64,000 nt of DNA from OCS116 cluster bacterium AG-430-B22 (GTDB lineage Bacteria > Pseudomonadota > Alphaproteobacteria > MED-G09), in assembly GCA_003209955.1 (NCBI GenBank), contig QCOD01000003.1, positions 36,833-100,832 of the forward strand, given 5' to 3'. A program made the position numbers and the translations under genes. The stretch's first letter is position 1. The number at the start of each line of letters is the position of its first letter. This document shows positions 1 through 64,000 of this stretch, in pieces. The notes beneath the pieces are model-generated. The model made no database searches, was not told where the DNA came from, and saw only the letters and a list, made by a program, of their open reading frames with translations.

Positions 1-483
1 GGTGGATTTGCTGGTGGAGTCCATTGGGGAATGGCAACAGATAACAAAAGTATTTTTGCAGCTGTTGCAGATACAAATTTTATCAATAAATTTCCAGGCC
101 CTGCAACACCTGGAATATATTCACTTGATGGGATGACAGGAAAACTTAATTGGAAGTTTACTCCAGTCGATAGATGTTCAGAAAATTCAAAACCTGCTTG
201 TGATGTTGGTATTTCTGCAGCAATTACAACAACAAATGACCTCGTTATTGGCGGAGGTTTTGATGGCTGGGTTTATGTTTTAGATAAAAATAGTGGTGAA
301 CTTCTCTGGGAATTTAATACAAATGTTGATTTTACCGAACTTGCTGGAATAGAAGCGAGTGGTGGATCAATTGAATCTGATGGACCAGTTATAGTGGATA
401 ATAATTTACTAATTAATTCTGGTTATCAGTATGGTGGTAGATTAGCTGGAAATGTTTTGTTGAATTTTGAAATTTCAGAATAA
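1..483 (+). CDS. PQQ-binding beta-propeller protein (PQQ-dependent alcohol / polyvinyl-alcohol dehydrogenase-like), C-terminal fragment, truncated at window start
   Basis: Frame 1 is open from base 1 (GGFAGGVHWGMATD...) through the listed ORF; repeated propeller-blade motifs (GIYSLDGMTGKLNWKF, GWVYVLDKNSGELLWEF). Confidence 0.75.
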   Translation, partial: GGFAGGVHWGMATDNKSIFAAVADTNFINKFPGPATPGIYSLDGMTGKLNWKFTPVDRCSENSKPACDVGISAAITTTNDLVIGGGFDGWVYVLDKNSGELLWEFNTNVDFTELAGIEASGGSIESDGPVIVDNNLLINSGYQYGGRLAGNVLLNFEISE

Positions 484-496
484 GAAATATGATGAC

Positions 497-952
497 CTAT
501 TTTTTTTTATAAACTAGGCATGTCCCTTCAAAAGTAAGCAAATCAATCTTGTCTTTTCTTTTTAGTCCGTGATCAAAAATTACTACACCTCTTTCATTAG
601 ATGATGTATCGCTCTTAGATAAACATTTTGACCATACATATACTTCATCTCCAGGTCTTAATGGATTCTGCCACCTCACATTTTCCCAACCGATTCCACA
701 TACGAATTTAATGTCTCCATTTGCGTCATGATCAAGTAATCTCCAGATAGCGGCAACATGAATTCCACTCGCTATTAAACCCTTAAAACTAGATTCTTTA
801 GATGCTTCTGGATCTGAATGAAACCATTGAGGATCATATTTTTCAGCAAAATCAATTATTTCTTTTTCTGTTATGATTATTGATTTTGATTTTCTTTCTT
901 CACCAACTTCAATATCTTCATAATACCTCCAATTCATAGAGCTACTTATCAT
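497..952 (-). CDS. MaoC-like dehydratase
   Basis: Hot-dog/MaoC features (RYYEDIEVGEE, FHSDPEASKES, GLIASGIHVAAIW, NPLRPGD); start overlaps the stop of the upstream ACAD. Confidence 0.85.
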   Translation of the reverse strand: MISSSMNWRYYEDIEVGEERKSKSIIITEKEIIDFAEKYDPQWFHSDPEASKESSFKGLIASGIHVAAIWRLLDHDANGDIKFVCGIGWENVRWQNPLRPGDEVYVWSKCLSKSDTSSNERGVVIFDHGLKRKDKIDLLTFEGTCLVYKKK

Positions 953-1995
953 ATATCTAGATCACCTTGCGTTATTGAAGGCCAAAATTTATCCGCACCG
1001 TTAGAAATCGCTTTTTCTCCAAGAACTTTAGACCATTCACTGCCCGAACCATACTCTGCTCTCCAAGCCCATAATCTTCTTGTTGCAAAATGGAGTCCAT
1101 GCTCATAAGTGAAACCAATTGCACCATGTACTTGATGTGCGATTCCAGCGCCAACTGATACAGCATCATCAATTCTACTTTTTGCAACCGCAATAGCAAA
1201 ATCTGGATTGCCTTTATCCATGGAAGAACATGCATAATCTGCTGCCACAGATGACGCAGCAACATGTGTAGATAAGACTGCAAGGTCTTGCTGTATTGCT
1301 TGGAATTTACCTATTGGTCTACCAAATTGAATTCTCTCATTTGCATATCTAACGGACTGGGTCAATATAGACTCAAGGGCTCCTGCCATCTGATTTGATC
1401 GCATTAAAGCGCCTAACTTTTTTACTAAATTTGAATCGCAATCAACTTTAGAATTCTCAATAAATGAAACTTTGTCTAATTCAATATGTCCTCTATTTTC
1501 TAAAGCAATATTACTATTATCCTTTAAGTTATTTTTATCAATCTCAATTAATCCAACCTTTAAATCACTACCATCTTTATATAAAACCACACCATGAGTT
1601 GAGTAAGAAGCAAAAGGTGTTCTTGGTGAACTCCCTGATAATAGATCATTTTCAGCTACAAAGGCTCCATTAAGTATCGTTAGAATTGAGTCTGTTGGTT
1701 GTGAAATTCCTGCCAAACTTAAAATATATGAGGCAACAATATTTTCTGCTAGAGGAATAGGCGCTTGATATCTACCTAAAGCTTTAAAAAGAATGCCAGC
1801 ATTCATCCAGTTACCGCCAACTCCATCTAATTCTTCAGGAACTAATATTAGATTGAAGCCATTAGCAATTACTTCAGACCATAATTCGTCAGGCCATGTT
1901 CCTTTTTCAGCATCAATTATACAGTTTTTTGTAACATGATCGCTAAAAAGTTTTTCAGCTGTATCAGACAATAATTGAGATGTCTCATCAGTCAT
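949..1995 (-). CDS. acyl-CoA dehydrogenase family protein (short, 348 aa)
   Basis: ACAD C-terminal features (RIQFGRPIGKFQAIQQDLA, HQVHGAIGFTYEHGLH). Confidence 0.85.
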   Translation of the reverse strand: MTDETSQLLSDTAEKLFSDHVTKNCIIDAEKGTWPDELWSEVIANGFNLILVPEELDGVGGNWMNAGILFKALGRYQAPIPLAENIVASYILSLAGISQPTDSILTILNGAFVAENDLLSGSSPRTPFASYSTHGVVLYKDGSDLKVGLIEIDKNNLKDNSNIALENRGHIELDKVSFIENSKVDCDSNLVKKLGALMRSNQMAGALESILTQSVRYANERIQFGRPIGKFQAIQQDLAVLSTHVAASSVAADYACSSMDKGNPDFAIAVAKSRIDDAVSVGAGIAHQVHGAIGFTYEHGLHFATRRLWAWRAEYGSGSEWSKVLGEKAISNGADKFWPSITQGDLDI

Positions 1996-3140
1996 TATCT
2001 TAAACCTAACCCCCTTGCAATAATGCCTCTTAAAATTTCTCTTGTTCCGCCTCTAAGAGAGAAAGAAGGAGAGATCTGAGTTAATATTGCGAGGTATTTT
2101 TGAAAATCATTACCTTGATTATCAGGTTCTAGATCCATTAGCCTATGAGCTATATTAGGTAAATCTTGCTCAAAAACAGCCCCGAGATCTTTAACAACTG
2201 AGGCTTCTAATGCAGGATTCTCTCCATCATTTAACATACCTGCAACAGAAACTGACATTTGTCTTAAAGTAGTTAGATGCGCCATTTGTCTTCCAATTTC
2301 TGTAACACCTTCGTAATCATTTCTTTCTGAAAACTCTTTTATTAATTCTTGTAGCAAGGCATAACTTGATAAATACCTCTCAGGACCAGATCTTTCTAAA
2401 GCTAATTCTGCAGTAACCTGGTTCCATCCATCACCTTCCTTACCAACAAGCATTGTTTCTGGAACCTCTACATCTTCAAATACGACTTCATTAAAATGAT
2501 GTCTACCTGCAAGATCAATAATAGGTCTTATTGTTACTCCTGGAAGAGATAAATCAACAATAAATTGACTGAAACCTCCGTGTCTATCTTCTTCTTTTGA
2601 TGTCCTAAAAAGAGCTATCATATACTGGCAACGCTGTGCACCAGAAGTCCACAATTTTGTTCCATTTACAATATATTTATCGCCTTTTTTTTCTGCCTTA
2701 GTTCTCAATGCAGCAAGATCTGAGCCTGAGTCAGGTTCAGACATTCCAATACAGAAATATGTCTCCCCTTTAAGAATACCAGGCAATATTTTCTCTTGTT
2801 GTTCAGGTGTTCCATATCGAATTATAAGTGGTCCAGATTGACGGTCAGCTATCCAATGAGCACCTACAGGAGCCCCTGCAGTTAACATTTCTTCGAGCAC
2901 AACATATCTTTCCATAGCTGATCTACCTGATCCACCATATTCAGTAGGCCAACTCAGACCAATCCACCCTCTTTCACCAACTTTTCTACTGAAACCTTCA
3001 TCAGCTCCGTACCAAGTTTCTGCTCTAGTCTCCTTAGGTACATCTACTAATGCGGATGATAGAAATTCTCTAACTTCAAGACGCAAAGTTTCTGCTTCAA
3101 CAGGAAAGTCTGTTAACCGAAAATTAAATGGAATATTCAT
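1995..3140 (-). CDS. acyl-CoA dehydrogenase family protein
   Basis: ACAD motifs (CIGMSEPDSGSDLAALRTKAEKKGDKYIVNGTKLWTSGA; C-terminal RGGTREILRGIIARGLGLR). Confidence 0.92.
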   Translation of the reverse strand: MNIPFNFRLTDFPVEAETLRLEVREFLSSALVDVPKETRAETWYGADEGFSRKVGERGWIGLSWPTEYGGSGRSAMERYVVLEEMLTAGAPVGAHWIADRQSGPLIIRYGTPEQQEKILPGILKGETYFCIGMSEPDSGSDLAALRTKAEKKGDKYIVNGTKLWTSGAQRCQYMIALFRTSKEEDRHGGFSQFIVDLSLPGVTIRPIIDLAGRHHFNEVVFEDVEVPETMLVGKEGDGWNQVTAELALERSGPERYLSSYALLQELIKEFSERNDYEGVTEIGRQMAHLTTLRQMSVSVAGMLNDGENPALEASVVKDLGAVFEQDLPNIAHRLMDLEPDNQGNDFQKYLAILTQISPSFSLRGGTREILRGIIARGLGLR

Positions 3141-3224
3141 TAAATAACTCCTTATTATTTTGACTGCATATAATTAGTCTTATAGAAATAAATTAGAAAC
3201 TAAACAACAATAAAAGGTATGTAA

Positions 3225-3680
3225 ATGAACAAAGCCGCGACAAATAGACAAATAATGGAAACATATTACAAATCTATCAATCAAGGAGATTTCGATACTG
3301 TTATTAATTTAATGAGTGAAGATGTTATTTTTCATATGATTGGAACTGGTCCATTTTCTGGAAGATGGGAAGGACGGGATAGAGTTTATGGTGAGCTGGT
3401 ACCATCTGTAATGAAATCTTTCAAACCTGAAACTGTTGAATTTGCTGGTAAATGGAAAATAATGTGTGCTGATGAAAAGAGAGCGGTAGGCTTGATGACT
3501 GGAAAAGCTGAAACAACTGAAGGTACAGATTTTGAAACAACTTATTGTCAGATATTTAAAATTGAAAATTCAAAAATAATTGAAGTATATGAGTTTTTAG
3601 ATACAGAGCTAAATGCCAAAACCCATGATCCGGCTAACCTTGATTCTGAGGCTGATGATTATGGAATGATGAAATTTTAA
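3225..3680 (+). CDS. SnoaL-like / NTF2-fold protein
   Basis: 151 aa, YYKSINQGDFDTVINLMSEDVIFHM...GRWEGRD pattern. Confidence 0.75.
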   Translation: MNKAATNRQIMETYYKSINQGDFDTVINLMSEDVIFHMIGTGPFSGRWEGRDRVYGELVPSVMKSFKPETVEFAGKWKIMCADEKRAVGLMTGKAETTEGTDFETTYCQIFKIENSKIIEVYEFLDTELNAKTHDPANLDSEADDYGMMKF

Positions 3681-3681
3681 A

Positions 3682-4056
3682 TTATATTTCTTCAACAGGT
3701 AATTCGGCGACTAACCAATCCTTTAAACCACCTAGATTAAAAACTTTTTCAAAACCTAAATCTTTTAAAGCTTTTCCTGCTAAGGCTGCTCTACCTCCTG
3801 ATGCACAATATAATATTATTGTGTTTTCTGTATCAAAACCCTCTAAACCATTCGGGTTGACTAGTTTTGTTTGAAATTCAAGTAGTCCTCTTGGAATATG
3901 ATAAGAGCCTTTTACTTTACCAGAGATCTGGATTTCCTCTAATTCCCTAATATCAATAATTAATGCACCGTCATCTTGTAAAGATTTTGCTTCATCAGGG
4001 TTAATGGATGGGACGCTATCATTAGCTTCTTTTAAAATTTCTTGAAAAGTTTTCAT
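3682..4056 (-). CDS. rhodanese-like domain protein
   Basis: Single rhodanese domain with active-site loop YCASGGRA. Confidence 0.9.
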   Translation of the reverse strand: MKTFQEILKEANDSVPSINPDEAKSLQDDGALIIDIRELEEIQISGKVKGSYHIPRGLLEFQTKLVNPNGLEGFDTENTIILYCASGGRAALAGKALKDLGFEKVFNLGGLKDWLVAELPVEEI

Positions 4057-4069
4057 TATGATTGCTCCT

Positions 4070-5314
4070 TTATTGCAAAGTGTATTTTATTGGAAGAGAT
4101 TTTAAACCTGAAACAAAGCTTGCTTTAACCCATTCAGGCTCACCATTTAATTGAATATTATCAATCTTTTTAAATAATTCTTCATAAAAAATTTCCATTT
4201 CAATTTTTGCAAGATACTTTCCTAAACATAAATGTGCTCCATGACCAAATGCTAAATGCCTATTTGGGCTTCTATCAACTTTAAATTTAAAAGGATCATC
4301 AAAGATTTCTTCATCTCTATTTCCTGATGGATAACATAATAAAATTGAGTCATCTTTTTTTATTTCTCTATCCTTCAAATCATAATTTTGGGTAGCTGTT
4401 CTGAAGAAACTTTTAACTGGAGTAACCCATCGTATTGTTTCTTCAACAGCACTTGTCATTAAGCTAGGGTTATTCTTTAGTTTTGATAGTTGATCTGGGT
4501 TTTCTATTAAAGCTAAAATTCCTCCTGCTGTAGAAGATGATGTTGTGTCATGACCAGCAGTGGCAATAATTATATAATATGACATAGCCTCAAGATGACC
4601 TAATTGTTCATTATTTATTTTTGCATTTGCTATTACACTAGAAACATCGTTTGTAGGATTCTTTCTTCTATCTTCAGTTAATGAATTAAAATATTCAAAA
4701 AAATCTGTAATTGTGTTCGACTCCGAAGAAGTTTCACTTTCATCTCTAATCATATCTTCATCACGTCCGCCAAATAATTCTTGAGTTAAACGTAACATTC
4801 TTGGTTCATCTTCTTTAGGGACTCCTAAAATAGACATGATAACTCTTAAAGGGTAAAAAATAGCAACATCTTTTGCAAAATCACATTCATTACCATGATC
4901 AACCATTTTATTTACATATTCCTTAGCAATATTTCTTATATCTTTTTTTAAAGACTCTAGATTTGGTGGGGCAAACCATTTTTGCGTTAATGATCTATAT
5001 AATTGATGATCAGGATTATCCATATGAACTAATGATCTTACAAGCAAGTGGCTTCCTCCAGTGAATTCTTTAATTGCATCTTCTGTTGGAATATCCATCA
5101 AAGTAGTACGTGGGTCGTTTATAAATAATTCATTTTGTTTTTCTATCTCAATAATATCTTCATGTTTTGTGATAGCCCAAAATGGCCTAAATTGATCTGG
5201 TTCAACCCATGAAACCGGATCTTCTTTTCTCATAAAAGTAAAAATATCATGAAGCTCTTTTTCATCTGCATAAGTCTCAGGGTAGGCTATTTTTTTAAAA
5301 TCTTCTTTATTCAT
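4070..5314 (-). CDS. cytochrome P450
   Basis: I-helix AGHDTTSS, ETIRW, heme-Cys loop FGHGAHLCLGKYLA. Confidence 0.95.
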   Translation of the reverse strand: MNKEDFKKIAYPETYADEKELHDIFTFMRKEDPVSWVEPDQFRPFWAITKHEDIIEIEKQNELFINDPRTTLMDIPTEDAIKEFTGGSHLLVRSLVHMDNPDHQLYRSLTQKWFAPPNLESLKKDIRNIAKEYVNKMVDHGNECDFAKDVAIFYPLRVIMSILGVPKEDEPRMLRLTQELFGGRDEDMIRDESETSSESNTITDFFEYFNSLTEDRRKNPTNDVSSVIANAKINNEQLGHLEAMSYYIIIATAGHDTTSSSTAGGILALIENPDQLSKLKNNPSLMTSAVEETIRWVTPVKSFFRTATQNYDLKDREIKKDDSILLCYPSGNRDEEIFDDPFKFKVDRSPNRHLAFGHGAHLCLGKYLAKIEMEIFYEELFKKIDNIQLNGEPEWVKASFVSGLKSLPIKYTLQ

Positions 5315-5322
5315 TTGCTAAA

Positions 5323-5535
5323 CTATTCGATATCTTTTTTTTCTTTAATATTAACAAATCTTGGCCTTCCAAAACCACTTTTGCTAAATTTCTTACCACG
5401 CAGAATTTGTAGCTTTTTCATTGCCTCCTGCATAGATTTTGCATCAATAATATTTTGAACCATCTCACCTTTTGAGTTTATCCAATCAATTGTATATTTA
5501 TATTTTCTTATTAGCGGATTCAAAATAACCCCCAA
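5323..5535 (-). CDS. small conserved-looking protein, unknown function (70 aa)
   Basis: ORF directly upstream of and co-oriented with the P450 (8-bp gap). Confidence 0.5.
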   Translation of the reverse strand: MGVILNPLIRKYKYTIDWINSKGEMVQNIIDAKSMQEAMKKLQILRGKKFSKSGFGRPRFVNIKEKKDIE

Positions 5536-5631
5536 TATTTAAAAACCCAAGATGAAACTATGCCAAATAGATGTAAGCTTTGTCAAATTACTAAGTAATT
5601 TTAATTATATTGTCTTGTTTATTTTTGCCTA

Positions 5632-8600
5632 TTAAGTCGTATTAGGGCTGAATTGTTTTTTTATAGCCTGTGGAATTCTAATCAAAACTTCTTTTATATC
5701 TGCACCAATAACCATTAAACAAGGTACTAAGATTAAAGTCACAGGCGCACATAAAACAACTCCACATGTTAGAGATATAACTGCTGGCTTTAAGAAATTT
5801 GCTTGAACTGATGGCTCAAGCATAATGGGCATAAGCCCTACAAAAGTAGTTATTGATGTAATTACTATTGGCCTAAACCTAACAACGCCCGCTTCGATTA
5901 CCGCTTCAAGAAGATGTTTACCACTTTTTCTAACTCTATTAATATAATCAACAAGGACGAGGTTGTCGTTAATGACAACACCACATGCTGCTCCTATTCC
6001 CCAGTAAGAAATCATGGATAAGCCCTTTCCAAAAACTACATGACCAATTACTGCCCCACAAAAACCAAATGGTAATGCAGATAAAATTATTAATGGTAAA
6101 AAATATGATTTAAATGCAATGGATAAAAGAGCAAACATTGTAAGAAATGCAACAAGTGACAAAAATCTTATTTCAGCAAAAAACTGATCTTCGCCCTCTG
6201 CTTCACCTGAAAAAGACCATGAGACATCATTATATTTTGCTTCCCAAAGAGGGAGAAAATTCTCTCTAAAATCTGTCAAAACTTGTGACCTTTGGCCAGG
6301 TAGAGCGTATGCACCTATGGTAGCACTTTTCTTACCATCTGTTCTCTCTATTTTCGTTATACCAGGAGATTGTTGAACGCTGGCTACGGACATAAATGGG
6401 ACTTCTCTTCCATCTGGAGTTCTTATTCTAAACTTAGTAAGGCTATCTACTGATCTTCTAAGCTTTTTTGGATAATGAACCATAACCTTAACATCATCAC
6501 CCTCTCTTGGTAACCTCTGAACTTCTTCACCGTAATAAGCCTGTCTCAATTGACGCGAAATTTCTCCTAATGTTAATCCAATTTTTTCAGCATTTGGTTT
6601 TAAAGAAATTTGTAATTCAGTTGCAGCGCTGTTTAAACTTGTATTCACATCATAAATTGAATCATATGAGCGTAATTTACCCATAAATTCCTCAGAAGCA
6701 GAAATTAAACTTTCTGAATCCTGTGAGCTAATATTAAATTCTAAATCTGCGGCTGTACTGTCTCTTCCTATTTGAGTGCCTATAGCAAAATTCTCAGCAT
6801 CAGGAATATCTCCAATATAATCTCTATATAAGTTAGCTATTTCTTTTGCAGAGGCATCTCTAACAGATGGATCATGTAAATTAACATATGTTGTTATCTT
6901 GTTTTCATCTAACATTAATAAAATACCTTTTATGGCATTATCTTTTCCTCTATAAAACTCAATAACTTGATATCCAGCACTTTGAATCTTTCTTCCAACT
7001 TCCTCTGTTCGTGAAAAAGGTGATCCAGATGGTAAGTTAATTAGAATAGTTAACTCATCATCCTCAACATTTGGGAAAAAACTTTTAGATATCCAATTTG
7101 ATGATGATACAGACACAACGATTATTAATATTGAAACAAAACAAGCCAATGCCGTATATCTTTTGCTTAATGCAGCAATCAGTACAGGCATATAATGAGA
7201 TTTTCCGTACCTTACTATTCCATCTGCAAATCTTTTTTGTATTTTTGCAAATTTTGATGTTTCATTATGAGGTTTTAAATTTGAGAGGTGAGAAGGCAAT
7301 ATAAAAAAAGCCTCAATAAGAGAAAAGGCAAGAGCAAATAACACAATATAAGATATATTTTTAACGAATTGGACTTGCCAGCCATCAAGCAATAACCAAG
7401 GAACAAATGCTATCATAGTAGTTATGACAGCAAAAAATACTGGCTTTGATACCAAATATGCCCCTGTAATTGCGGCATCTGTTCCGGTTCTCCCTCTCTC
7501 ATATTCGAGATGGATATTCTCACCAACAATAACAGCATCATCAACAATAATTCCTATTACCAATAGAAAAGCAAATAGGGAAATAACATTCAATGAGATA
7601 TCCATTCCCGGAAGGAATATCAAAGAGCCTGTAAATGCTGTCCCGATACCAATCGAACACCAGATTGCAACTGCAGGACGAAGAAAAAGCATCAATATGA
7701 AAAACACTAAAATTAGGCCTCCATATGCTGCTCTTATTATTAGATTCATTCTTCCTTTATAAAGTTCAGATTGATCAGTCCATAAATTTAGTGAAATACC
7801 TTCAGGTAAGGTGCCTTGTTTACTATCAATCCATTCATTCACCGATTTTGAGGTCTTTACAACATTCATATTGCTTGAAGACATAACCATTAAGCCTGTT
7901 ACAGCTGAAGATTTACCTGTATCAACATTTATTAAAATATCAGCGGTATCTTTATCTTCAAATCCATCAACAACAGTAGCAACATCAGAAACTTTTATTT
8001 TTCCTCCATCGGGTGTTTGTAAAATTACAATCTCATTAAAATCTTCAAGTGAATCGCCAAGATTACGTGTGGCAAGTTGGAGGGTTCCGGTTTGAGCCTT
8101 TATATTCCCAGATGATAAATTTATTGAGTTTTTCCTGATTGCATTAGCAATATTATCAAAATTAAGGCCGTACCTTCTCATTGCAGTTTCAGATAATTCT
8201 ATTGATATTTCCTCTTTTCTTACGCCCATTAAATTTACGACATCAACATGTGGTTGAAGAGCTAATTCATCTCTTAACAAACGTGCGGTTTTTGTAAGCT
8301 TCTTTTCCGATACATCACCAGAAAGCGCTATAGCCATTATGGGAAACTCAAATGATGCATCATCTACAACAGGAGGCTCAACATCTGAAGGTATAGAGAC
8401 AACAGCATCCACCTCTCGCTTAACCTCTTGAATTAAATTATTAATATCTGTCCCGGCAAAAGCTTGAACATAGATTGCTCCAAAACTTTCTTGAGCAAAG
8501 CCTCTTAGCTTTTCTATTCCTTCAATATCTCTAAGAGATTCTTCAACTCTAACCAAAATTTGATCCTCAACTTCCTTGGGTGAGGCCCCAGGCCAGACAT

Positions 8601-8748
8601 AATGAACAGAAACTATAGGGGCAGAAATTTTAGGAAAAACTTCTTGTTCGATTCGAGAAAAAGTTGCTATTCCAACAATTATAATCCCTGCCATTAAAAG
8701 GTTTGCTGCCTTGGGGTTTCTTGCCCACCATGAGATCATTTTATACAC
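5632..8748 (-). CDS. RND efflux transporter permease (AcrB/MexF-like)
   Basis: 1038 aa, RND topology; GIIVDDAVIVGENI; second-half GVVINDNLVLVDYINR. Confidence 0.95.
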   Translation of the reverse strand: MYKMISWWARNPKAANLLMAGIIIVGIATFSRIEQEVFPKISAPIVSVHYVWPGASPKEVEDQILVRVEESLRDIEGIEKLRGFAQESFGAIYVQAFAGTDINNLIQEVKREVDAVVSIPSDVEPPVVDDASFEFPIMAIALSGDVSEKKLTKTARLLRDELALQPHVDVVNLMGVRKEEISIELSETAMRRYGLNFDNIANAIRKNSINLSSGNIKAQTGTLQLATRNLGDSLEDFNEIVILQTPDGGKIKVSDVATVVDGFEDKDTADILINVDTGKSSAVTGLMVMSSSNMNVVKTSKSVNEWIDSKQGTLPEGISLNLWTDQSELYKGRMNLIIRAAYGGLILVFFILMLFLRPAVAIWCSIGIGTAFTGSLIFLPGMDISLNVISLFAFLLVIGIIVDDAVIVGENIHLEYERGRTGTDAAITGAYLVSKPVFFAVITTMIAFVPWLLLDGWQVQFVKNISYIVLFALAFSLIEAFFILPSHLSNLKPHNETSKFAKIQKRFADGIVRYGKSHYMPVLIAALSKRYTALACFVSILIIVVSVSSSNWISKSFFPNVEDDELTILINLPSGSPFSRTEEVGRKIQSAGYQVIEFYRGKDNAIKGILLMLDENKITTYVNLHDPSVRDASAKEIANLYRDYIGDIPDAENFAIGTQIGRDSTAADLEFNISSQDSESLISASEEFMGKLRSYDSIYDVNTSLNSAATELQISLKPNAEKIGLTLGEISRQLRQAYYGEEVQRLPREGDDVKVMVHYPKKLRRSVDSLTKFRIRTPDGREVPFMSVASVQQSPGITKIERTDGKKSATIGAYALPGQRSQVLTDFRENFLPLWEAKYNDVSWSFSGEAEGEDQFFAEIRFLSLVAFLTMFALLSIAFKSYFLPLIILSALPFGFCGAVIGHVVFGKGLSMISYWGIGAACGVVINDNLVLVDYINRVRKSGKHLLEAVIEAGVVRFRPIVITSITTFVGLMPIMLEPSVQANFLKPAVISLTCGVVLCAPVTLILVPCLMVIGADIKEVLIRIPQAIKKQFSPNTT

Positions 8749-9945
8749 TTATAAAGCCTCTTTATTTTCTAATTTCATAGGAGTTAATTCCATTCCTTCA
8801 TACCCAGTATTTAATGTTGAAACAACTATCATATCATTTTCATCAATATCGCCAAAAATTATAACATCTTCATTTTCAGTCCCAACAACTTCAATTTTCT
8901 TAATTCTTAATTTGTTATCATTATCAATCAAATAAATTTCATTTCCATTCTTAATTGCAGCATTAGGAATAATAAAACCTCCAGATATAAAATTCCCTTC
9001 AATTTCTGCATCGACATATGTTCCAATAGCTAAAGGAGGGCTTTCATCATAAGGATTGATTACTTCTGCATAAGCATATACAAGCCTTGTTTGGCTATCA
9101 ATTGAACCTGAAGTTCTTGTAATTCTACCATTCCATTCAATATATTCTCTGGATATAAAAGATCTAAAAATAACCTTAGGGCCATCAAAATAACCTTTTG
9201 ACTCATATCCAAGAGGTAAACCTAAATAAGATAATTCAGTATCGGTCAATGGAAGGGGTATCAAAACTTTTTCTGTTGAAAAGGCTGACCCCAAGATTGA
9301 TCCTGCATTAACATATTGACCAATCCCAGCATTCTTTTTTTTGATTAACCCATCAAAAGGTAGGCTAATTATTGTTCTTTCAAGGTTTAATTTTGCTTTT
9401 TCTAAATCAGCTTCAGCAGCATTTAAAAGGGCTCTTGCTTCCTCAAGTTGAGGTATCCGTAGAGTAAGAGGACTGGCCTCTCCTTCCCCAAGCTCTTCCC
9501 AATCTTTTCTGGCTAACTCACTCTCAGCAATTTCTCTTTCTAACAATTTCTTTGCCTGCGCAACTCTTGACTCTGCTGAAATAGTTGCAAGTTTATAATC
9601 TCGATCATCTATCCAGATTAATGGCTGGCCTTTTTTTATGTTTCCACCGTCAATAAATTCATCGGCAACCTGGATTATTCTTCCGCTAACTTGAGGTATA
9701 ACATTTATTTCAGTAACAGACCTTACTTCACCGTTTGTTGTTACCCTAAGGGTTACATCTTTTTTTTGAGGATTATCATAAAAAACAGCTGTGGGTTTTG
9801 GTATTTCAACACCTTTATTTGGTTTTGGGTCAGTTGAAGAAATTACAAAAGATATAAATAAACCAAATATTAGAATTATAACTGGTAAAAATCTTGAAGA
9901 AAAAATTACTCTTAACATAGCTCGCATAGCTTTATATCTCCTCAA
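8749..9945 (-). CDS. RND efflux periplasmic adaptor subunit (HlyD family)
   Basis: N-terminal TM, lipoyl/hairpin features; directly upstream of the RND permease. Confidence 0.92.
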   Translation of the reverse strand: MRRYKAMRAMLRVIFSSRFLPVIILIFGLFISFVISSTDPKPNKGVEIPKPTAVFYDNPQKKDVTLRVTTNGEVRSVTEINVIPQVSGRIIQVADEFIDGGNIKKGQPLIWIDDRDYKLATISAESRVAQAKKLLEREIAESELARKDWEELGEGEASPLTLRIPQLEEARALLNAAEADLEKAKLNLERTIISLPFDGLIKKKNAGIGQYVNAGSILGSAFSTEKVLIPLPLTDTELSYLGLPLGYESKGYFDGPKVIFRSFISREYIEWNGRITRTSGSIDSQTRLVYAYAEVINPYDESPPLAIGTYVDAEIEGNFISGGFIIPNAAIKNGNEIYLIDNDNKLRIKKIEVVGTENEDVIIFGDIDENDMIVVSTLNTGYEGMELTPMKLENKEAL

Positions 9946-11323
9946 ATAATGGCGAAGATATGGCTAAGTGTAATTTTATTCTGTTAGTAATTCTTAAAAG
10001 ACTTGAATTTATCAATAAGCTCTCTGCACTTAATCTTCTGGACTGCGCATCTAGAAGTTCAAAAATAGTTGAAACACCTCTGTTATACTGATCAATTGTT
10101 AACTCTTCTGCAGCTTTTGCTTCTTTGAAAGCATTTAACAATGACTCTTCTCTATCTTGAAGAATATTTTCAGCGAATAATGCATCCTCAATTTCTCTTG
10201 CAGCATTAAGTAAGGTTTTTGAGTACTGGTTAAGAATTATCTTCATCTGAGACTCAGTAATTTTACTCTGAGCAATTCTAGTACCGCCCTGAAAAATTGA
10301 TTGCGTTAAACTGGCTATTATATTTCCTGCAAGTCTATCAGGATCAAATGCATCTGACCAATCCCTCTCTGAGGTTGACCATTGTGCAGTTATGTTTAAG
10401 CTTGGAAGAAAAGCAAGTCTTGCTGAGGTAACCTCTAAACCAGCCTGTTCCAACTGGATTTCTGAACTAATAATATCTGGTCTATTTTTGAGAACATCCT
10501 CTGGAGAACCTAAAATAGGTTTAGGTGGTAAACCTGGTAAAATATCTGCTGATATAGTTGAACTCGGATATCTCCCTATAATAATTTCAAGGTTTCTTGA
10601 TGCCTCCGAAAGAGCTTTTTTCCTATTTAAAAGTTCAGCTTTTCTTGACTCAACCTCCGATCTTGCTAAACGGAGATCTCTACTTTGAGCTATCCCTTTT
10701 TGGTACCTACTTTCAACTCTTTTAAGTGTACTAAGTCTTGTTTGAAGGTTTCTCTCAGCTAAGTCAGTTTGAAGCTTAGACTCACAAAACAAATACCAAG
10801 CTTGCGCTGTTAACCCTACAATAGATAATTTCGCTGCCTCATAATCATTGTAAACTGATTTAGCATTGAGATATGAAGCTCTGGATCTAGTCGATAATCT
10901 ACCCCATATATCAATTTCCCAATTGAGTTGGGCTGTAAGGCTGTCACGATAATTATAAATTCTTTCAACTTCACCATTAGGATTTTGGATAGTTGTTGAT
11001 ATTTGGCTTTTTGCTGCACCTATATTAATAGCTGGCAATAATGGTGCAAGTGAAGCTCCTGCTCTAGCTCTAGCAATTTTTATATTTTCGTATGCAATGC
11101 CTAAGTCCTTATTATTCTCAAGAGCTTCTTTTATTAGACCATATAGAGTTTCGTCTTTAAATTCACTTACCCAACCATTAGAATTCTCATTACCTTCATA
11201 GATTGAGGACCAGTTTGAGGGAATATCAGGTAACTTTTTTAGATATTTTTTTTGATTAGATGAGCAACCACTTATAAAAATGGTAATCGCAATTACTAAA
11301 GTACAAATCCTGATATTTATCAT
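9932..11323 (-). CDS. TolC/NodT-family outer-membrane efflux lipoprotein
   Basis: Lipobox ISGC; repeated OEP domains; overlaps adaptor gene by 14 bp. Confidence 0.92.
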   Translation of the reverse strand: MINIRICTLVIAITIFISGCSSNQKKYLKKLPDIPSNWSSIYEGNENSNGWVSEFKDETLYGLIKEALENNKDLGIAYENIKIARARAGASLAPLLPAINIGAAKSQISTTIQNPNGEVERIYNYRDSLTAQLNWEIDIWGRLSTRSRASYLNAKSVYNDYEAAKLSIVGLTAQAWYLFCESKLQTDLAERNLQTRLSTLKRVESRYQKGIAQSRDLRLARSEVESRKAELLNRKKALSEASRNLEIIIGRYPSSTISADILPGLPPKPILGSPEDVLKNRPDIISSEIQLEQAGLEVTSARLAFLPSLNITAQWSTSERDWSDAFDPDRLAGNIIASLTQSIFQGGTRIAQSKITESQMKIILNQYSKTLLNAAREIEDALFAENILQDREESLLNAFKEAKAAEELTIDQYNRGVSTIFELLDAQSRRLSAESLLINSSLLRITNRIKLHLAISSPLFEEI

Positions 11324-11390
11324 TTATAAAAAGCTCAAAAAAGAATCATAACTATTCTATCACACCTTTTACTTCTCACACTGCATCTTC

Positions 11391-12485
11391 TCAAGGATTA
11401 TTCTTGATAAAATCATCTATTATTTTTGCCAGTTCTGGTCCTACTTCTTCTTGAACAAAATGACTAGCTCCCTTTAGAGTAATAACAGTTGGATTTGGAA
11501 TTCGTTCTAAAAAATCATCTTTCATTCCTATTGTAATTCTTTCATTTTCGCCAAATGCAACCAAAAATGGTTTTTCCCAATTTTCATATACATCAACCCA
11601 ATATTTTTCATTTTCTGAAAGCTGTGTTGGGATTAAATATGGCCATACATGTGGACCAGCTTTATATTCACCGCTTGGGTAGGGAGCTTCATAAGCTTTT
11701 GCCTCACCTTCTGATAAACTTAACCCACCAAAACTTTCTATAATACCAACGATATCCATATCTTCGCTGTAATAAGAATGAGCAATCCATTTTGAAAACA
11801 TAATAGCCCCTGAGAGAGGAGAAGGGTTATCACTTTTTAATGCCTTATCTCTTGCAAGTTTTAATTCTTCAAATGTAATAGGTCCATGAAACCAAACAAC
11901 AAGTTTAATAATATTTTCAAATAACCAACCTGAAAAACCTTCTCGAGCTACCATTCCTGTATTCGATACAACAACTCTTGCAAAGCGATCAGGTAATTCA
12001 GCAACTACTCTTAATCCAACTAACCCTCCCCAATCTTGACCAAAATGTGTTGCTTCCCTTAAATCTAACTGAATTACAAGTTCTTTCATCAAATCTATAT
12101 GATGCTTGTAACTATAATCATATTTAGAAATAAATTTATCTGATTTTCCAAATCCAACCATATCTGGAACAATAACTCGGTATCCTGCATCCGTTAAAAC
12201 AGGTATCATTTTACGAAATAAATAACTCCATGCTGGTTCACCGTGAAACAATATTATTGGGTCAGCGTCTTTAGGGCCTTCGTCTAGATAATGAATTCTT
12301 AATCCTTCAATAATCATGTAATTTGGTTTGAATGGATAATCCTCGAGTTTCTCAAAACGCTCATCTGGTGTACGTAAAACCCCAGGAAGTATATCAGAAT
12401 CATTATTATCACTTACAATTTGAGTTTTACTATTAGTCGTAAAAATTATTAAGATTATAAAAAAGTAAATAAGATTTTTAACCAT
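11391..12485 (-). CDS. alpha/beta hydrolase, haloalkane-dehalogenase-like, with predicted signal peptide
   Basis: HGEPAWSYLFRKM oxyanion loop, GQDWGG nucleophile elbow, SHFVQEE His motif. ORF track starts at 12533, but ATG at 12485 gives a cleaner signal peptide (MVKNLIYFFIILIIFTTNSKTQ). Confidence 0.8.
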   Translation of the reverse strand: MVKNLIYFFIILIIFTTNSKTQIVSDNNDSDILPGVLRTPDERFEKLEDYPFKPNYMIIEGLRIHYLDEGPKDADPIILFHGEPAWSYLFRKMIPVLTDAGYRVIVPDMVGFGKSDKFISKYDYSYKHHIDLMKELVIQLDLREATHFGQDWGGLVGLRVVAELPDRFARVVVSNTGMVAREGFSGWLFENIIKLVVWFHGPITFEELKLARDKALKSDNPSPLSGAIMFSKWIAHSYYSEDMDIVGIIESFGGLSLSEGEAKAYEAPYPSGEYKAGPHVWPYLIPTQLSENEKYWVDVYENWEKPFLVAFGENERITIGMKDDFLERIPNPTVITLKGASHFVQEEVGPELAKIIDDFIKNNP

Positions 12486-12488
12486 TTT

Positions 12489-12512
12489 ACCCCAAATTTT
12501 TTGATTTGGGGT
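12489..12512 (-). promoter_or_regulatory. perfect 9-bp hairpin immediately upstream of the likely start codon
   Basis: ACCCCAAAT-TTTTTG-ATTTGGGGT; on the minus strand ends GGGGT about 5 nt before ATG at 12485. Confidence 0.5.
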
Positions 12513-12658
12513 TATTAAATTTATTGATTTCATTTTATTATTTTTCTCTTCAAAAATTTAAAAAAATTAACTTCATATTATTCAATTTTTTTCTATTAAT
12601 GCAAAAGTTATTATAATAAACTGAACTGATGTAAATCTTAAGAAATAGGATATCAAAA

Positions 12659-13651
12659 TTGCTTTTAAATGAAGAAATTAAACTAGATTATTCTGATGTT
12701 TTAATTAGACCAAAAAGATCAACAATGAGCTCTAGGGGTGAGGTTTATCTTGGAAGAACTCATAAGTTTTTATGGAGCAAAAAAGAATGGACAGGTATTC
12801 CAATTATGTCTGCAAATATGGATACAGTGGGAACGCCAGCAATGCATAAAATTTTGGCTAAGCATGGGATGATAACTTGTCCAGCTAAACATCACCTAAA
12901 AAAAAATATAAATAAATTTATGAGCGGTAAGAAAAATATATGTTGGTTTGGTGGAATAGACGATATTTCAAGATTATCAAAAATTTCATCTGGTTTTATA
13001 GGTTTGGATGTAGCAAATGGCTATACAATACGTTTTGTAGATGCTGTTAAGAAATTACGAAATAAATGTCCAAAAGCTACAATTGTAGCAGGAAATGTTG
13101 TTACGGCTGATATGACACAAGAACTTATTCTTGCTGGGGCTGATATTGTTAAAGTTGGTATAGGACCTGGATCAGTTTGTACTACAAGAATTAAAACGGG
13201 TATTGGTTACCCTCAATTGAGCGCTGTGATAGAATGTGCAGATGCGGCTCACGGGTTAAATGCGCATATAATTGCAGATGGTGGTTGCGTTAGTTCTGGA
13301 GATATTGTTAAAGCTTTTGCTGGAGGAGCAGATTTTGTGATGATAGGCGGAATGCTTGCAGGTCATGATGAATGTGAGGGTGAATTGGTAAATGGTGAAA
13401 TGAAGTTTTATGGTATGGCTTCTAAATCAGCTATGAACAAACATAACAATAATAATCATTACCGAGGAGCTGAGGGGAAAACAGTTTCTGTACCTTACAA
13501 AGGTAAAGTTGATGATACTATAAAAGATATTTTAAGCGGTATTCGTTCAGCATGTACTTATGTTGGCGCTAATAGATTAAAAACCCTATCAAAATGCACT
13601 ACATTTGTTCGTGTAAACAACACACATAATACAATTTACGGAAATGAATAA
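12659..13651 (+). CDS. guaC: GMP reductase
   Basis: IMPDH/GMPR fold; [60 protein letters not shown] start. Confidence 0.92.
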
Positions 13652-13706
13652 ATAAAAAAACTTTGAACTATTTTTGTTAAATCAAAAGAATGAAGGATTG
13701 AATCTA

Positions 13707-14228
13707 ATGATTAAAAATTCAAAAGAAATTGGACCTAATCACTACAGAGAAAAATTTGGAAGATATTTTGAAGATTTTAATGTTGGTGATGTTTATGATC
13801 ACAGACCTGGTAAAACAATTACCGAATATGATAACCATCTTTTTACACTTATGACATTAAATACTCACCCTATTCATTTTGATGCTGAATATGGAAAAGC
13901 AACAGAATTTGGGGAAAATCTTGTTGTTTCACCATACACATTATCTCTTCTAATCGGAATGAGTGTTTCAGATTGTAGTCAAAAAGCTATTGCAAATCTT
14001 GGAATGGATGAAGTTAAATTTACAGCTCCAGTATTTCATGGTGATACAATTTATGGATCTTCAGAAGTTCTTGATAAAAGAGAGAGCAAGACAAGAGAGG
14101 GTCAAGGAATTGTTACAATTAAAACTACAGGAACCAATCAAAATAATGTTGTTGTTTGTACATTTAGAAGACAGATTTTAATTCCTTTTGAAGGGCACGC
14201 AGTAGAAGATAAGATTGAACATTATTAG
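13707..14228 (+). CDS. MaoC family dehydratase
   Basis: GRYFEDFNVGDVYDHRPGKTITEYDNHLFT, HPIHFDAEYG motif; ATG at 13707 preferred over TTG at 13674. Confidence 0.88.
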   Translation: MIKNSKEIGPNHYREKFGRYFEDFNVGDVYDHRPGKTITEYDNHLFTLMTLNTHPIHFDAEYGKATEFGENLVVSPYTLSLLIGMSVSDCSQKAIANLGMDEVKFTAPVFHGDTIYGSSEVLDKRESKTREGQGIVTIKTTGTNQNNVVVCTFRRQILIPFEGHAVEDKIEHY

Positions 14229-14229
14229 T

Positions 14230-15516
14230 ATGTTATATAAAAAATTATTTATACTTTCTCTAATTTTTCTTTCTTTAGTTGGTAAATCTAGTGCAGATGA
14301 AATTTTGGATTTATATAAACATTTGCATTCTAATCCTGAATTATCTTGGCAAGAATTCAAAACGTCTAATTTACTAGCAGATAAGATGGAGGGTCTTGGA
14401 TTTACGGTTACTCGAAACTTCGCAAAAACAGGGGTCGTTTCAATATATAAAAACGGAAAAGGACCTGTCTTAATGATTAGGGCCGATATGGATGCACTAC
14501 CAGTTGAAGAAAAAACTGGTTTGGAATACTCCTCAAAAATCAAAATGCTTAATGATGATAAAATAGAAGTTTCAGTTATGCATGCATGTGGTCATGATGT
14601 TCATATGGCTGTAGCAGTAGGGACAGCAAAAGAATTAATTAACTCAAAGAATAAGTGGTCAGGAACATTAATGGTTATTTTTCAACCTGCAGAAGAAGTT
14701 GGACAAGGTTCATTAAGAATGCTTGAAGAGGGCTTATTTAAAAAATTTCCAAGACCGGATTTCAATCTAGCCCTACATGTTGGTTCTTTTCCTGCAGGAA
14801 AAGTTACATATACTAAAGGATATGCAATGGCTAATGTTGATATGGCTGATATAACAATATATGGCGTTGGAGGTCATGGTGCATATCCTCACAGAGCAAA
14901 AGATCCTATTGTACTTGCTTCCAAAATTATTCTTTCACTTCAAACAATAGTTAGTAGAGAGATAGATCCTTTAAGCCCAGCTGTTGTTACTGTTGGTTCA
15001 ATTCATGGTGGATCAAAACATAATATTATTCCAGACGAAGTTAAATTACAGTTGACTATGCGCTCTTATACAGATGAGGTAAGAGAAGAAATTATTTCTA
15101 AAATAAAAAGAATAATTGAAGGTGAGGCAATTTCACTAGGAATACCTGAAAATAAAATGCCTACACTTAAATTGAGAGATCAATATACTCCAGCACTTTA
15201 TAACACTCCAGACTTTGTTGACGAGGTTGTTGGTTATATTGAGAAATCTATTGGAAAAGAAAATATTTTTGAATCTAGTGCCGTCATGGGTGGTGAGGAT
15301 TTTGGAAGATATGGAAGAGTTGAACCAAAAATACCAACTTTCCTATTTTGGCTTGGGGCAAGTGAGCTTGAAGTTTGGGAAAAATCAGTTAGAGGTGAGA
15401 TTGATTTACCTGGAATTCACTCACCATTTTTTGCGCCCGACCCAATACCAACCCTTTCAACCGGAATAAAGGTAATGACAGCTGCAGCAATAGGAGTATT
15501 CAATGACAACAAATAA
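14230..15516 (+). CDS. M20 family amidohydrolase / hippurate hydrolase-like peptidase, predicted exported
   Basis: HSNPELSWQEF, RADMDALPVEEKTG, MHACGHDVHMA, MGGEDFGRYG; signal peptide MLYKKLFILSLIFLSLVGKSSA from ATG 14230. Confidence 0.9.
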   Translation: MLYKKLFILSLIFLSLVGKSSADEILDLYKHLHSNPELSWQEFKTSNLLADKMEGLGFTVTRNFAKTGVVSIYKNGKGPVLMIRADMDALPVEEKTGLEYSSKIKMLNDDKIEVSVMHACGHDVHMAVAVGTAKELINSKNKWSGTLMVIFQPAEEVGQGSLRMLEEGLFKKFPRPDFNLALHVGSFPAGKVTYTKGYAMANVDMADITIYGVGGHGAYPHRAKDPIVLASKIILSLQTIVSREIDPLSPAVVTVGSIHGGSKHNIIPDEVKLQLTMRSYTDEVREEIISKIKRIIEGEAISLGIPENKMPTLKLRDQYTPALYNTPDFVDEVVGYIEKSIGKENIFESSAVMGGEDFGRYGRVEPKIPTFLFWLGASELEVWEKSVRGEIDLPGIHSPFFAPDPIPTLSTGIKVMTAAAIGVFNDNK

Positions 15517-16279
15517 ATTATTTAACCTTGAAGGAAAAACAGCATTGGTGACTGGAGCTGGAAGTGGCATTGGTCAAGAAATTTCTAAAACTTTATATAA
15601 TGCTGGCGCTAACCTTGCACTTGCCGCAAGGAGAAAAGAAAAACTAGAAGAAACCAAATCAATGCTAAATAATAAAAGCCAAAATGTTGAAATTTTCTCT
15701 TTAGATGTAACTGAAGAAAACTCAATTTCCGATTGTCTTGTTGAGATAAATAAAACATTCGCTTCAGTTGATATACTAGTTAATAATGCAGGAATGACTA
15801 TAGTTGGAACCCTAGATAAAAATGAAGAAGATGACTGGAATAATGTTATAAATACAAATCTTCGTGGTCCATGGGCTCTATCAAAATTTTGGCTTAAATC
15901 AAGATTAGAAAAAGATCAAAAGGATGGAGTCATTTTAAATGTATCTTCAATTACTGGCGAAGCGGCTCAAAAAGGAAATGGTATTTATGCAATATCAAAA
16001 GCTGCTCTCACACACATGACGCGTCAAATGGCACTTGAATGGGCAAAATATAATGTACGCGTTAATGCTATAGCACCTGGTTATTTTAGAACTGATTTAA
16101 ACAGTGAATTTTTAGATTCTGAAATGAGTGATCCTATGATCAAGAGAGTTCCTTTAAGAAGACCAGGAAATATTACCGAGCTTGAAGGTCCTATTCTTCT
16201 TCTTGCAAGTGATGCTGGCTCATATATGACAGGATCAATATTAGTGGTTGATGGCGGGCATTTAGTTAGAGATTTATAG
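15503..16279 (+). CDS. SDR family oxidoreductase
   Basis: TALVTGAGSGIGQEI, NNAG, YAISKAA, C-terminal GSILVVDGGH. Confidence 0.95.
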   Translation: MTTNKLFNLEGKTALVTGAGSGIGQEISKTLYNAGANLALAARRKEKLEETKSMLNNKSQNVEIFSLDVTEENSISDCLVEINKTFASVDILVNNAGMTIVGTLDKNEEDDWNNVINTNLRGPWALSKFWLKSRLEKDQKDGVILNVSSITGEAAQKGNGIYAISKAALTHMTRQMALEWAKYNVRVNAIAPGYFRTDLNSEFLDSEMSDPMIKRVPLRRPGNITELEGPILLLASDAGSYMTGSILVVDGGHLVRDL

Positions 16280-16291
16280 GTTTAAAACGAA

Positions 16292-16321
16292 ACCACCGCG
16301 CTTTTAAAAAAGCGCGGTGGT
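16292..16321. terminator. bidirectional-type hairpin between convergent SDR and amt genes
   Basis: ACCACCGCGCTTTT / AAAAGCGCGGTGGT, 14-bp GC-rich stem in an AT-rich intergenic gap. Confidence 0.85.
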
Positions 16322-16359
16322 AATTAGTCATATGCAATGTGGGGAGGAGAACAGAATGA

Positions 16360-17649
16360 CTAATTTCTAAATTCTGGATATGCCTCCATACCTAATTCTG
16401 AGACATCTAATCCAGACATTTCTTCTTCTTCAGTTGGTCTTAGGCCAAGAACGCCTTTCAAGATCAACCAAACAATTGAGCTAGCTACAACAACGAACAC
16501 ACCTATAGTAACTACACCAATAAGTTGTGTCATAAAGTCAGCAGCTAATGTGCCTAATCCAGGTATTCCAACCACTAGTGTACCCCATATACCGGCCACT
16601 AAGTGAACAGAAATTGCACCAACAACATCATCTATTTTCAACTTATCTAATAGAGGAATTGCTAGTGTACATAACACACCACCTACAGCACCAATAATAA
16701 TGGCTTGAAGAGGTGTTGCTACATCTGGACCTGCTGTAATACTTACAAGACCTGCTAGAGCGCCATTTAATGCTAAACTTAAATCAGCTTTACCATATAA
16801 AATTGAAGCTAAAATCATAGCAGCAACTAAACCACCAGCGGCAGCCATATTAGTATTTACATAAACATTAGCCATTGCAGCAGCATCAGCAGCACTACCA
16901 AGCGCAAGTTGTGATCCACCATTAAAGCCAAACCATCCGAACCAAAGTATGAATGTACCGATAGTAGCTAAAGGTAAATTTGACCCAGGAATAGCTATAA
17001 CAGAACCATTAGACGCATATTTACCTAGTCTAGGACCAATGATTATTGCTCCAGTTAATGCAGCCCAGCCACCTACAGAATGAACAAGAGTAGAGCCAGC
17101 AAAATCTGAGAATCCCATTTCTGATAGGAATCCACCACCCCATACCCATGAAGCTTGAATTGGATAAATAAATCCAGTAAGCACAATAGCAAAGATAAAG
17201 AATGGAAGTAGTTTAATGCGTTCTGCTACAGTACCACTTATAATAGACATTGTAGTAGCACAGAAAACCATCTGGAAGAACCAGTCTGACATCTTAGAAT
17301 AACCGTCGGCAGAACTTACTTCAGCCTCGGGATTCCATAATGTAGGCTGCCCTATGAACCCATTAACTTCGTTATACATAAAGCCATAACCGACTAAGTA
17401 AAACATAATTCCAGCTAAACTATACAATCCAACATTTTTTAAACATATAGTAGCTGTATTTTTGGTTCTTACTAAACCAGCTTCAAGGCAAGTAAAGCCA
17501 AGAGCCATAAGCATAACGAGAAACCCATGAACAAGAAAAGAAAATGTGTTAAAAATATACGCAGATTCTTCTGAAACCTCGGCAAATGCTGTTCCACTGA
17601 CAGTAAACAGCATTAAGCCAAGAAGACATATTTTTTTTATTAATTTCAT
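16360..17649 (-). CDS. amt: ammonium transporter
   Basis: Amt family: LVHGFLVMLMALGFTCLEAGLVRTKN, DFAGSTLVHSVGGWAAL, HLVAGIWGTLVVG; N-terminal signal peptide. Confidence 0.95.
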   Translation of the reverse strand: MKLIKKICLLGLMLFTVSGTAFAEVSEESAYIFNTFSFLVHGFLVMLMALGFTCLEAGLVRTKNTATICLKNVGLYSLAGIMFYLVGYGFMYNEVNGFIGQPTLWNPEAEVSSADGYSKMSDWFFQMVFCATTMSIISGTVAERIKLLPFFIFAIVLTGFIYPIQASWVWGGGFLSEMGFSDFAGSTLVHSVGGWAALTGAIIIGPRLGKYASNGSVIAIPGSNLPLATIGTFILWFGWFGFNGGSQLALGSAADAAAMANVYVNTNMAAAGGLVAAMILASILYGKADLSLALNGALAGLVSITAGPDVATPLQAIIIGAVGGVLCTLAIPLLDKLKIDDVVGAISVHLVAGIWGTLVVGIPGLGTLAADFMTQLIGVVTIGVFVVVASSIVWLILKGVLGLRPTEEEEMSGLDVSELGMEAYPEFRN

Positions 17650-17679
17650 AATAATTACCCTCTAAAATGGATGATCTAA

Positions 17680-18333
17680 TTAAAGACTTCCTGCAAAACC
17701 GTATGATACTATGAAGTAAGGGTCACTATCGTCTCTACTAGAGTCAATAATACCGAAACTAAAATCACCTATAGCTAATGAAATACCATAGTCTGTTTCC
17801 GCATCACCCATTTCATAATCATAATGGCCAATATGAAGGCCAAGATCTAAACCTTCAGTAAGTGAAAAACCTGTATCTAGGAAAAAGTATGGATCATCTC
17901 CAAAGCTTGTTCCTTCCCAATCAGCATCTGCTAATACAGCAACACCTAATGTTACAGCACCAAGTTCTGCACTTATACTAACTTCACTAAAATCAAGGTC
18001 ATCTCCATCAGGATATGCATAATAAATGTAACCAACGCTAACTGGACCAAAACTATAACCAAAGTAGCCATCTAATTCATAAGATGTGCCATCTCCAAAA
18101 TCAACATTTGAAACCCATGTACCAATTGAAAAACCATTATCAGCTGTGTAATCTAATCCGCCTGATGTCGCAGCACCACTACCTTGTGACATACCTCTCC
18201 ATAGATATTGGCTTGTTACACCAACATTCCAATCAAGAGATCCAGCAAAAGTAGTACCTACTGTTGCAAAACCAAGGAAAACAGCAAAGAAACCTTTTTT
18301 AACATACTTGTTAAACTTTTTAAAAATAATCAT
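17680..18333 (-). CDS. TorF-family putative porin
   Basis: Signal peptide then SLDWNVGVTSQYLWRGMSQGSGAATSGGLDYTADNGFSIGTWVSNVDFG. Confidence 0.88.
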   Translation of the reverse strand: MIIFKKFNKYVKKGFFAVFLGFATVGTTFAGSLDWNVGVTSQYLWRGMSQGSGAATSGGLDYTADNGFSIGTWVSNVDFGDGTSYELDGYFGYSFGPVSVGYIYYAYPDGDDLDFSEVSISAELGAVTLGVAVLADADWEGTSFGDDPYFFLDTGFSLTEGLDLGLHIGHYDYEMGDAETDYGISLAIGDFSFGIIDSSRDDSDPYFIVSYGFAGSL

Positions 18334-18367
18334 AATGTTAACCTCCTAATTTATGATATGGGTAATA

Positions 18368-18383
18368 AGCAAATTAGATGCCA
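18368..18383 (-). promoter_or_regulatory. sigma-54 (-24/-12) promoter of torF-amt
   Basis: Minus strand TGGCATCTAATTTGCT vs consensus TGGCAYRN4TTGCW: GG and GC correctly spaced; about 25 nt from inferred TSS to ATG, AGGAGG in between. Confidence 0.75.
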
Positions 18384-18428
18384 ACTTTAGATTTTAATTT
18401 ATTTTTTTGGACTTTTTTTGTTTTAAAG

Positions 18429-18445
18429 TGTGTAACTTCAACACA
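18429..18445. promoter_or_regulatory. 17-bp inverted repeat, candidate enhancer-binding-protein site
   Basis: TGTGT-N7-ACACA, about 55 bp upstream of the -24 element. Confidence 0.35.
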
Positions 18446-18459
18446 ATGTATAAGAGGTG

Positions 18460-19824
18460 TTAATTAATATCAAAAATTTTACCAGGATTCATAATATTCT
18501 TTGGATCAATAGCTTTTTTTATTTGAGACATAATCTCAACAGATAAGCCTTGTTCAGTTTTTAAAAATTCTTTTTTGCCTATCCCTATTCCATGTTCGCC
18601 AGTTGAGGTACCTTCCATTTTTAAAGCCCTATTAACTAACTTATCATTTAAATGTTTTGCCTCAGAAACTTCTTTTTTATTTTCTGGATCTAAAAGCATA
18701 ATTAGATGGAAATTACCATCCCCAACATGACCTACAATTGGAGCTATAATATTTGACTGCTCTATATCTTTCTTTGTTTCAATAATGCACTCAGTTAAAT
18801 TTGAAATTGGAACACATATATCAGTTGTAAATGCCTTTTTACCAGGTGCTAAAGCTAAAGCTGCATAATATGCATCATGCCTAGCGCTCCACAAAACTTC
18901 AATTTCTTCACTTCTATCTGACCATTGAAATTTTAGAATATTATTTGCCTCCGCAATATCTCTAAATATTTCAGACTGCTCTTTCACACTTAAAGGCATT
19001 CCTTGAATTTCAACAAATAATGTTGGGCCAATTTCATGGGATACCTTTTTGTATTGGTTAATAGCTTCAATCTGAACTTCATCCAATAGTTCTATCCTAG
19101 ATAACGGCAAACCTACTTGGATTGACTCAATTACAGTGTCGATTGCACCTTTCAAATCTTTAAATGTACAAACACCAGCAGAAATTGCTTCAGGTCTACC
19201 GTGAAGTTTTAAATTTATTTCTGTTATAAAACCTAATGTTCCCTCTGAACCAAGCATTAAATGACTTAAATCGTATCCAGCTGCAGATTTTCTTGCTCTA
19301 GTTCCTGTTTTAATTATTTTACCATCAGGCATCACTACCTCGAGACCCATTACTTGTTCTCTTATGGTGCCATACTTAACAGTCGTTGTTCCCGACGCTC
19401 GTGTAGCACACATACCGCCAATTGATGCGTTAGCTCCAGGGTCAACAGGAAAAAATAATCCTGTATCCCTTATATAATCATTTAATTCTTTTCTTGTAAC
19501 ACCAGCTTGAACTTTACAATCCATATCTGAATTATTTAATTCAATAATCTTATTCATTTTACTTGAGTTAATAGTGATACCACCTTTTAAGGCATGTATA
19601 TGGCCCTCTAGAGCAGTACCAGTTCCAAATGGAATAACTGGTATATCATTTTTAAAAGCAAATTTTATTATTTTAGAAACCTCCTCTGAGGTTTCAGGGT
19701 ATGTAATTGCATCAGGTATGTTTTTTGGTAAATGCCAAGACTCATCTTGGCTATGCTCTAAACGAATAGCTTTCGAGGTTGTAAGTCTATCTCCTAAAAA
19801 ACATTTTAATTCATCAAATTCCAT
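18460..19824 (-). CDS. FAD-binding oxidase (D-lactate dehydrogenase / glycolate oxidase GlcD-like)
   Basis: VIPFGTGTALEGH FAD-PCMH motif, GHVGDGNFH, GEHGIGIGKKEFL, IDPKNIMNPGKIF. Confidence 0.9.
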   Translation of the reverse strand: MEFDELKCFLGDRLTTSKAIRLEHSQDESWHLPKNIPDAITYPETSEEVSKIIKFAFKNDIPVIPFGTGTALEGHIHALKGGITINSSKMNKIIELNNSDMDCKVQAGVTRKELNDYIRDTGLFFPVDPGANASIGGMCATRASGTTTVKYGTIREQVMGLEVVMPDGKIIKTGTRARKSAAGYDLSHLMLGSEGTLGFITEINLKLHGRPEAISAGVCTFKDLKGAIDTVIESIQVGLPLSRIELLDEVQIEAINQYKKVSHEIGPTLFVEIQGMPLSVKEQSEIFRDIAEANNILKFQWSDRSEEIEVLWSARHDAYYAALALAPGKKAFTTDICVPISNLTECIIETKKDIEQSNIIAPIVGHVGDGNFHLIMLLDPENKKEVSEAKHLNDKLVNRALKMEGTSTGEHGIGIGKKEFLKTEQGLSVEIMSQIKKAIDPKNIMNPGKIFDIN

Positions 19825-19831
19825 ATGAGAA

Positions 19832-21046
19832 TTAGAGGCCTAAAACAAACTTAGCCATTATATTTCTTTGGATTTCATTAGATCCACCATAAATGGTAGA
19901 AGCCCTATTATTTAAATAAGCTGGAAAAGCTGTAATAGAATAATCTGGTCCAATAACATCAAAATTTGAACCTGGTATTCTGGCTTCATTTTGTTGAGGG
20001 CTTGTATAATAACCTAATGCAGATACAGTTAAACCGTCTAAATGCTGCTTAAGTTCTGATCCTCTAGATTTTAATATAGATGAAGCAGGGCCCGGATGGC
20101 CTCTTTCTGCAATATCTGACATAATTCTGTGCTCGGTCATTAAAACTGCTTGAACTTCAATTTCAGCCTCATTTAGAGATTTTAAGAAATTTTTATCATC
20201 AATTAAACTTTCGCCAGTATCAGATTTTTCAATAGTAGCAATCTTTCTTATTTTATTTATTTGAGCTTTTAAACCAGCCGCATAAGCACCACCTCTTTCA
20301 AACTCCAATAAATATTTGGCTACAGTCCAACCATCATTCTCTTCTCCGACAACATTTTCAACAGGTACTTTAACATCATCAAAAAATGTTTGGTTTACCT
20401 CGTGATCCCCAGCCATTGTAATAATTGGTTTTATTTCAATTCCTGGTGTATCCATATCAATTAATAAGAAGGTTATACCTTGTTGAGGTTTACCAGTATT
20501 ATCAGTTCTAACAAGACAAAAAATTCTATTTGCGTATTGTGCATGCGTTGTCCAAATTTTAGTACCATTGACTACATAATGGTCACCTTCCCTAACAGCC
20601 TTGCATTGAAGTGATGCCAAATCAGATCCTGATCCTGGTTCAGAATAACCTTGGCACCAAAAATCATCACCAGATAAAATCCTTGGTAAGTAAAAGTCTT
20701 TTTGTTTTTGTGTTCCGTATTTCATTAAGACTGGACCAACCATATGCAAACCCATAGCAGTTGGTGATGGTGCCCCTGCTGAGGCACATTCGCTGCTAAA
20801 TATATACCTTTGCATATCATCCCATCCTGTGCCACCATATTCTTCTGGCCAACGAGAGCCTATCCAACCTTTATTATATAAAATTTTATGCCATTTTGAT
20901 GAATATTCTACCTCACTAAATACACTTGCTGTAAGTTTACCAGCTTCTCTCAGTTCATCAGTTAACTCTTCATCAAGAAAGTCTCTGACCTCCTGTCTAA
21001 AAGCTTCATGTTCAGGCTTAAAACTCAAATCCATTTTTCTCTCCAA
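19832..21046 (-). CDS. acyl-CoA dehydrogenase family protein
   Basis: CQGYSEPGSGSDLASLQCKAVREGDHYVVNGTKIWTTHAQ; YGGSNEIQRNIMAKFVLGL. Confidence 0.93.
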   Translation of the reverse strand: MERKMDLSFKPEHEAFRQEVRDFLDEELTDELREAGKLTASVFSEVEYSSKWHKILYNKGWIGSRWPEEYGGTGWDDMQRYIFSSECASAGAPSPTAMGLHMVGPVLMKYGTQKQKDFYLPRILSGDDFWCQGYSEPGSGSDLASLQCKAVREGDHYVVNGTKIWTTHAQYANRIFCLVRTDNTGKPQQGITFLLIDMDTPGIEIKPIITMAGDHEVNQTFFDDVKVPVENVVGEENDGWTVAKYLLEFERGGAYAAGLKAQINKIRKIATIEKSDTGESLIDDKNFLKSLNEAEIEVQAVLMTEHRIMSDIAERGHPGPASSILKSRGSELKQHLDGLTVSALGYYTSPQQNEARIPGSNFDVIGPDYSITAFPAYLNNRASTIYGGSNEIQRNIMAKFVLGL

Positions 21047-21144
21047 ATAACTAAATCAAAAAAATACATATTTATTATAAAACATACTTGATTAGTTTGT
21101 CATAGTATTTTGTAATAGGCATAAATATTTACTGGGAGGAATAA

Positions 21145-22722
21145 TTGACATATTTTTCAGAAATTGTCCATTTATCTGACATAGCAAGAGTTCATAGAGA
21201 TAGATGTCCAGAAAAAAAAGCTTTTGTTTTTGAAGATAGGGTAGTGACATATAAAGAGTTCGATATTAACTCAGAGAAAGTAGCTAATGGTCTTGTTTCA
21301 GAAAATGTTGCTGAGCAAGATCGAGTTGCATACATGGATAAAAATTCTGACAGATTTTATGAGCTTGTTATGGGTTGTGCAAAATCAAATTCAGTAATAG
21401 TTGGCATAAATTGGCGGTTAGCACCTCCAGAAGTTGCTTATATCCTTAATGACTCAAGTGCTAAAATTTTATTTGTAGGTGAAGATTTTTTTGGTCTGGT
21501 AGAAAAAATTCTGCAAGATGTTCCTAGTATAGAAAAAGTTATTTGTATGTCAGGCACAAATAAAAATTGGCCAACATATGAAGATTGGAGAGACAAACAA
21601 AGCGACTCAATATGCGACAGAAAGCCTCAATTAAAAGATGTTGCTATTCAAATGTATACCTCTGGTACGACAGGTAATCCAAAAGGCGTTCAATTAACAC
21701 ATGATAATTTTTATTCATCGAGGAATCCAGAGCCTCAAGAAGGTTTAGAGTGGAGTGAATGGACTGAAGATGAGGTTCAGTTAGTTACTGCACCAACATT
21801 TCATATTGGTGGAGCTGGATCAGGAATTGGAGGTTTATATGCATCAGCAACAAATGTCGTTTTGAAAGAGTTTGATCCAACAGCAGTTTTAAGTGCCATT
21901 AATGACTATGGTATTACTAAAATTTTTATGGTTCCTGCAATGATGAAAATGATACTTGATAATCCATTATCAAGAGAAACAAACTACTCAACAATTAAAT
22001 ATATATCATATGGAGCATCTCCTATTCCATTAGACTTATTAAAAGAGGCCATTGAGGTTTTCCAATGTGGATTTATTCAGTTATATGGTATGACGGAAAC
22101 AACTGGATCTGTAACATATCTTCCTCCTGAAGATCATTCAATTGAAGGTAATGAAAGAATGAAATCGGCAGGAAAAGCATTGCCACATTGTGAAATAAAA
22201 ATTGTTGATGAAAAAGGTAAAGAAGTTAATACAAAAGAAGTGGGTGAAATAATTGTTCGAACAACTTCAAATATGATTGGTTACTGGAATTTACCAGAAG
22301 AAACAAAAAAAACTCTTAAATCTGGATGGCTTTATACTGGTGATGCTGGTTTTATGGATGAGGATGGCTATGTTTTTGTCCATGATAGAGTAAAGGATAT
22401 GATTGTATCAGGTGGTGAAAATGTCTATCCCGCAGAGGTTGAAAGCGCTATATTTGGACATGAAATGGTTTCAGATGTTGCGGTTATAGGTGTTCCTGAC
22501 GAACATTGGGGAGAAGCTGTTAAAGCTTTGGTGGTTTTAAAGGAAAACTGCGAAACATCTGAGGAAGATATAATTAATTTTACTAGGCAAAAAATTGCTG
22601 GCTTTAAGACACCAAAATCAGTAGATTTTATTAATGAATTACCAAGAAATCCATCTGGTAAAATATTAAAGAAAGAATTAAGAAAACCTTATTGGGAAGG
22701 TTTTGAAAGAGCAATAAATTAA
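21145..22722 (+). CDS. AMP-dependent acyl-CoA synthetase/ligase
   Basis: MYTSGTTGNPKGVQ, YGMTETTG, GWLYTGDAGFMDEDGYVFVHDRVKDMI, NPSGKILKKELR; TTG start with GGGAGGA RBS. Confidence 0.95.
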   Translation: MTYFSEIVHLSDIARVHRDRCPEKKAFVFEDRVVTYKEFDINSEKVANGLVSENVAEQDRVAYMDKNSDRFYELVMGCAKSNSVIVGINWRLAPPEVAYILNDSSAKILFVGEDFFGLVEKILQDVPSIEKVICMSGTNKNWPTYEDWRDKQSDSICDRKPQLKDVAIQMYTSGTTGNPKGVQLTHDNFYSSRNPEPQEGLEWSEWTEDEVQLVTAPTFHIGGAGSGIGGLYASATNVVLKEFDPTAVLSAINDYGITKIFMVPAMMKMILDNPLSRETNYSTIKYISYGASPIPLDLLKEAIEVFQCGFIQLYGMTETTGSVTYLPPEDHSIEGNERMKSAGKALPHCEIKIVDEKGKEVNTKEVGEIIVRTTSNMIGYWNLPEETKKTLKSGWLYTGDAGFMDEDGYVFVHDRVKDMIVSGGENVYPAEVESAIFGHEMVSDVAVIGVPDEHWGEAVKALVVLKENCETSEEDIINFTRQKIAGFKTPKSVDFINELPRNPSGKILKKELRKPYWEGFERAIN

Positions 22723-22736
22723 ATTTGGAGAGAGAC

Positions 22737-23147
22737 ATGTCTACACAAAAACCCATAGCAGATAATTTATTCACTTGGCCCTCAGACTCGCCGAAGTTAA
22801 TTGGTAGCAAAGATACTGAAACAGGAAGATATTTCTTTCCTGCTAAAAATTCGAATCATCATGAAAAAGTAGAATTATCAAATAAAGGGAAGTTATGGAC
22901 TTGGACAGTACAAAGGTTTCTTCCAAAAACACCATATATAGAACAAGTTGCACCTGAGGACTTTAAACCTTATGCTGTTGGATATATTGAACTACCAGGT
23001 GAAATTATGGTAGAATCAAGATTAGTAGGAATTGATCCCAAGGAATTGGAAATTGGTATGGAAATGGAACTTACAATAGAACCATTCGTTAAAAATGAAG
23101 AAGGCGAAGAATTATTAATTTTTGCTTTTAAACCTTCTGTAAATTGA
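22737..23147 (+). CDS. DUF35-like OB-fold protein lacking zinc-ribbon cysteines
   Basis: Layout SPKLIGS...GRYFFPAK...LWTWTVQRFLPKTPY...PYAVGYIELPGEIMVESRLVG resembles DUF35; adjacent to thiolase; ATG 22737 preferred over TTG 22725. Confidence 0.75.
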   Translation: MSTQKPIADNLFTWPSDSPKLIGSKDTETGRYFFPAKNSNHHEKVELSNKGKLWTWTVQRFLPKTPYIEQVAPEDFKPYAVGYIELPGEIMVESRLVGIDPKELEIGMEMELTIEPFVKNEEGEELLIFAFKPSVN

Positions 23148-23160
23148 TAGGAGATATATT

Positions 23161-24306
23161 ATGACAGATGTAGCAATAGTTGGAATTGGAATTCATCCAT
23201 TTGGAAGAACTGATGGCGTATCAGGCCTTCAACAGGGAGTTCATGCAGCTAAAGAAGCATTATCAGATGCAGAAATAGAATGGAAAGATATAGAATTTGC
23301 TTATGGCGGTTCATCTGCCGCGGGAAGCGCCGATACAATGGTAAGCGAACTTGGGCTAACTGGAGTCCCATTTATGAATGTTTCAAATGGCTGCGCAACT
23401 GGTGGTTCAGCATTATTATCCGCCTACACAACAATTAAATCTGGTCAATTTGATATTGGAATGGCAGTAGGTTTTGATAAGCACCCTCGAGGCGCATTTA
23501 ATGCAGATCCAGAAGCCGCTGGACTTCAAAAATGGTATGGTGAGACAGGACTTATGCTTACTACACAATTTTTTGGGATGAAAATACAAAGATATATGCA
23601 TGATTATGGAATTACTTCTGATGCATTAGCTTTAGTTGCAGAAAAAGCATTCAATAATGGTTCACTAAATCCTAATGCATGGAGAAGGGATCCTGTTTCA
23701 AAGGAAGATATATTGAATGGCATGATGGTTTCTGATCCTCTAACGAAATTTATGTTTTGTTCACCTGCTGAAGGCGCTGTTGCTTTAATATTATGCAGAG
23801 CTGATATTGCAAGTAAATTCACTACTAAACCATTATATCTTAAAGGTGCAGCATTTAGATCTAGACCCCTTGGGTCTTTTGAAGTTTTTAGCCCCTCTCT
23901 CGAAATTGAAAGAGGGCCTAGCCCAACTGTTGGAGCAGCAAAAGCAACTTTTGAGATGGCAGGTATAAGTCATGAAGATATTGATCTAGCGCAGCTTCAA
24001 GATACTGAATCAGGAGCTGAGATTATGCATATGGCTGAAAATGGTTTTTGTAAAGATGGTGATCAAGAGAAAATGCTTCAAGATGGTGATACAAATATTG
24101 ATGGAAAACTTCCAGTGAATACAGATGGTGGTTGTATAGCTAATGGTGAACCAGTTGGAGCTTCAGGCTTAAGGCAAGTATATGAAAACTGTGTTCAACT
24201 AAGAGGTGCAGCAGGTAAAAGGCAAGTACCAAATAATCCAAAAACTGCATATACTCATGTTTATGGCGCTCCTGGTATCTCAGCATGTACAATTATCACT
24301 AACTAA
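23161..24306 (+). CDS. thiolase-family protein (SCPx/Ltp2-like lipid-transfer thiolase)
   Basis: Thiolase fold: NGCATGGSALLSAY, TDGGCIANGEPVGASGLRQVYE, HVYGAPGISACTII. Confidence 0.85.
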   Translation: MTDVAIVGIGIHPFGRTDGVSGLQQGVHAAKEALSDAEIEWKDIEFAYGGSSAAGSADTMVSELGLTGVPFMNVSNGCATGGSALLSAYTTIKSGQFDIGMAVGFDKHPRGAFNADPEAAGLQKWYGETGLMLTTQFFGMKIQRYMHDYGITSDALALVAEKAFNNGSLNPNAWRRDPVSKEDILNGMMVSDPLTKFMFCSPAEGAVALILCRADIASKFTTKPLYLKGAAFRSRPLGSFEVFSPSLEIERGPSPTVGAAKATFEMAGISHEDIDLAQLQDTESGAEIMHMAENGFCKDGDQEKMLQDGDTNIDGKLPVNTDGGCIANGEPVGASGLRQVYENCVQLRGAAGKRQVPNNPKTAYTHVYGAPGISACTIITN

Positions 24307-24330
24307 TAATAAAAATTTACAGGATTAATT

Positions 24331-25332
24331 ATGATTAATAAAAAATTTCTACTGGCTGGTAGGCCGGTAGGCAGACCAATATCTGATGATGACTTTGAAT
24401 ACAAAGAAGAAGAAATTAGAGAAATTAATGATGGTGAATTACTTCTAGAAAATATGGTTATTGAATTCCAACCTGCTCAAAAAGGTTGGATGGAAAATAT
24501 ATCTAATTATGTAGCACCTCTTGAAATAGGCGATGTAATGCGCTGCAGCGGAATTGCTAGAGTACTAGATAGCAAATCAGAAAAATTTAAGAAAGGTGAC
24601 GTTGTTTCGGGTCAAACATGTTGGCAAACTCATCCTATATTGAATGAGGAGGACATAGAAATAATTGAAGATACAGATATGCCTACAGCATATTTAGGTG
24701 CGCTTGGTGGCACAGGATTAACTGCATATTTTGGAGTTACCAAAATAAGTAAACCAAATCCCGGCGACACTGTAATTGTAACTGGTGCTGCAGGAGGAGT
24801 TGGATCTTTAGCTGGGCAAATCTTCAAGATCGCTGGATGTAAAGTTTACGGTATTGCAGGAGGAAAAGAAAAGTGTGAAATGCTTATCAATGAATTTGGG
24901 TTTGACGGAGCAATAGATTATAAATCTGAGGACCTTAATGAAAGCTTAAGTAAGTTATGTCCTAATGGAGCTGATATTGTATATGATAATGTTGGCGGAA
25001 GAATTTTAAATGATTGCCTATTGCATTTAGCATTAAATGCAAGAATTGCTATTTGTGGGATAATATCTAGACATAAAACCGATAATATGAATTTCGGACC
25101 TGAAAATTATTCAAATTTAATTTTCAAAAGAGCAACCATGCAAGGTTTTTTGATGTTAGATTATATGTCAGAGACAGCTTCAGCTAGAAATAAAATGAAA
25201 AAATGGATCGAAGATGGCAAATTAATTTGTAAGGAAGATTTACGAGAGGGTTTTGAGAATGCGCCTGATACTCTCAAAGGTCTTTTTGATGGTAAGAATA
25301 AAGGAAAACAACTTTTAAAAATAACTAACTAA
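24331..25332 (+). CDS. NADP-dependent oxidoreductase, MDR/CurA (leukotriene B4 dehydrogenase-like) family
   Basis: LLAGRPVGRPISDDDF, VIVTGAAGGVGSLAGQIFKIAGCKVYGIAGGKEK, DNVGG. Confidence 0.9.
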   Translation: MINKKFLLAGRPVGRPISDDDFEYKEEEIREINDGELLLENMVIEFQPAQKGWMENISNYVAPLEIGDVMRCSGIARVLDSKSEKFKKGDVVSGQTCWQTHPILNEEDIEIIEDTDMPTAYLGALGGTGLTAYFGVTKISKPNPGDTVIVTGAAGGVGSLAGQIFKIAGCKVYGIAGGKEKCEMLINEFGFDGAIDYKSEDLNESLSKLCPNGADIVYDNVGGRILNDCLLHLALNARIAICGIISRHKTDNMNFGPENYSNLIFKRATMQGFLMLDYMSETASARNKMKKWIEDGKLICKEDLREGFENAPDTLKGLFDGKNKGKQLLKITN

Positions 25333-25424
25333 TTGATTGTATTGTCTAATGAATCGTGGACGAAGATTATATAGTGGTGTATTAATACCGATTGAAAATA
25401 AATATTAAAATTGAGGAGATTTTG

Positions 25425-26846
25425 ATGGATAAACATGTAAATGAATCAGGACTTGAACCGAAGCAAGAAATTCAAGAGTTGGTCAGAAGATCTAGAGAAG
25501 CTCAAAAGCAAATTGAAAATTATACTCAGGAACAAGTTGATGAACTTATACGAGCAATGGTTTGGTGTGTTGCAAGGCCTGGAGTTGCAGAAGAAATCGC
25601 TCAATTTACGGTTGATGAAACACAACTAGGAAACTACGAAGGTAAATTTCTAAAAATACAGAGAAAAACCCGGGCAACTCTAATGGATATTATTGATGAA
25701 AAATCTGTTGGTATATTAGAAGAGGATAATGAAAGACAAATTATCAAAATTGCAAAACCCATGGGTGTAATTGGAGCACTTGCTCCATCTACAAATCCTG
25801 AAGCAACACCAGTTATTAAAGCCATTCATGCTGTCAAAGGAAGAAATTCAATTATTGTTGCGCCCCATCCTAGAGCAAAACTAACAAACAAGAAAATATG
25901 TGACCTTATGAGAGCGGCAATTGAAAGTTGTGGAGCACCAGCTGATTTAGTAATAGGAATTGAAATCCCATCTTTAGAACTTACCAATGAACTTATGGCC
26001 CAGTGTGATAGAGTGCTTGCTACTGGAGGCGGTGCAATGGTTAATGCAGCCTATTCAAGCGGAACACCTGCACTAGGAGTTGGAGTTGGTAATGCTGTTA
26101 TTACCGTTGATGAAACTGCTGATTTAGATGATGCAGCTGATAAAATAAAAATTTCAAAAACCCTTGATTTAGCAGCCTCATGCTCAGCTGATAATTCAGT
26201 TATTTTAGTAGAAAAGATTTACGAAGATATGCTTTCAAAACTAGAGGAAAGAGGTGGTTATTTAGCAAATTCAGAGGAAAAAGAAAAACTTCGTAATACG
26301 ATATGGGATGAAGAAGGCCATTTGAATACAGCTATTGTAGCTCAACCAGCAGAAAAAATTGCTGAAATGGCAGGGCTTGATATTCCAGAAAATACTGAAT
26401 TCATAATTGTTCCTGAAGATGGATGGGGACCGGAAAATCTGTTTTCAGGTGAAAAATTATCAGTAGTAATGGCATTATATAAAGCAAGTGATATCGATCA
26501 TGCTATTGAGCTAACTAACAATATCCAATCCTACCAGGGACAAGGACATTCTTGCGGTATTTATTCAAGTAGTGATGAAAATATAATGAAACTTGCTAAT
26601 ATTACTAAGACATCAAGAGTTATGGTAAATCAACCTCAGGCAGCATCAAATAGTGGAAACTTATGGAATGGAATGAGACAAACATTTTCATTAGGATGTG
26701 GTTCTTGGGGCGGAAATGGAACCAATAATAATATTTCCTGGAGAGATTTAATTAATGAAACATGGGTATCAAAACCATTACCTCAAACCAAAGAATTAAT
26801 TTCTGATGAAGAACTCTTCGGTGATGTTATGAATAAAATTAGTTAA
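25425..26846 (+). CDS. CoA-acylating aldehyde dehydrogenase (sulfoacetaldehyde dehydrogenase SauS / AdhE-N-like)
   Basis: IKIAKPMGVIGALAPSTNPEATPVIKAIHAVKGRN, VLATGGGAMVNAAYSSGTPALGVGVGNA, LAASCSADNSVI catalytic Cys; ATG 25425 with GAGGAG RBS preferred over TTG 25392. Confidence 0.75.
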   Translation: MDKHVNESGLEPKQEIQELVRRSREAQKQIENYTQEQVDELIRAMVWCVARPGVAEEIAQFTVDETQLGNYEGKFLKIQRKTRATLMDIIDEKSVGILEEDNERQIIKIAKPMGVIGALAPSTNPEATPVIKAIHAVKGRNSIIVAPHPRAKLTNKKICDLMRAAIESCGAPADLVIGIEIPSLELTNELMAQCDRVLATGGGAMVNAAYSSGTPALGVGVGNAVITVDETADLDDAADKIKISKTLDLAASCSADNSVILVEKIYEDMLSKLEERGGYLANSEEKEKLRNTIWDEEGHLNTAIVAQPAEKIAEMAGLDIPENTEFIIVPEDGWGPENLFSGEKLSVVMALYKASDIDHAIELTNNIQSYQGQGHSCGIYSSSDENIMKLANITKTSRVMVNQPQAASNSGNLWNGMRQTFSLGCGSWGGNGTNNNISWRDLINETWVSKPLPQTKELISDEELFGDVMNKIS

Positions 26847-26934
26847 TTTAATTATTTTCAAAAAGTCATTAAATTTAACTGATTTATTATAATTGAGTGA
26901 TACTTTACCTTTTATTTAGAAATGTAATAAAAAA

Positions 26935-28065
26935 ATGAAACTATCTGAAGAACAAATAGCTTTTTATGATGTTGCAAAAAATTTTGCAATTGAAAAAATG
27001 GCGCCTCATGCAGAAAAATGGGATGAAGAAAAGATCCTTCCTGTAGAAACATTGCAAGAATTAGCACAATTAGGTTTTGCTGGTATTTATGTTTCTCCTG
27101 ATTTAGGTGGATCAGGATTATCAAGGCTAGATTCAACATTAATCTTTGAAGGCCTTAGTCAGGGTTGCACATCTACAGCCGCATTTTTATCTATACATAA
27201 TATGGCAACATGGATGATAGATAATTTTGGAAGTCAGGAGTTAAAAGAACGTTTTGTTCCTGATCTTTGTTCTATGAAAAAAATAAGTTCATATTGCTTA
27301 ACTGAACCAGGCGCAGGATCAGATGCCGGTGGTTTAAGAACAAAAGCAGAAAAATCTGGCGACCATTATATTTTGAATGGAACTAAATCATTTATTTCTG
27401 GCGGAGGCTTTTCTGATGTATATGTTACAATGGTTAAAACCGATGAAAACTCTATCTCGACCCTTGTTATAGAAAAAGATAGTGAAGGCCTTTCATTTGG
27501 TGGACAAGAAAAGAAGATGGGATGGAATTCTCAACCCACAGCTCAAGTAATTTTTGAAGATTGTAAAGTTCCTGTGGAAAATATAATTGGACAAGAAGGT
27601 GATGGTTTTAAAATTGCAATGATGGGATTAGATGGAGGCAGACTTAATATTGCTGCCTGCTCTCTTGGTACAGCACAATCAGCATATGAAAGAGCTGTTC
27701 AATATGTTGGTGAAAGAGAACAATTCGGAAAAAAATTACAAGAATTTCAAGCTCTCCAATTTAAACTAGCAGATATGTGTACTGAATTAGAAGCCTCAAG
27801 GTTGATCCTAAGGGAAGCTGCAATAAAAGTTGATGATAATACATCGGATAAAACAAAAGCCGCAGCTATGGCAAAAAGATTTGTTACTGATGCAGGCTTT
27901 AACATTGTGAATGAAGCATTACAAATTCATGGAGGTTACGGTTATTTGAAAGATTATCCTCTGGAAAGAAATCTTAGGGATTTAAGAGTACATCAAATTC
28001 TTGAAGGAACTAATGAGATCATGAGAGTCATCATAGCTAGAGAAATACTCAAGGAAAATAAATGA
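26935..28065 (+). CDS. acyl-CoA dehydrogenase (isobutyryl-CoA dehydrogenase-like)
   Basis: ACAD motifs (YCLTEPGAGSDAGGLRTKAEKSGDHYILNGTKSFISGG; EREQFGKKLQEFQALQFKLADM; ILEGTNEIMRVIIAREIL); operon with HIBCH and mmsB. Confidence 0.88.
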   Translation: MKLSEEQIAFYDVAKNFAIEKMAPHAEKWDEEKILPVETLQELAQLGFAGIYVSPDLGGSGLSRLDSTLIFEGLSQGCTSTAAFLSIHNMATWMIDNFGSQELKERFVPDLCSMKKISSYCLTEPGAGSDAGGLRTKAEKSGDHYILNGTKSFISGGGFSDVYVTMVKTDENSISTLVIEKDSEGLSFGGQEKKMGWNSQPTAQVIFEDCKVPVENIIGQEGDGFKIAMMGLDGGRLNIAACSLGTAQSAYERAVQYVGEREQFGKKLQEFQALQFKLADMCTELEASRLILREAAIKVDDNTSDKTKAAAMAKRFVTDAGFNIVNEALQIHGGYGYLKDYPLERNLRDLRVHQILEGTNEIMRVIIAREILKENK

Positions 28066-29105
28066 GCGTTGAAGAAGTCTTTTTTGAAAAAAAAGGTTCT
28101 TTAGGACTTATTACACTTAATAGGCCAGACGCATTAAACGCATTAACATTAAAAATGGTCAGAGAAATTCATCCAAAACTTAAAATTTGGGAGAATGATG
28201 ATGAAGTCAAAACTGTAGCAGTCACCGCAGTTGGTGATAAAGCATTTTGTGCTGGTGGAGACATAAGAGCACTTTATGATTGGGGGAAAAGCAATGATAA
28301 AAAAGCAACTGGTTTTTATTATGAAGAATACCAACTCAATCAATTAATAAAATCATACTCTAAGCCATATGCATCATTTGTTAATGGCATTGTGATGGGT
28401 GGAGGTGTTGGTGTTTCGGTGCACGGGGCTTTTAGAGTAGCTGGAGAAAATTACTCATTTGCAATGCCTGAAACAGGGATTGGCCTATTTCCAGATGTTG
28501 GAGGAAGTTTTTTTCTATCGCGATTGAGAAATAATGTTGGTATGTATCTAGCCTTAACAGGAAGTCGCATTAAATCATCTGATGCAATTGAACTGGGTAT
28601 TGCAGAATATTACATTGAGTCAGAAAATTATGACGAAATATTTAATAAATTATCTGAGGGCTCTTCACCAACTGAAATTCTTTCATCATTTCATTCTAAT
28701 AAGATTAACTCAGATCTTAAAAATAATTTTGAAGAAATTAATAAACTTTTTTCTGGAGATAGTCTTGAAGAAATTATTAATAAATTAGAGAATGATCAAT
28801 CTGATTTTGCTCAAAAAAATCTTAGCTTATTAAAATCTAAATCCCCAACATCTCTTAAAATTACTTTTAGACAAATAAAAAATGGAGCAGAATTAGATTT
28901 TGAAGATTGTATGAGAATGGAATATAGAATGGTTTCAAAAGTAATGTCTGATAATGACTTTTATGAAGGTGTGAGAGCTCTCATAATAGATAAAGACAAT
29001 AAACCTTTATGGAAGCCAGGAAATATTGATGAAATCTCAGATGAAACAATAGATGAATTTTTCAAGAATTTAAAAAATAATGAGTTAAATTTTAATACGA
29101 GGTAA
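28062..29105 (+). CDS. 3-hydroxyisobutyryl-CoA hydrolase (enoyl-CoA hydratase/isomerase family)
   Basis: CAGGDIRALYDWG, NGIVMGGGVGVSVHGAFRVAGENYSFAMPETGIGLFPDVGGSFFLSRL. Confidence 0.9.
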   Translation: MSVEEVFFEKKGSLGLITLNRPDALNALTLKMVREIHPKLKIWENDDEVKTVAVTAVGDKAFCAGGDIRALYDWGKSNDKKATGFYYEEYQLNQLIKSYSKPYASFVNGIVMGGGVGVSVHGAFRVAGENYSFAMPETGIGLFPDVGGSFFLSRLRNNVGMYLALTGSRIKSSDAIELGIAEYYIESENYDEIFNKLSEGSSPTEILSSFHSNKINSDLKNNFEEINKLFSGDSLEEIINKLENDQSDFAQKNLSLLKSKSPTSLKITFRQIKNGAELDFEDCMRMEYRMVSKVMSDNDFYEGVRALIIDKDNKPLWKPGNIDEISDETIDEFFKNLKNNELNFNTR

Positions 29106-29107
29106 AG

Positions 29108-29998
29108 ATGGCAAATATAACTTTTATAGGTTTGGGAAATATGGGGCTTCCTATGGCAAAAAACCTGATTAAGGCTGGGCACATAGTTTATGGCTTCGAT
29201 CTGTCTGAGGAGCAAATGAATCAATTTATTGCTGCAGGTGGAAATAAAGAGGAAAATATACCTAGCGCATTAAAAAAATCTGATACTGCAATAACAATGC
29301 TTCCCTCAGGAAAACATGTAAAAACAATTTATATGGGTGATGATGGAATTATAAAGAATGCTGATAATAATTTACTCCTAATTGATTCATCTACAATAGA
29401 TGTTGAGACTTCGCGTGAAGTTGAAAAAGATGCAAACGAAAATAACTTAAAAATGCTTGATGCACCAGTTTCTGGAGGCGTTACTGGTGCAGAAGCAGGA
29501 ACGCTAACTTTCATGGTTGGTGGAGATACTGATGCATTTAATAAAGCAAAAGAATTTTTAGATATTATGGGCGGAAATGTTATACATGCTGGTCAAGCAG
29601 GAAATGGACAGGTAGCAAAAATAGCCAATAATATGCTTTTAGCAATATCAATGATTGGAACTTCTGAAGCATTTAATCTTGCAAAAAATTTAGGTTTAGA
29701 TGCATCTACTTTTTTTGACATTGCCTCTACGGCATCAGGTCAATGTTGGTCGATGACAAGCTATTGTCCTGTTCCTGGCCCAGTTCCAACTAGCCCAGCA
29801 AATAATGACTATAAACCTGGATTTTCTGCTGCATTGATGTTGAAAGACCTTAGATTATCACAAGAAGCATCTTCTTTTTCAAACTCAAGAACACCTTTAG
29901 GCGAAAAGGCTACTGCTATTTATGAAGAAATGGAAAAGAATGGAACTGATAATTTAGATTTCTCAGGTGTAATTAAATTACTGAATGAAGAATTATAA
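29108..29998 (+). CDS. mmsB: 3-hydroxyisobutyrate dehydrogenase
   Basis: [54 protein letters not shown]. Confidence 0.92.
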
Positions 29999-30005
29999 TT
30001 TTAAA

Positions 30006-31946
30006 ATGTCCGATAATATCAAAATACCAGTATTTGAAAATTTTAAAGATAGTGCTCATTTAACTAAAGATAAATATGAAGAAGCTTATAAATTTGCTTT
30101 GGATAATCCTGAAGCCTTTTGGGAAAAAGAAGGGAAAAGAATAAACTGGATAAACCCTTATACGATGGTCAAAGATGTGACATGGTCCAACAACGATGTA
30201 AATATTAAATGGTATTATGATGGAACCTTGAATGCGAGTTATAATTGTATCGATAGACATCTATCAGATAAATCTGATCAAATTGCTATTATTTGGGAGG
30301 GTGATGATCCAAATGAGTCAAAAAAAATTACATATAAAGAATTACACCAAAAAGTTTCTAAATTTGCAAATATGATGAAACACTTCGGTGTTCAAAAAGG
30401 TGATAGAGTTACAATATACATGCCTATGATACCTGAAGCCGCATATGCAATGTTAGCTTGTTCAAGAATTGGAGCAATTCACTCTGTTGTTTTCGGAGGA
30501 TTTTCTCCTGATGCACTTGCTGGCAGAATACTTGACTGTGATTCTAAATTCTTAATAACTGCTGATGAAGGAATAAGGGGTGGTAAAATTGTACCATTAA
30601 AAGTTAATTCGGATAAAGCTCTTGAGCAATGCCCAGATGTAAAAAATGTCTTTGTTGTTAAAAGAACTGGTGGAGACATTGAAATGAAAGAAGATAGAGA
30701 TCTTTGGTATCATGAGGCAGTTGAACTTGTTGGTGATGAATGTCCTCCTGAAGAAATGAGTGCAGAAGATCCACTTTTTATTCTTTATACTAGCGGTTCA
30801 ACAGGTAAACCCAAAGGTGTTCTTCATACAACCGGTGGTTATATAGTCTATGCATCATATACTCATGAAATAATTTTTGATTATCATGATAAGGATATTT
30901 ATTGGTGCACTGCTGATGTTGGTTGGGTTACTGGGCATTCTTATATAGTTTATGGGCCTCTAGCTAATGGAGCCACTACTCTAATGTTTGAAGGAGTACC
31001 AAATTATCCATCTAATTCAAGGTTTTGGGAAGTATGCGATAAACATAGTGTGAATATTTTTTATACTGCTCCAACAGCAATAAGAGCTCTTATGAAAGAG
31101 GGAGATGCACCAGTCAAATCAACTAGTAGAAAAAGTATACGATTACTTGGTACTGTTGGAGAACCAATTAATCCAGAAGCTTGGATGTGGTATTTTAATA
31201 TAGTGGGAGAAAAAAAATGCCCAATAGTTGATACTTGGTGGCAAACAGAAACTGGGGCAACATTAATCTCGCCCCTACCTGGTGCTACAGATTTAAAACC
31301 GGGATCAGCCTCAAAACCTCTGCCAGGCGTAAGGCCTGTCCTCCTAGACTCTGAAGGAAATATTTTAGAAGGTGAAAATGAAGGGAATTTGTGTATAGCC
31401 GATAGTTGGCCCGGACAAATGCGAACTGTTTATGGGGATCATAAAAGGTTTATTGAAACTTATTTTAGTCAATATGATGGTTACTATTTCACTGGAGATG
31501 GATGTAAAAGAGACGAAGACGGCTATTATTGGATAACTGGAAGAGTAGATGATGTTATAAATGTTTCTGGTCATAGAATGGGGACAGCTGAAGTAGAAAG
31601 CGCCCTAGTTTCTCATGAAAAAGTATCTGAAGCCGCTGTTGTAGGCTTTCCTCATGAAATCAAAGGTCAAGGAATTTATGCATATGTAACCCTTAATGCT
31701 GGAGAAAACGGTAACGAAGAAATTAGAAAAGAGTTAATAAACTGGGTTAGAAAAGAAATTGGTCCAATAGCTAGCCCAGATTTAATTCAATTTGCACCAA
31801 ATTTACCTAAAACAAGATCAGGAAAAATCATGCGTCGTATCTTAAGAAAAATCGCTGAAAATGACTATTCAGAATTAGGTGATACATCAACGCTAGCAGA
31901 ACCGATGGTAGTCGATGAATTAATAGAAAATAGACAAAATAAATAA
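30006..31946 (+). CDS. acs: acetyl-CoA synthetase (or propionyl-CoA synthetase-type Acs)
   Basis: [98 protein letters not shown] at 30006. Confidence 0.92.
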
Positions 31947-31950
31947 ATTC

Positions 31951-32913
31951 ATGAAAGCAATTGTAATAGCTGATAAAAAACTCAACTGGGTGGACAACGA
32001 GGATCCAGATTGCAGGGATAATGAAGTTATTATTAAAGTTAAATCCACTGCTGTTAATAGAGCAGACCTTGCCCAAAGAGCAGGACTATACGCTGCTCCT
32101 CCTGGAGCAAGTGAAATTCTTGGACTTGAATGCAGTGGGATCATTCAAGAAATTGGGAGGGATGTTGTTAACAGAAAAGTAGGTGATGAAGTTGTTGCAT
32201 TACTTGCTGGAGGTGGATATGCAGAGTATGTTTCATGTCCCGAAGTTCAAACTCTTCCTCTTCCTAAAAATATAAACTTAAGCGATGGTGCCGCTATACC
32301 AGAAGTTTTTGCAACTTGTTGGCTGAATTTATTTATGGAAGGTAATTTAAAAAAGGGTGAAAAAGTTTTATTTCATGCTGGTGCGAGTGGAATAGGAACT
32401 GCAGGAATTCAACTTTGTAATATTTTTCAATGTGAGTCATATATAACTGCTGGAAGTGAAAAAAAAGTTGAATTCTGTATAGATCTTGGTTCTAGCGCAG
32501 GCACTGTTAGATTAGAAAATTCATTCAAAAGTTTTAAAGACCATTGCCCTTCTGGATTAGATATTATACTCGATCCTGTTGGCGCAAATTATTTTGAAGA
32601 AAACTTAAATAATTTAGCTATTGATGGAAGATTAATAATTATTGGAATTTTAGGTGGAGTTAATGGAAAGATAAATATTGGTCATCTATTAATGAAAAGA
32701 CAAAAAATTATTGGATCGACAATTAGATCAAGATCAATTGAGGTAAAAGGTAAAGTGATGAGCGCGTTACATGAAAATATTTGGGATCATTTCGAAAAAA
32801 AAACAATTAAACCTATCATTTATAAAAAATTACCTATTAGAGAGGCAGATCAAGCACATAAAATAATGGAAAATAATAATAATATTGGAAAAATTATTCT
32901 TGAAGTTTTTTAG
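31951..32913 (+). CDS. NAD(P)H quinone oxidoreductase, PIG3-like MDR family
   Basis: NRADLAQRAGLYAAPPGASEILGLECSGII, HAGASGIGTAGIQLC. Confidence 0.88.
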   Translation: MKAIVIADKKLNWVDNEDPDCRDNEVIIKVKSTAVNRADLAQRAGLYAAPPGASEILGLECSGIIQEIGRDVVNRKVGDEVVALLAGGGYAEYVSCPEVQTLPLPKNINLSDGAAIPEVFATCWLNLFMEGNLKKGEKVLFHAGASGIGTAGIQLCNIFQCESYITAGSEKKVEFCIDLGSSAGTVRLENSFKSFKDHCPSGLDIILDPVGANYFEENLNNLAIDGRLIIIGILGGVNGKINIGHLLMKRQKIIGSTIRSRSIEVKGKVMSALHENIWDHFEKKTIKPIIYKKLPIREADQAHKIMENNNNIGKIILEVF

Positions 32914-34287
32914 TTATTTAACTGCCTGAAGTCCTTTATCAAGAGTATTTTCAAATCTATCAAACAACTCATGAATTTCATTTTCTTTTATAATTAGAGG
33001 CGGACAAACAGCTAATACATCTCCAATAGCTCTCAAGATTATACCTTCACTGTGTCCAACCTCAGCTAAAACAGGACCTGCACTTCCTATAGGATCAAAA
33101 GGAGCGGAAGTTTCTTTATCTTTTACTAATTCTACTGCACCCATTAAACCTACACCTCTTGCTTCTCCAACTAATTCCTTTTTTTCTAGATTTTTTAGTC
33201 TTTCTTGAAAAGCTGGTTCTAAAGATGAAACTCTTTCCATAAGACCTTCTTCTTCAAGGATTTTAATGTTTTCAAGGGCAACTGCACATGCAACAGGATG
33301 TCCAGCAGAAGTAAACCCACTTCCATAAAGATTGTTTTTAACAGTATTTTCAGCAATAGGTTCATATATTTTATCTGTCATCAGAACTACACCCATTGGT
33401 ATATAATTTGATGTAATTTGTTTTGATAAAATTATTAGATCCGGCTCTATACCATAAAGCTCACAAGCGAATCTTTTTCCCGTTCTACCAAAACCATTAA
33501 TAACTTCATCTGCAACAATCAAAATATCGTATTTCCTGCATACTTCTTGAATCTTCTTCCAATATGTTTTTGGAGGTACAATTAATCCTCCAGCACCCAT
33601 TACAGGTTCCCCAAAAAAAGCTGCAACAGTTTCTGGACCCTCTTTAATAATTAAATCCTCTAGTTCCTTTGCACATCTAGTAGCAAACTCTTCTTCAGTT
33701 TCGCCCTCTTGGCCTTCTCTCCAATAATGAGGACATCTAGTATGTAGAACCTGTTTAATTGGTAAATCAAAATCATTATGCATTAAAGGAATACCAGTAA
33801 GACTTCCTGATGCTATTGTTATTCCATGATAAGCCTTAAATCTTGATATAATTTTTTTCTTCTCAGGTCTATTCAAGGCGTTATTGTAATACCATATCAT
33901 TTTCATAGCAGAGTCATTTGCTTCAGATCCAGAATTTGTATAATGAGCATGAGTCATATTCAAACCAACAATTTCAGTTAATTTTTGCGAAAGCTGAGCA
34001 ACTGCGGGATGAGATTTATGAGTAAATGAATGATAATAAGGTAATGTTTCAAGTTGCTTCTTTGCTGCCTCTACAAGTCTTTCTTCACCAAATCCAACTG
34101 CTACTGACCATAAGCCTGCCATAGCTTCAATGTATTCGTTACCTTGATCATCCCAAACCTTTATTCCCTTACCTTTTGCAATAACCATTGGTCCCTGATT
34201 TTCAATTCTTTTAGCATTAGAATAAGGATGAAAATGATGTGCAGCATCTAAGGCTGCATATGAATTTGGTTTAATTTTATCAGTCAT
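32914..34287 (-). CDS. class III aminotransferase (omega-transaminase family)
   Basis: AMAGLWSVAVGFG, TNSGSEANDSAMKMI, KAYHGITIASGSLTG, ADEVINGFGRTG, SKQITSNYIPMG (PLP Lys). Confidence 0.92.
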   Translation of the reverse strand: MTDKIKPNSYAALDAAHHFHPYSNAKRIENQGPMVIAKGKGIKVWDDQGNEYIEAMAGLWSVAVGFGEERLVEAAKKQLETLPYYHSFTHKSHPAVAQLSQKLTEIVGLNMTHAHYTNSGSEANDSAMKMIWYYNNALNRPEKKKIISRFKAYHGITIASGSLTGIPLMHNDFDLPIKQVLHTRCPHYWREGQEGETEEEFATRCAKELEDLIIKEGPETVAAFFGEPVMGAGGLIVPPKTYWKKIQEVCRKYDILIVADEVINGFGRTGKRFACELYGIEPDLIILSKQITSNYIPMGVVLMTDKIYEPIAENTVKNNLYGSGFTSAGHPVACAVALENIKILEEEGLMERVSSLEPAFQERLKNLEKKELVGEARGVGLMGAVELVKDKETSAPFDPIGSAGPVLAEVGHSEGIILRAIGDVLAVCPPLIIKENEIHELFDRFENTLDKGLQAVK

Positions 34288-34370
34288 TTCTTTCTCTTAA
34301 CAAATAAAAAGCCTTTATAAAGGTTTAATTGCATAAATTGTAAAAAAAATTTATCATTTATTCAAAAAAA

Positions 34371-35576
34371 ATGGACTACTTATTAGAAAAAATTACAGTT
34401 ATTGATTGTGCTAGCTATATAGCTGGTCCTGCAGCAGCCACAATAATGTCTGATTTTGGGGCTAGAGTAATCAAAATAGAATCCCCAGATATTGGTGATT
34501 CCTATAGAAGTTTACTTCGTTTACCAGGTTTGCCCAAAAGCGATGAAAACTATCCATGGATATTAACGAGTCGAAATAAAGAAAGCTTAGCGTTAGACCT
34601 TAAATTTAAAGAAGCTCATGTCATTCTTCATAAATTAATAAAAAAAGCAGATATATTTATAACTAATTATCCATTTCCAATTAGGACTAAATTAAAAATA
34701 AACGCTGAGGATATATTAGAAGAAAATAAAAAACTAATATATGCATCCTTATCTCCATATGGCGAGAAAGGTGAAGAAAAGGATAAGACAGGATATGATG
34801 CAACAGCATGGTGGGCAAGGTCAGGTCTAATGCACGCAGTTCGAAATAACTCAAATTCAGAACCAAGTTCATCAACACCAGGAATGGGAGATCACCCTAC
34901 TGCGTCAGCACTCTTTGGAGCAATAATGATGGCGCTATATAAAAGAGAGATAACTGGTAAAGGCTCAGAAGTTTCGTCATCTTTAATGGCTAACGGGCTC
35001 TGGTCAAATGGCATATACAATCAAGCAGCATTATGTGGTGCAAATTTTGTAGAAAATACTGGAAGAGGAACAAAAGGAGCTTTGGCAGAAAAATATAAAT
35101 GCAAAGATGGTAGATGGTTTATTTTAGTAATGTTAAATGAAGAAAGAGAATGGCCTCTATTACTTGGATGTTTAAAAAGAGAAGATGTTAATGATGATAA
35201 ACGCTTTAATACAAGAGAAGGTCGAGCTAAAAATTCTTTGGAATTAATGAAAATTTTAGATGAAGAATTTCTCTCAAAGGATTGGGGTCAACTTAAAGAA
35301 CTTTTTGAAAAATCCGGTGTAACATTTGGGTCAATCTCTGAACCGTATGATCATATTAATGATCAACAAATATCTGATAACGAATTTTTTACTAAATTTA
35401 CTGATAAAAAAGATCTATTAACTGTTGATAGTCCAATTTTTATGAAAGATGAAAAGAAAAGAAAACCTCAAACCGCTCCTGAAATTGGAGAACACACAAG
35501 ACAAATTCTTGAAGAGTTAAATTACGATAAGAACGAAATTGATAAACTCGAAAATAAAAAAATTATCAGAACTTAA
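34371..35576 (+). CDS. CaiB/BaiF family CoA-transferase
   Basis: VIDCASYIAGPAAATIMSDFGARVIKIESP, LALDLKFKEA, SPYGEKG...YDATAWWARSG. Confidence 0.9.
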   Translation: MDYLLEKITVIDCASYIAGPAAATIMSDFGARVIKIESPDIGDSYRSLLRLPGLPKSDENYPWILTSRNKESLALDLKFKEAHVILHKLIKKADIFITNYPFPIRTKLKINAEDILEENKKLIYASLSPYGEKGEEKDKTGYDATAWWARSGLMHAVRNNSNSEPSSSTPGMGDHPTASALFGAIMMALYKREITGKGSEVSSSLMANGLWSNGIYNQAALCGANFVENTGRGTKGALAEKYKCKDGRWFILVMLNEEREWPLLLGCLKREDVNDDKRFNTREGRAKNSLELMKILDEEFLSKDWGQLKELFEKSGVTFGSISEPYDHINDQQISDNEFFTKFTDKKDLLTVDSPIFMKDEKKRKPQTAPEIGEHTRQILEELNYDKNEIDKLENKKIIRT

Positions 35577-36994
35577 ACAGCTAACTGTTTCAATCTTTTC
35601 CTTTGATGAGATGGAGGAAGTGTCATTTCTTCTCTGTATTTAGTAACAGTTCTTCTAGCAACATTAATGCCTTCTTCCTTTAGTAATTTAGATAATTTGT
35701 TATCTGATAGTACTTTTTCTTCATTATTAATTAATTGAATAATTTTTTCTTTTACAACCTTTGAAGATAATCCGTCATCATTAGATAATGTGTTAAGAGA
35801 TTTAGAAAAAAAGAATTTCAAATCATAAGTCCCTCTAGGCGTATAAATAGTTTTAGAATTAGTAATTCTTGATACTGTACTCTCATGGATATCAAGTTCC
35901 TCTGCAATATCCTTTAATTTTAGAGGCCTCAAACCCATAACACCTTGATTAAGAAACTTTTCTTGCTTCTTAATAATTTCTTTTGCAACCTTTAAGATTG
36001 TTGAAGCTCTTTGTTCTAGAGCTTTGACTAATCCTTTGCCAGCTAGAAAATTTGCAGACAAATACTTTTTATCCTCTTTTGATAATTTTTTTCTTGATAA
36101 CTCCTCCCAATACCCAGTTAATACGATTACTTTAGGTAAAGTTTCTTCATTAAGAGACACAATCCACTTATTCTTATCTTTTTCTACAATAATATCGGGA
36201 GAATTAATGTGCGAAATTAAATCACTATCTGTATCAATTGGGGCAGCACTACACCTTTTTAACATGTCTAAACTATCTTTTAATTTTTCTTTATCAATTT
36301 TAAGCTTCTTTGATATTGAAAAAATATTCTCATTAGCAAGAATCGTTAAGTTTTTTAATAGAAGCTTTAAATTATTATCTAATAAATTTTGTGACTTTAA
36401 TTGTAGAGTTAAAAATTCTTCAAGATCATTTGAAAATATACCTAATGGTTCAAATGACTTCAAAACCTTAAGAATTTTTTCAATGCGAAATAAGTCAATA
36501 TTTAAGTCGATTGAAAGCTCTTTTGTAGATACTTTCAAATATCCATTTGGTTCAATGAATTCAAGTATTGATAAAGCAATCAATCTATCAATCTTATTTT
36601 GAAAAGATATATTTATTTGATCAGTAATTATCTGATATAAACTATTTTTAGATTCTATTGTTTCCTCAATAATATTATCTATTGATGTTGATGATGATTC
36701 ATAAAGATTAGCTGTGTCAAACGATGGGCTTCCTTCAGAATCCGTATTATGCGAGAGTGAACTCTCTGATTTATCCTGAGAAGATAAATTTTTATCATTA
36801 TCATTTATGATGTCTTTTAAGTTCTGATCATCAGCTGCTTTTTCTAAAAGAGGGTTGTCAAGGATCTCTTGCTGGAGATAATTATCAAGATCAATATTAT
36901 TTAACTCTAAAAGTTTAATTGCTTTAAGCAATTGAGGAGTCAAAGTCATTTTTTGACTTTGTTTAATATTTTGAACTAAAGAAATTTTTGCCAT
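35573..36994 (-). CDS. rpoN: RNA polymerase sigma-54 factor
   Basis: N-terminal QSQKMTLTPQLLKAIKLLELN; RpoN box ARRTVTKYREEM; 473 aa. Confidence 0.96.
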   Translation of the reverse strand: MAKISLVQNIKQSQKMTLTPQLLKAIKLLELNNIDLDNYLQQEILDNPLLEKAADDQNLKDIINDNDKNLSSQDKSESSLSHNTDSEGSPSFDTANLYESSSTSIDNIIEETIESKNSLYQIITDQINISFQNKIDRLIALSILEFIEPNGYLKVSTKELSIDLNIDLFRIEKILKVLKSFEPLGIFSNDLEEFLTLQLKSQNLLDNNLKLLLKNLTILANENIFSISKKLKIDKEKLKDSLDMLKRCSAAPIDTDSDLISHINSPDIIVEKDKNKWIVSLNEETLPKVIVLTGYWEELSRKKLSKEDKKYLSANFLAGKGLVKALEQRASTILKVAKEIIKKQEKFLNQGVMGLRPLKLKDIAEELDIHESTVSRITNSKTIYTPRGTYDLKFFFSKSLNTLSNDDGLSSKVVKEKIIQLINNEEKVLSDNKLSKLLKEEGINVARRTVTKYREEMTLPPSHQRKRLKQLAV

Positions 36995-37016
36995 GATCTA
37001 CCTTATTTTGTATAAA

Positions 37017-37032
37017 TGGCATGAATGTTGCA
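37017..37032 (+). promoter_or_regulatory. sigma-54 (-24/-12) promoter upstream of moaA / in the rpoN promoter region
   Basis: TGGCATGAATGTTGCA matches TGGCAYRN4TTGCW at every defined position with correct GG/GC spacing. Confidence 0.75.
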
Positions 37033-37113
37033 TATAGTCAATATAACTACAGAAATCTGTATTTTTTTAAATTTTATCCTACATTAGTATCTTTTTATAT
37101 TATAACATTATTT

Positions 37114-38130
37114 ATGTTAAAAATTCCTAACAGAGATAATATTTTAATAGATAATTATGGTAGAAAAATTGATTACCTAAGAATATCAGTTACCGATAGA
37201 TGTAATTTAAGGTGCACATATTGCATGCCTGAAAAAATGAAATTTATGAGTAAAAAGGATATTTTATCATTTGATGAAATGTATGAATTATGTGAGCATT
37301 TTATTGCAAGGGGCATTAAAAAGATAAGAATTACAGGTGGTGAACCTCTCGTAAGAAAAGGGATATTAGAATTTATTAATAATCTTAAAAGTTTTAAAAA
37401 TATGAATATGCTTGATGAGATTACTCTTACAACTAACGGTACTCTTTTAGAAGATTATAGTAAGGAGCTAAAAAACTCAGGAATTGATAGGATAAATATA
37501 TCTCTCGATACACTAAATGAGGAAACCTTCGAAAAAATTACTAGAAGAAAAAACTTAAAAAAAGTTTTAAGAGGTATTGATGAGGCTAAGAAGTATAATT
37601 TTAAATTAAAGATAAATACGGTTGTTCTTAAGGACAGCAATATACACGAAATTCCTGAGTTAATTTATTGGTCACATAAAAATGGAATGGATATTAGTTT
37701 AATTGAAACTATGCCTCTAGGAGATATTGATAACGACCGTTATGAGCAATTTTTTTCAATTAATGAAATGAGAAAAAAAATTGAAAAGAAGTTTACTCTA
37801 AAGAAATCATCTTATACGACATCTGGTCCTTCAGATTATTATAAGGTTAAAGAAACAGGAAGAAATATTGGTTTTATTACACCTCTTTCAAATAATTTTT
37901 GTAGTTCTTGTAACAGGATAAGGGTTACCTGCACAGGTATGTTATATATGTGTTTAGGGCAAAATGATAAAATTGATTTTAAATCAATATTAAGATCTAA
38001 AGATTACAGTAAATTAGATGCTGCTATAAATCTTGCCATGAGAATAAAGCCGGAAAAACATGAATTCTCAATCAAACCAAGAATGAAAAATAATAAAATA
38101 GAAAGACATATGTCTGTAACAGGAGGTTAA
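37114..38130 (+). CDS. moaA: GTP 3',8-cyclase MoaA
   Basis: Radical-SAM CNLRCTYCMP, RITGGEPLVRKG, CSSCNRIRVTCTGMLYMCLG, C-terminal MSVTGG; ORF track start 37021 lies inside the sigma-54 site, so ATG 37114 is preferred. Confidence 0.93.
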   Translation: MLKIPNRDNILIDNYGRKIDYLRISVTDRCNLRCTYCMPEKMKFMSKKDILSFDEMYELCEHFIARGIKKIRITGGEPLVRKGILEFINNLKSFKNMNMLDEITLTTNGTLLEDYSKELKNSGIDRINISLDTLNEETFEKITRRKNLKKVLRGIDEAKKYNFKLKINTVVLKDSNIHEIPELIYWSHKNGMDISLIETMPLGDIDNDRYEQFFSINEMRKKIEKKFTLKKSSYTTSGPSDYYKVKETGRNIGFITPLSNNFCSSCNRIRVTCTGMLYMCLGQNDKIDFKSILRSKDYSKLDAAINLAMRIKPEKHEFSIKPRMKNNKIERHMSVTGG

Positions 38131-39473
38131 TCTAATCTTCTTTTGATTTCTTCTTCAATTAACCAGAGTCTATCTTGTCCCCATTGATAAAATGGATTTT
38201 CATAATTTTCATCGGTAATTCTAAAAGAAGGAACTCCCCAGCAATTCCCTTCATACATTTCATTTAAATTTTCATCTAAAACTTTCTTCCATTTTCTTTT
38301 ACCTAGATCGTTCTTAATTTCATCCCATGAAAGGCCTAACTCTCTGACTAATTCTTTCAGAAATGCTTTATTTCCAATATTGATACCATTATGAAAAGAA
38401 GCGATTGTTAATTTCTCAATGTATGAAAAGCCTTTATCATGATCATTAATTATTGGAAATAGTGAATAAGCTAATTCTGCTGGTTTGCCTAAAGGTGAGT
38501 AAATTTTATTAATATAAATATTGTTAATTCTACCTTCTCTGGCTGCATCACTTAAAATATATTTACCTTTATATCGAGGTATATGCATACCTCGCATAAG
38601 CATAGGAAGAACTGGTTTTGTTATTATATTTACAGGATATTTCTCTATTATATTCCTTACCCTTGGAAAACATATAAATGTATATGGGCTGTTTAATGAA
38701 GGATATATAGTTAAATTTAATTTATTAGTCTGATTTGAAGGATAATTATTATTAGATTTTCTATTAATAATGTATTCATCTGTATCTGTCTTCTTAAGAC
38801 CTAAATCTATTAATCTATTTTCAAGATGATTTAATCTATCAACTCCCCAATAGCTCTCGCCCTCATAATAAAATGACGAACTGCTATAGTATCCATTTCC
38901 TTTTCTAAATTTATTTCCTATTTCTATTTCTATTTTAGTGTTTATTTCATTTATTGAATTAAAGTTTTCTTTATAAATTGTTTCAAGACTTTTACTTTCC
39001 TCAAGCCATAAACTATCCATTAGATCTAAGGCTATCTGAATAAAGTTAGCTTGTTCACAATTTGAAAGAATTTTATTGGCTAAATCTATTTCATTTTTTA
39101 AGGGGTAATTTAAAATTTTTTTATCTTGTCCGTACCAGGGAGCAATATTCTTTACATCATTTAAGCAATGAGCTTTGAACATGCTTGGCTCAGGAACAGT
39201 TTGTCCTGGAGGACTGCCAACTAAAATACACTCTAAATCAACTTGATAAGAACTTTTAAGCTTCTCCAATACCGGAAGAACTAAAATAGAATAAGGGTCG
39301 TCAACCTGATGATAATAAAACACCTTGTGTGATCTATTTTCAGAAACTCTTATCTTTTCTCTTTTTTGTCTTTCGTGAATTAATAAATTTTCGTTAGACC
39401 AATTCATCATTAGCTTATTTCGTTTTCTAGATAAAAATTTGTTTTGAAGATAATTTCGTATATTTATTAGCAT
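38127..39473 (-). CDS. tandem DsbA-like / HCCA-isomerase-like thioredoxin-fold protein
   Basis: Two DsbA-like segments; C-terminal GNCWGVPSFRI...PFYQWGQDRLWLIEEEI typical of the family. Confidence 0.7.
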   Translation of the reverse strand: MLINIRNYLQNKFLSRKRNKLMMNWSNENLLIHERQKREKIRVSENRSHKVFYYHQVDDPYSILVLPVLEKLKSSYQVDLECILVGSPPGQTVPEPSMFKAHCLNDVKNIAPWYGQDKKILNYPLKNEIDLANKILSNCEQANFIQIALDLMDSLWLEESKSLETIYKENFNSINEINTKIEIEIGNKFRKGNGYYSSSSFYYEGESYWGVDRLNHLENRLIDLGLKKTDTDEYIINRKSNNNYPSNQTNKLNLTIYPSLNSPYTFICFPRVRNIIEKYPVNIITKPVLPMLMRGMHIPRYKGKYILSDAAREGRINNIYINKIYSPLGKPAELAYSLFPIINDHDKGFSYIEKLTIASFHNGINIGNKAFLKELVRELGLSWDEIKNDLGKRKWKKVLDENLNEMYEGNCWGVPSFRITDENYENPFYQWGQDRLWLIEEEIKRRLD

Positions 39474-39491
39474 ATTAAAAAGTATAAAATA

Positions 39492-39510
39492 TTGACAGAA
39501 TTTATGTCAA
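39492..39510. promoter_or_regulatory. divergent promoter region with inverted repeat TTGACA-N7-TGTCAA
   Basis: Minus strand TTGACA-N18-TATACT gives a good sigma-70 promoter for the DsbA-like gene; symmetric arm on + strand toward nitronate monooxygenase. Confidence 0.5.
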
Positions 39511-39542
39511 AAATTAAATTTTACATAACTTAATAACTTATA

Positions 39543-40478
39543 ATGAAACCAATAAAAAATAATTTAACTGATATTTTAAATATTGATTATCCAATTATTC
39601 AAGCGCCGATGGGTTGGATAGCTCGTTCACAGTTAGCCTCTGCTGTTTCAGAAGCAGGAGGTTTGGGAATAATAGAAACCTCTTCTGGAGAATTAGATGT
39701 CATTAGAGACGAAATTAAACTTATGCGCGAGAAAACAAAGAAACCATTTGGTGTAAATATTGCCCAAGCATTTGTAAGAGATCCAGACATAGTTAATTTT
39801 ATTATAGATCAAGGTGTTAAATTCGTAACAACATCTGCTGGTGATCCAAATAAATATTGCAGTGAATTAAAAGAAGCTGGTTTAACTGTTTTTCATGTGG
39901 TGCCTTCAATTTCTGCAGCATTAAAGGCTATTGAGGCAGGTGTGGATGGTCTAGTGGTTGAGGGTTTTGAAGGTGGAGGTTTTAAAAGTCCTAATGGTGT
40001 TGCTTCAATGGTTCTTCTTCCTTTAGTTTGTTCAAAAGTAAATGTTCCTGTTATTGCGGCTGGAGGTTTTGTTGATGGCAAAACTATGGCTGCCGCATTT
40101 TCATTAGGAGCACAAGGAATACAAATGGGCACAAGAATGGTCTCTTCAAAAGAATCTCCCGTTCATGAAAATTGGAAAAATGCAATAATGTCAGCAGATG
40201 AGCAGTCTACTGTTCTATTGAATAGATTTTCAAGTCCTGCATTAAGAGCTTTAAGAACAGATAAAACAAATAAACTTGAAAAGAATGATGATATTAATGC
40301 TATGCAAGAATTTGGTACAGCTTTAGATCTTTATTTTGGTGGAGATATGGAAGCATCAATTGCTCTAACGGGTCAAGTAGCTGGACGAATAGAAAAAGAA
40401 AAGTCAGTGAAAGATATTATTAAAGAAACAATAAATGAATTCTATTCAACTATAGAAAAATTTGGGAATTTATCTTAA
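39543..40478 (+). CDS. nitronate monooxygenase family protein
   Basis: YPIIQAPMGWIARSQLASAVSEAGGLGII, VPVIAAGGFVDGKTMAAAFSLGAQGIQMGTRMV. Confidence 0.92.
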   Translation: MKPIKNNLTDILNIDYPIIQAPMGWIARSQLASAVSEAGGLGIIETSSGELDVIRDEIKLMREKTKKPFGVNIAQAFVRDPDIVNFIIDQGVKFVTTSAGDPNKYCSELKEAGLTVFHVVPSISAALKAIEAGVDGLVVEGFEGGGFKSPNGVASMVLLPLVCSKVNVPVIAAGGFVDGKTMAAAFSLGAQGIQMGTRMVSSKESPVHENWKNAIMSADEQSTVLLNRFSSPALRALRTDKTNKLEKNDDINAMQEFGTALDLYFGGDMEASIALTGQVAGRIEKEKSVKDIIKETINEFYSTIEKFGNLS

Positions 40479-40482
40479 TAAT

Positions 40483-41514
40483 TTAATCTGATAATTTAAG
40501 AAGTTGTTTTCCAAAATTCTTACCTTTAAACAAATTTGCCAAAGTATCCGGACAATTTTCGAGTCCTTCTGCGATATCTTCTTTATAATTTATTTTTCCT
40601 TCAGCAACCCAACCTGCTAACTCCATTACTGCATGTGGAAATTTTTCAGCATAATCAATAACAATAAAGCCTTCCATTTTTGCCCTTTGAATAATCAGAT
40701 TAAAAATTGTGGAAGGGCCTGGCGCTAATCTTTCCATAGTATAGCCTGAAGAAATTCCACCACACATAACTACTCTTGCTTTTTGAGCAATATTACCAAG
40801 TGCTGTTTCTAATATAGAACCACCAACATTATCAAAGTATATATTTAGGCCATTTGGAGCTAATTCGGTTACTCTTTTAGCTACATCTTCATTTTTATAA
40901 TCTATACAGCTATCAAAACCAGCTTCTTCAACAACCCATTTACATTTTTCAGGGCCTCCAGCAATTCCTATTATATTTGTTGCTCCTTTAATTTTTGCTA
41001 TTTGTCCAGCTACTGAGCCTGTTGCTCCTGCTGCACCTGATACAAGAACAGTATCATTTTGCTCTGGTTTACCTATATCAAGCATTCCAAAATAAGCTGT
41101 TAAACCTGTAATTCCATAAATACTTAATGCAGATGTAGGAGAAATACCTTCAGGAAGTTTTTGTGGGGGCATAAAACCTGATCCTTCACCAGAAATAGCA
41201 TATTCTTGCCAGCCAAAAGAACCTTGGACAATATCATCTTCAGAAAAATTTTGATTTTTGGACTCAATAACTTTTCCAATGGAACCTGCTCTCATTACCT
41301 CACCAATTTGAACAGGTGGTATATATGATGGAACATCATTCAACCAACCTCTTTGAGTGGGATCAAATGATAGATAAAGATTTTTTACTAAAATTTCACC
41401 CTCTTCAATATCTCTAACCTCTTCTTCAACAAGTTCAAAGTTTTCAGATGAAACATCGTCCATCATTGGTCTGGATTTAAGCTTTAGCATTCTATTTATT
41501 ATTTGATTTCCCAT
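40483..41514 (-). CDS. NADP-dependent oxidoreductase, MDR/CurA family
   Basis: LYLSFDPTQRGWLND, VLVSGAAGATGSVAGQIAKIKGATNIIGIAGGPEKC, YFDNVGG; paralog of 24331..25332. Confidence 0.92.
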   Translation of the reverse strand: MGNQIINRMLKLKSRPMMDDVSSENFELVEEEVRDIEEGEILVKNLYLSFDPTQRGWLNDVPSYIPPVQIGEVMRAGSIGKVIESKNQNFSEDDIVQGSFGWQEYAISGEGSGFMPPQKLPEGISPTSALSIYGITGLTAYFGMLDIGKPEQNDTVLVSGAAGATGSVAGQIAKIKGATNIIGIAGGPEKCKWVVEEAGFDSCIDYKNEDVAKRVTELAPNGLNIYFDNVGGSILETALGNIAQKARVVMCGGISSGYTMERLAPGPSTIFNLIIQRAKMEGFIVIDYAEKFPHAVMELAGWVAEGKINYKEDIAEGLENCPDTLANLFKGKNFGKQLLKLSD

Positions 41515-41631
41515 AAATATCCCCTTTTACAAATACAAATTTAAATTGAACTTAATCATAAATATAATTTAAATTCTATCCTTTTATATTTAAATTTTTA
41601 TGCATAAATTACTCTATTAATAGTTATAAAT

Positions 41632-43074
41632 ATGAAAAAAATTTTTCCTAATATAAACACCGGTCTTTTTATAGGTTTAACTTTATTTTTAGTTATTATT
41701 CTATCACCCAAACCAGATGGATTAAGTTCTGAAGCTTGGTATGTTGCAGCTGTCGGTGTTTTAATTGCCGTATTATGGGCTTCCGAAGCTATTCCATTAT
41801 TTGTAACAGCATTATTTCCATTAGTTTTTTTTCCATTACTTGGTGTTTCTACATTTGCCGATACAGCAATTCCATATGCAAACAAAAATATTTTCTTATT
41901 TCTGGGTGGTTTTATTCTTGCTTTAAGTATCCAAAAGTCCAATCTGCACGAGCGCATAGCTCTGAATATTTTACGTTTTGCAGGTAGAAGTGGACCGAGT
42001 TTAATAGCTGGCTTTATGTTTGTAAGTGCTTTTTTATCCATGTGGATGATGAATACCTCAACAACATTAATGTTGCTTCCGATAGGTATTTCCGTCGCTC
42101 ATATAATTAATGAGCAAAATCAAATTACAGATGGAAACTCTGATTTTGCAAAAGCTCTTCTTTTAGGTATTGCTCATGCAGCAAGTATTGGTGGTATGGC
42201 AACATTAGTGGGTACTGCACCTAATGCAATTTTTGCCAGCTTTATTGAAACTAATTATGGTGTAGAGATTAGTTTTAGAACATGGATGACAATTGGGTTA
42301 CCAGTTGTGTTTCTTTTACTCCCGCTTTCATGGATAACTTTATCAAAAATTGTTTATTCAACAGATTTTCTGAAAGGTGGTGATACAGCTATTCATCTTC
42401 AAAACCAATACAAAAAATTAGGTCCCATGACAATTCCTGAAAAAAGAGTAGCAATAATTTTTTCTTTAACTGCGTTATCGTGGATGTTTAGAGATTTAAT
42501 TCAATTAATCCCCTTCCTTAATAATTTAACTGATCATGTTATAGCAATGATTTCAGCAATAATGCTGTTCCTTATTTCAGATGGCAGTAAAGATGGTAAA
42601 TTAATGGATTGGGAAAATGCTCAGAAAGTTCCTTGGAATCTTCTAATTCTTTTTGGTGGAGGTTTAAGTCTAGCAAATGCTGTCGCTTCCACTGGATTAG
42701 CTGCATGGCTAGGAAATGGTTTAGAGCCATTTGGCGTATTAGGACTTATAGTTCTAATATTTGCCGCAGTAACATTAATTGTTTTTCTTACTGAGTTAAC
42801 ATCTAATATTGCTACAACAAGTGTTTTCTTGCCTGTTATTGCTGCATTAGCAATTGGCCTAGGCGAAGACCCAATAATGTTTGGCGCCTCAATAACTTTA
42901 GCGGCAAGTTGTGCTTTTATGCTTCCAGTTGCAACTCCACCAAATTTAATAGTCTATGGTTCTGGTTTTATAAGTATAAGATCTATGATGATCAGTGGTG
43001 TTGCATTAAATATTATTGGTATTATCATAATTGCATTAATTTCTGTTTTCTTAATACCCTATGTGATGTCGTAA
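41632..43074 (+). CDS. DASS/SLC13 family sodium-coupled dicarboxylate transporter
   Basis: ILALSIQKSNLHERIALNIL, LSMWMMNTSTTLMLLPIG, ELTSNIATTSVFLPVIAALA, FMLPVATPPNLIVYGSG. Confidence 0.92.
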   Translation: MKKIFPNINTGLFIGLTLFLVIILSPKPDGLSSEAWYVAAVGVLIAVLWASEAIPLFVTALFPLVFFPLLGVSTFADTAIPYANKNIFLFLGGFILALSIQKSNLHERIALNILRFAGRSGPSLIAGFMFVSAFLSMWMMNTSTTLMLLPIGISVAHIINEQNQITDGNSDFAKALLLGIAHAASIGGMATLVGTAPNAIFASFIETNYGVEISFRTWMTIGLPVVFLLLPLSWITLSKIVYSTDFLKGGDTAIHLQNQYKKLGPMTIPEKRVAIIFSLTALSWMFRDLIQLIPFLNNLTDHVIAMISAIMLFLISDGSKDGKLMDWENAQKVPWNLLILFGGGLSLANAVASTGLAAWLGNGLEPFGVLGLIVLIFAAVTLIVFLTELTSNIATTSVFLPVIAALAIGLGEDPIMFGASITLAASCAFMLPVATPPNLIVYGSGFISIRSMMISGVALNIIGIIIIALISVFLIPYVMS

Positions 43075-43080
43075 TTAAAA

Positions 43081-43344
43081 ATGAATAAAGAAAAAATTAA
43101 TAAATATTCTTACTGGAAAGCTAATCTTAAAATTGTTTCAATATTGCTTTCTATTTGGTTTATCTCATCTTTTGGTGCAGGAATTATTTTTTCTGATTTT
43201 TTAGATAAAATAAAAATTGGTGGATTTGAGCTTGGTTTCTGGTTCGCGCAGCAAGGATCTATAATTATTTTTGTCCTCTTAATAGTTATTTATTGTTTCT
43301 TAATGAATAGATTAGATAAAAAATTTGAAGTTAGCGAAGACTAA
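43081..43344 (+). CDS. DUF4212 membrane protein (sodium/solute symporter small subunit)
   Basis: YWKANLKIVSILLSIWFISSFGAGIIF ... GFELGFWFAQQGSIIIFVLLIVIYCFLMNRLDKKF; directly upstream of SSS symporter. Confidence 0.88.
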   Translation: MNKEKINKYSYWKANLKIVSILLSIWFISSFGAGIIFSDFLDKIKIGGFELGFWFAQQGSIIIFVLLIVIYCFLMNRLDKKFEVSED

Positions 43345-43346
43345 AC

Positions 43347-45101
43347 ATGGATGTTCAATTATTAACATACATAATAGTTGGTGCTGCTTTTGCTTTATAT
43401 ATAGCAATAGCTCTTTGGTCTAGAGCATCTTCAACTGGCGAATTTTATGTTGCAGGAGGCGGGGTTCACCCTATTGCCAATGGAATGGCTACTGCAGCAG
43501 ACTGGATGTCAGCTGCATCATTTATATCTATGGCTGGAATAATCTCATTCATGGGAAGAGATGGTTCGGTTTACCTAATGGGCTGGACAGGAGGTTATGT
43601 ATTGCTAGCCCTTTTGTTGGCACCTTATTTAAGAAAATTTGGTAAATTTACAGTTCCTGATTTTATAGGTGATAGATATTATTCAAATACAGCAAGATTA
43701 GTAGCTGTAATTTGCCTCATATTTATTTCTTTCACATACATAGCTGGTCAAATGCGTGGTGTTGGGATTGTATTTTCTAGGTTCCTAGAAGTTGATATTA
43801 ATACAGGCGTTATAATAGGTATGGCAATTGTTTTTATTTATGCTGTTTTAGGTGGTATGAAGGGTATTACTTATACTCAAGTTGCTCAATATTGTGTTTT
43901 AATTTTTGCTTATATGGTACCAGCTATTTTTATCTCAATATTAATGACTGGGAATCCAATACCACAATTAGGATTTGGTTCTAAACTGTTGACCGAAGAC
44001 ATATATTTATTGGATAAGCTCAACTTAGTTTTAAATGATATTGGATTTAACTCATATACCGATTTTAATAAGTCAAAAATTGATATTTTTTGTATAACTG
44101 CAGCATTAATGATTGGCACTGCAGGTCTCCCGCATGTGATAGTTCGTTTTTTTACGGTCCCAAGGGTTAAAGATGCAAGGACATCTGCTGGGTGGGCATT
44201 GCTTTTTATAGCAATTTTATATTTAACAGCTCCAGCAGTGTCTTCATTTGCTAGGCTAAATTTTGTTAATACAGTTGATAATACAGCTTATGCAGATACA
44301 CCTAACTGGTTTAAAAACTGGGAAGATATTGGTTTAATTTCTTGGACAGATAAAAATAAAGATGGAATCATTCAATATCGATCAGGAAATGCGCTCGAAA
44401 AAAATAAACCTCAATTTACATCTGAACGAGGACAATATAATCAAAGATTAGTTATTAATAATCCAACATCAAATGCAAATGAAATATATATTGATAGAGA
44501 TATAATGGTTTTAGCAAATCCAGAAATTGCAAAATTACCTAACTGGGTAATTGCTCTTGTTGCTGCAGGTGCACTTGCAGCAGCTCTCTCTACTGCTGCA
44601 GGTTTACTCCTTGTAATATCCTCGGCTGTAAGCCATGATCTAATGAAAAAGACAATAAAACCCTCAATTACTGAGAAACAGGAATTACTTTTGGCAAGAA
44701 TATCGGCGGCAACTGCTATAATAATTGCTGGTATTTTCGGAATTTATCCTCCAGCATTTGTTGCCCAAGTAGTCGCCTTTGCTTTTGGCTTAGCAGCTGC
44801 GTCTATATTTCCAGCATTAGTTATGGGTATTTTCTCGAAAAGAATGAATCAGTATGGAGCAATATGCGGTATGTTATCTGGTTTAACTTTTACTGCCTCA
44901 TATATAGTATTTTTTAAATTTATTTCACCGGAATATAATAATCAAGAGTATTGGTTTTTAGGAATTTCGCCTGAAGGAATTGGCGTTATTGGAATGGTTA
45001 TTAACTTTCTTATCGCAATAATTATTTCTTCAATTACTAAGCCACCTCCAATTGAAGTTTATAAAATTGTTGATATCATTAGAATGCCGGGGGGAAAATA
45101 G
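43347..45101 (+). CDS. sodium:solute symporter, ActP/VC_2705-like
   Basis: GGGVHPIANGMATAADWMSAASFISMAG, GTAGLPHVIVRFFTVPRVKDARTSAGWAL. Confidence 0.92.
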   Translation: MDVQLLTYIIVGAAFALYIAIALWSRASSTGEFYVAGGGVHPIANGMATAADWMSAASFISMAGIISFMGRDGSVYLMGWTGGYVLLALLLAPYLRKFGKFTVPDFIGDRYYSNTARLVAVICLIFISFTYIAGQMRGVGIVFSRFLEVDINTGVIIGMAIVFIYAVLGGMKGITYTQVAQYCVLIFAYMVPAIFISILMTGNPIPQLGFGSKLLTEDIYLLDKLNLVLNDIGFNSYTDFNKSKIDIFCITAALMIGTAGLPHVIVRFFTVPRVKDARTSAGWALLFIAILYLTAPAVSSFARLNFVNTVDNTAYADTPNWFKNWEDIGLISWTDKNKDGIIQYRSGNALEKNKPQFTSERGQYNQRLVINNPTSNANEIYIDRDIMVLANPEIAKLPNWVIALVAAGALAAALSTAAGLLLVISSAVSHDLMKKTIKPSITEKQELLLARISAATAIIIAGIFGIYPPAFVAQVVAFAFGLAAASIFPALVMGIFSKRMNQYGAICGMLSGLTFTASYIVFFKFISPEYNNQEYWFLGISPEGIGVIGMVINFLIAIIISSITKPPPIEVYKIVDIIRMPGGK

Positions 45102-46037
45102 ATGGCAAAATATAAATTTAATAAAGAGGTTAGTAAATTTTTAGATGATCTAAAGGCTTTAGGTGGACTACAAATAGAGAATTTAACACCAATAGAGGCT
45201 AGAAACATGAGTCTCATGGAAATGCCAACTCCAGAAGTTGAGTTAGTGGTTGAAATAGGTGCAGACGGACCATTTGGTCCTATTCCTATTAATAATTATA
45301 CACCATTAAATGCTCCAAAGAATAAACCTCTTCCCACAATAGTATACTTTCATGGAGGAGGTTGGGTGGTAGGCTCTAGGAAGGGCTCTGATGCTTTATG
45401 CAGATATATGGCTAATAAATCGGGTTGCAGAGTATTTTCAATCGAGTATAGACTAGCTCCAGAATTTAAATTCCCTGTACCTGTAGAAGATTGTTTTGCA
45501 GCACTGGATTTTATAAATAAAAACCATAAGGACTTGCTGGTTGATAAAAATAAGTTAGTTGTCGCGGGTGATAGCGCTGGTGCAAATTTGGCAACTGTAG
45601 TAGCTATTATGGCGAGAGAAAGAAAAGATATAAACCTAGCTTATCAATTGTTGATTTATCCAGCTACAGATGCTTCTTCTCATTACCCATCATATGACGA
45701 AAATTCTAAAGGTTTTCTTTTAGAAAAAAGTAGTATGGATTGGTTTTATAATCATTACTTACCAAATGACGATGCAAGAAAAGATTGGAGAGTTTCACCA
45801 ATACTAGCTGAAGATCTCTCTAACTTACCTCCTTCATATATAATTACCGTTCTAGCAGATCCTTTAAGGGATGAAGGAAGAGCATACGTAGAAAAGTTAA
45901 AAGAAAATGGTAACGATGTAGAGCATGTAGAATATAGTGATACATTACATGCATTTTTCTCATGGGCTACAGTTTTCGAAAGCTCTAAAAAGGCAGTTGA
46001 TAAAGCCTGTAAAAGTATAAATAAAGCTTTAGGTTAA
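45102..46037 (+). CDS. alpha/beta hydrolase, HSL (hormone-sensitive lipase) family
   Basis: YFHGGGWVVGSRKGSD, GDSAGANLATVVA, catalytic DPLRDEG and DTLHAF. Confidence 0.92.
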   Translation: MAKYKFNKEVSKFLDDLKALGGLQIENLTPIEARNMSLMEMPTPEVELVVEIGADGPFGPIPINNYTPLNAPKNKPLPTIVYFHGGGWVVGSRKGSDALCRYMANKSGCRVFSIEYRLAPEFKFPVPVEDCFAALDFINKNHKDLLVDKNKLVVAGDSAGANLATVVAIMARERKDINLAYQLLIYPATDASSHYPSYDENSKGFLLEKSSMDWFYNHYLPNDDARKDWRVSPILAEDLSNLPPSYIITVLADPLRDEGRAYVEKLKENGNDVEHVEYSDTLHAFFSWATVFESSKKAVDKACKSINKALG

Positions 46038-46987
46038 ATGTAGGAATCTACAAATTTTGCAATTCTTTTTATAGATTTTTTAGCCTCTGGTATTGCCAAC
46101 CAGCCTAGACAAAATGCTTGGAAAACATGGAATAAGCCTTTCCATTCAATAAATTCGACTTTCCCAGGATTCTCTACTTTAAGTTTTTCATACAAACGTG
46201 AACTATCATCATAAATTGTTTCCTCTGAAGCTACTTGTATTTGAATTGGAGGCATATCTCTATAATCTGCAAATAATGGTGAAATAAGGGGATTCATTGG
46301 GTCCTCATTGCCACAATATGCACTTACAGTTACTTGCATACCCGGTCCAGGTTTTATCATCGGGTCTCTATGGCCTCTTTCATGAATTGAATTGCCACTT
46401 AATGTCAAATCTGTCCATGGAGAAATAACTATCGCACATGATGGGGTTGGCAATTCTTCAGACTTAATTTTCTGTAGCAAAGCAAGTGTTAGTCCGCCGC
46501 CCGCAGAATCTCCTGCAACAAAAATCTCTTTTGAATTAATGCCTTCTTTTAAAAGATATTTATAGGCTAATAAGGCATCCTCTATTGCTGCAGGAAAAGG
46601 GTTTTCTGGGGCTAACCTATATATTGGAAAAACAACATGAGATTTTGTTATGAGAGAAAGTTGAGTAATTAATGCTCCGTGTGTTTCAGGGCCACAAGCT
46701 ACATATCCACCTCCATGAAGGTATAAAAGTGTTTTACTAGACTTAACTTTTTTATTATTTAACTTAAGAAGCTCTAGGTCATCTATATTTATATTTGTAT
46801 AGTCTATATATTTTTTCTTCTTCCAATTTGTCCTTAAAAAAGAAATCCTATCTTCGCTAAAATCTCTTCTAATATCATTTGGATGATTAATTTCTGGAGC
46901 ATTATCAATAATCTTACTAATTGTTGATGCCCAAAATCTACTTCTTAAACTAGGCAATTTTTTCTCCTTGGACAATTTGACTTTCAA
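46034..46987 (-). CDS. alpha/beta hydrolase, HSL family
   Basis: YLHGGGYVACGPETH, GDSAGGGLTLALL, WKGLFHVFQ; TTG start overlapping upstream CoA-transferase. Confidence 0.9.
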   Translation of the reverse strand: MKVKLSKEKKLPSLRSRFWASTISKIIDNAPEINHPNDIRRDFSEDRISFLRTNWKKKKYIDYTNINIDDLELLKLNNKKVKSSKTLLYLHGGGYVACGPETHGALITQLSLITKSHVVFPIYRLAPENPFPAAIEDALLAYKYLLKEGINSKEIFVAGDSAGGGLTLALLQKIKSEELPTPSCAIVISPWTDLTLSGNSIHERGHRDPMIKPGPGMQVTVSAYCGNEDPMNPLISPLFADYRDMPPIQIQVASEETIYDDSSRLYEKLKVENPGKVEFIEWKGLFHVFQAFCLGWLAIPEAKKSIKRIAKFVDSYI

Positions 46988-48140
46988 TTAAATTATTAAT
47001 TTCATCATCAGAAAAACCATATTCTTTTAGAATTTCTGATGAATGTTCACCAAGAGCCGGCATAAATGATGGTTCATCACAATCATTTTCTAAGAAATTA
47101 GCTGGGGGTTTAGGTCCTTTTAGAAGATTTTCGCCATCTTTCTTTGTATTAATTACCGTTTGGTTATTTATCACTTGTGGATCTGAAAATATTTCCTCTC
47201 TTTTATTAATTTTAGCAGCAGGAACATCATTTTCTTCCATCTTCTTCACAAGTTCATCTGAAGTAAAATCTAAATAAGCATTCAACAAGATTTCCTGCAT
47301 TTCCATAACATTCATTAGTCTATTCTCTGTTGTTGAAAACCTCTCATCATCTAGAAGATCTTCTTTTCCAATTGCTTTTAAAACACCTGCAAATTCGTTA
47401 TCATTGATTGCTACCAAAGCAATATATCCGTCTTTAGTTTTTACTGGCTCATAAAAATCAGCAATATTTGGCATTGGAGCCCAGTCATCACCATGCCAAG
47501 AATAATTGTACATAGAATCTGACCACATAAAATACAAAGCAGTATCAAGCATAGATAATGTTACTCTTTGTCCTTTATTCGTTTTTTCTCTTTTATATAA
47601 TGCCGCTGTCATAGCTTGAGCTGCAGTAAGGGAAGTTATCTTATCACACATAAGAGTTTTCATATATTTTGGTTGGCCTTCAATTGATTGAGCATCGCAA
47701 ACCCCTGCAGTAGCCTGAATAAGTGGATCATAAACTCTTCTTTTGGAATAAGGTCCAGTTTCTCCATATCCTGTAATAGACATTTGGATAATTTTTGGGT
47801 TATGATTTTTTATATTATCATAATCTAATCCTAACCTCTCTAATGCGCCAGGACGAAAATTATCAATAATAATATCGGCTGTTTCAATTAGCTTATATAT
47901 TATTTTTTTTGACTCTTCTTGCTTTAAATCCATAGCTAAACTTCTTTTTGATCTATTAACTACTGCAAATAAGGCACCACTTCCTTCTTTTATAGGACCC
48001 ATAACTCTTGCATTTTCACCTCTGAATGGAGGTTCAATTTTTATAACCTCAGCACCCTGATCTCCGAGCATCGAAGCTGCCAAAGGGCCTGATACAATTG
48101 TTGATATATCGATAATTTTTATTCCTTCTAATGGTCCCAT
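46950..48140 (-). CDS. CaiB/BaiF family CoA-transferase
   Basis: GIKIIDISTIVSGPLAASMLGDQGAEVIKIEPP, RSKRSLAMDLKQEE, SITGYGETGPYSKRRVYDPLIQATAG. Confidence 0.93.
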   Translation of the reverse strand: MGPLEGIKIIDISTIVSGPLAASMLGDQGAEVIKIEPPFRGENARVMGPIKEGSGALFAVVNRSKRSLAMDLKQEESKKIIYKLIETADIIIDNFRPGALERLGLDYDNIKNHNPKIIQMSITGYGETGPYSKRRVYDPLIQATAGVCDAQSIEGQPKYMKTLMCDKITSLTAAQAMTAALYKREKTNKGQRVTLSMLDTALYFMWSDSMYNYSWHGDDWAPMPNIADFYEPVKTKDGYIALVAINDNEFAGVLKAIGKEDLLDDERFSTTENRLMNVMEMQEILLNAYLDFTSDELVKKMEENDVPAAKINKREEIFSDPQVINNQTVINTKKDGENLLKGPKPPANFLENDCDEPSFMPALGEHSSEILKEYGFSDDEINNLIESQIVQGEKIA

Positions 48141-48188
48141 CTTAATCCTCCCAAATCATGGTCTATCTAAACTATAATTAAATATTAA

Positions 48189-49526
48189 TTAGTTTCTCTT
48201 TTCTAGCTCTAATTGAATATCTTTATGTTTCTCAGGTGTTAATTCATATCCTATACAAATCAATGAAGCCAAAAAATAAAATAACATCGGAAAAAACGCA
48301 AAAGCAAATACTAAAGATTCTCTAATAGAATCGGTAACTTCTTTTCCAGAACCAAAACCTGTTGACTCAAGATAAAGATAAACCATACCAACAGCTAAAG
48401 CACTTCCAAATTTTGATAATGTTGTTAAAACTGCGAAAAATAATGCAGGTCTTTTTTCACCGCTTCTAAGTTCATCTGCATCAACAATATCAGCCATCAT
48501 TGCCCTAGTCAGTGTAAAAGGTGCACCATAACCAATTCCAAATAATGTCGTTAAAAATATAACTAACCAAAAAGCTTCGGATATATCAATTAGGTAATAA
48601 AGCGGAATATATGTAGATAAGATTGTTGAGCATAATATGGCGGAAATAAATAAAACTTTATGTTTACCAATCTTATATGAAAGAAACATCCATAACGGCA
48701 TAGCTAGTAAACCAGCGAAGAAATAAACAAATAAAATTCTACTTGAAACATCTCCCATTTCAAAAACATGTATTGCAAGATAAATAAATGTAGAACCAGA
48801 TATTGATGAAGCAGTGCTACATAGCATTTCTGCCATTAGAACTCTTTTCAATGGATTGTTATTTTTTACAATTTTTTTTATATCAAAAAAACTAGGAAAA
48901 TAAGTTCCTTTAGAACCTTTATTGTCAGGAATAATAATTAGACTTATTAGAGCGGTTAGAGGAAAGACAACTAAGAGAAAATAACCCATTCCAGCAATCA
49001 TTGTTCTAAAATCATAATCTAATATTTCTAGAATAGCTGGAAAAGCTAATACAGCCATCATTCCAAAAATAGAGCCTATCTCTCTCCAACCATAAACTTG
49101 TGATCTTTCATTATATTTGGAGGTTAAATCTACTCCCCAGGCTTGTTGTGTAAGGCCAACAAAAGTATATGCTAAATATAAAATAAATAACCAAAAAGCT
49201 AAATAAATAGCAGTTTTTTCTCCTTCTGACGGGATAAACACATACCAAGACGCCAACATTAAAATTGGTATACCAATAACTATCCAATGCTTTCTCCTGC
49301 CCCATTTGCTGGGATATCTATCAACTAAGACGCCCATAAAAGGATCTGTAAAAATATCCCAAAATCGAGCAACCATGAAAATAATACCAACTGTGCCAAC
49401 ACTCAAACCAATTGGTCCTTCATAAAATGGAGGAAGATAAACTGTAAGTGGTAAACCTAAAGCGGCAAGTGGAACAGCTAAGGCTCCATAAGAAATAAGT
49501 ATTGGTTTAGTAAGTTTTTTTATCAT
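48189..49526 (-). CDS. MFS transporter, GPH (glycoside-pentoside-hexuronide:cation) family
   Basis: RFWDIFTDPFMGVLVDRYPSKWGRRKHWI motif. Confidence 0.9.
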   Translation of the reverse strand: MIKKLTKPILISYGALAVPLAALGLPLTVYLPPFYEGPIGLSVGTVGIIFMVARFWDIFTDPFMGVLVDRYPSKWGRRKHWIVIGIPILMLASWYVFIPSEGEKTAIYLAFWLFILYLAYTFVGLTQQAWGVDLTSKYNERSQVYGWREIGSIFGMMAVLAFPAILEILDYDFRTMIAGMGYFLLVVFPLTALISLIIIPDNKGSKGTYFPSFFDIKKIVKNNNPLKRVLMAEMLCSTASSISGSTFIYLAIHVFEMGDVSSRILFVYFFAGLLAMPLWMFLSYKIGKHKVLFISAILCSTILSTYIPLYYLIDISEAFWLVIFLTTLFGIGYGAPFTLTRAMMADIVDADELRSGEKRPALFFAVLTTLSKFGSALAVGMVYLYLESTGFGSGKEVTDSIRESLVFAFAFFPMLFYFLASLICIGYELTPEKHKDIQLELEKRN

Positions 49527-49557
49527 TAATCGTTAAAAAATTTATAGGATTAGAATA

Positions 49558-49962
49558 TTAACCTGGGTTCTTTTCAAACTTTATATCGGGATGTTTAATT
49601 TCAAGCCAATTAGGTTTGCTATCAGTCCAACAAACCATTGTTGGATCAATATTTGGTTGTTCATCAAGAACTCCGGTTTTAATTAACATTAAACCAGGCG
49701 CACCTTCTGCAGTACTAAAAATTTGTGAACCACAATTTATACAAAAAGACCTTGTTACACCAGCTTCACATTTATAACTATTCGTTTCACCTTTAATTAT
49801 AAAATCATCCTCTGGAACGCCAATGATAGACGCAACAGGACTACCCGTAGCTTTTTGACAATTCGTACAATGGCATAATAGAAAAAAGTTTGGTTCTGAG
49901 TTATATTTTAAATTAACACTTCCACACAAACAACTACCTGATCCTGACATTTTAATCTCCAA
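49558..49962 (-). CDS. GFA family protein
   Basis: GSCLCGSVNLKYN, CHCTNCQKATGSPVAS, SFCINCGSQIFS zinc-ligand Cys pattern. Confidence 0.93.
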   Translation of the reverse strand: MEIKMSGSGSCLCGSVNLKYNSEPNFFLLCHCTNCQKATGSPVASIIGVPEDDFIIKGETNSYKCEAGVTRSFCINCGSQIFSTAEGAPGLMLIKTGVLDEQPNIDPTMVCWTDSKPNWLEIKHPDIKFEKNPG

Positions 49963-49993
49963 TAATTAAAAGAACATTACACTAAAAACAAAA

Positions 49994-50023
49994 AAAGGGA
50001 GACATTTTTCAATGTCTCCCTTT
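49994..50023 (-). terminator. Rho-independent terminator of the 73-aa membrane protein gene
   Basis: Minus strand AAAGGGAGACATT-GAAA-AATGTCTCCCTTT followed by TTTTGTTTTT. Confidence 0.88.
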
Positions 50024-50046
50024 AATTTAATTGATGTGGTAATTAA

Positions 50047-50268
50047 TTACGCACGATCAAGAAGATATAGGATAATTCCTACAGAAATTAACCCAACAAG
50101 TCCTCCGTCACCTAAACTAGTAATAATACCAGTAAGGTTACCAACGATATCTCCACCTACGAAAGGTACAGCACTACCGAAAATCACTTGTAGCACAACT
50201 GCTACAGCAATTAATAAAAGTCCTAGTTGAACAACTTCACGTAAAAAGTTTTTAGCTGAATTAAGCAT
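50047..50268 (-). CDS. small hydrophobic protein (73 aa, two predicted TM helices), unknown function
   Basis: AAAGGAGGA Shine-Dalgarno, own promoter (TTGACA-N17-TGGAAT) and strong terminator. Confidence 0.75.
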   Translation of the reverse strand: MLNSAKNFLREVVQLGLLLIAVAVVLQVIFGSAVPFVGGDIVGNLTGIITSLGDGGLVGLISVGIILYLLDRA

Positions 50269-50404
50269 GTTAATCCTCCTTTTGCATTAATTAGTGGGAT
50301 CCCTCCGAATCTTCACTTGACTACGATTCCATATTTTTCTACCAATATTGTCAACTAAACAATCATATTTTTGACAAAATTTTGCCATATTTTAATTTGA
50401 AATG

Positions 50405-50494
50405 TTTAGAAATAGCAGAAAATAGCTATTTAATTGATGTGGATAGTAATTTTGTAACTTTGCATCAATATAATACCAGATGTGGTATTTTTTT
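50405..50494 (+). ncRNA. candidate small RNA of unknown family
   Basis: Perfect -35 TTGACA at 50371; three 7-bp stems (50410-50416/50425-50431; 50433-50439/50463-50469; 50472-50478/50483-50489), the last followed by a T-tract; no + ORF to account for the terminator. Confidence 0.45.
50472..50494 (+). terminator. Rho-independent terminator on + strand with no upstream + ORF
   Basis: AATACCA-GATG-TGGTATT then T-rich tail. Confidence 0.7.
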
Positions 50495-50650
50495 AACTTT
50501 TCTAAATTATTTGGTAAATTTTGTAATAATATTATAAAAAATATATCAAATTTATAATGGTATGATACGAATCACCACTAAAAATTCATTTTAAAAATAA
50601 TAGTTCATAAATAATTGTATTTATTGATTTTTATTATAATAAACTATGTC

Positions 50651-50725
50651 TGGTGCCCACGAAGAGAATTGAACTCTTGGCCTCTCCCTTACCAAGGGAG
50701 TGCTCTACCCCTGAGCTACGTGGGC
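50651..50725 (-). tRNA. tRNA-Thr(GGT)
   Basis: Minus strand GCCCACG...CTCCC-TTGGTAA-GGGAG...GTTCAATTC...CGTGGGCACCA; cloverleaf, anticodon GGT, encoded CCA. Confidence 0.95.
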
Positions 50726-50805
50726 AAAATGAAACATTATTAATTATAATTTTTTAATATAATATCTCTTATATATTAAGAAATTAAACTTATAGAGAAT
50801 AATTA

Positions 50806-50916
50806 ATGAAAAATAAATCCTTAGAACGAAAAGAAAAATTAAATGATGCCTTAAGGAAAAATCTAAAAAGAAGAAAGCAACAAATTAAGAAAAATAAATT
50901 AATTGATAAAAAATAA
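50806..50916 (+). CDS. 36-aa highly basic small protein directly upstream of murA
   Basis: ATG...TAA giving MKNKSLERKEKLNDALRKNLKRRKQQIKKNKLIDKK, abutting the murA start; below the ORF-track cutoff. Confidence 0.65.
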   Translation: MKNKSLERKEKLNDALRKNLKRRKQQIKKNKLIDKK

Positions 50917-52182
50917 ATGGACTCACTAATTATAAATGGCGGAAAAAAACTAATAGGCAATATTCCTATTTCTGGATCGAAAAATGCTTGCCTACCAATG
51001 ATGATAGCATCATTAATGACAAATGAACAAATGACTTTAAATAACATACCCATGTTATCAGATGTAAAAACGCTAATATCTATTCTAAAATCGTTAGGTA
51101 CTAATATTGAGTATAAAAAAAATAACCTTCATCTTCACACAAAAGAAATAATTAATCATAAAGCATCATATGATTTAGTAAAAAAAATGAGAGCTAGTTT
51201 TTGGGTTCTTGCTCCTCTTATAGCAAAGAAAGGATATGCAGAAGTTTCTTTACCAGGAGGCTGCGCAATTGGAACAAGACCAATAGATATTTATTTAAAA
51301 ATGCTTAAAGAAATGAATATCAAATTTGCAATAAATAATGGTTATATTGTAGCAAAAGCAGAATCTCCTATTAGCGGCATAAACTTCAAATTAGAAAAAA
51401 AGTCTGTTGGTTGCACTCATTTTTTTCTTATGCTTGCGTGTTTAGCAACTGGTACATCAAAATTATCTAATGCAGCATGCGAACCTGAGGTAGTTCATCT
51501 TGGAATGTTATTAAATAAAATGGGCGCTAAAATTAAAGGATTAGGATCAAAAAAAATAATCATTGAGGGTGTTAAAAAGTTAAACGGAATTGATGAAATA
51601 GTGCCTTCAGACAGAATTGAAGCTGGGACTTTTGCAATAGCAGTCTCTGCAACTGGAGGGAGGATCAAATTAGAAAATTCGAATTATGATGAAAATAAAA
51701 CACTATTCAAAATATTAGAAAAAACTGGATCTAAAATTAATAAATCAAAAAATTCAATTAGTATTGAAAAAATAAATGATGAAATTTATCCGGTGAATAT
51801 TAAGACTAGTCCATATCCTGGATTTCCAACTGATTTACAGGCTCAAATTATGACACTTATGACAATATCAAATGGTAAATCAGAAATTAAAGAAAATATT
51901 TTCGAAAATAGATTTATGCATGTACAAGAACTTGTAAGAATGGGTGCTAATATTAAATTAGATAAAGATAAGGCACTTATAAGAGGTATTAAAAATCTAA
52001 ATGGAGCAAATGTTATGGCGACAGATTTAAGGGCTTCAGCTTCACTAATAATTGCTGGACTAGCTGCAATAGGTAAAACTACAATTAGTAGGATTTACCA
52101 TTTAGATAGAGGATTCTATAATTTAGAAAGTAAATTAAATAATTGTGGAGCATCAATAAAAAGGATTAAAAATAATGGGTGA
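50917..52182 (+). CDS. murA: UDP-N-acetylglucosamine 1-carboxyvinyltransferase
   Basis: ISGSKNACLPMMIASLMT, LPGGCAIGTRPIDIYLKML (active-site Cys), DLQAQIMTLM, ATDLRASASLIIAGL. Confidence 0.97.
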   Translation: MDSLIINGGKKLIGNIPISGSKNACLPMMIASLMTNEQMTLNNIPMLSDVKTLISILKSLGTNIEYKKNNLHLHTKEIINHKASYDLVKKMRASFWVLAPLIAKKGYAEVSLPGGCAIGTRPIDIYLKMLKEMNIKFAINNGYIVAKAESPISGINFKLEKKSVGCTHFFLMLACLATGTSKLSNAACEPEVVHLGMLLNKMGAKIKGLGSKKIIIEGVKKLNGIDEIVPSDRIEAGTFAIAVSATGGRIKLENSNYDENKTLFKILEKTGSKINKSKNSISIEKINDEIYPVNIKTSPYPGFPTDLQAQIMTLMTISNGKSEIKENIFENRFMHVQELVRMGANIKLDKDKALIRGIKNLNGANVMATDLRASASLIIAGLAAIGKTTISRIYHLDRGFYNLESKLNNCGASIKRIKNNG

Positions 52183-52597
52183 AGAATTAAAATTAAAAGC
52201 TTTTGATGAAGATGGGCTCACTATTATTTCTTCATTATGTCAGGATTCAATAATCAAAGAAAATGATTACGATTACGATGAAAAATCCAAGAGATTTGCT
52301 ATTTTAATGAATAGATTTTGTCACGAAGTGAAAGATAAACAAAGAATAAGAACTGCTATTCATTTTGATTATGTTAAAAACTTAAAAACAAAAAATATTA
52401 ACAAAAACGATAAAGATGAAACGCTTGTTTTATTGGCAATTAAATTTGATGAAACAAAAAAACCAAGTGGTTCAATAACTTTAGAATTTTCTGGAAATAA
52501 AGCTATCAATTTATCGGTAGAGAATATAGAAGTATTTCTCACAGATATTGGAGATCCATGGTCAACAGCTAAAAAGCCTAATCATGATAATGAGTGA
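52175..52597 (+). CDS. DUF2948 family protein
   Basis: LKAFDEDGLTIISSLCQDSI...RFAILMNRFCHE...VEVFLTDIGDPWSTAKKPNH; alphaproteobacterial murA neighbour. Confidence 0.85.
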   Translation: MGEELKLKAFDEDGLTIISSLCQDSIIKENDYDYDEKSKRFAILMNRFCHEVKDKQRIRTAIHFDYVKNLKTKNINKNDKDETLVLLAIKFDETKKPSGSITLEFSGNKAINLSVENIEVFLTDIGDPWSTAKKPNHDNE

Positions 52598-53892
52598 TGT
52601 TAAATTTACTAAGATATAAAGACGAAAATTTTCATATCCGTATTGAAGAGATTATAAACTCTAGAAAAAACTTTGATGAAGATATAACTAATCAAGTAAA
52701 CGATATAATTTTCGATATAAAAAACAATGGCGATATAAGTCTTTTTAAATATATGTCTAATTATGACAATGTAGAATGTTCTGCGGAGAATATTTGTTAT
52801 AATCAAGAAGATATTTTATCAGCAAAAAAAAATTGCACACAAGAAAGTATTGAGGCAATCAAACTTGCTAAAAATCGTATTGAAGCATTTCATAAACATC
52901 AATTACCTGCAGATTCAATATATGAGGATCAAGAAGAAGTAAGTATAAAGACTAAATGGATTCCACTTGATAGTGCAGGAATTTATATCCCCGGTGGTAC
53001 TGCTTCATATCCAAGTTCAGTATTAATGGGAGTAATTCCGGCGCAAGTTGCTGGAATTAAAAAAATATCTGCGACAGTTCCTTGTCCAAACAATCAAATA
53101 GATCCTCTTGTTTTGGCCACTTTGGATTTATGTGGAATTGAGAAAATATACAAAATTGGAGGTGCTCAGGCAATAGCTGCACTTACATGGGGAACTGAAT
53201 CTGTTGAAAGTGTAGATATAATTATTGGACCTGGAAATAAATGGGTTGCCGAAGCAAAAAAACAGGCTCTTTCAAATATAAATATTGATATGTTAGCGGG
53301 ACCTAGCGAAATATTAATTTTAGCAGATGAAAATAATAGAGCAGATTGGATTGCAGCTGATCTTTTATCTCAGGCAGAACACGATATTTCTGCTCAAGCA
53401 ATTTTAGTAACTGATAGTGAAAATTTATTAGAAAATGTAAATAAAGAATTAGTTAGTCAGACAAAGAGTCTCAACAGAAAAGATATAGCTAAAAGAAGTA
53501 TCGTTGAAAATGGTTATGGTATTCTTGTCTCAAATATTAATGATGCAATTGAGATTATTAATAATATAGCTCCTGAACATTTATCAATATTGTGTAAAGA
53601 AAATAATCAAATAGAAAACAAAATTACTAATGCTGGTGTTATATTTGCTGATGAATGGACTCCAGAATCTATGGGTGATTATATTATTGGTCCAAGCCAT
53701 ATTCTACCCACAAACGGTATGGCTAAAAGACAATCGGGCTTATCTGTTTATAACTTCTTAAGGCGTCAATCAACTATCTCAAGTAGTAAAAAAACTATAA
53801 ATACTCTTGGTCCTTCAGCAATGTTATTGGCGGATTGTGAGGGTCTAGATGCGCATGCAAATTCTATAAAAATAAGAATAAAAGATTCTTAA
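52597..53892 (+). CDS. hisD: histidinol dehydrogenase
   Basis: PLDSAGIYIPGGTASYPSSVLMGVIPAQVAG, GPGNKWVAEAKKQ, AEHDISAQAILVT, GPSHILPTNGMAKRQSGLSVYNFLR. Confidence 0.96.
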   Translation: MLNLLRYKDENFHIRIEEIINSRKNFDEDITNQVNDIIFDIKNNGDISLFKYMSNYDNVECSAENICYNQEDILSAKKNCTQESIEAIKLAKNRIEAFHKHQLPADSIYEDQEEVSIKTKWIPLDSAGIYIPGGTASYPSSVLMGVIPAQVAGIKKISATVPCPNNQIDPLVLATLDLCGIEKIYKIGGAQAIAALTWGTESVESVDIIIGPGNKWVAEAKKQALSNINIDMLAGPSEILILADENNRADWIAADLLSQAEHDISAQAILVTDSENLLENVNKELVSQTKSLNRKDIAKRSIVENGYGILVSNINDAIEIINNIAPEHLSILCKENNQIENKITNAGVIFADEWTPESMGDYIIGPSHILPTNGMAKRQSGLSVYNFLRRQSTISSSKKTINTLGPSAMLLADCEGLDAHANSIKIRIKDS

Positions 53893-54369
53893 ATGCCGGA
53901 TCAAAATAAGAATTATATTAAGAAAATAAATTTAAATTACAAAGATGGTGAAAGTATAGCCGAATTTATTTCTTATGAAAGGCAAGCGGCTATTCATGAT
54001 CTTATTAATGAAAATTCATTTTCAATAAATGAAGACGACATTAGCGGACCATATGTTATTGAGATAGAGATTAGTGACAATGTACTAATTGTAAAAATTA
54101 CTAATGATAATCAGTCATATTCAAAAGATCATAGAATTCCAATAAACTCGTTAAAAAAGACTGTTAAAATCTATCATTCAGCATGCAATTTATATTTCGA
54201 CTCAATTAAAAAAGGCTCAATTGATAAAATAGAAGAAATTGAAAAGAATAGAAGAAATATCCATAACGAAGGCGCGAATAAATTGCTCAAAATTACTGAG
54301 TCTAATTTTACTATGGACCACAATACTTCAAGAAGAATGTTTACGCTTTTATATTCTTTGTATATTTAA
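53893..54369 (+). CDS. UPF0262 family protein
   Basis: Alphaproteobacterial hisD-infA neighbour; ERQAAIHDLINENSF, MDHNTSRRMFTLLYSLYI. Confidence 0.85.
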   Translation: MPDQNKNYIKKINLNYKDGESIAEFISYERQAAIHDLINENSFSINEDDISGPYVIEIEISDNVLIVKITNDNQSYSKDHRIPINSLKKTVKIYHSACNLYFDSIKKGSIDKIEEIEKNRRNIHNEGANKLLKITESNFTMDHNTSRRMFTLLYSLYI

Positions 54370-54424
54370 ACCCAGAAATTTGACTATAAAAGATTGTTTG
54401 ATATAAACGATTAAAGGAGAAAAA

Positions 54425-54643
54425 TTGGCTAAAGAAGAATTACTAGAATTTCCAGGGGTTGTAACAGAGTTATTACCCAATGCAACTTTCAAAGTTAAAC
54501 TAGAAAACGATCATGAAATTATAGCTCATACTGCAGGTAAGATGAGAAAGAATAGGATTAGAGTTCTTGCAGGTGATCAGGTAACAGTGGAAATGACTCC
54601 TTATGATTTAACAAAAGGTCGTATCACATATAGACATAAGTAG
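54425..54643 (+). CDS. infA: translation initiation factor IF-1
   Basis: 72 aa; [67 protein letters not shown] start, AAAGGAG RBS. Confidence 0.97.
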
Positions 54644-54651
54644 AGGGACTT

Positions 54652-54804
54652 ATGGAATCCAAAAATTGCCCGATTTGTAAGAATTCTTCTCAAAAAGAAT
54701 ACGTTCCTTTTTGTTCAAAGCGCTGTTCTCAAATAGATCTAAATAGATGGTTGGGTGAAAAATATCACATTAGCGTTAATGAAGAGGACGTTAACAATAA
54801 TTAA
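54652..54804 (+). CDS. yacG: DNA gyrase inhibitor YacG
   Basis: 50 aa read directly: MESKNCPICKNSSQKEYVPFCSKRCSQIDLNRWLGEKYHISVNEEDVNNN; zinc ligands CPIC...CSKRC; below the ORF-track cutoff. Confidence 0.92.
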   Translation: MESKNCPICKNSSQKEYVPFCSKRCSQIDLNRWLGEKYHISVNEEDVNNN

Positions 54805-54865
54805 ACTTTAGGGTTGTGAAAAAGGTATCGAAAAGTTTATATTGCAACATTCAATTTTTAAATAC

Positions 54866-54941
<76 letters not shown>

Positions 54942-54996
54942 CTTAAGATAATTATTAAATTCTAATTTAAATCATAGTGTATTAATATTTTTAATT

Positions 54997-55830
54997 ATGG
55001 ATATTTCTTTTGAATTCTTTCCGCCGAGCTCTGAAACGGCTGAAATTGTATTATGGGACTCAATAAAGCTACTTGAACCCTTAAATCCAAGTTTCGTGTC
55101 TGTAACTTATGGCGCTGGAGGAACTACACGAGATAGAACACATAATTGTGTAAAAAAGATTATTGACGAAACTACCCTAGAGCCTGCAGCTCATCTAACT
55201 TGTGTCAACTCTACTAAAGATGAAATAAAGGAAATAACAGATAGATATAAGAAAATAGGCGTTAAACATATTGTTGCAGTTAGAGGGGACATGCCAAATT
55301 TTGATAATTTTAAACCGCACCCTAAAGGTTATAAAACATCCATTGATTTAGTTAAAAACCTTAGTGAACAAAACTTTAATGTAACTGTAAGTGCTTATCC
55401 TGAGAAACATCCAGACGCCCTATCATTTGATGAGGATATTGAATTTTTGAAAAGAAAAATTGATGCAGGTGCAACTCAGGCAATTACTCAATTCTGTTTT
55501 GATTTTCAAATTATTCTCGCTTATCGAGATCTACTTCAAAAGCATAATATAAATATTCCTATAATACCTGGATTAATGCCAACTACTAATTTTAAAGGTA
55601 TTCAGAAAATGTCTAAACAGTGTTCGACATCTATACCAAAATGGCTTGAAAATAAATATAATGGTTTAGAAGACAGGCTTGATGAAAGAAAAAAAGTCTC
55701 TAAAGAAGTTGCGATTGATTTTTGTCAAAAACTTATCAGCAATGACTTTAGGGCAATTCACTTCTATACATTAAACCAGTCTGAGTTAACTCTATCAGTT
55801 TGCCAAAGTTTAAATATTAGTGATGAATAA
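54997..55830 (+). CDS. metF: methylenetetrahydrofolate reductase
   Basis: FEFFPPSSETAE, SVTYGAGGTTRDRT, HLTCVN, AVRGDMP, GATQAITQFCFD, FYTLN. Confidence 0.95.
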   Translation: MDISFEFFPPSSETAEIVLWDSIKLLEPLNPSFVSVTYGAGGTTRDRTHNCVKKIIDETTLEPAAHLTCVNSTKDEIKEITDRYKKIGVKHIVAVRGDMPNFDNFKPHPKGYKTSIDLVKNLSEQNFNVTVSAYPEKHPDALSFDEDIEFLKRKIDAGATQAITQFCFDFQIILAYRDLLQKHNINIPIIPGLMPTTNFKGIQKMSKQCSTSIPKWLENKYNGLEDRLDERKKVSKEVAIDFCQKLISNDFRAIHFYTLNQSELTLSVCQSLNISDE

Positions 55831-55834
55831 TTAA

Positions 55835-58800
55835 ATGAAATGGAATCGTAAAAAAAGAATTGAAGAATTACCAAAGCTTTTAAAAAATAAAATACTCGTT
55901 TTGGATGGAGCGATGGGTACTATGATTCAGGCTGAAAAACTTACCGAAGAAGATTACCGAGGTGAAAGATTTAAAGATCATAAGAAAAGTCTATTTGGAA
56001 ATAATGATATTTTATCTATCACTCAACCCGATTTAATTTCAAATATTCATTTAGCATTTCTAAAATCTGGAAGTTCAGTTATTGAGACAAACTCTTTTTC
56101 ATCTACAAGTATTTCTCAGGATGATTATTTAATGAGTGATTTAGCTTATGAATTAAACTTGCAAAGCGCAAAAATTGCTAGAAGTATTTGTGACGAATAT
56201 GAAAAACAGTTTCCCAATGAACCAAAATATGTTGCAGGTGCAATTGGGCCAACAAATAAGACCGCATCATTATCTCCAGATGTTTCAGATCCTAGTAAAA
56301 GAGACATAACATATGATGAACTTTATGAAAGTTACTATGAAGCAGTTAATGGATTAATAGATGGTGGAGTAGATTTAATTTTAGTTGAGACTATTTTTGA
56401 TACTCTTAATGCGAAAGCTGCAATCAATGCTATTAAAACTTTTTTTGAAGATAAAAATATTGATCTTCCAATAATAATTTCTGGAACAATAACAGATCTT
56501 TCTGGAAGAACATTATCAGGACAAACAATAGAAGCATTTTGGAATTCTATTAGACACGCAAAACCTTTTGCTGTTGGTATTAATTGTGCTTTAGGCGGAA
56601 AAGAAATGGCTCCATATGTAGCTGAATTCTCTAAAATTGCCGATACACATATTTGCATCTATCCAAATGCTGGATTGCCGAATGAAATGGGAGAATATGA
56701 TGAATCTCCCTTTGATATGTCTAATATTTTAGAAAATTTTGCAAAAGATGGTTATATAAATATTGTTGGAGGGTGCTGTGGGTCAACACCGGATCATATA
56801 AAACAGATATCTAAACAAGTTGAAAAATATAAACCAAGAAAGTTGCCAAAAATAAAAAATATTATGCGTCTTTCCGGATTAGAGCCACTAAACTTAACTA
56901 AAGAAATACCTTTTGTGAATGTAGGTGAAAGGACAAATGTTACAGGATCCCTAAAGTTTAAAAAACTAATCCTAGAAGAAGATTATAATTCAGCTATAGA
57001 AGTAGCAAGACAGCAAGTTGAAAATGGGGCCCAAATCATTGATGTAAATATGGACGAAGGAATGCTTGAATCAAAAAATGTTATGGAGCATTTTCTGAAA
57101 ATTGCTTCAACAGAACCTGATATAGCTAAGGTACCATTTATGATTGATAGCTCGAATTGGGATGTAATTGAGGCAGGTTTAAAGCATATCCAAGGTAAAG
57201 CTATTGTTAATTCTATTTCACTAAAAGAAGGAGAAGAAGAATTTATTAAACAAGCCAAATTATGCAAAAAATATGGAGCAGCTATTATTGTCATGGCATT
57301 TGATGAGAAAGGTCAAGCGGACACAGAAGATAGAAAATATGAAATCTGTAAAAGAGCTTTCGATTTGCTTACAAAGAAAATTGAGTTTCCTGAGGAAGAT
57401 ATAATATTTGATCCAAATATTTTTGCTGTTGCAACAGGCATTGAAGAGCATGGAGATTACGGGAAGGCATTCATAAATTCTACAAAAAAAATAAAGAAAG
57501 AAATGAGAAATGTTCATGTTTCTGGTGGCGTTTCAAATTTCTCTTTCTCCTTTAGAGGTAATGATACGATAAGAGAAGCAATGCATTCCGTTTTCTTGTT
57601 TCACGCAATAAAAAATGGCTTAGATATGGGAATAGTTAATTCAGGTCAATTATCAATTTATGAAGATATTGATAAGGACCTAAAAAAATCCATTGAAGAT
57701 GTTCTTTTTAATAGAGGTAAAAATGCTACAGAAAAACTCATCCAATTAGCTGAGAAATATAAAGATACAAAAAATGAAATTGAAGAAAAGGAAGTAAAAT
57801 GGAGAAATGAAAATGTACCTGAAAGACTAAAGTATTCCTTAGTAAAAGGTATAAGTGAATTTATTGTGGAAGATACAGAAGAAGCAAGAATAGAGTTTGG
57901 AAACCCTATCAAAGTAATTGAGGGTCCATTAATGGATGGCATGAATCATATTGGGGATTTGTTTGGCTCTGGACAAATGTTTCTTCCTCAGGTCGTTAAA
58001 TCAGCTAGAGTTATGAAAGAGGCTGTTGCGTATTTAGAGCCTTTTATGGAAAAAGAAAAAAATAAGACTAAAATGCATTCTGGCAAAATACTTCTTGCTA
58101 CAGTTAAAGGTGATGTTCATGATATTGGTAAAAATATTGTCGGTGTCATTTTACAGTGCAATAATTATGAGGTTATTGATCTCGGAGTTATGGTTCCAAG
58201 CGAAGAGATTTTAAAGAAAGCTATAGAACATAAAGTAGATATGATTGGTTTATCTGGATTAATTACGCCTAGTCTAGATGAAATGTGTTCCGTGGCAAAA
58301 GAAATGGAAAAAAACAATTTTCAAATACCTCTATTAATCGGTGGGGCAACTACAAGCAAAGTTCATACCGCAGTAAAAATTTCTGAAAATTATCTAAAGG
58401 GACAAACCTTTTATGTATCAAATGCAAGTAAGGCTGTTGGTGTAGTTAGTAATCTATTATCTAAAGATAAAAAAAGTGAGTTCACAAAAAATACACATGA
58501 TGAATATTTGAAGATAAGGAAAAACCATAAAGGTGGTCAAAATAAATCTAGAAGGTTAAGCATATCTGAAGCTAGAAAAAATAAATATAGCGCTAATTAT
58601 GAGGACTACATTCCAAAAAAACCTTCATTTATAGGTAATAAAGTTTTTACAAATTATAATTTAGAAGAATTAAGAAAATATATTGATTGGACGCCGTTTT
58701 TCCGATCCTGGGATCTTCATGGAAGTTATCCAAATATTTTAAAGGATCAAACTGTTGGCTCAACAGCTCAGAGTCTATATAAAGATGCAAATAATTCATT

Positions 58801-59536
58801 AGATGAAATTATTAATAATAATTTATTATGTGCTAAGGGCGTGATTGGATTTTGGCCTGCAAATAGTGATAAGGATGATATTATCTTATTTAATAATGAT
58901 AAAAGAAATTCAAAGCTAGCGGTTTTTCATACAATTAGGCAACAAGCTTCACATTCTACAGATAGACCAAATTATGCTTTGGCTGATTTTATTGCACCGT
59001 TATCAAAAAACAAAAAAATCAAAGATTACATTGGAGGCTTTGCGCTAACATGTGGGCATGGAGAAAATGAATTATCTGAAAAATTTAAAAGGGATTCTGA
59101 TGACTATAACTCAATTATGACAAAAGCTTTAGCAGACCGATTAGCTGAAGCATTTGCTGAAAGAATGCATGAAAGAGTTAGGAAAGAATTCTGGGGTTAT
59201 TCACCAAAGGAAAATTTGAACAATGATGCCTTAATTAAAGAAAAATACAGTGGAATACGCCCTGCGCATGGTTATCCAGCCCAGCCTGATCATACTGAAA
59301 AAGGCAAATTATTTGAGATACTAGAGGTTACAAAAAATATTGATGTATCCTTAACTGAGAGCTTTTCAATGTTACCTGGAGCTTCAATTTCTGGATTATA
59401 TTTTAGCAATCCAGAAAGTAATTATTTTGGAGTTGGTAAAATTAGTAAAGATCAGGTTAAGGATTATGCTAAAAGAAAATCAATGACATTGTTGGAATGT
59501 GAAAAATGGTTAATGCCAATTCTAAATTACAAGTAA
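55835..59536 (+). CDS. metH: cobalamin-dependent methionine synthase
   Basis: Full domain set: [64 protein letters not shown] (B12), activation domain [14 protein letters not shown]. Confidence 0.97.
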
Positions 59537-60621
59537 ATAATAATTTATTAAAAATAATACTTATATTAACTCTTGCAGTCTTTTTAAATTCCTGCGGCTC
59601 TCCTACAACAGTGATTACAAGAGGAGATACATCAGTAATTGATAAAGAGAGAATAATAATGCAAGGCATTGCTTTGGATACTTATTATAAACGTTTCGAG
59701 AAACTAAATAACTTAACCTATCCTCTATTAACAAAATCAACTGAATTTTGTGGAAGCCGAATAAAATATGATATTGGTTTAAAAACAATTTCACTTAATC
59801 AAATTGATAAAAGATTTCGTAAAGCTGCAAAAGAGAAATTAATGATAACAGAAAGTCAAAAAGTTCTCTTCACTATCGATGGCTCTCCTAGCGCAAAAGC
59901 CGGTATAAGGTCTGGTGATATTATTTTAGAAGTAAACACTCTCAATGAGAAATGGGAAAATGATGATATTTTTGAAAATAATGAAAAAAAGAATTATTCG
60001 AGGGAGATATTAGAGGTTTCCGTAATACGTAAGAACAAAACAACGGAAGATATTCAACAAGAAGAATTATTAGAGTTTGAAATTATGCCTGAAAAAATCT
60101 GTAATTATGGAGTGGTTCTTGCGCAAAACGATTCTCTCAATGCTTATGCTGATGGTAATAATCTTTATTTAACAACTGGTATGCTAAGATTTGTTGACGA
60201 AGATCGGGAATTACAATTTATCTTAGCCCATGAACTTGCCCATAATATTGAGGGACATATAGACAAAAAGGTAAATAATTCTATTTTAGGAACAATAATT
60301 GATATAGCAGCTGCGGGAGCAGGTATTGATACACGAGGTAGTTTTGGTGCTATGGGAGCTCAAATGTATTCACAAGATTTTGAAAGAGAAGCAGATTATG
60401 TTGGTTTGTATATTTTAGCTAAATCAAATATAGATTCCTCAAATATTGAAAATTTTTGGAGAAAACTTGCAGCAGAAAACCCTGGCTCAACTATCAATTA
60501 TAATTCAACACACCCTACATCATCTGAAAGATGGGCCAACATAAGAGCTGCACAAAAAGAAATTCAATATAAAATTGATAATAACCTTGAACTTTTACCT
60601 GAAAGAAAAGAGAAAGATTAA
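59506..60621 (+). CDS. M48 family metalloprotease with PDZ-like segment, lipoprotein
   Basis: Lipobox [14 protein letters not shown] (HExxH); [16 protein letters not shown]. Confidence 0.88.
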
Positions 60622-61775
60622 TGCGCAATTCAATTAAAAACTGTTTCAATACAGAAGATTTTAGAAAACTTGCAAAAAGAAAGCTTCCCTTTCCTGTATT
60701 TCACTATATTGACGGCGCTGCAGATGATGAAGTTACTCTAAGAAGGAATACTCAAGCATTTGAAAAAGTTGATTTAGTTCCAAATGTTTTAAAAGGTGTT
60801 GAAAATATTGATATTAGTATAGAACTTATGGGTAAAAGAATAAGTACTCCACTATTCTTTTCCCCAACAGCTCTTCAAAGATTATTTCACCATGAAGGAG
60901 AAATTGCTGTTGGCAAGGCTGCTGAATATTTTAATACTTTTTTTGGAATATCATCTTTAGCTACTGCCAGCATAAAAGATGTTGGTGAAAAATTTTCTTG
61001 CCCAAAAATATTTCAAATGTACATCCATAAAGATCAAGGCCTTAACAATAGCATGATAGAAAAATGCAAAATAAATAATTTTGATGCATTAGCGATAACT
61101 TTAGATACTGTTGTCGGTGGAAATAGAGAAAGAGATCTTCGAACAGGTTTTACATCGCCACCAAAATTAGATTTTAATAGCTTCTTAAGTTATGCCTTTC
61201 ATCCAGAATGGACCTTAAATTATTTATTTAGAAAAAAATTTGAATTACCTCAACTTCAAGATTTTGTTAGCGAAGGTACTAATATTAATATTTCTGTTGG
61301 GGATTATTTCTCAACGATGCTTGATCAAAGCATTACTTGGAAAGATATTGAAAAAATAAAAAATCAATGGGAAGGACACCTTTGTTTAAAAGGAATCATG
61401 TCAGTTGAAGATGCAAAAAAATGTGTTGATGTTGGTGCTACAGCTATAATGATTTCTAATCACGGAGGAAGACAATTAGATGGATCAAGAGCCCCCTTTG
61501 ATCAGCTTGCTGAAATAGTTGATGCCGTCGGAGACAAAATAGATGTTATTTGTGATGGGGGAATACGAAGAGGCAGTCATGTTTTAAAAGCTCTTTCCCT
61601 AGGAGCTAAAGCATGTTCAGGCGGCAGATACTACTTATATGCACTTGCAGCTGGAGGTTATGAAGGAACTTTGAGAGCTTTTCAACTTATGCAAGAAGAA
61701 ATTATTCGTGATATGAAGCTTATGGGATGCAACTCTTTTAAAGATTTAAATAAAGATAATTTAAGATTTAGATAA
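60621..61775 (+). CDS. FMN-dependent alpha-hydroxy-acid oxidase (L-lactate dehydrogenase-like)
   Basis: FHYIDGAADDEVTLRRN, LKGIMSVEDAKKCVDVGATAIMISNHGGRQLDGSRAPFDQL, DGGIRRGSHVLKALSLGAKAC. Confidence 0.93.
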   Translation: MRNSIKNCFNTEDFRKLAKRKLPFPVFHYIDGAADDEVTLRRNTQAFEKVDLVPNVLKGVENIDISIELMGKRISTPLFFSPTALQRLFHHEGEIAVGKAAEYFNTFFGISSLATASIKDVGEKFSCPKIFQMYIHKDQGLNNSMIEKCKINNFDALAITLDTVVGGNRERDLRTGFTSPPKLDFNSFLSYAFHPEWTLNYLFRKKFELPQLQDFVSEGTNINISVGDYFSTMLDQSITWKDIEKIKNQWEGHLCLKGIMSVEDAKKCVDVGATAIMISNHGGRQLDGSRAPFDQLAEIVDAVGDKIDVICDGGIRRGSHVLKALSLGAKACSGGRYYLYALAAGGYEGTLRAFQLMQEEIIRDMKLMGCNSFKDLNKDNLRFR

Positions 61776-61812
61776 TCTTTATATTTTAAAGGAATTAGTT
61801 TAAGAAAAAAAA

Positions 61813-62193
61813 ATGATTTTAATAATAAATGTCCTTACTTATTTAATCGGCTTATCCTGGTTAGCTTTTGGTGTACTGGGAATAATAGATCCAGAAATCT
61901 TTACAGAAAGCGCATGGGCAGCTCTACATGTTCAAATAACCGGTCAATTTGGTATGAGCGATATCCGCTCGTTTGGAGGTCTTCTTACCGCACTTGGACT
62001 CGGTATAATCTATGCTATGCATAACTCATTAGGTAAGAAAAGTTGGTTTTCAGCTTTCGCCTTACTAATGTTAGGATTAGCCATTGGAAGATCAATAAGC
62101 CTTTATTTGGATGGTTTAGATCAAACTTTAATAATATTTGCGATAATTGAGTACTCTTATGCGTTGATACTTTTTATAAAATCAAGAATCTAA
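61813..62193 (+). CDS. DUF4345-like membrane protein
   Basis: 126 aa, four hydrophobic segments; FGMSDIRSFGGLLTALGLGIIYA. Confidence 0.75.
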   Translation: MILIINVLTYLIGLSWLAFGVLGIIDPEIFTESAWAALHVQITGQFGMSDIRSFGGLLTALGLGIIYAMHNSLGKKSWFSAFALLMLGLAIGRSISLYLDGLDQTLIIFAIIEYSYALILFIKSRI

Positions 62194-62990
62194 TCTTTAA
62201 GAAAACTTATTACATCCCTCCAAGCCTGATAATCCTCTAAAAAGAAACCATGCCCACCATCATAAAATTTTTTGACTGAATTTGGGATTTGCTCGTCTAA
62301 AATATCAATATTATCTTTTGGCGCAATGCCGTCATATAGACCACCCATAATTAAAGTTGGGCATTTGATGCTCTTTAACAAGTCCATAACATTATGATCT
62401 TTTCTGGCTCCAAGTTGTAAAAGCTTACCTTTATTTTCTTTTGATTCTGGACTTCTTAGATAATTTTTTATTTGATCAGTTAAAATTGCATAATGCTTGG
62501 AATTATTCTTTATATAATCTGTATTAATTCTCAAATCTGAAATAGAAATAAATTTTCTTACATATTCTTGATCATCGATAATTTCTTCTAACTCATGTAA
62601 AGGAAATGAATGATATTTTTCTCCTCCAGGAGAAGTGCACATCAGTACTAGTCTTTCGACTGTATCAGGATGATTAATTGCCAAATGTTGGGCGACCATT
62701 CCTCCAAAACTTACACCAACTATATGAACTCTTTTAAGATTAAGTTTTTCTATAAAGCTAAATGCATCGTCAGCGTAATCTTTCATACTATATGGACCTA
62801 CTGGAATTTCACTTTGTCCAAGACCTCTTTGGTCATAAGAAATTAAATGAAAATTATTCTTTAAATCATTATCAAAAACACTCGGTGATTTCCTTAAATC
62901 TCCACCTGTTCCTGAGATGTACAGAACAGCTTCTCCTTGGCCAGCAGACTCATAGTAAATTTTTATTTTTTTAGTATTTATAAAAGGCAA
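62190..62990 (-). CDS. alpha/beta hydrolase
   Basis: LISYDQRGLGQSE, VGVSFGGMVAQHLA, GHGFFLEDYQAW. Confidence 0.92.
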   Translation of the reverse strand: MPFINTKKIKIYYESAGQGEAVLYISGTGGDLRKSPSVFDNDLKNNFHLISYDQRGLGQSEIPVGPYSMKDYADDAFSFIEKLNLKRVHIVGVSFGGMVAQHLAINHPDTVERLVLMCTSPGGEKYHSFPLHELEEIIDDQEYVRKFISISDLRINTDYIKNNSKHYAILTDQIKNYLRSPESKENKGKLLQLGARKDHNVMDLLKSIKCPTLIMGGLYDGIAPKDNIDILDEQIPNSVKKFYDGGHGFFLEDYQAWRDVISFLKD

Positions 62991-62993
62991 TAA

Positions 62994-64000
62994 TTAGCTC
63001 TCAATGAAGGGAGTCAATATATCTTTTGTAACAAGATCATTCTTGATATTTTCTCTTCCAACCCAATCATCCACTGTTTGATGATAGTAATATATTCTTC
63101 TTTCTTGATAATTTAATGGCATTTTTTCAAAAACCCCAGAATCATGGGACTTTTGCATTGGTTCTAAATTTTTAAAGTCTTCTTCCATTATTGAATAAAA
63201 AGAGGTTTCCTGATCAATCCAATATTGCGGTTTCTCCTTACCTTCCCATTTAGGACCTAATTGTAAATATTCAATTTCAGTTTCACGAAGACTTTTCGGC
63301 CAAAAAAGTATTGCAACATAACCAGAGGTATCGGTAGGAGTAATAAAATTAGGAAACATTGCATAAGCAACATTTGTTTCAGCATGAATACTGTCACATG
63401 TTTCAATAAATGGAACAAAATCTTGTCCTTCAGCACCTAACATTCCTCCATCGAGATTTATTCTTTTTGGAGTAACCATTCTTGAATGACCATTTTTTAA
63501 TAAGCCTGCTGCCATACCATTTCCATCTAATAAAATATTAACTGTATCTTTATGAATAGTTGGTGAATGATAAACCTCCATAAAGGCATCAAGGCAAGTT
63601 TTCCAATTAGCTTTTACAAGAGTGCTATTTTTCCAAATTGTTATCAATTCTGAACTTTTAAAACAATCCATCTCTGACGCTACTGGTTCTAAGAATTCCA
63701 TAAGACTGCCAGGGTCTTTATCTTGAAGTGATATAAAAACCCATCCATCCCATGTATCACAATGAACTCGCTTTAACCCTCTACAAGAAAGATCTAATTC
63801 TAAAAAATCTCTTTCATCAGGAACTCTTAATAAAGATCCATCAAGATCATAAGCCCAGCTATGATATTGGCATTTAAGTAACTTTGTTGAACCTTGTTTT
63901 TCTCTAACAACTGGAGCACCTCTATGAGAACATGTATTGTAAAAAGCCTTAATACTTTTATCCTTCTGTCTGACAATCAAAATATCTCTTTGCAATTTAT
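62994..64000 (-). CDS. aromatic ring-hydroxylating dioxygenase alpha-subunit-like Rieske protein, N-terminus beyond window
   Basis: Rieske CSHRGAP...CQYHSWAYDLDG; mononuclear-iron region DAFMEVYHSPTIH; frame open to window edge (KLQRDILIVRQKD). Confidence 0.92.
   Translation of the reverse strand, partial: KLQRDILIVRQKDKSIKAFYNTCSHRGAPVVREKQGSTKLLKCQYHSWAYDLDGSLLRVPDERDFLELDLSCRGLKRVHCDTWDGWVFISLQDKDPGSLMEFLEPVASEMDCFKSSELITIWKNSTLVKANWKTCLDAFMEVYHSPTIHKDTVNILLDGNGMAAGLLKNGHSRMVTPKRINLDGGMLGAEGQDFVPFIETCDSIHAETNVAYAMFPNFITPTDTSGYVAILFWPKSLRETEIEYLQLGPKWEGKEKPQYWIDQETSFYSIMEEDFKNLEPMQKSHDSGVFEKMPLNYQERRIYYYHQTVDDWVGRENIKNDLVTKDILTPFIES

Follow-up and report, generated by a model that had tools for sequence, protein, structure and literature searches.

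In a PS1-clade / OCS116-cluster alphaproteobacterium, rpoN, the gene for sigma-54, stands back to back with moaA, and the 119 bp of DNA between them holds a sequence that resembles a sigma-54 promoter. Does this sequence serve moaA, rpoN or both, and what would control it? We addressed these questions in a 64,000-nt stretch of DNA (the window), which belongs to an assembly of 1.24 Mb that is ~80% complete, and in the genomes of related bacteria. The coordinates of the features discussed are collected in Table 1.

The element, TGGCATGAATGTTGCA, has GG at 37018-37019 and GC at 37030-37031 with ten bases between them, and this GG-N10-GC core lies within the pattern TGGCAYG-N4-TTGCW. It matches TGGCAYGNNNNTTGCW exactly, differs from the strict consensus TGGCACGNNNNTTGCW by one transition, and is oriented toward moaA and away from rpoN. 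A first-pass annotation of the window had described a correctly spaced -24/-12 element facing moaA on the plus strand at 37017-37032, and both its sequence and its coordinates were verified. One exact match to TGGCAYGNNNNTTGCW is observed in the 64-kb window, where 0.03 are expected by chance from the shuffled window, and it is the sole exact match in the host assembly. With as many as two mismatches allowed, ten sites turn up in the window, no excess over expectation, so the weight is carried by the exact match alone. Across 18 genomes of the family we found 19 exact matches to TGGCAYGNNNNTTGCW, 15 of them being the rpoN-moaA site, as opposed to none for a reversed-pattern control.

Table 1. 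Features of the window discussed in the text (positions count from the first letter of the window)
Feature	Position	Strand	Details
amtB, ammonium transporter	16360..17649	-	ORF; PF00909 at 4e-109 in the congener's orthologue
Gcw_chp-type (PF09694) outer-membrane protein	17680..18333	-	First gene behind the second sigma-54 element; Pfam assignment of the congener's orthologue
Second sigma-54 element, TGGCATCTAATTTGCT	18368..18383	-	Upstream of porin-amtB; kept in three congeners
rpoN, sigma-54	35573..36994	-	473 aa; all three Pfam domains (AID, CBD, DBD); TIGR02395 above cut-off
rpoN leader, site to start codon	36995..37016	-	22 nt; likely ribosome-binding AAGG
Sigma-54 -24/-12 element, TGGCATGAATGTTGCA	37017..37032	+	Exact TGGCAYGNNNNTTGCW; sole exact match of the assembly; kept in 15/15
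TTGACT, -35 of the first-pass annotation	37036..37041	-	Partner TATACA 21 nt off, not conserved
TATATT, tentative alternative rpoN -10	37040..37045	-	From consensus ranking only; would place the start at about 37033, bordering the site
moaA, GTP 3',8-cyclase (molybdenum cofactor)	37114..38130	+	338 aa; TIGR02666 equivalog, 376.7 bits, above cut-off

Conservation was assessed in 15 relatives, all those whose assemblies span the divergent rpoN-moaA region; they belong to two genera. The first-pass annotation had made its reading depend on the GG-N10-GC element being conserved in relatives, and TGGCAYGNNNNTTGCW is kept in all 15 intergenic regions, even though RpoN identity between the two genera is only ~50%. 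Over the 12 consensus positions the mean cross-genus identity is 0.91, compared with 0.48 over the remaining intergenic DNA, and the best-conserved 16-nt intergenic windows all fall on or overlap the site. Its invariant positions coincide with the sigma-54 consensus, and the bases of the 4-nt spacer vary. Judged by its sequence and conservation, the element is almost certainly a sigma-54 binding site.

The joint absence of rpoN and moaA from three genomes of a third genus (G008, G010 and G012) was considered as a natural experiment and rejected, as it reflects assembly gaps. In two of them the neighbouring aminotransferase gene lies at, or a few hundred bases from, a contig end, and the aminotransferase orthologue is missing from the G012 assembly altogether. 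The sigma-54 site at glnB is kept in all three. These genomes are uninformative on the rpoN-moaA site and are not counter-examples.

The site has counterparts elsewhere in the genome. A matrix scan of 1.38 Mb from a 95%-complete congener gave exactly four intergenic sites at 21.2-23.9 bits, namely those of glnBA, of porin-amtB, of rpoN/moaA, and of a TonB receptor whose gene diverges from one for a purine-type permease; the next-best matches score no more than 18.8 bits and fall within genes. Since the family's own sites went into the matrix, the scan is partly circular; a plain IUPAC search returned the same intergenic set, and a relaxed pattern also recovered glnBA and amtB. These last two are textbook NtrC targets, and each has a sigma-54 element like that at moaA. 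The amtB site lies in the window as well and reads TGGCATCAATATTGCT in the other genus; the Gcw_chp gene, which comes first, and amtB (window 16360-18383) likely form a sigma-54 operon. Judged by sequence, the four sites look like a minimal NtrC-RpoN regulon.

Two further loci deserve a description. At L185:399-4231 the sigma-54 site precedes a TonB-dependent receptor gene that diverges from a gene for a Xan_ur_permease-family transporter, suggesting nitrogen-regulated purine uptake; a possible phosphoribosyltransferase is encoded downstream at this locus. Separately, TGGCATTAAAATTGCT is repeated in five second-genus genomes (L170-L173) inside a gene whose translation reads as an MgtE-like transporter, and its recurrence is probably codon conservation rather than a promoter.

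A sigma-54 promoter calls for an intact RpoN and an activator, and the genome encodes both. The RpoN box, ARRTVTKYRE, is intact in the window's RpoN. Each genome with a full-length activator match has a single strong one, which in the window's genome is NtrC: it scores above the TIGR01818 cut-off and carries GSFTGA as the GAFTGA-type loop of an AAA+ activator, and its gene adjoins that of an NtrB-like kinase. No other sigma-54 activator encoded in the genome is convincing. Second, weak PF00158 matches occur just at the cut-off in frames of ~760-800 aa; the frame length and the score point to another AAA+ protein.

Repeats of TTACACA stand ~50-65 nt upstream of the sigma-54 sites of glnB (L116-L121) and porin-amtB (L060, L177-L179), and this is possibly the NtrC-binding motif of the window's genus. 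As a regulon-wide enhancer the motif was rejected, being absent at moaA and at the TonB receptor and not kept in the second genus. A palindrome at 36941-36961, in the coding start of rpoN, was likewise discarded: its bases belong to conserved codons, and the second genus lacks it. No enhancer motif shared among the glnB, amtB and moaA sites could be defined.

The first-pass annotation had also read a sigma-70 promoter for rpoN across the same segment. Its minus-strand hexamers, TTGACT (37041-37036) and TATACA (37014-37009), are present at those positions, exactly 21 nt apart; as an rpoN promoter they did not hold up, since this spacer is too long, the TATACA -10 is not kept even within the genus, and a sigma-70 pattern scan found zero minus-strand promoters near rpoN. 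Most relatives keep a TTGA at a constant spacing from the sigma-54 site. The geometry would also allow TTGACT to pair with CATTTA at a 17-nt spacing (in one relative, TTGAAC with CATAAT); this promoter was rejected for a poor -10 in most genomes. Ranking of alternative sigma-70 promoters for rpoN gave none consistent across genomes. That the site overlaps the region upstream of rpoN is certain; that it overlaps a defined rpoN sigma-70 promoter is not.

The distances on the two sides of the site behave differently. Eleven of the 15 genomes have 20-23 nt between the site and the rpoN ATG (at 36994 in the window), and the other four have 31-32 nt, so a conserved sigma-54 site lies 20-32 nt from the ATG, within or over the rpoN leader region, in 15 of 15. 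The distance to moaA is either 80-88 nt (11 genomes) or 273 nt (4 genomes). A spacing that is held toward rpoN and can lengthen toward moaA fits a role of the site at rpoN. The moaA open reading frame opens at 37021, within the site; from the sequence its true start is most likely 37114, and we take the 31-codon extension to be non-coding because the intergenic length differs by single bases within the genus.

In the four genomes with 273 nt, all of the second genus (L014-L017), a 54-codon frame lies between the site and moaA, opening 35 nt past the site. Substitutions in it are mostly at third positions, with zero indels among the four, and it has no match in Pfam. Its product (MNELFKLSMCIFGTMFLFIGL..., e.g. 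L017) reads as a small, likely membrane protein.

Why would moaA be under nitrogen control? Xanthine dehydrogenase and nitrate reductase were considered as the reason and rejected. The sole PF00384 protein of each genome is NuoG-sized (~690-720 aa where complete), the molybdenum-binding (MoCoBD) hydroxylases found are CoxL-II-like, with the motif AYRGAGR, and neither a nitrate reductase nor another nitrogen enzyme was identified among the molybdenum enzymes found. According to a reading of translations, the CoxL-II-like hydroxylase genes have genes of the P450, SDR and similar kinds around them; two of them (L220:8266-10623 and L221:8061-10373) are solitary, with no obvious medium- or small-subunit genes adjacent. 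The hydroxylases have no obvious nitrogen role, and this is the weakest part of the account of moaA activation. A full-text literature search on moaA, NtrC and the molybdenum cofactor returned nothing that, by title and abstract, apparently treats a link to nitrogen stress.

The reading that we prefer gives the site two roles. RpoN holoenzyme would form a closed complex at 37017-37032. Once nitrogen becomes limiting, phosphorylated NtrC would open this complex, leading to transcription of moaA and, in some relatives, co-transcription of the 54-codon gene. Counted back from the rpoN start codon, the site spans nt 23-38, and because it covers this DNA the bound holoenzyme could exclude or block the polymerase making rpoN mRNA, by which RpoN would cap its own level. 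We infer RpoN binding, the direction of firing, nitrogen dependence and rpoN repression from the sequence and its conservation, the spacing, the regulon and the sole activator. The site probably drives moaA, and we lean, with somewhat less assurance, toward its also repressing rpoN; that both actions take place as stated we judge to be evenly balanced. This dual action had been proposed in the first-pass annotation. Both actions are plausible, and a site held near the rpoN start codon fits autorepression; the overlapping sigma-70 promoter that had been part of the proposal is unsupported.

The alternative that survives best takes the site to be mainly or only an operator of rpoN, at which a closed complex represses rpoN and transcription of moaA is absent or incidental. 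The site tracks rpoN (20-32 nt) more closely than moaA (80-273 nt), shares no enhancer motif that we could find with glnB and amtB, and serves a cofactor whose enzymes lack an obvious nitrogen link. It also has G at position 7 in 15 of 15 genomes and comes nearest the published consensus, and within the window's genus this G is absent from the sites at glnBA, amtB and the TonB receptor. Against an operator-only role, however, all 15 genomes keep rpoN and moaA divergent and the site pointing at moaA, and in four of them a conserved small gene lies directly downstream, as expected of a promoter that fires. We regard this alternative as unlikely, if still a serious one.

Next comes an ordinary NtrC-RpoN promoter of moaA that does not repress rpoN and lies close to it by chance, the intergenic region being compact. 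The site shares its kind of element and its sole activator with glnBA and amtB, and no defined rpoN promoter overlaps it. The held rpoN distance, set beside a moaA side free to lengthen, speaks against this, as does the repression by sigma-54 of promoters that it overlaps in other systems (work cited in PMC4591121). We consider this reading improbable. A far more doubtful proposal is that the element is the operator of another transcription factor and merely resembles a -24/-12 box. Conservation by itself does not name the protein; yet the invariant positions are those of sigma-54 with a free 4-nt spacer, further conserved copies stand at glnBA and amtB, and the genome has intact rpoN and ntrC genes. 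A chance match, which the unremarkable number of two-mismatch sites in the window might have suggested, is refuted by an exact match so rarely expected being kept in 15 of 15 genomes, and its probability is negligible.

On a wider view, the PS1 clade would have cut its sigma-54 system to NtrC and some four promoters, one of them fused to rpoN and setting both the supply of RpoN and nitrogen-controlled synthesis of the molybdenum cofactor; this wider picture is offered tentatively, as a little short of an even prospect. The sigma-54 regulon described here is tiny and nearly complete, and it belongs to a streamlined lineage of the ocean, in which it becomes feasible to study what keeps a specialised sigma factor in place for a few genes and what sets the amount of that factor; it also provides a specific, testable link from nitrogen stress to molybdenum-cofactor synthesis.

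The system resembles the enteric and rhizobial NtrC-RpoN regulon in having an NtrB-like kinase with NtrC, and sites at glnBA (PII and glutamine synthetase) and at an ammonium transporter. It differs in its scale, with about four promoters and one activator, and in taking in moaA as well as the TonB receptor of a purine-permease locus. For rpoN itself, negative autoregulation is reported for R. etli rpoN1 (PMC3916325) and for R. leguminosarum rpoN (PMC3538637). The first-pass annotation had invoked such rhizobial autorepression, and the comparison stands as a parallel in autoregulation rather than in the site: among 15 other alphaproteobacteria sampled, none has an opposed sigma-54 box within 350 nt upstream of rpoN. 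As in those rhizobia RpoN would limit itself, here as proposed from sequence, whereas the partner gene is moaA. As to mechanism, bound intragenic sigma-54 gave no roadblock in E. coli (PMC4591121), which counts against a block of rpoN; sigma-54 is also described as repressing where its own site overlaps another promoter (work cited in PMC4591121), and its closed complex as interfering with a neighbouring promoter (work cited in PMC4591121 and PMC3844500). Compared with those cases of sigma-54 acting on overlapping or divergent sigma-70 promoters, the affected neighbour here would be the gene for sigma-54 itself.
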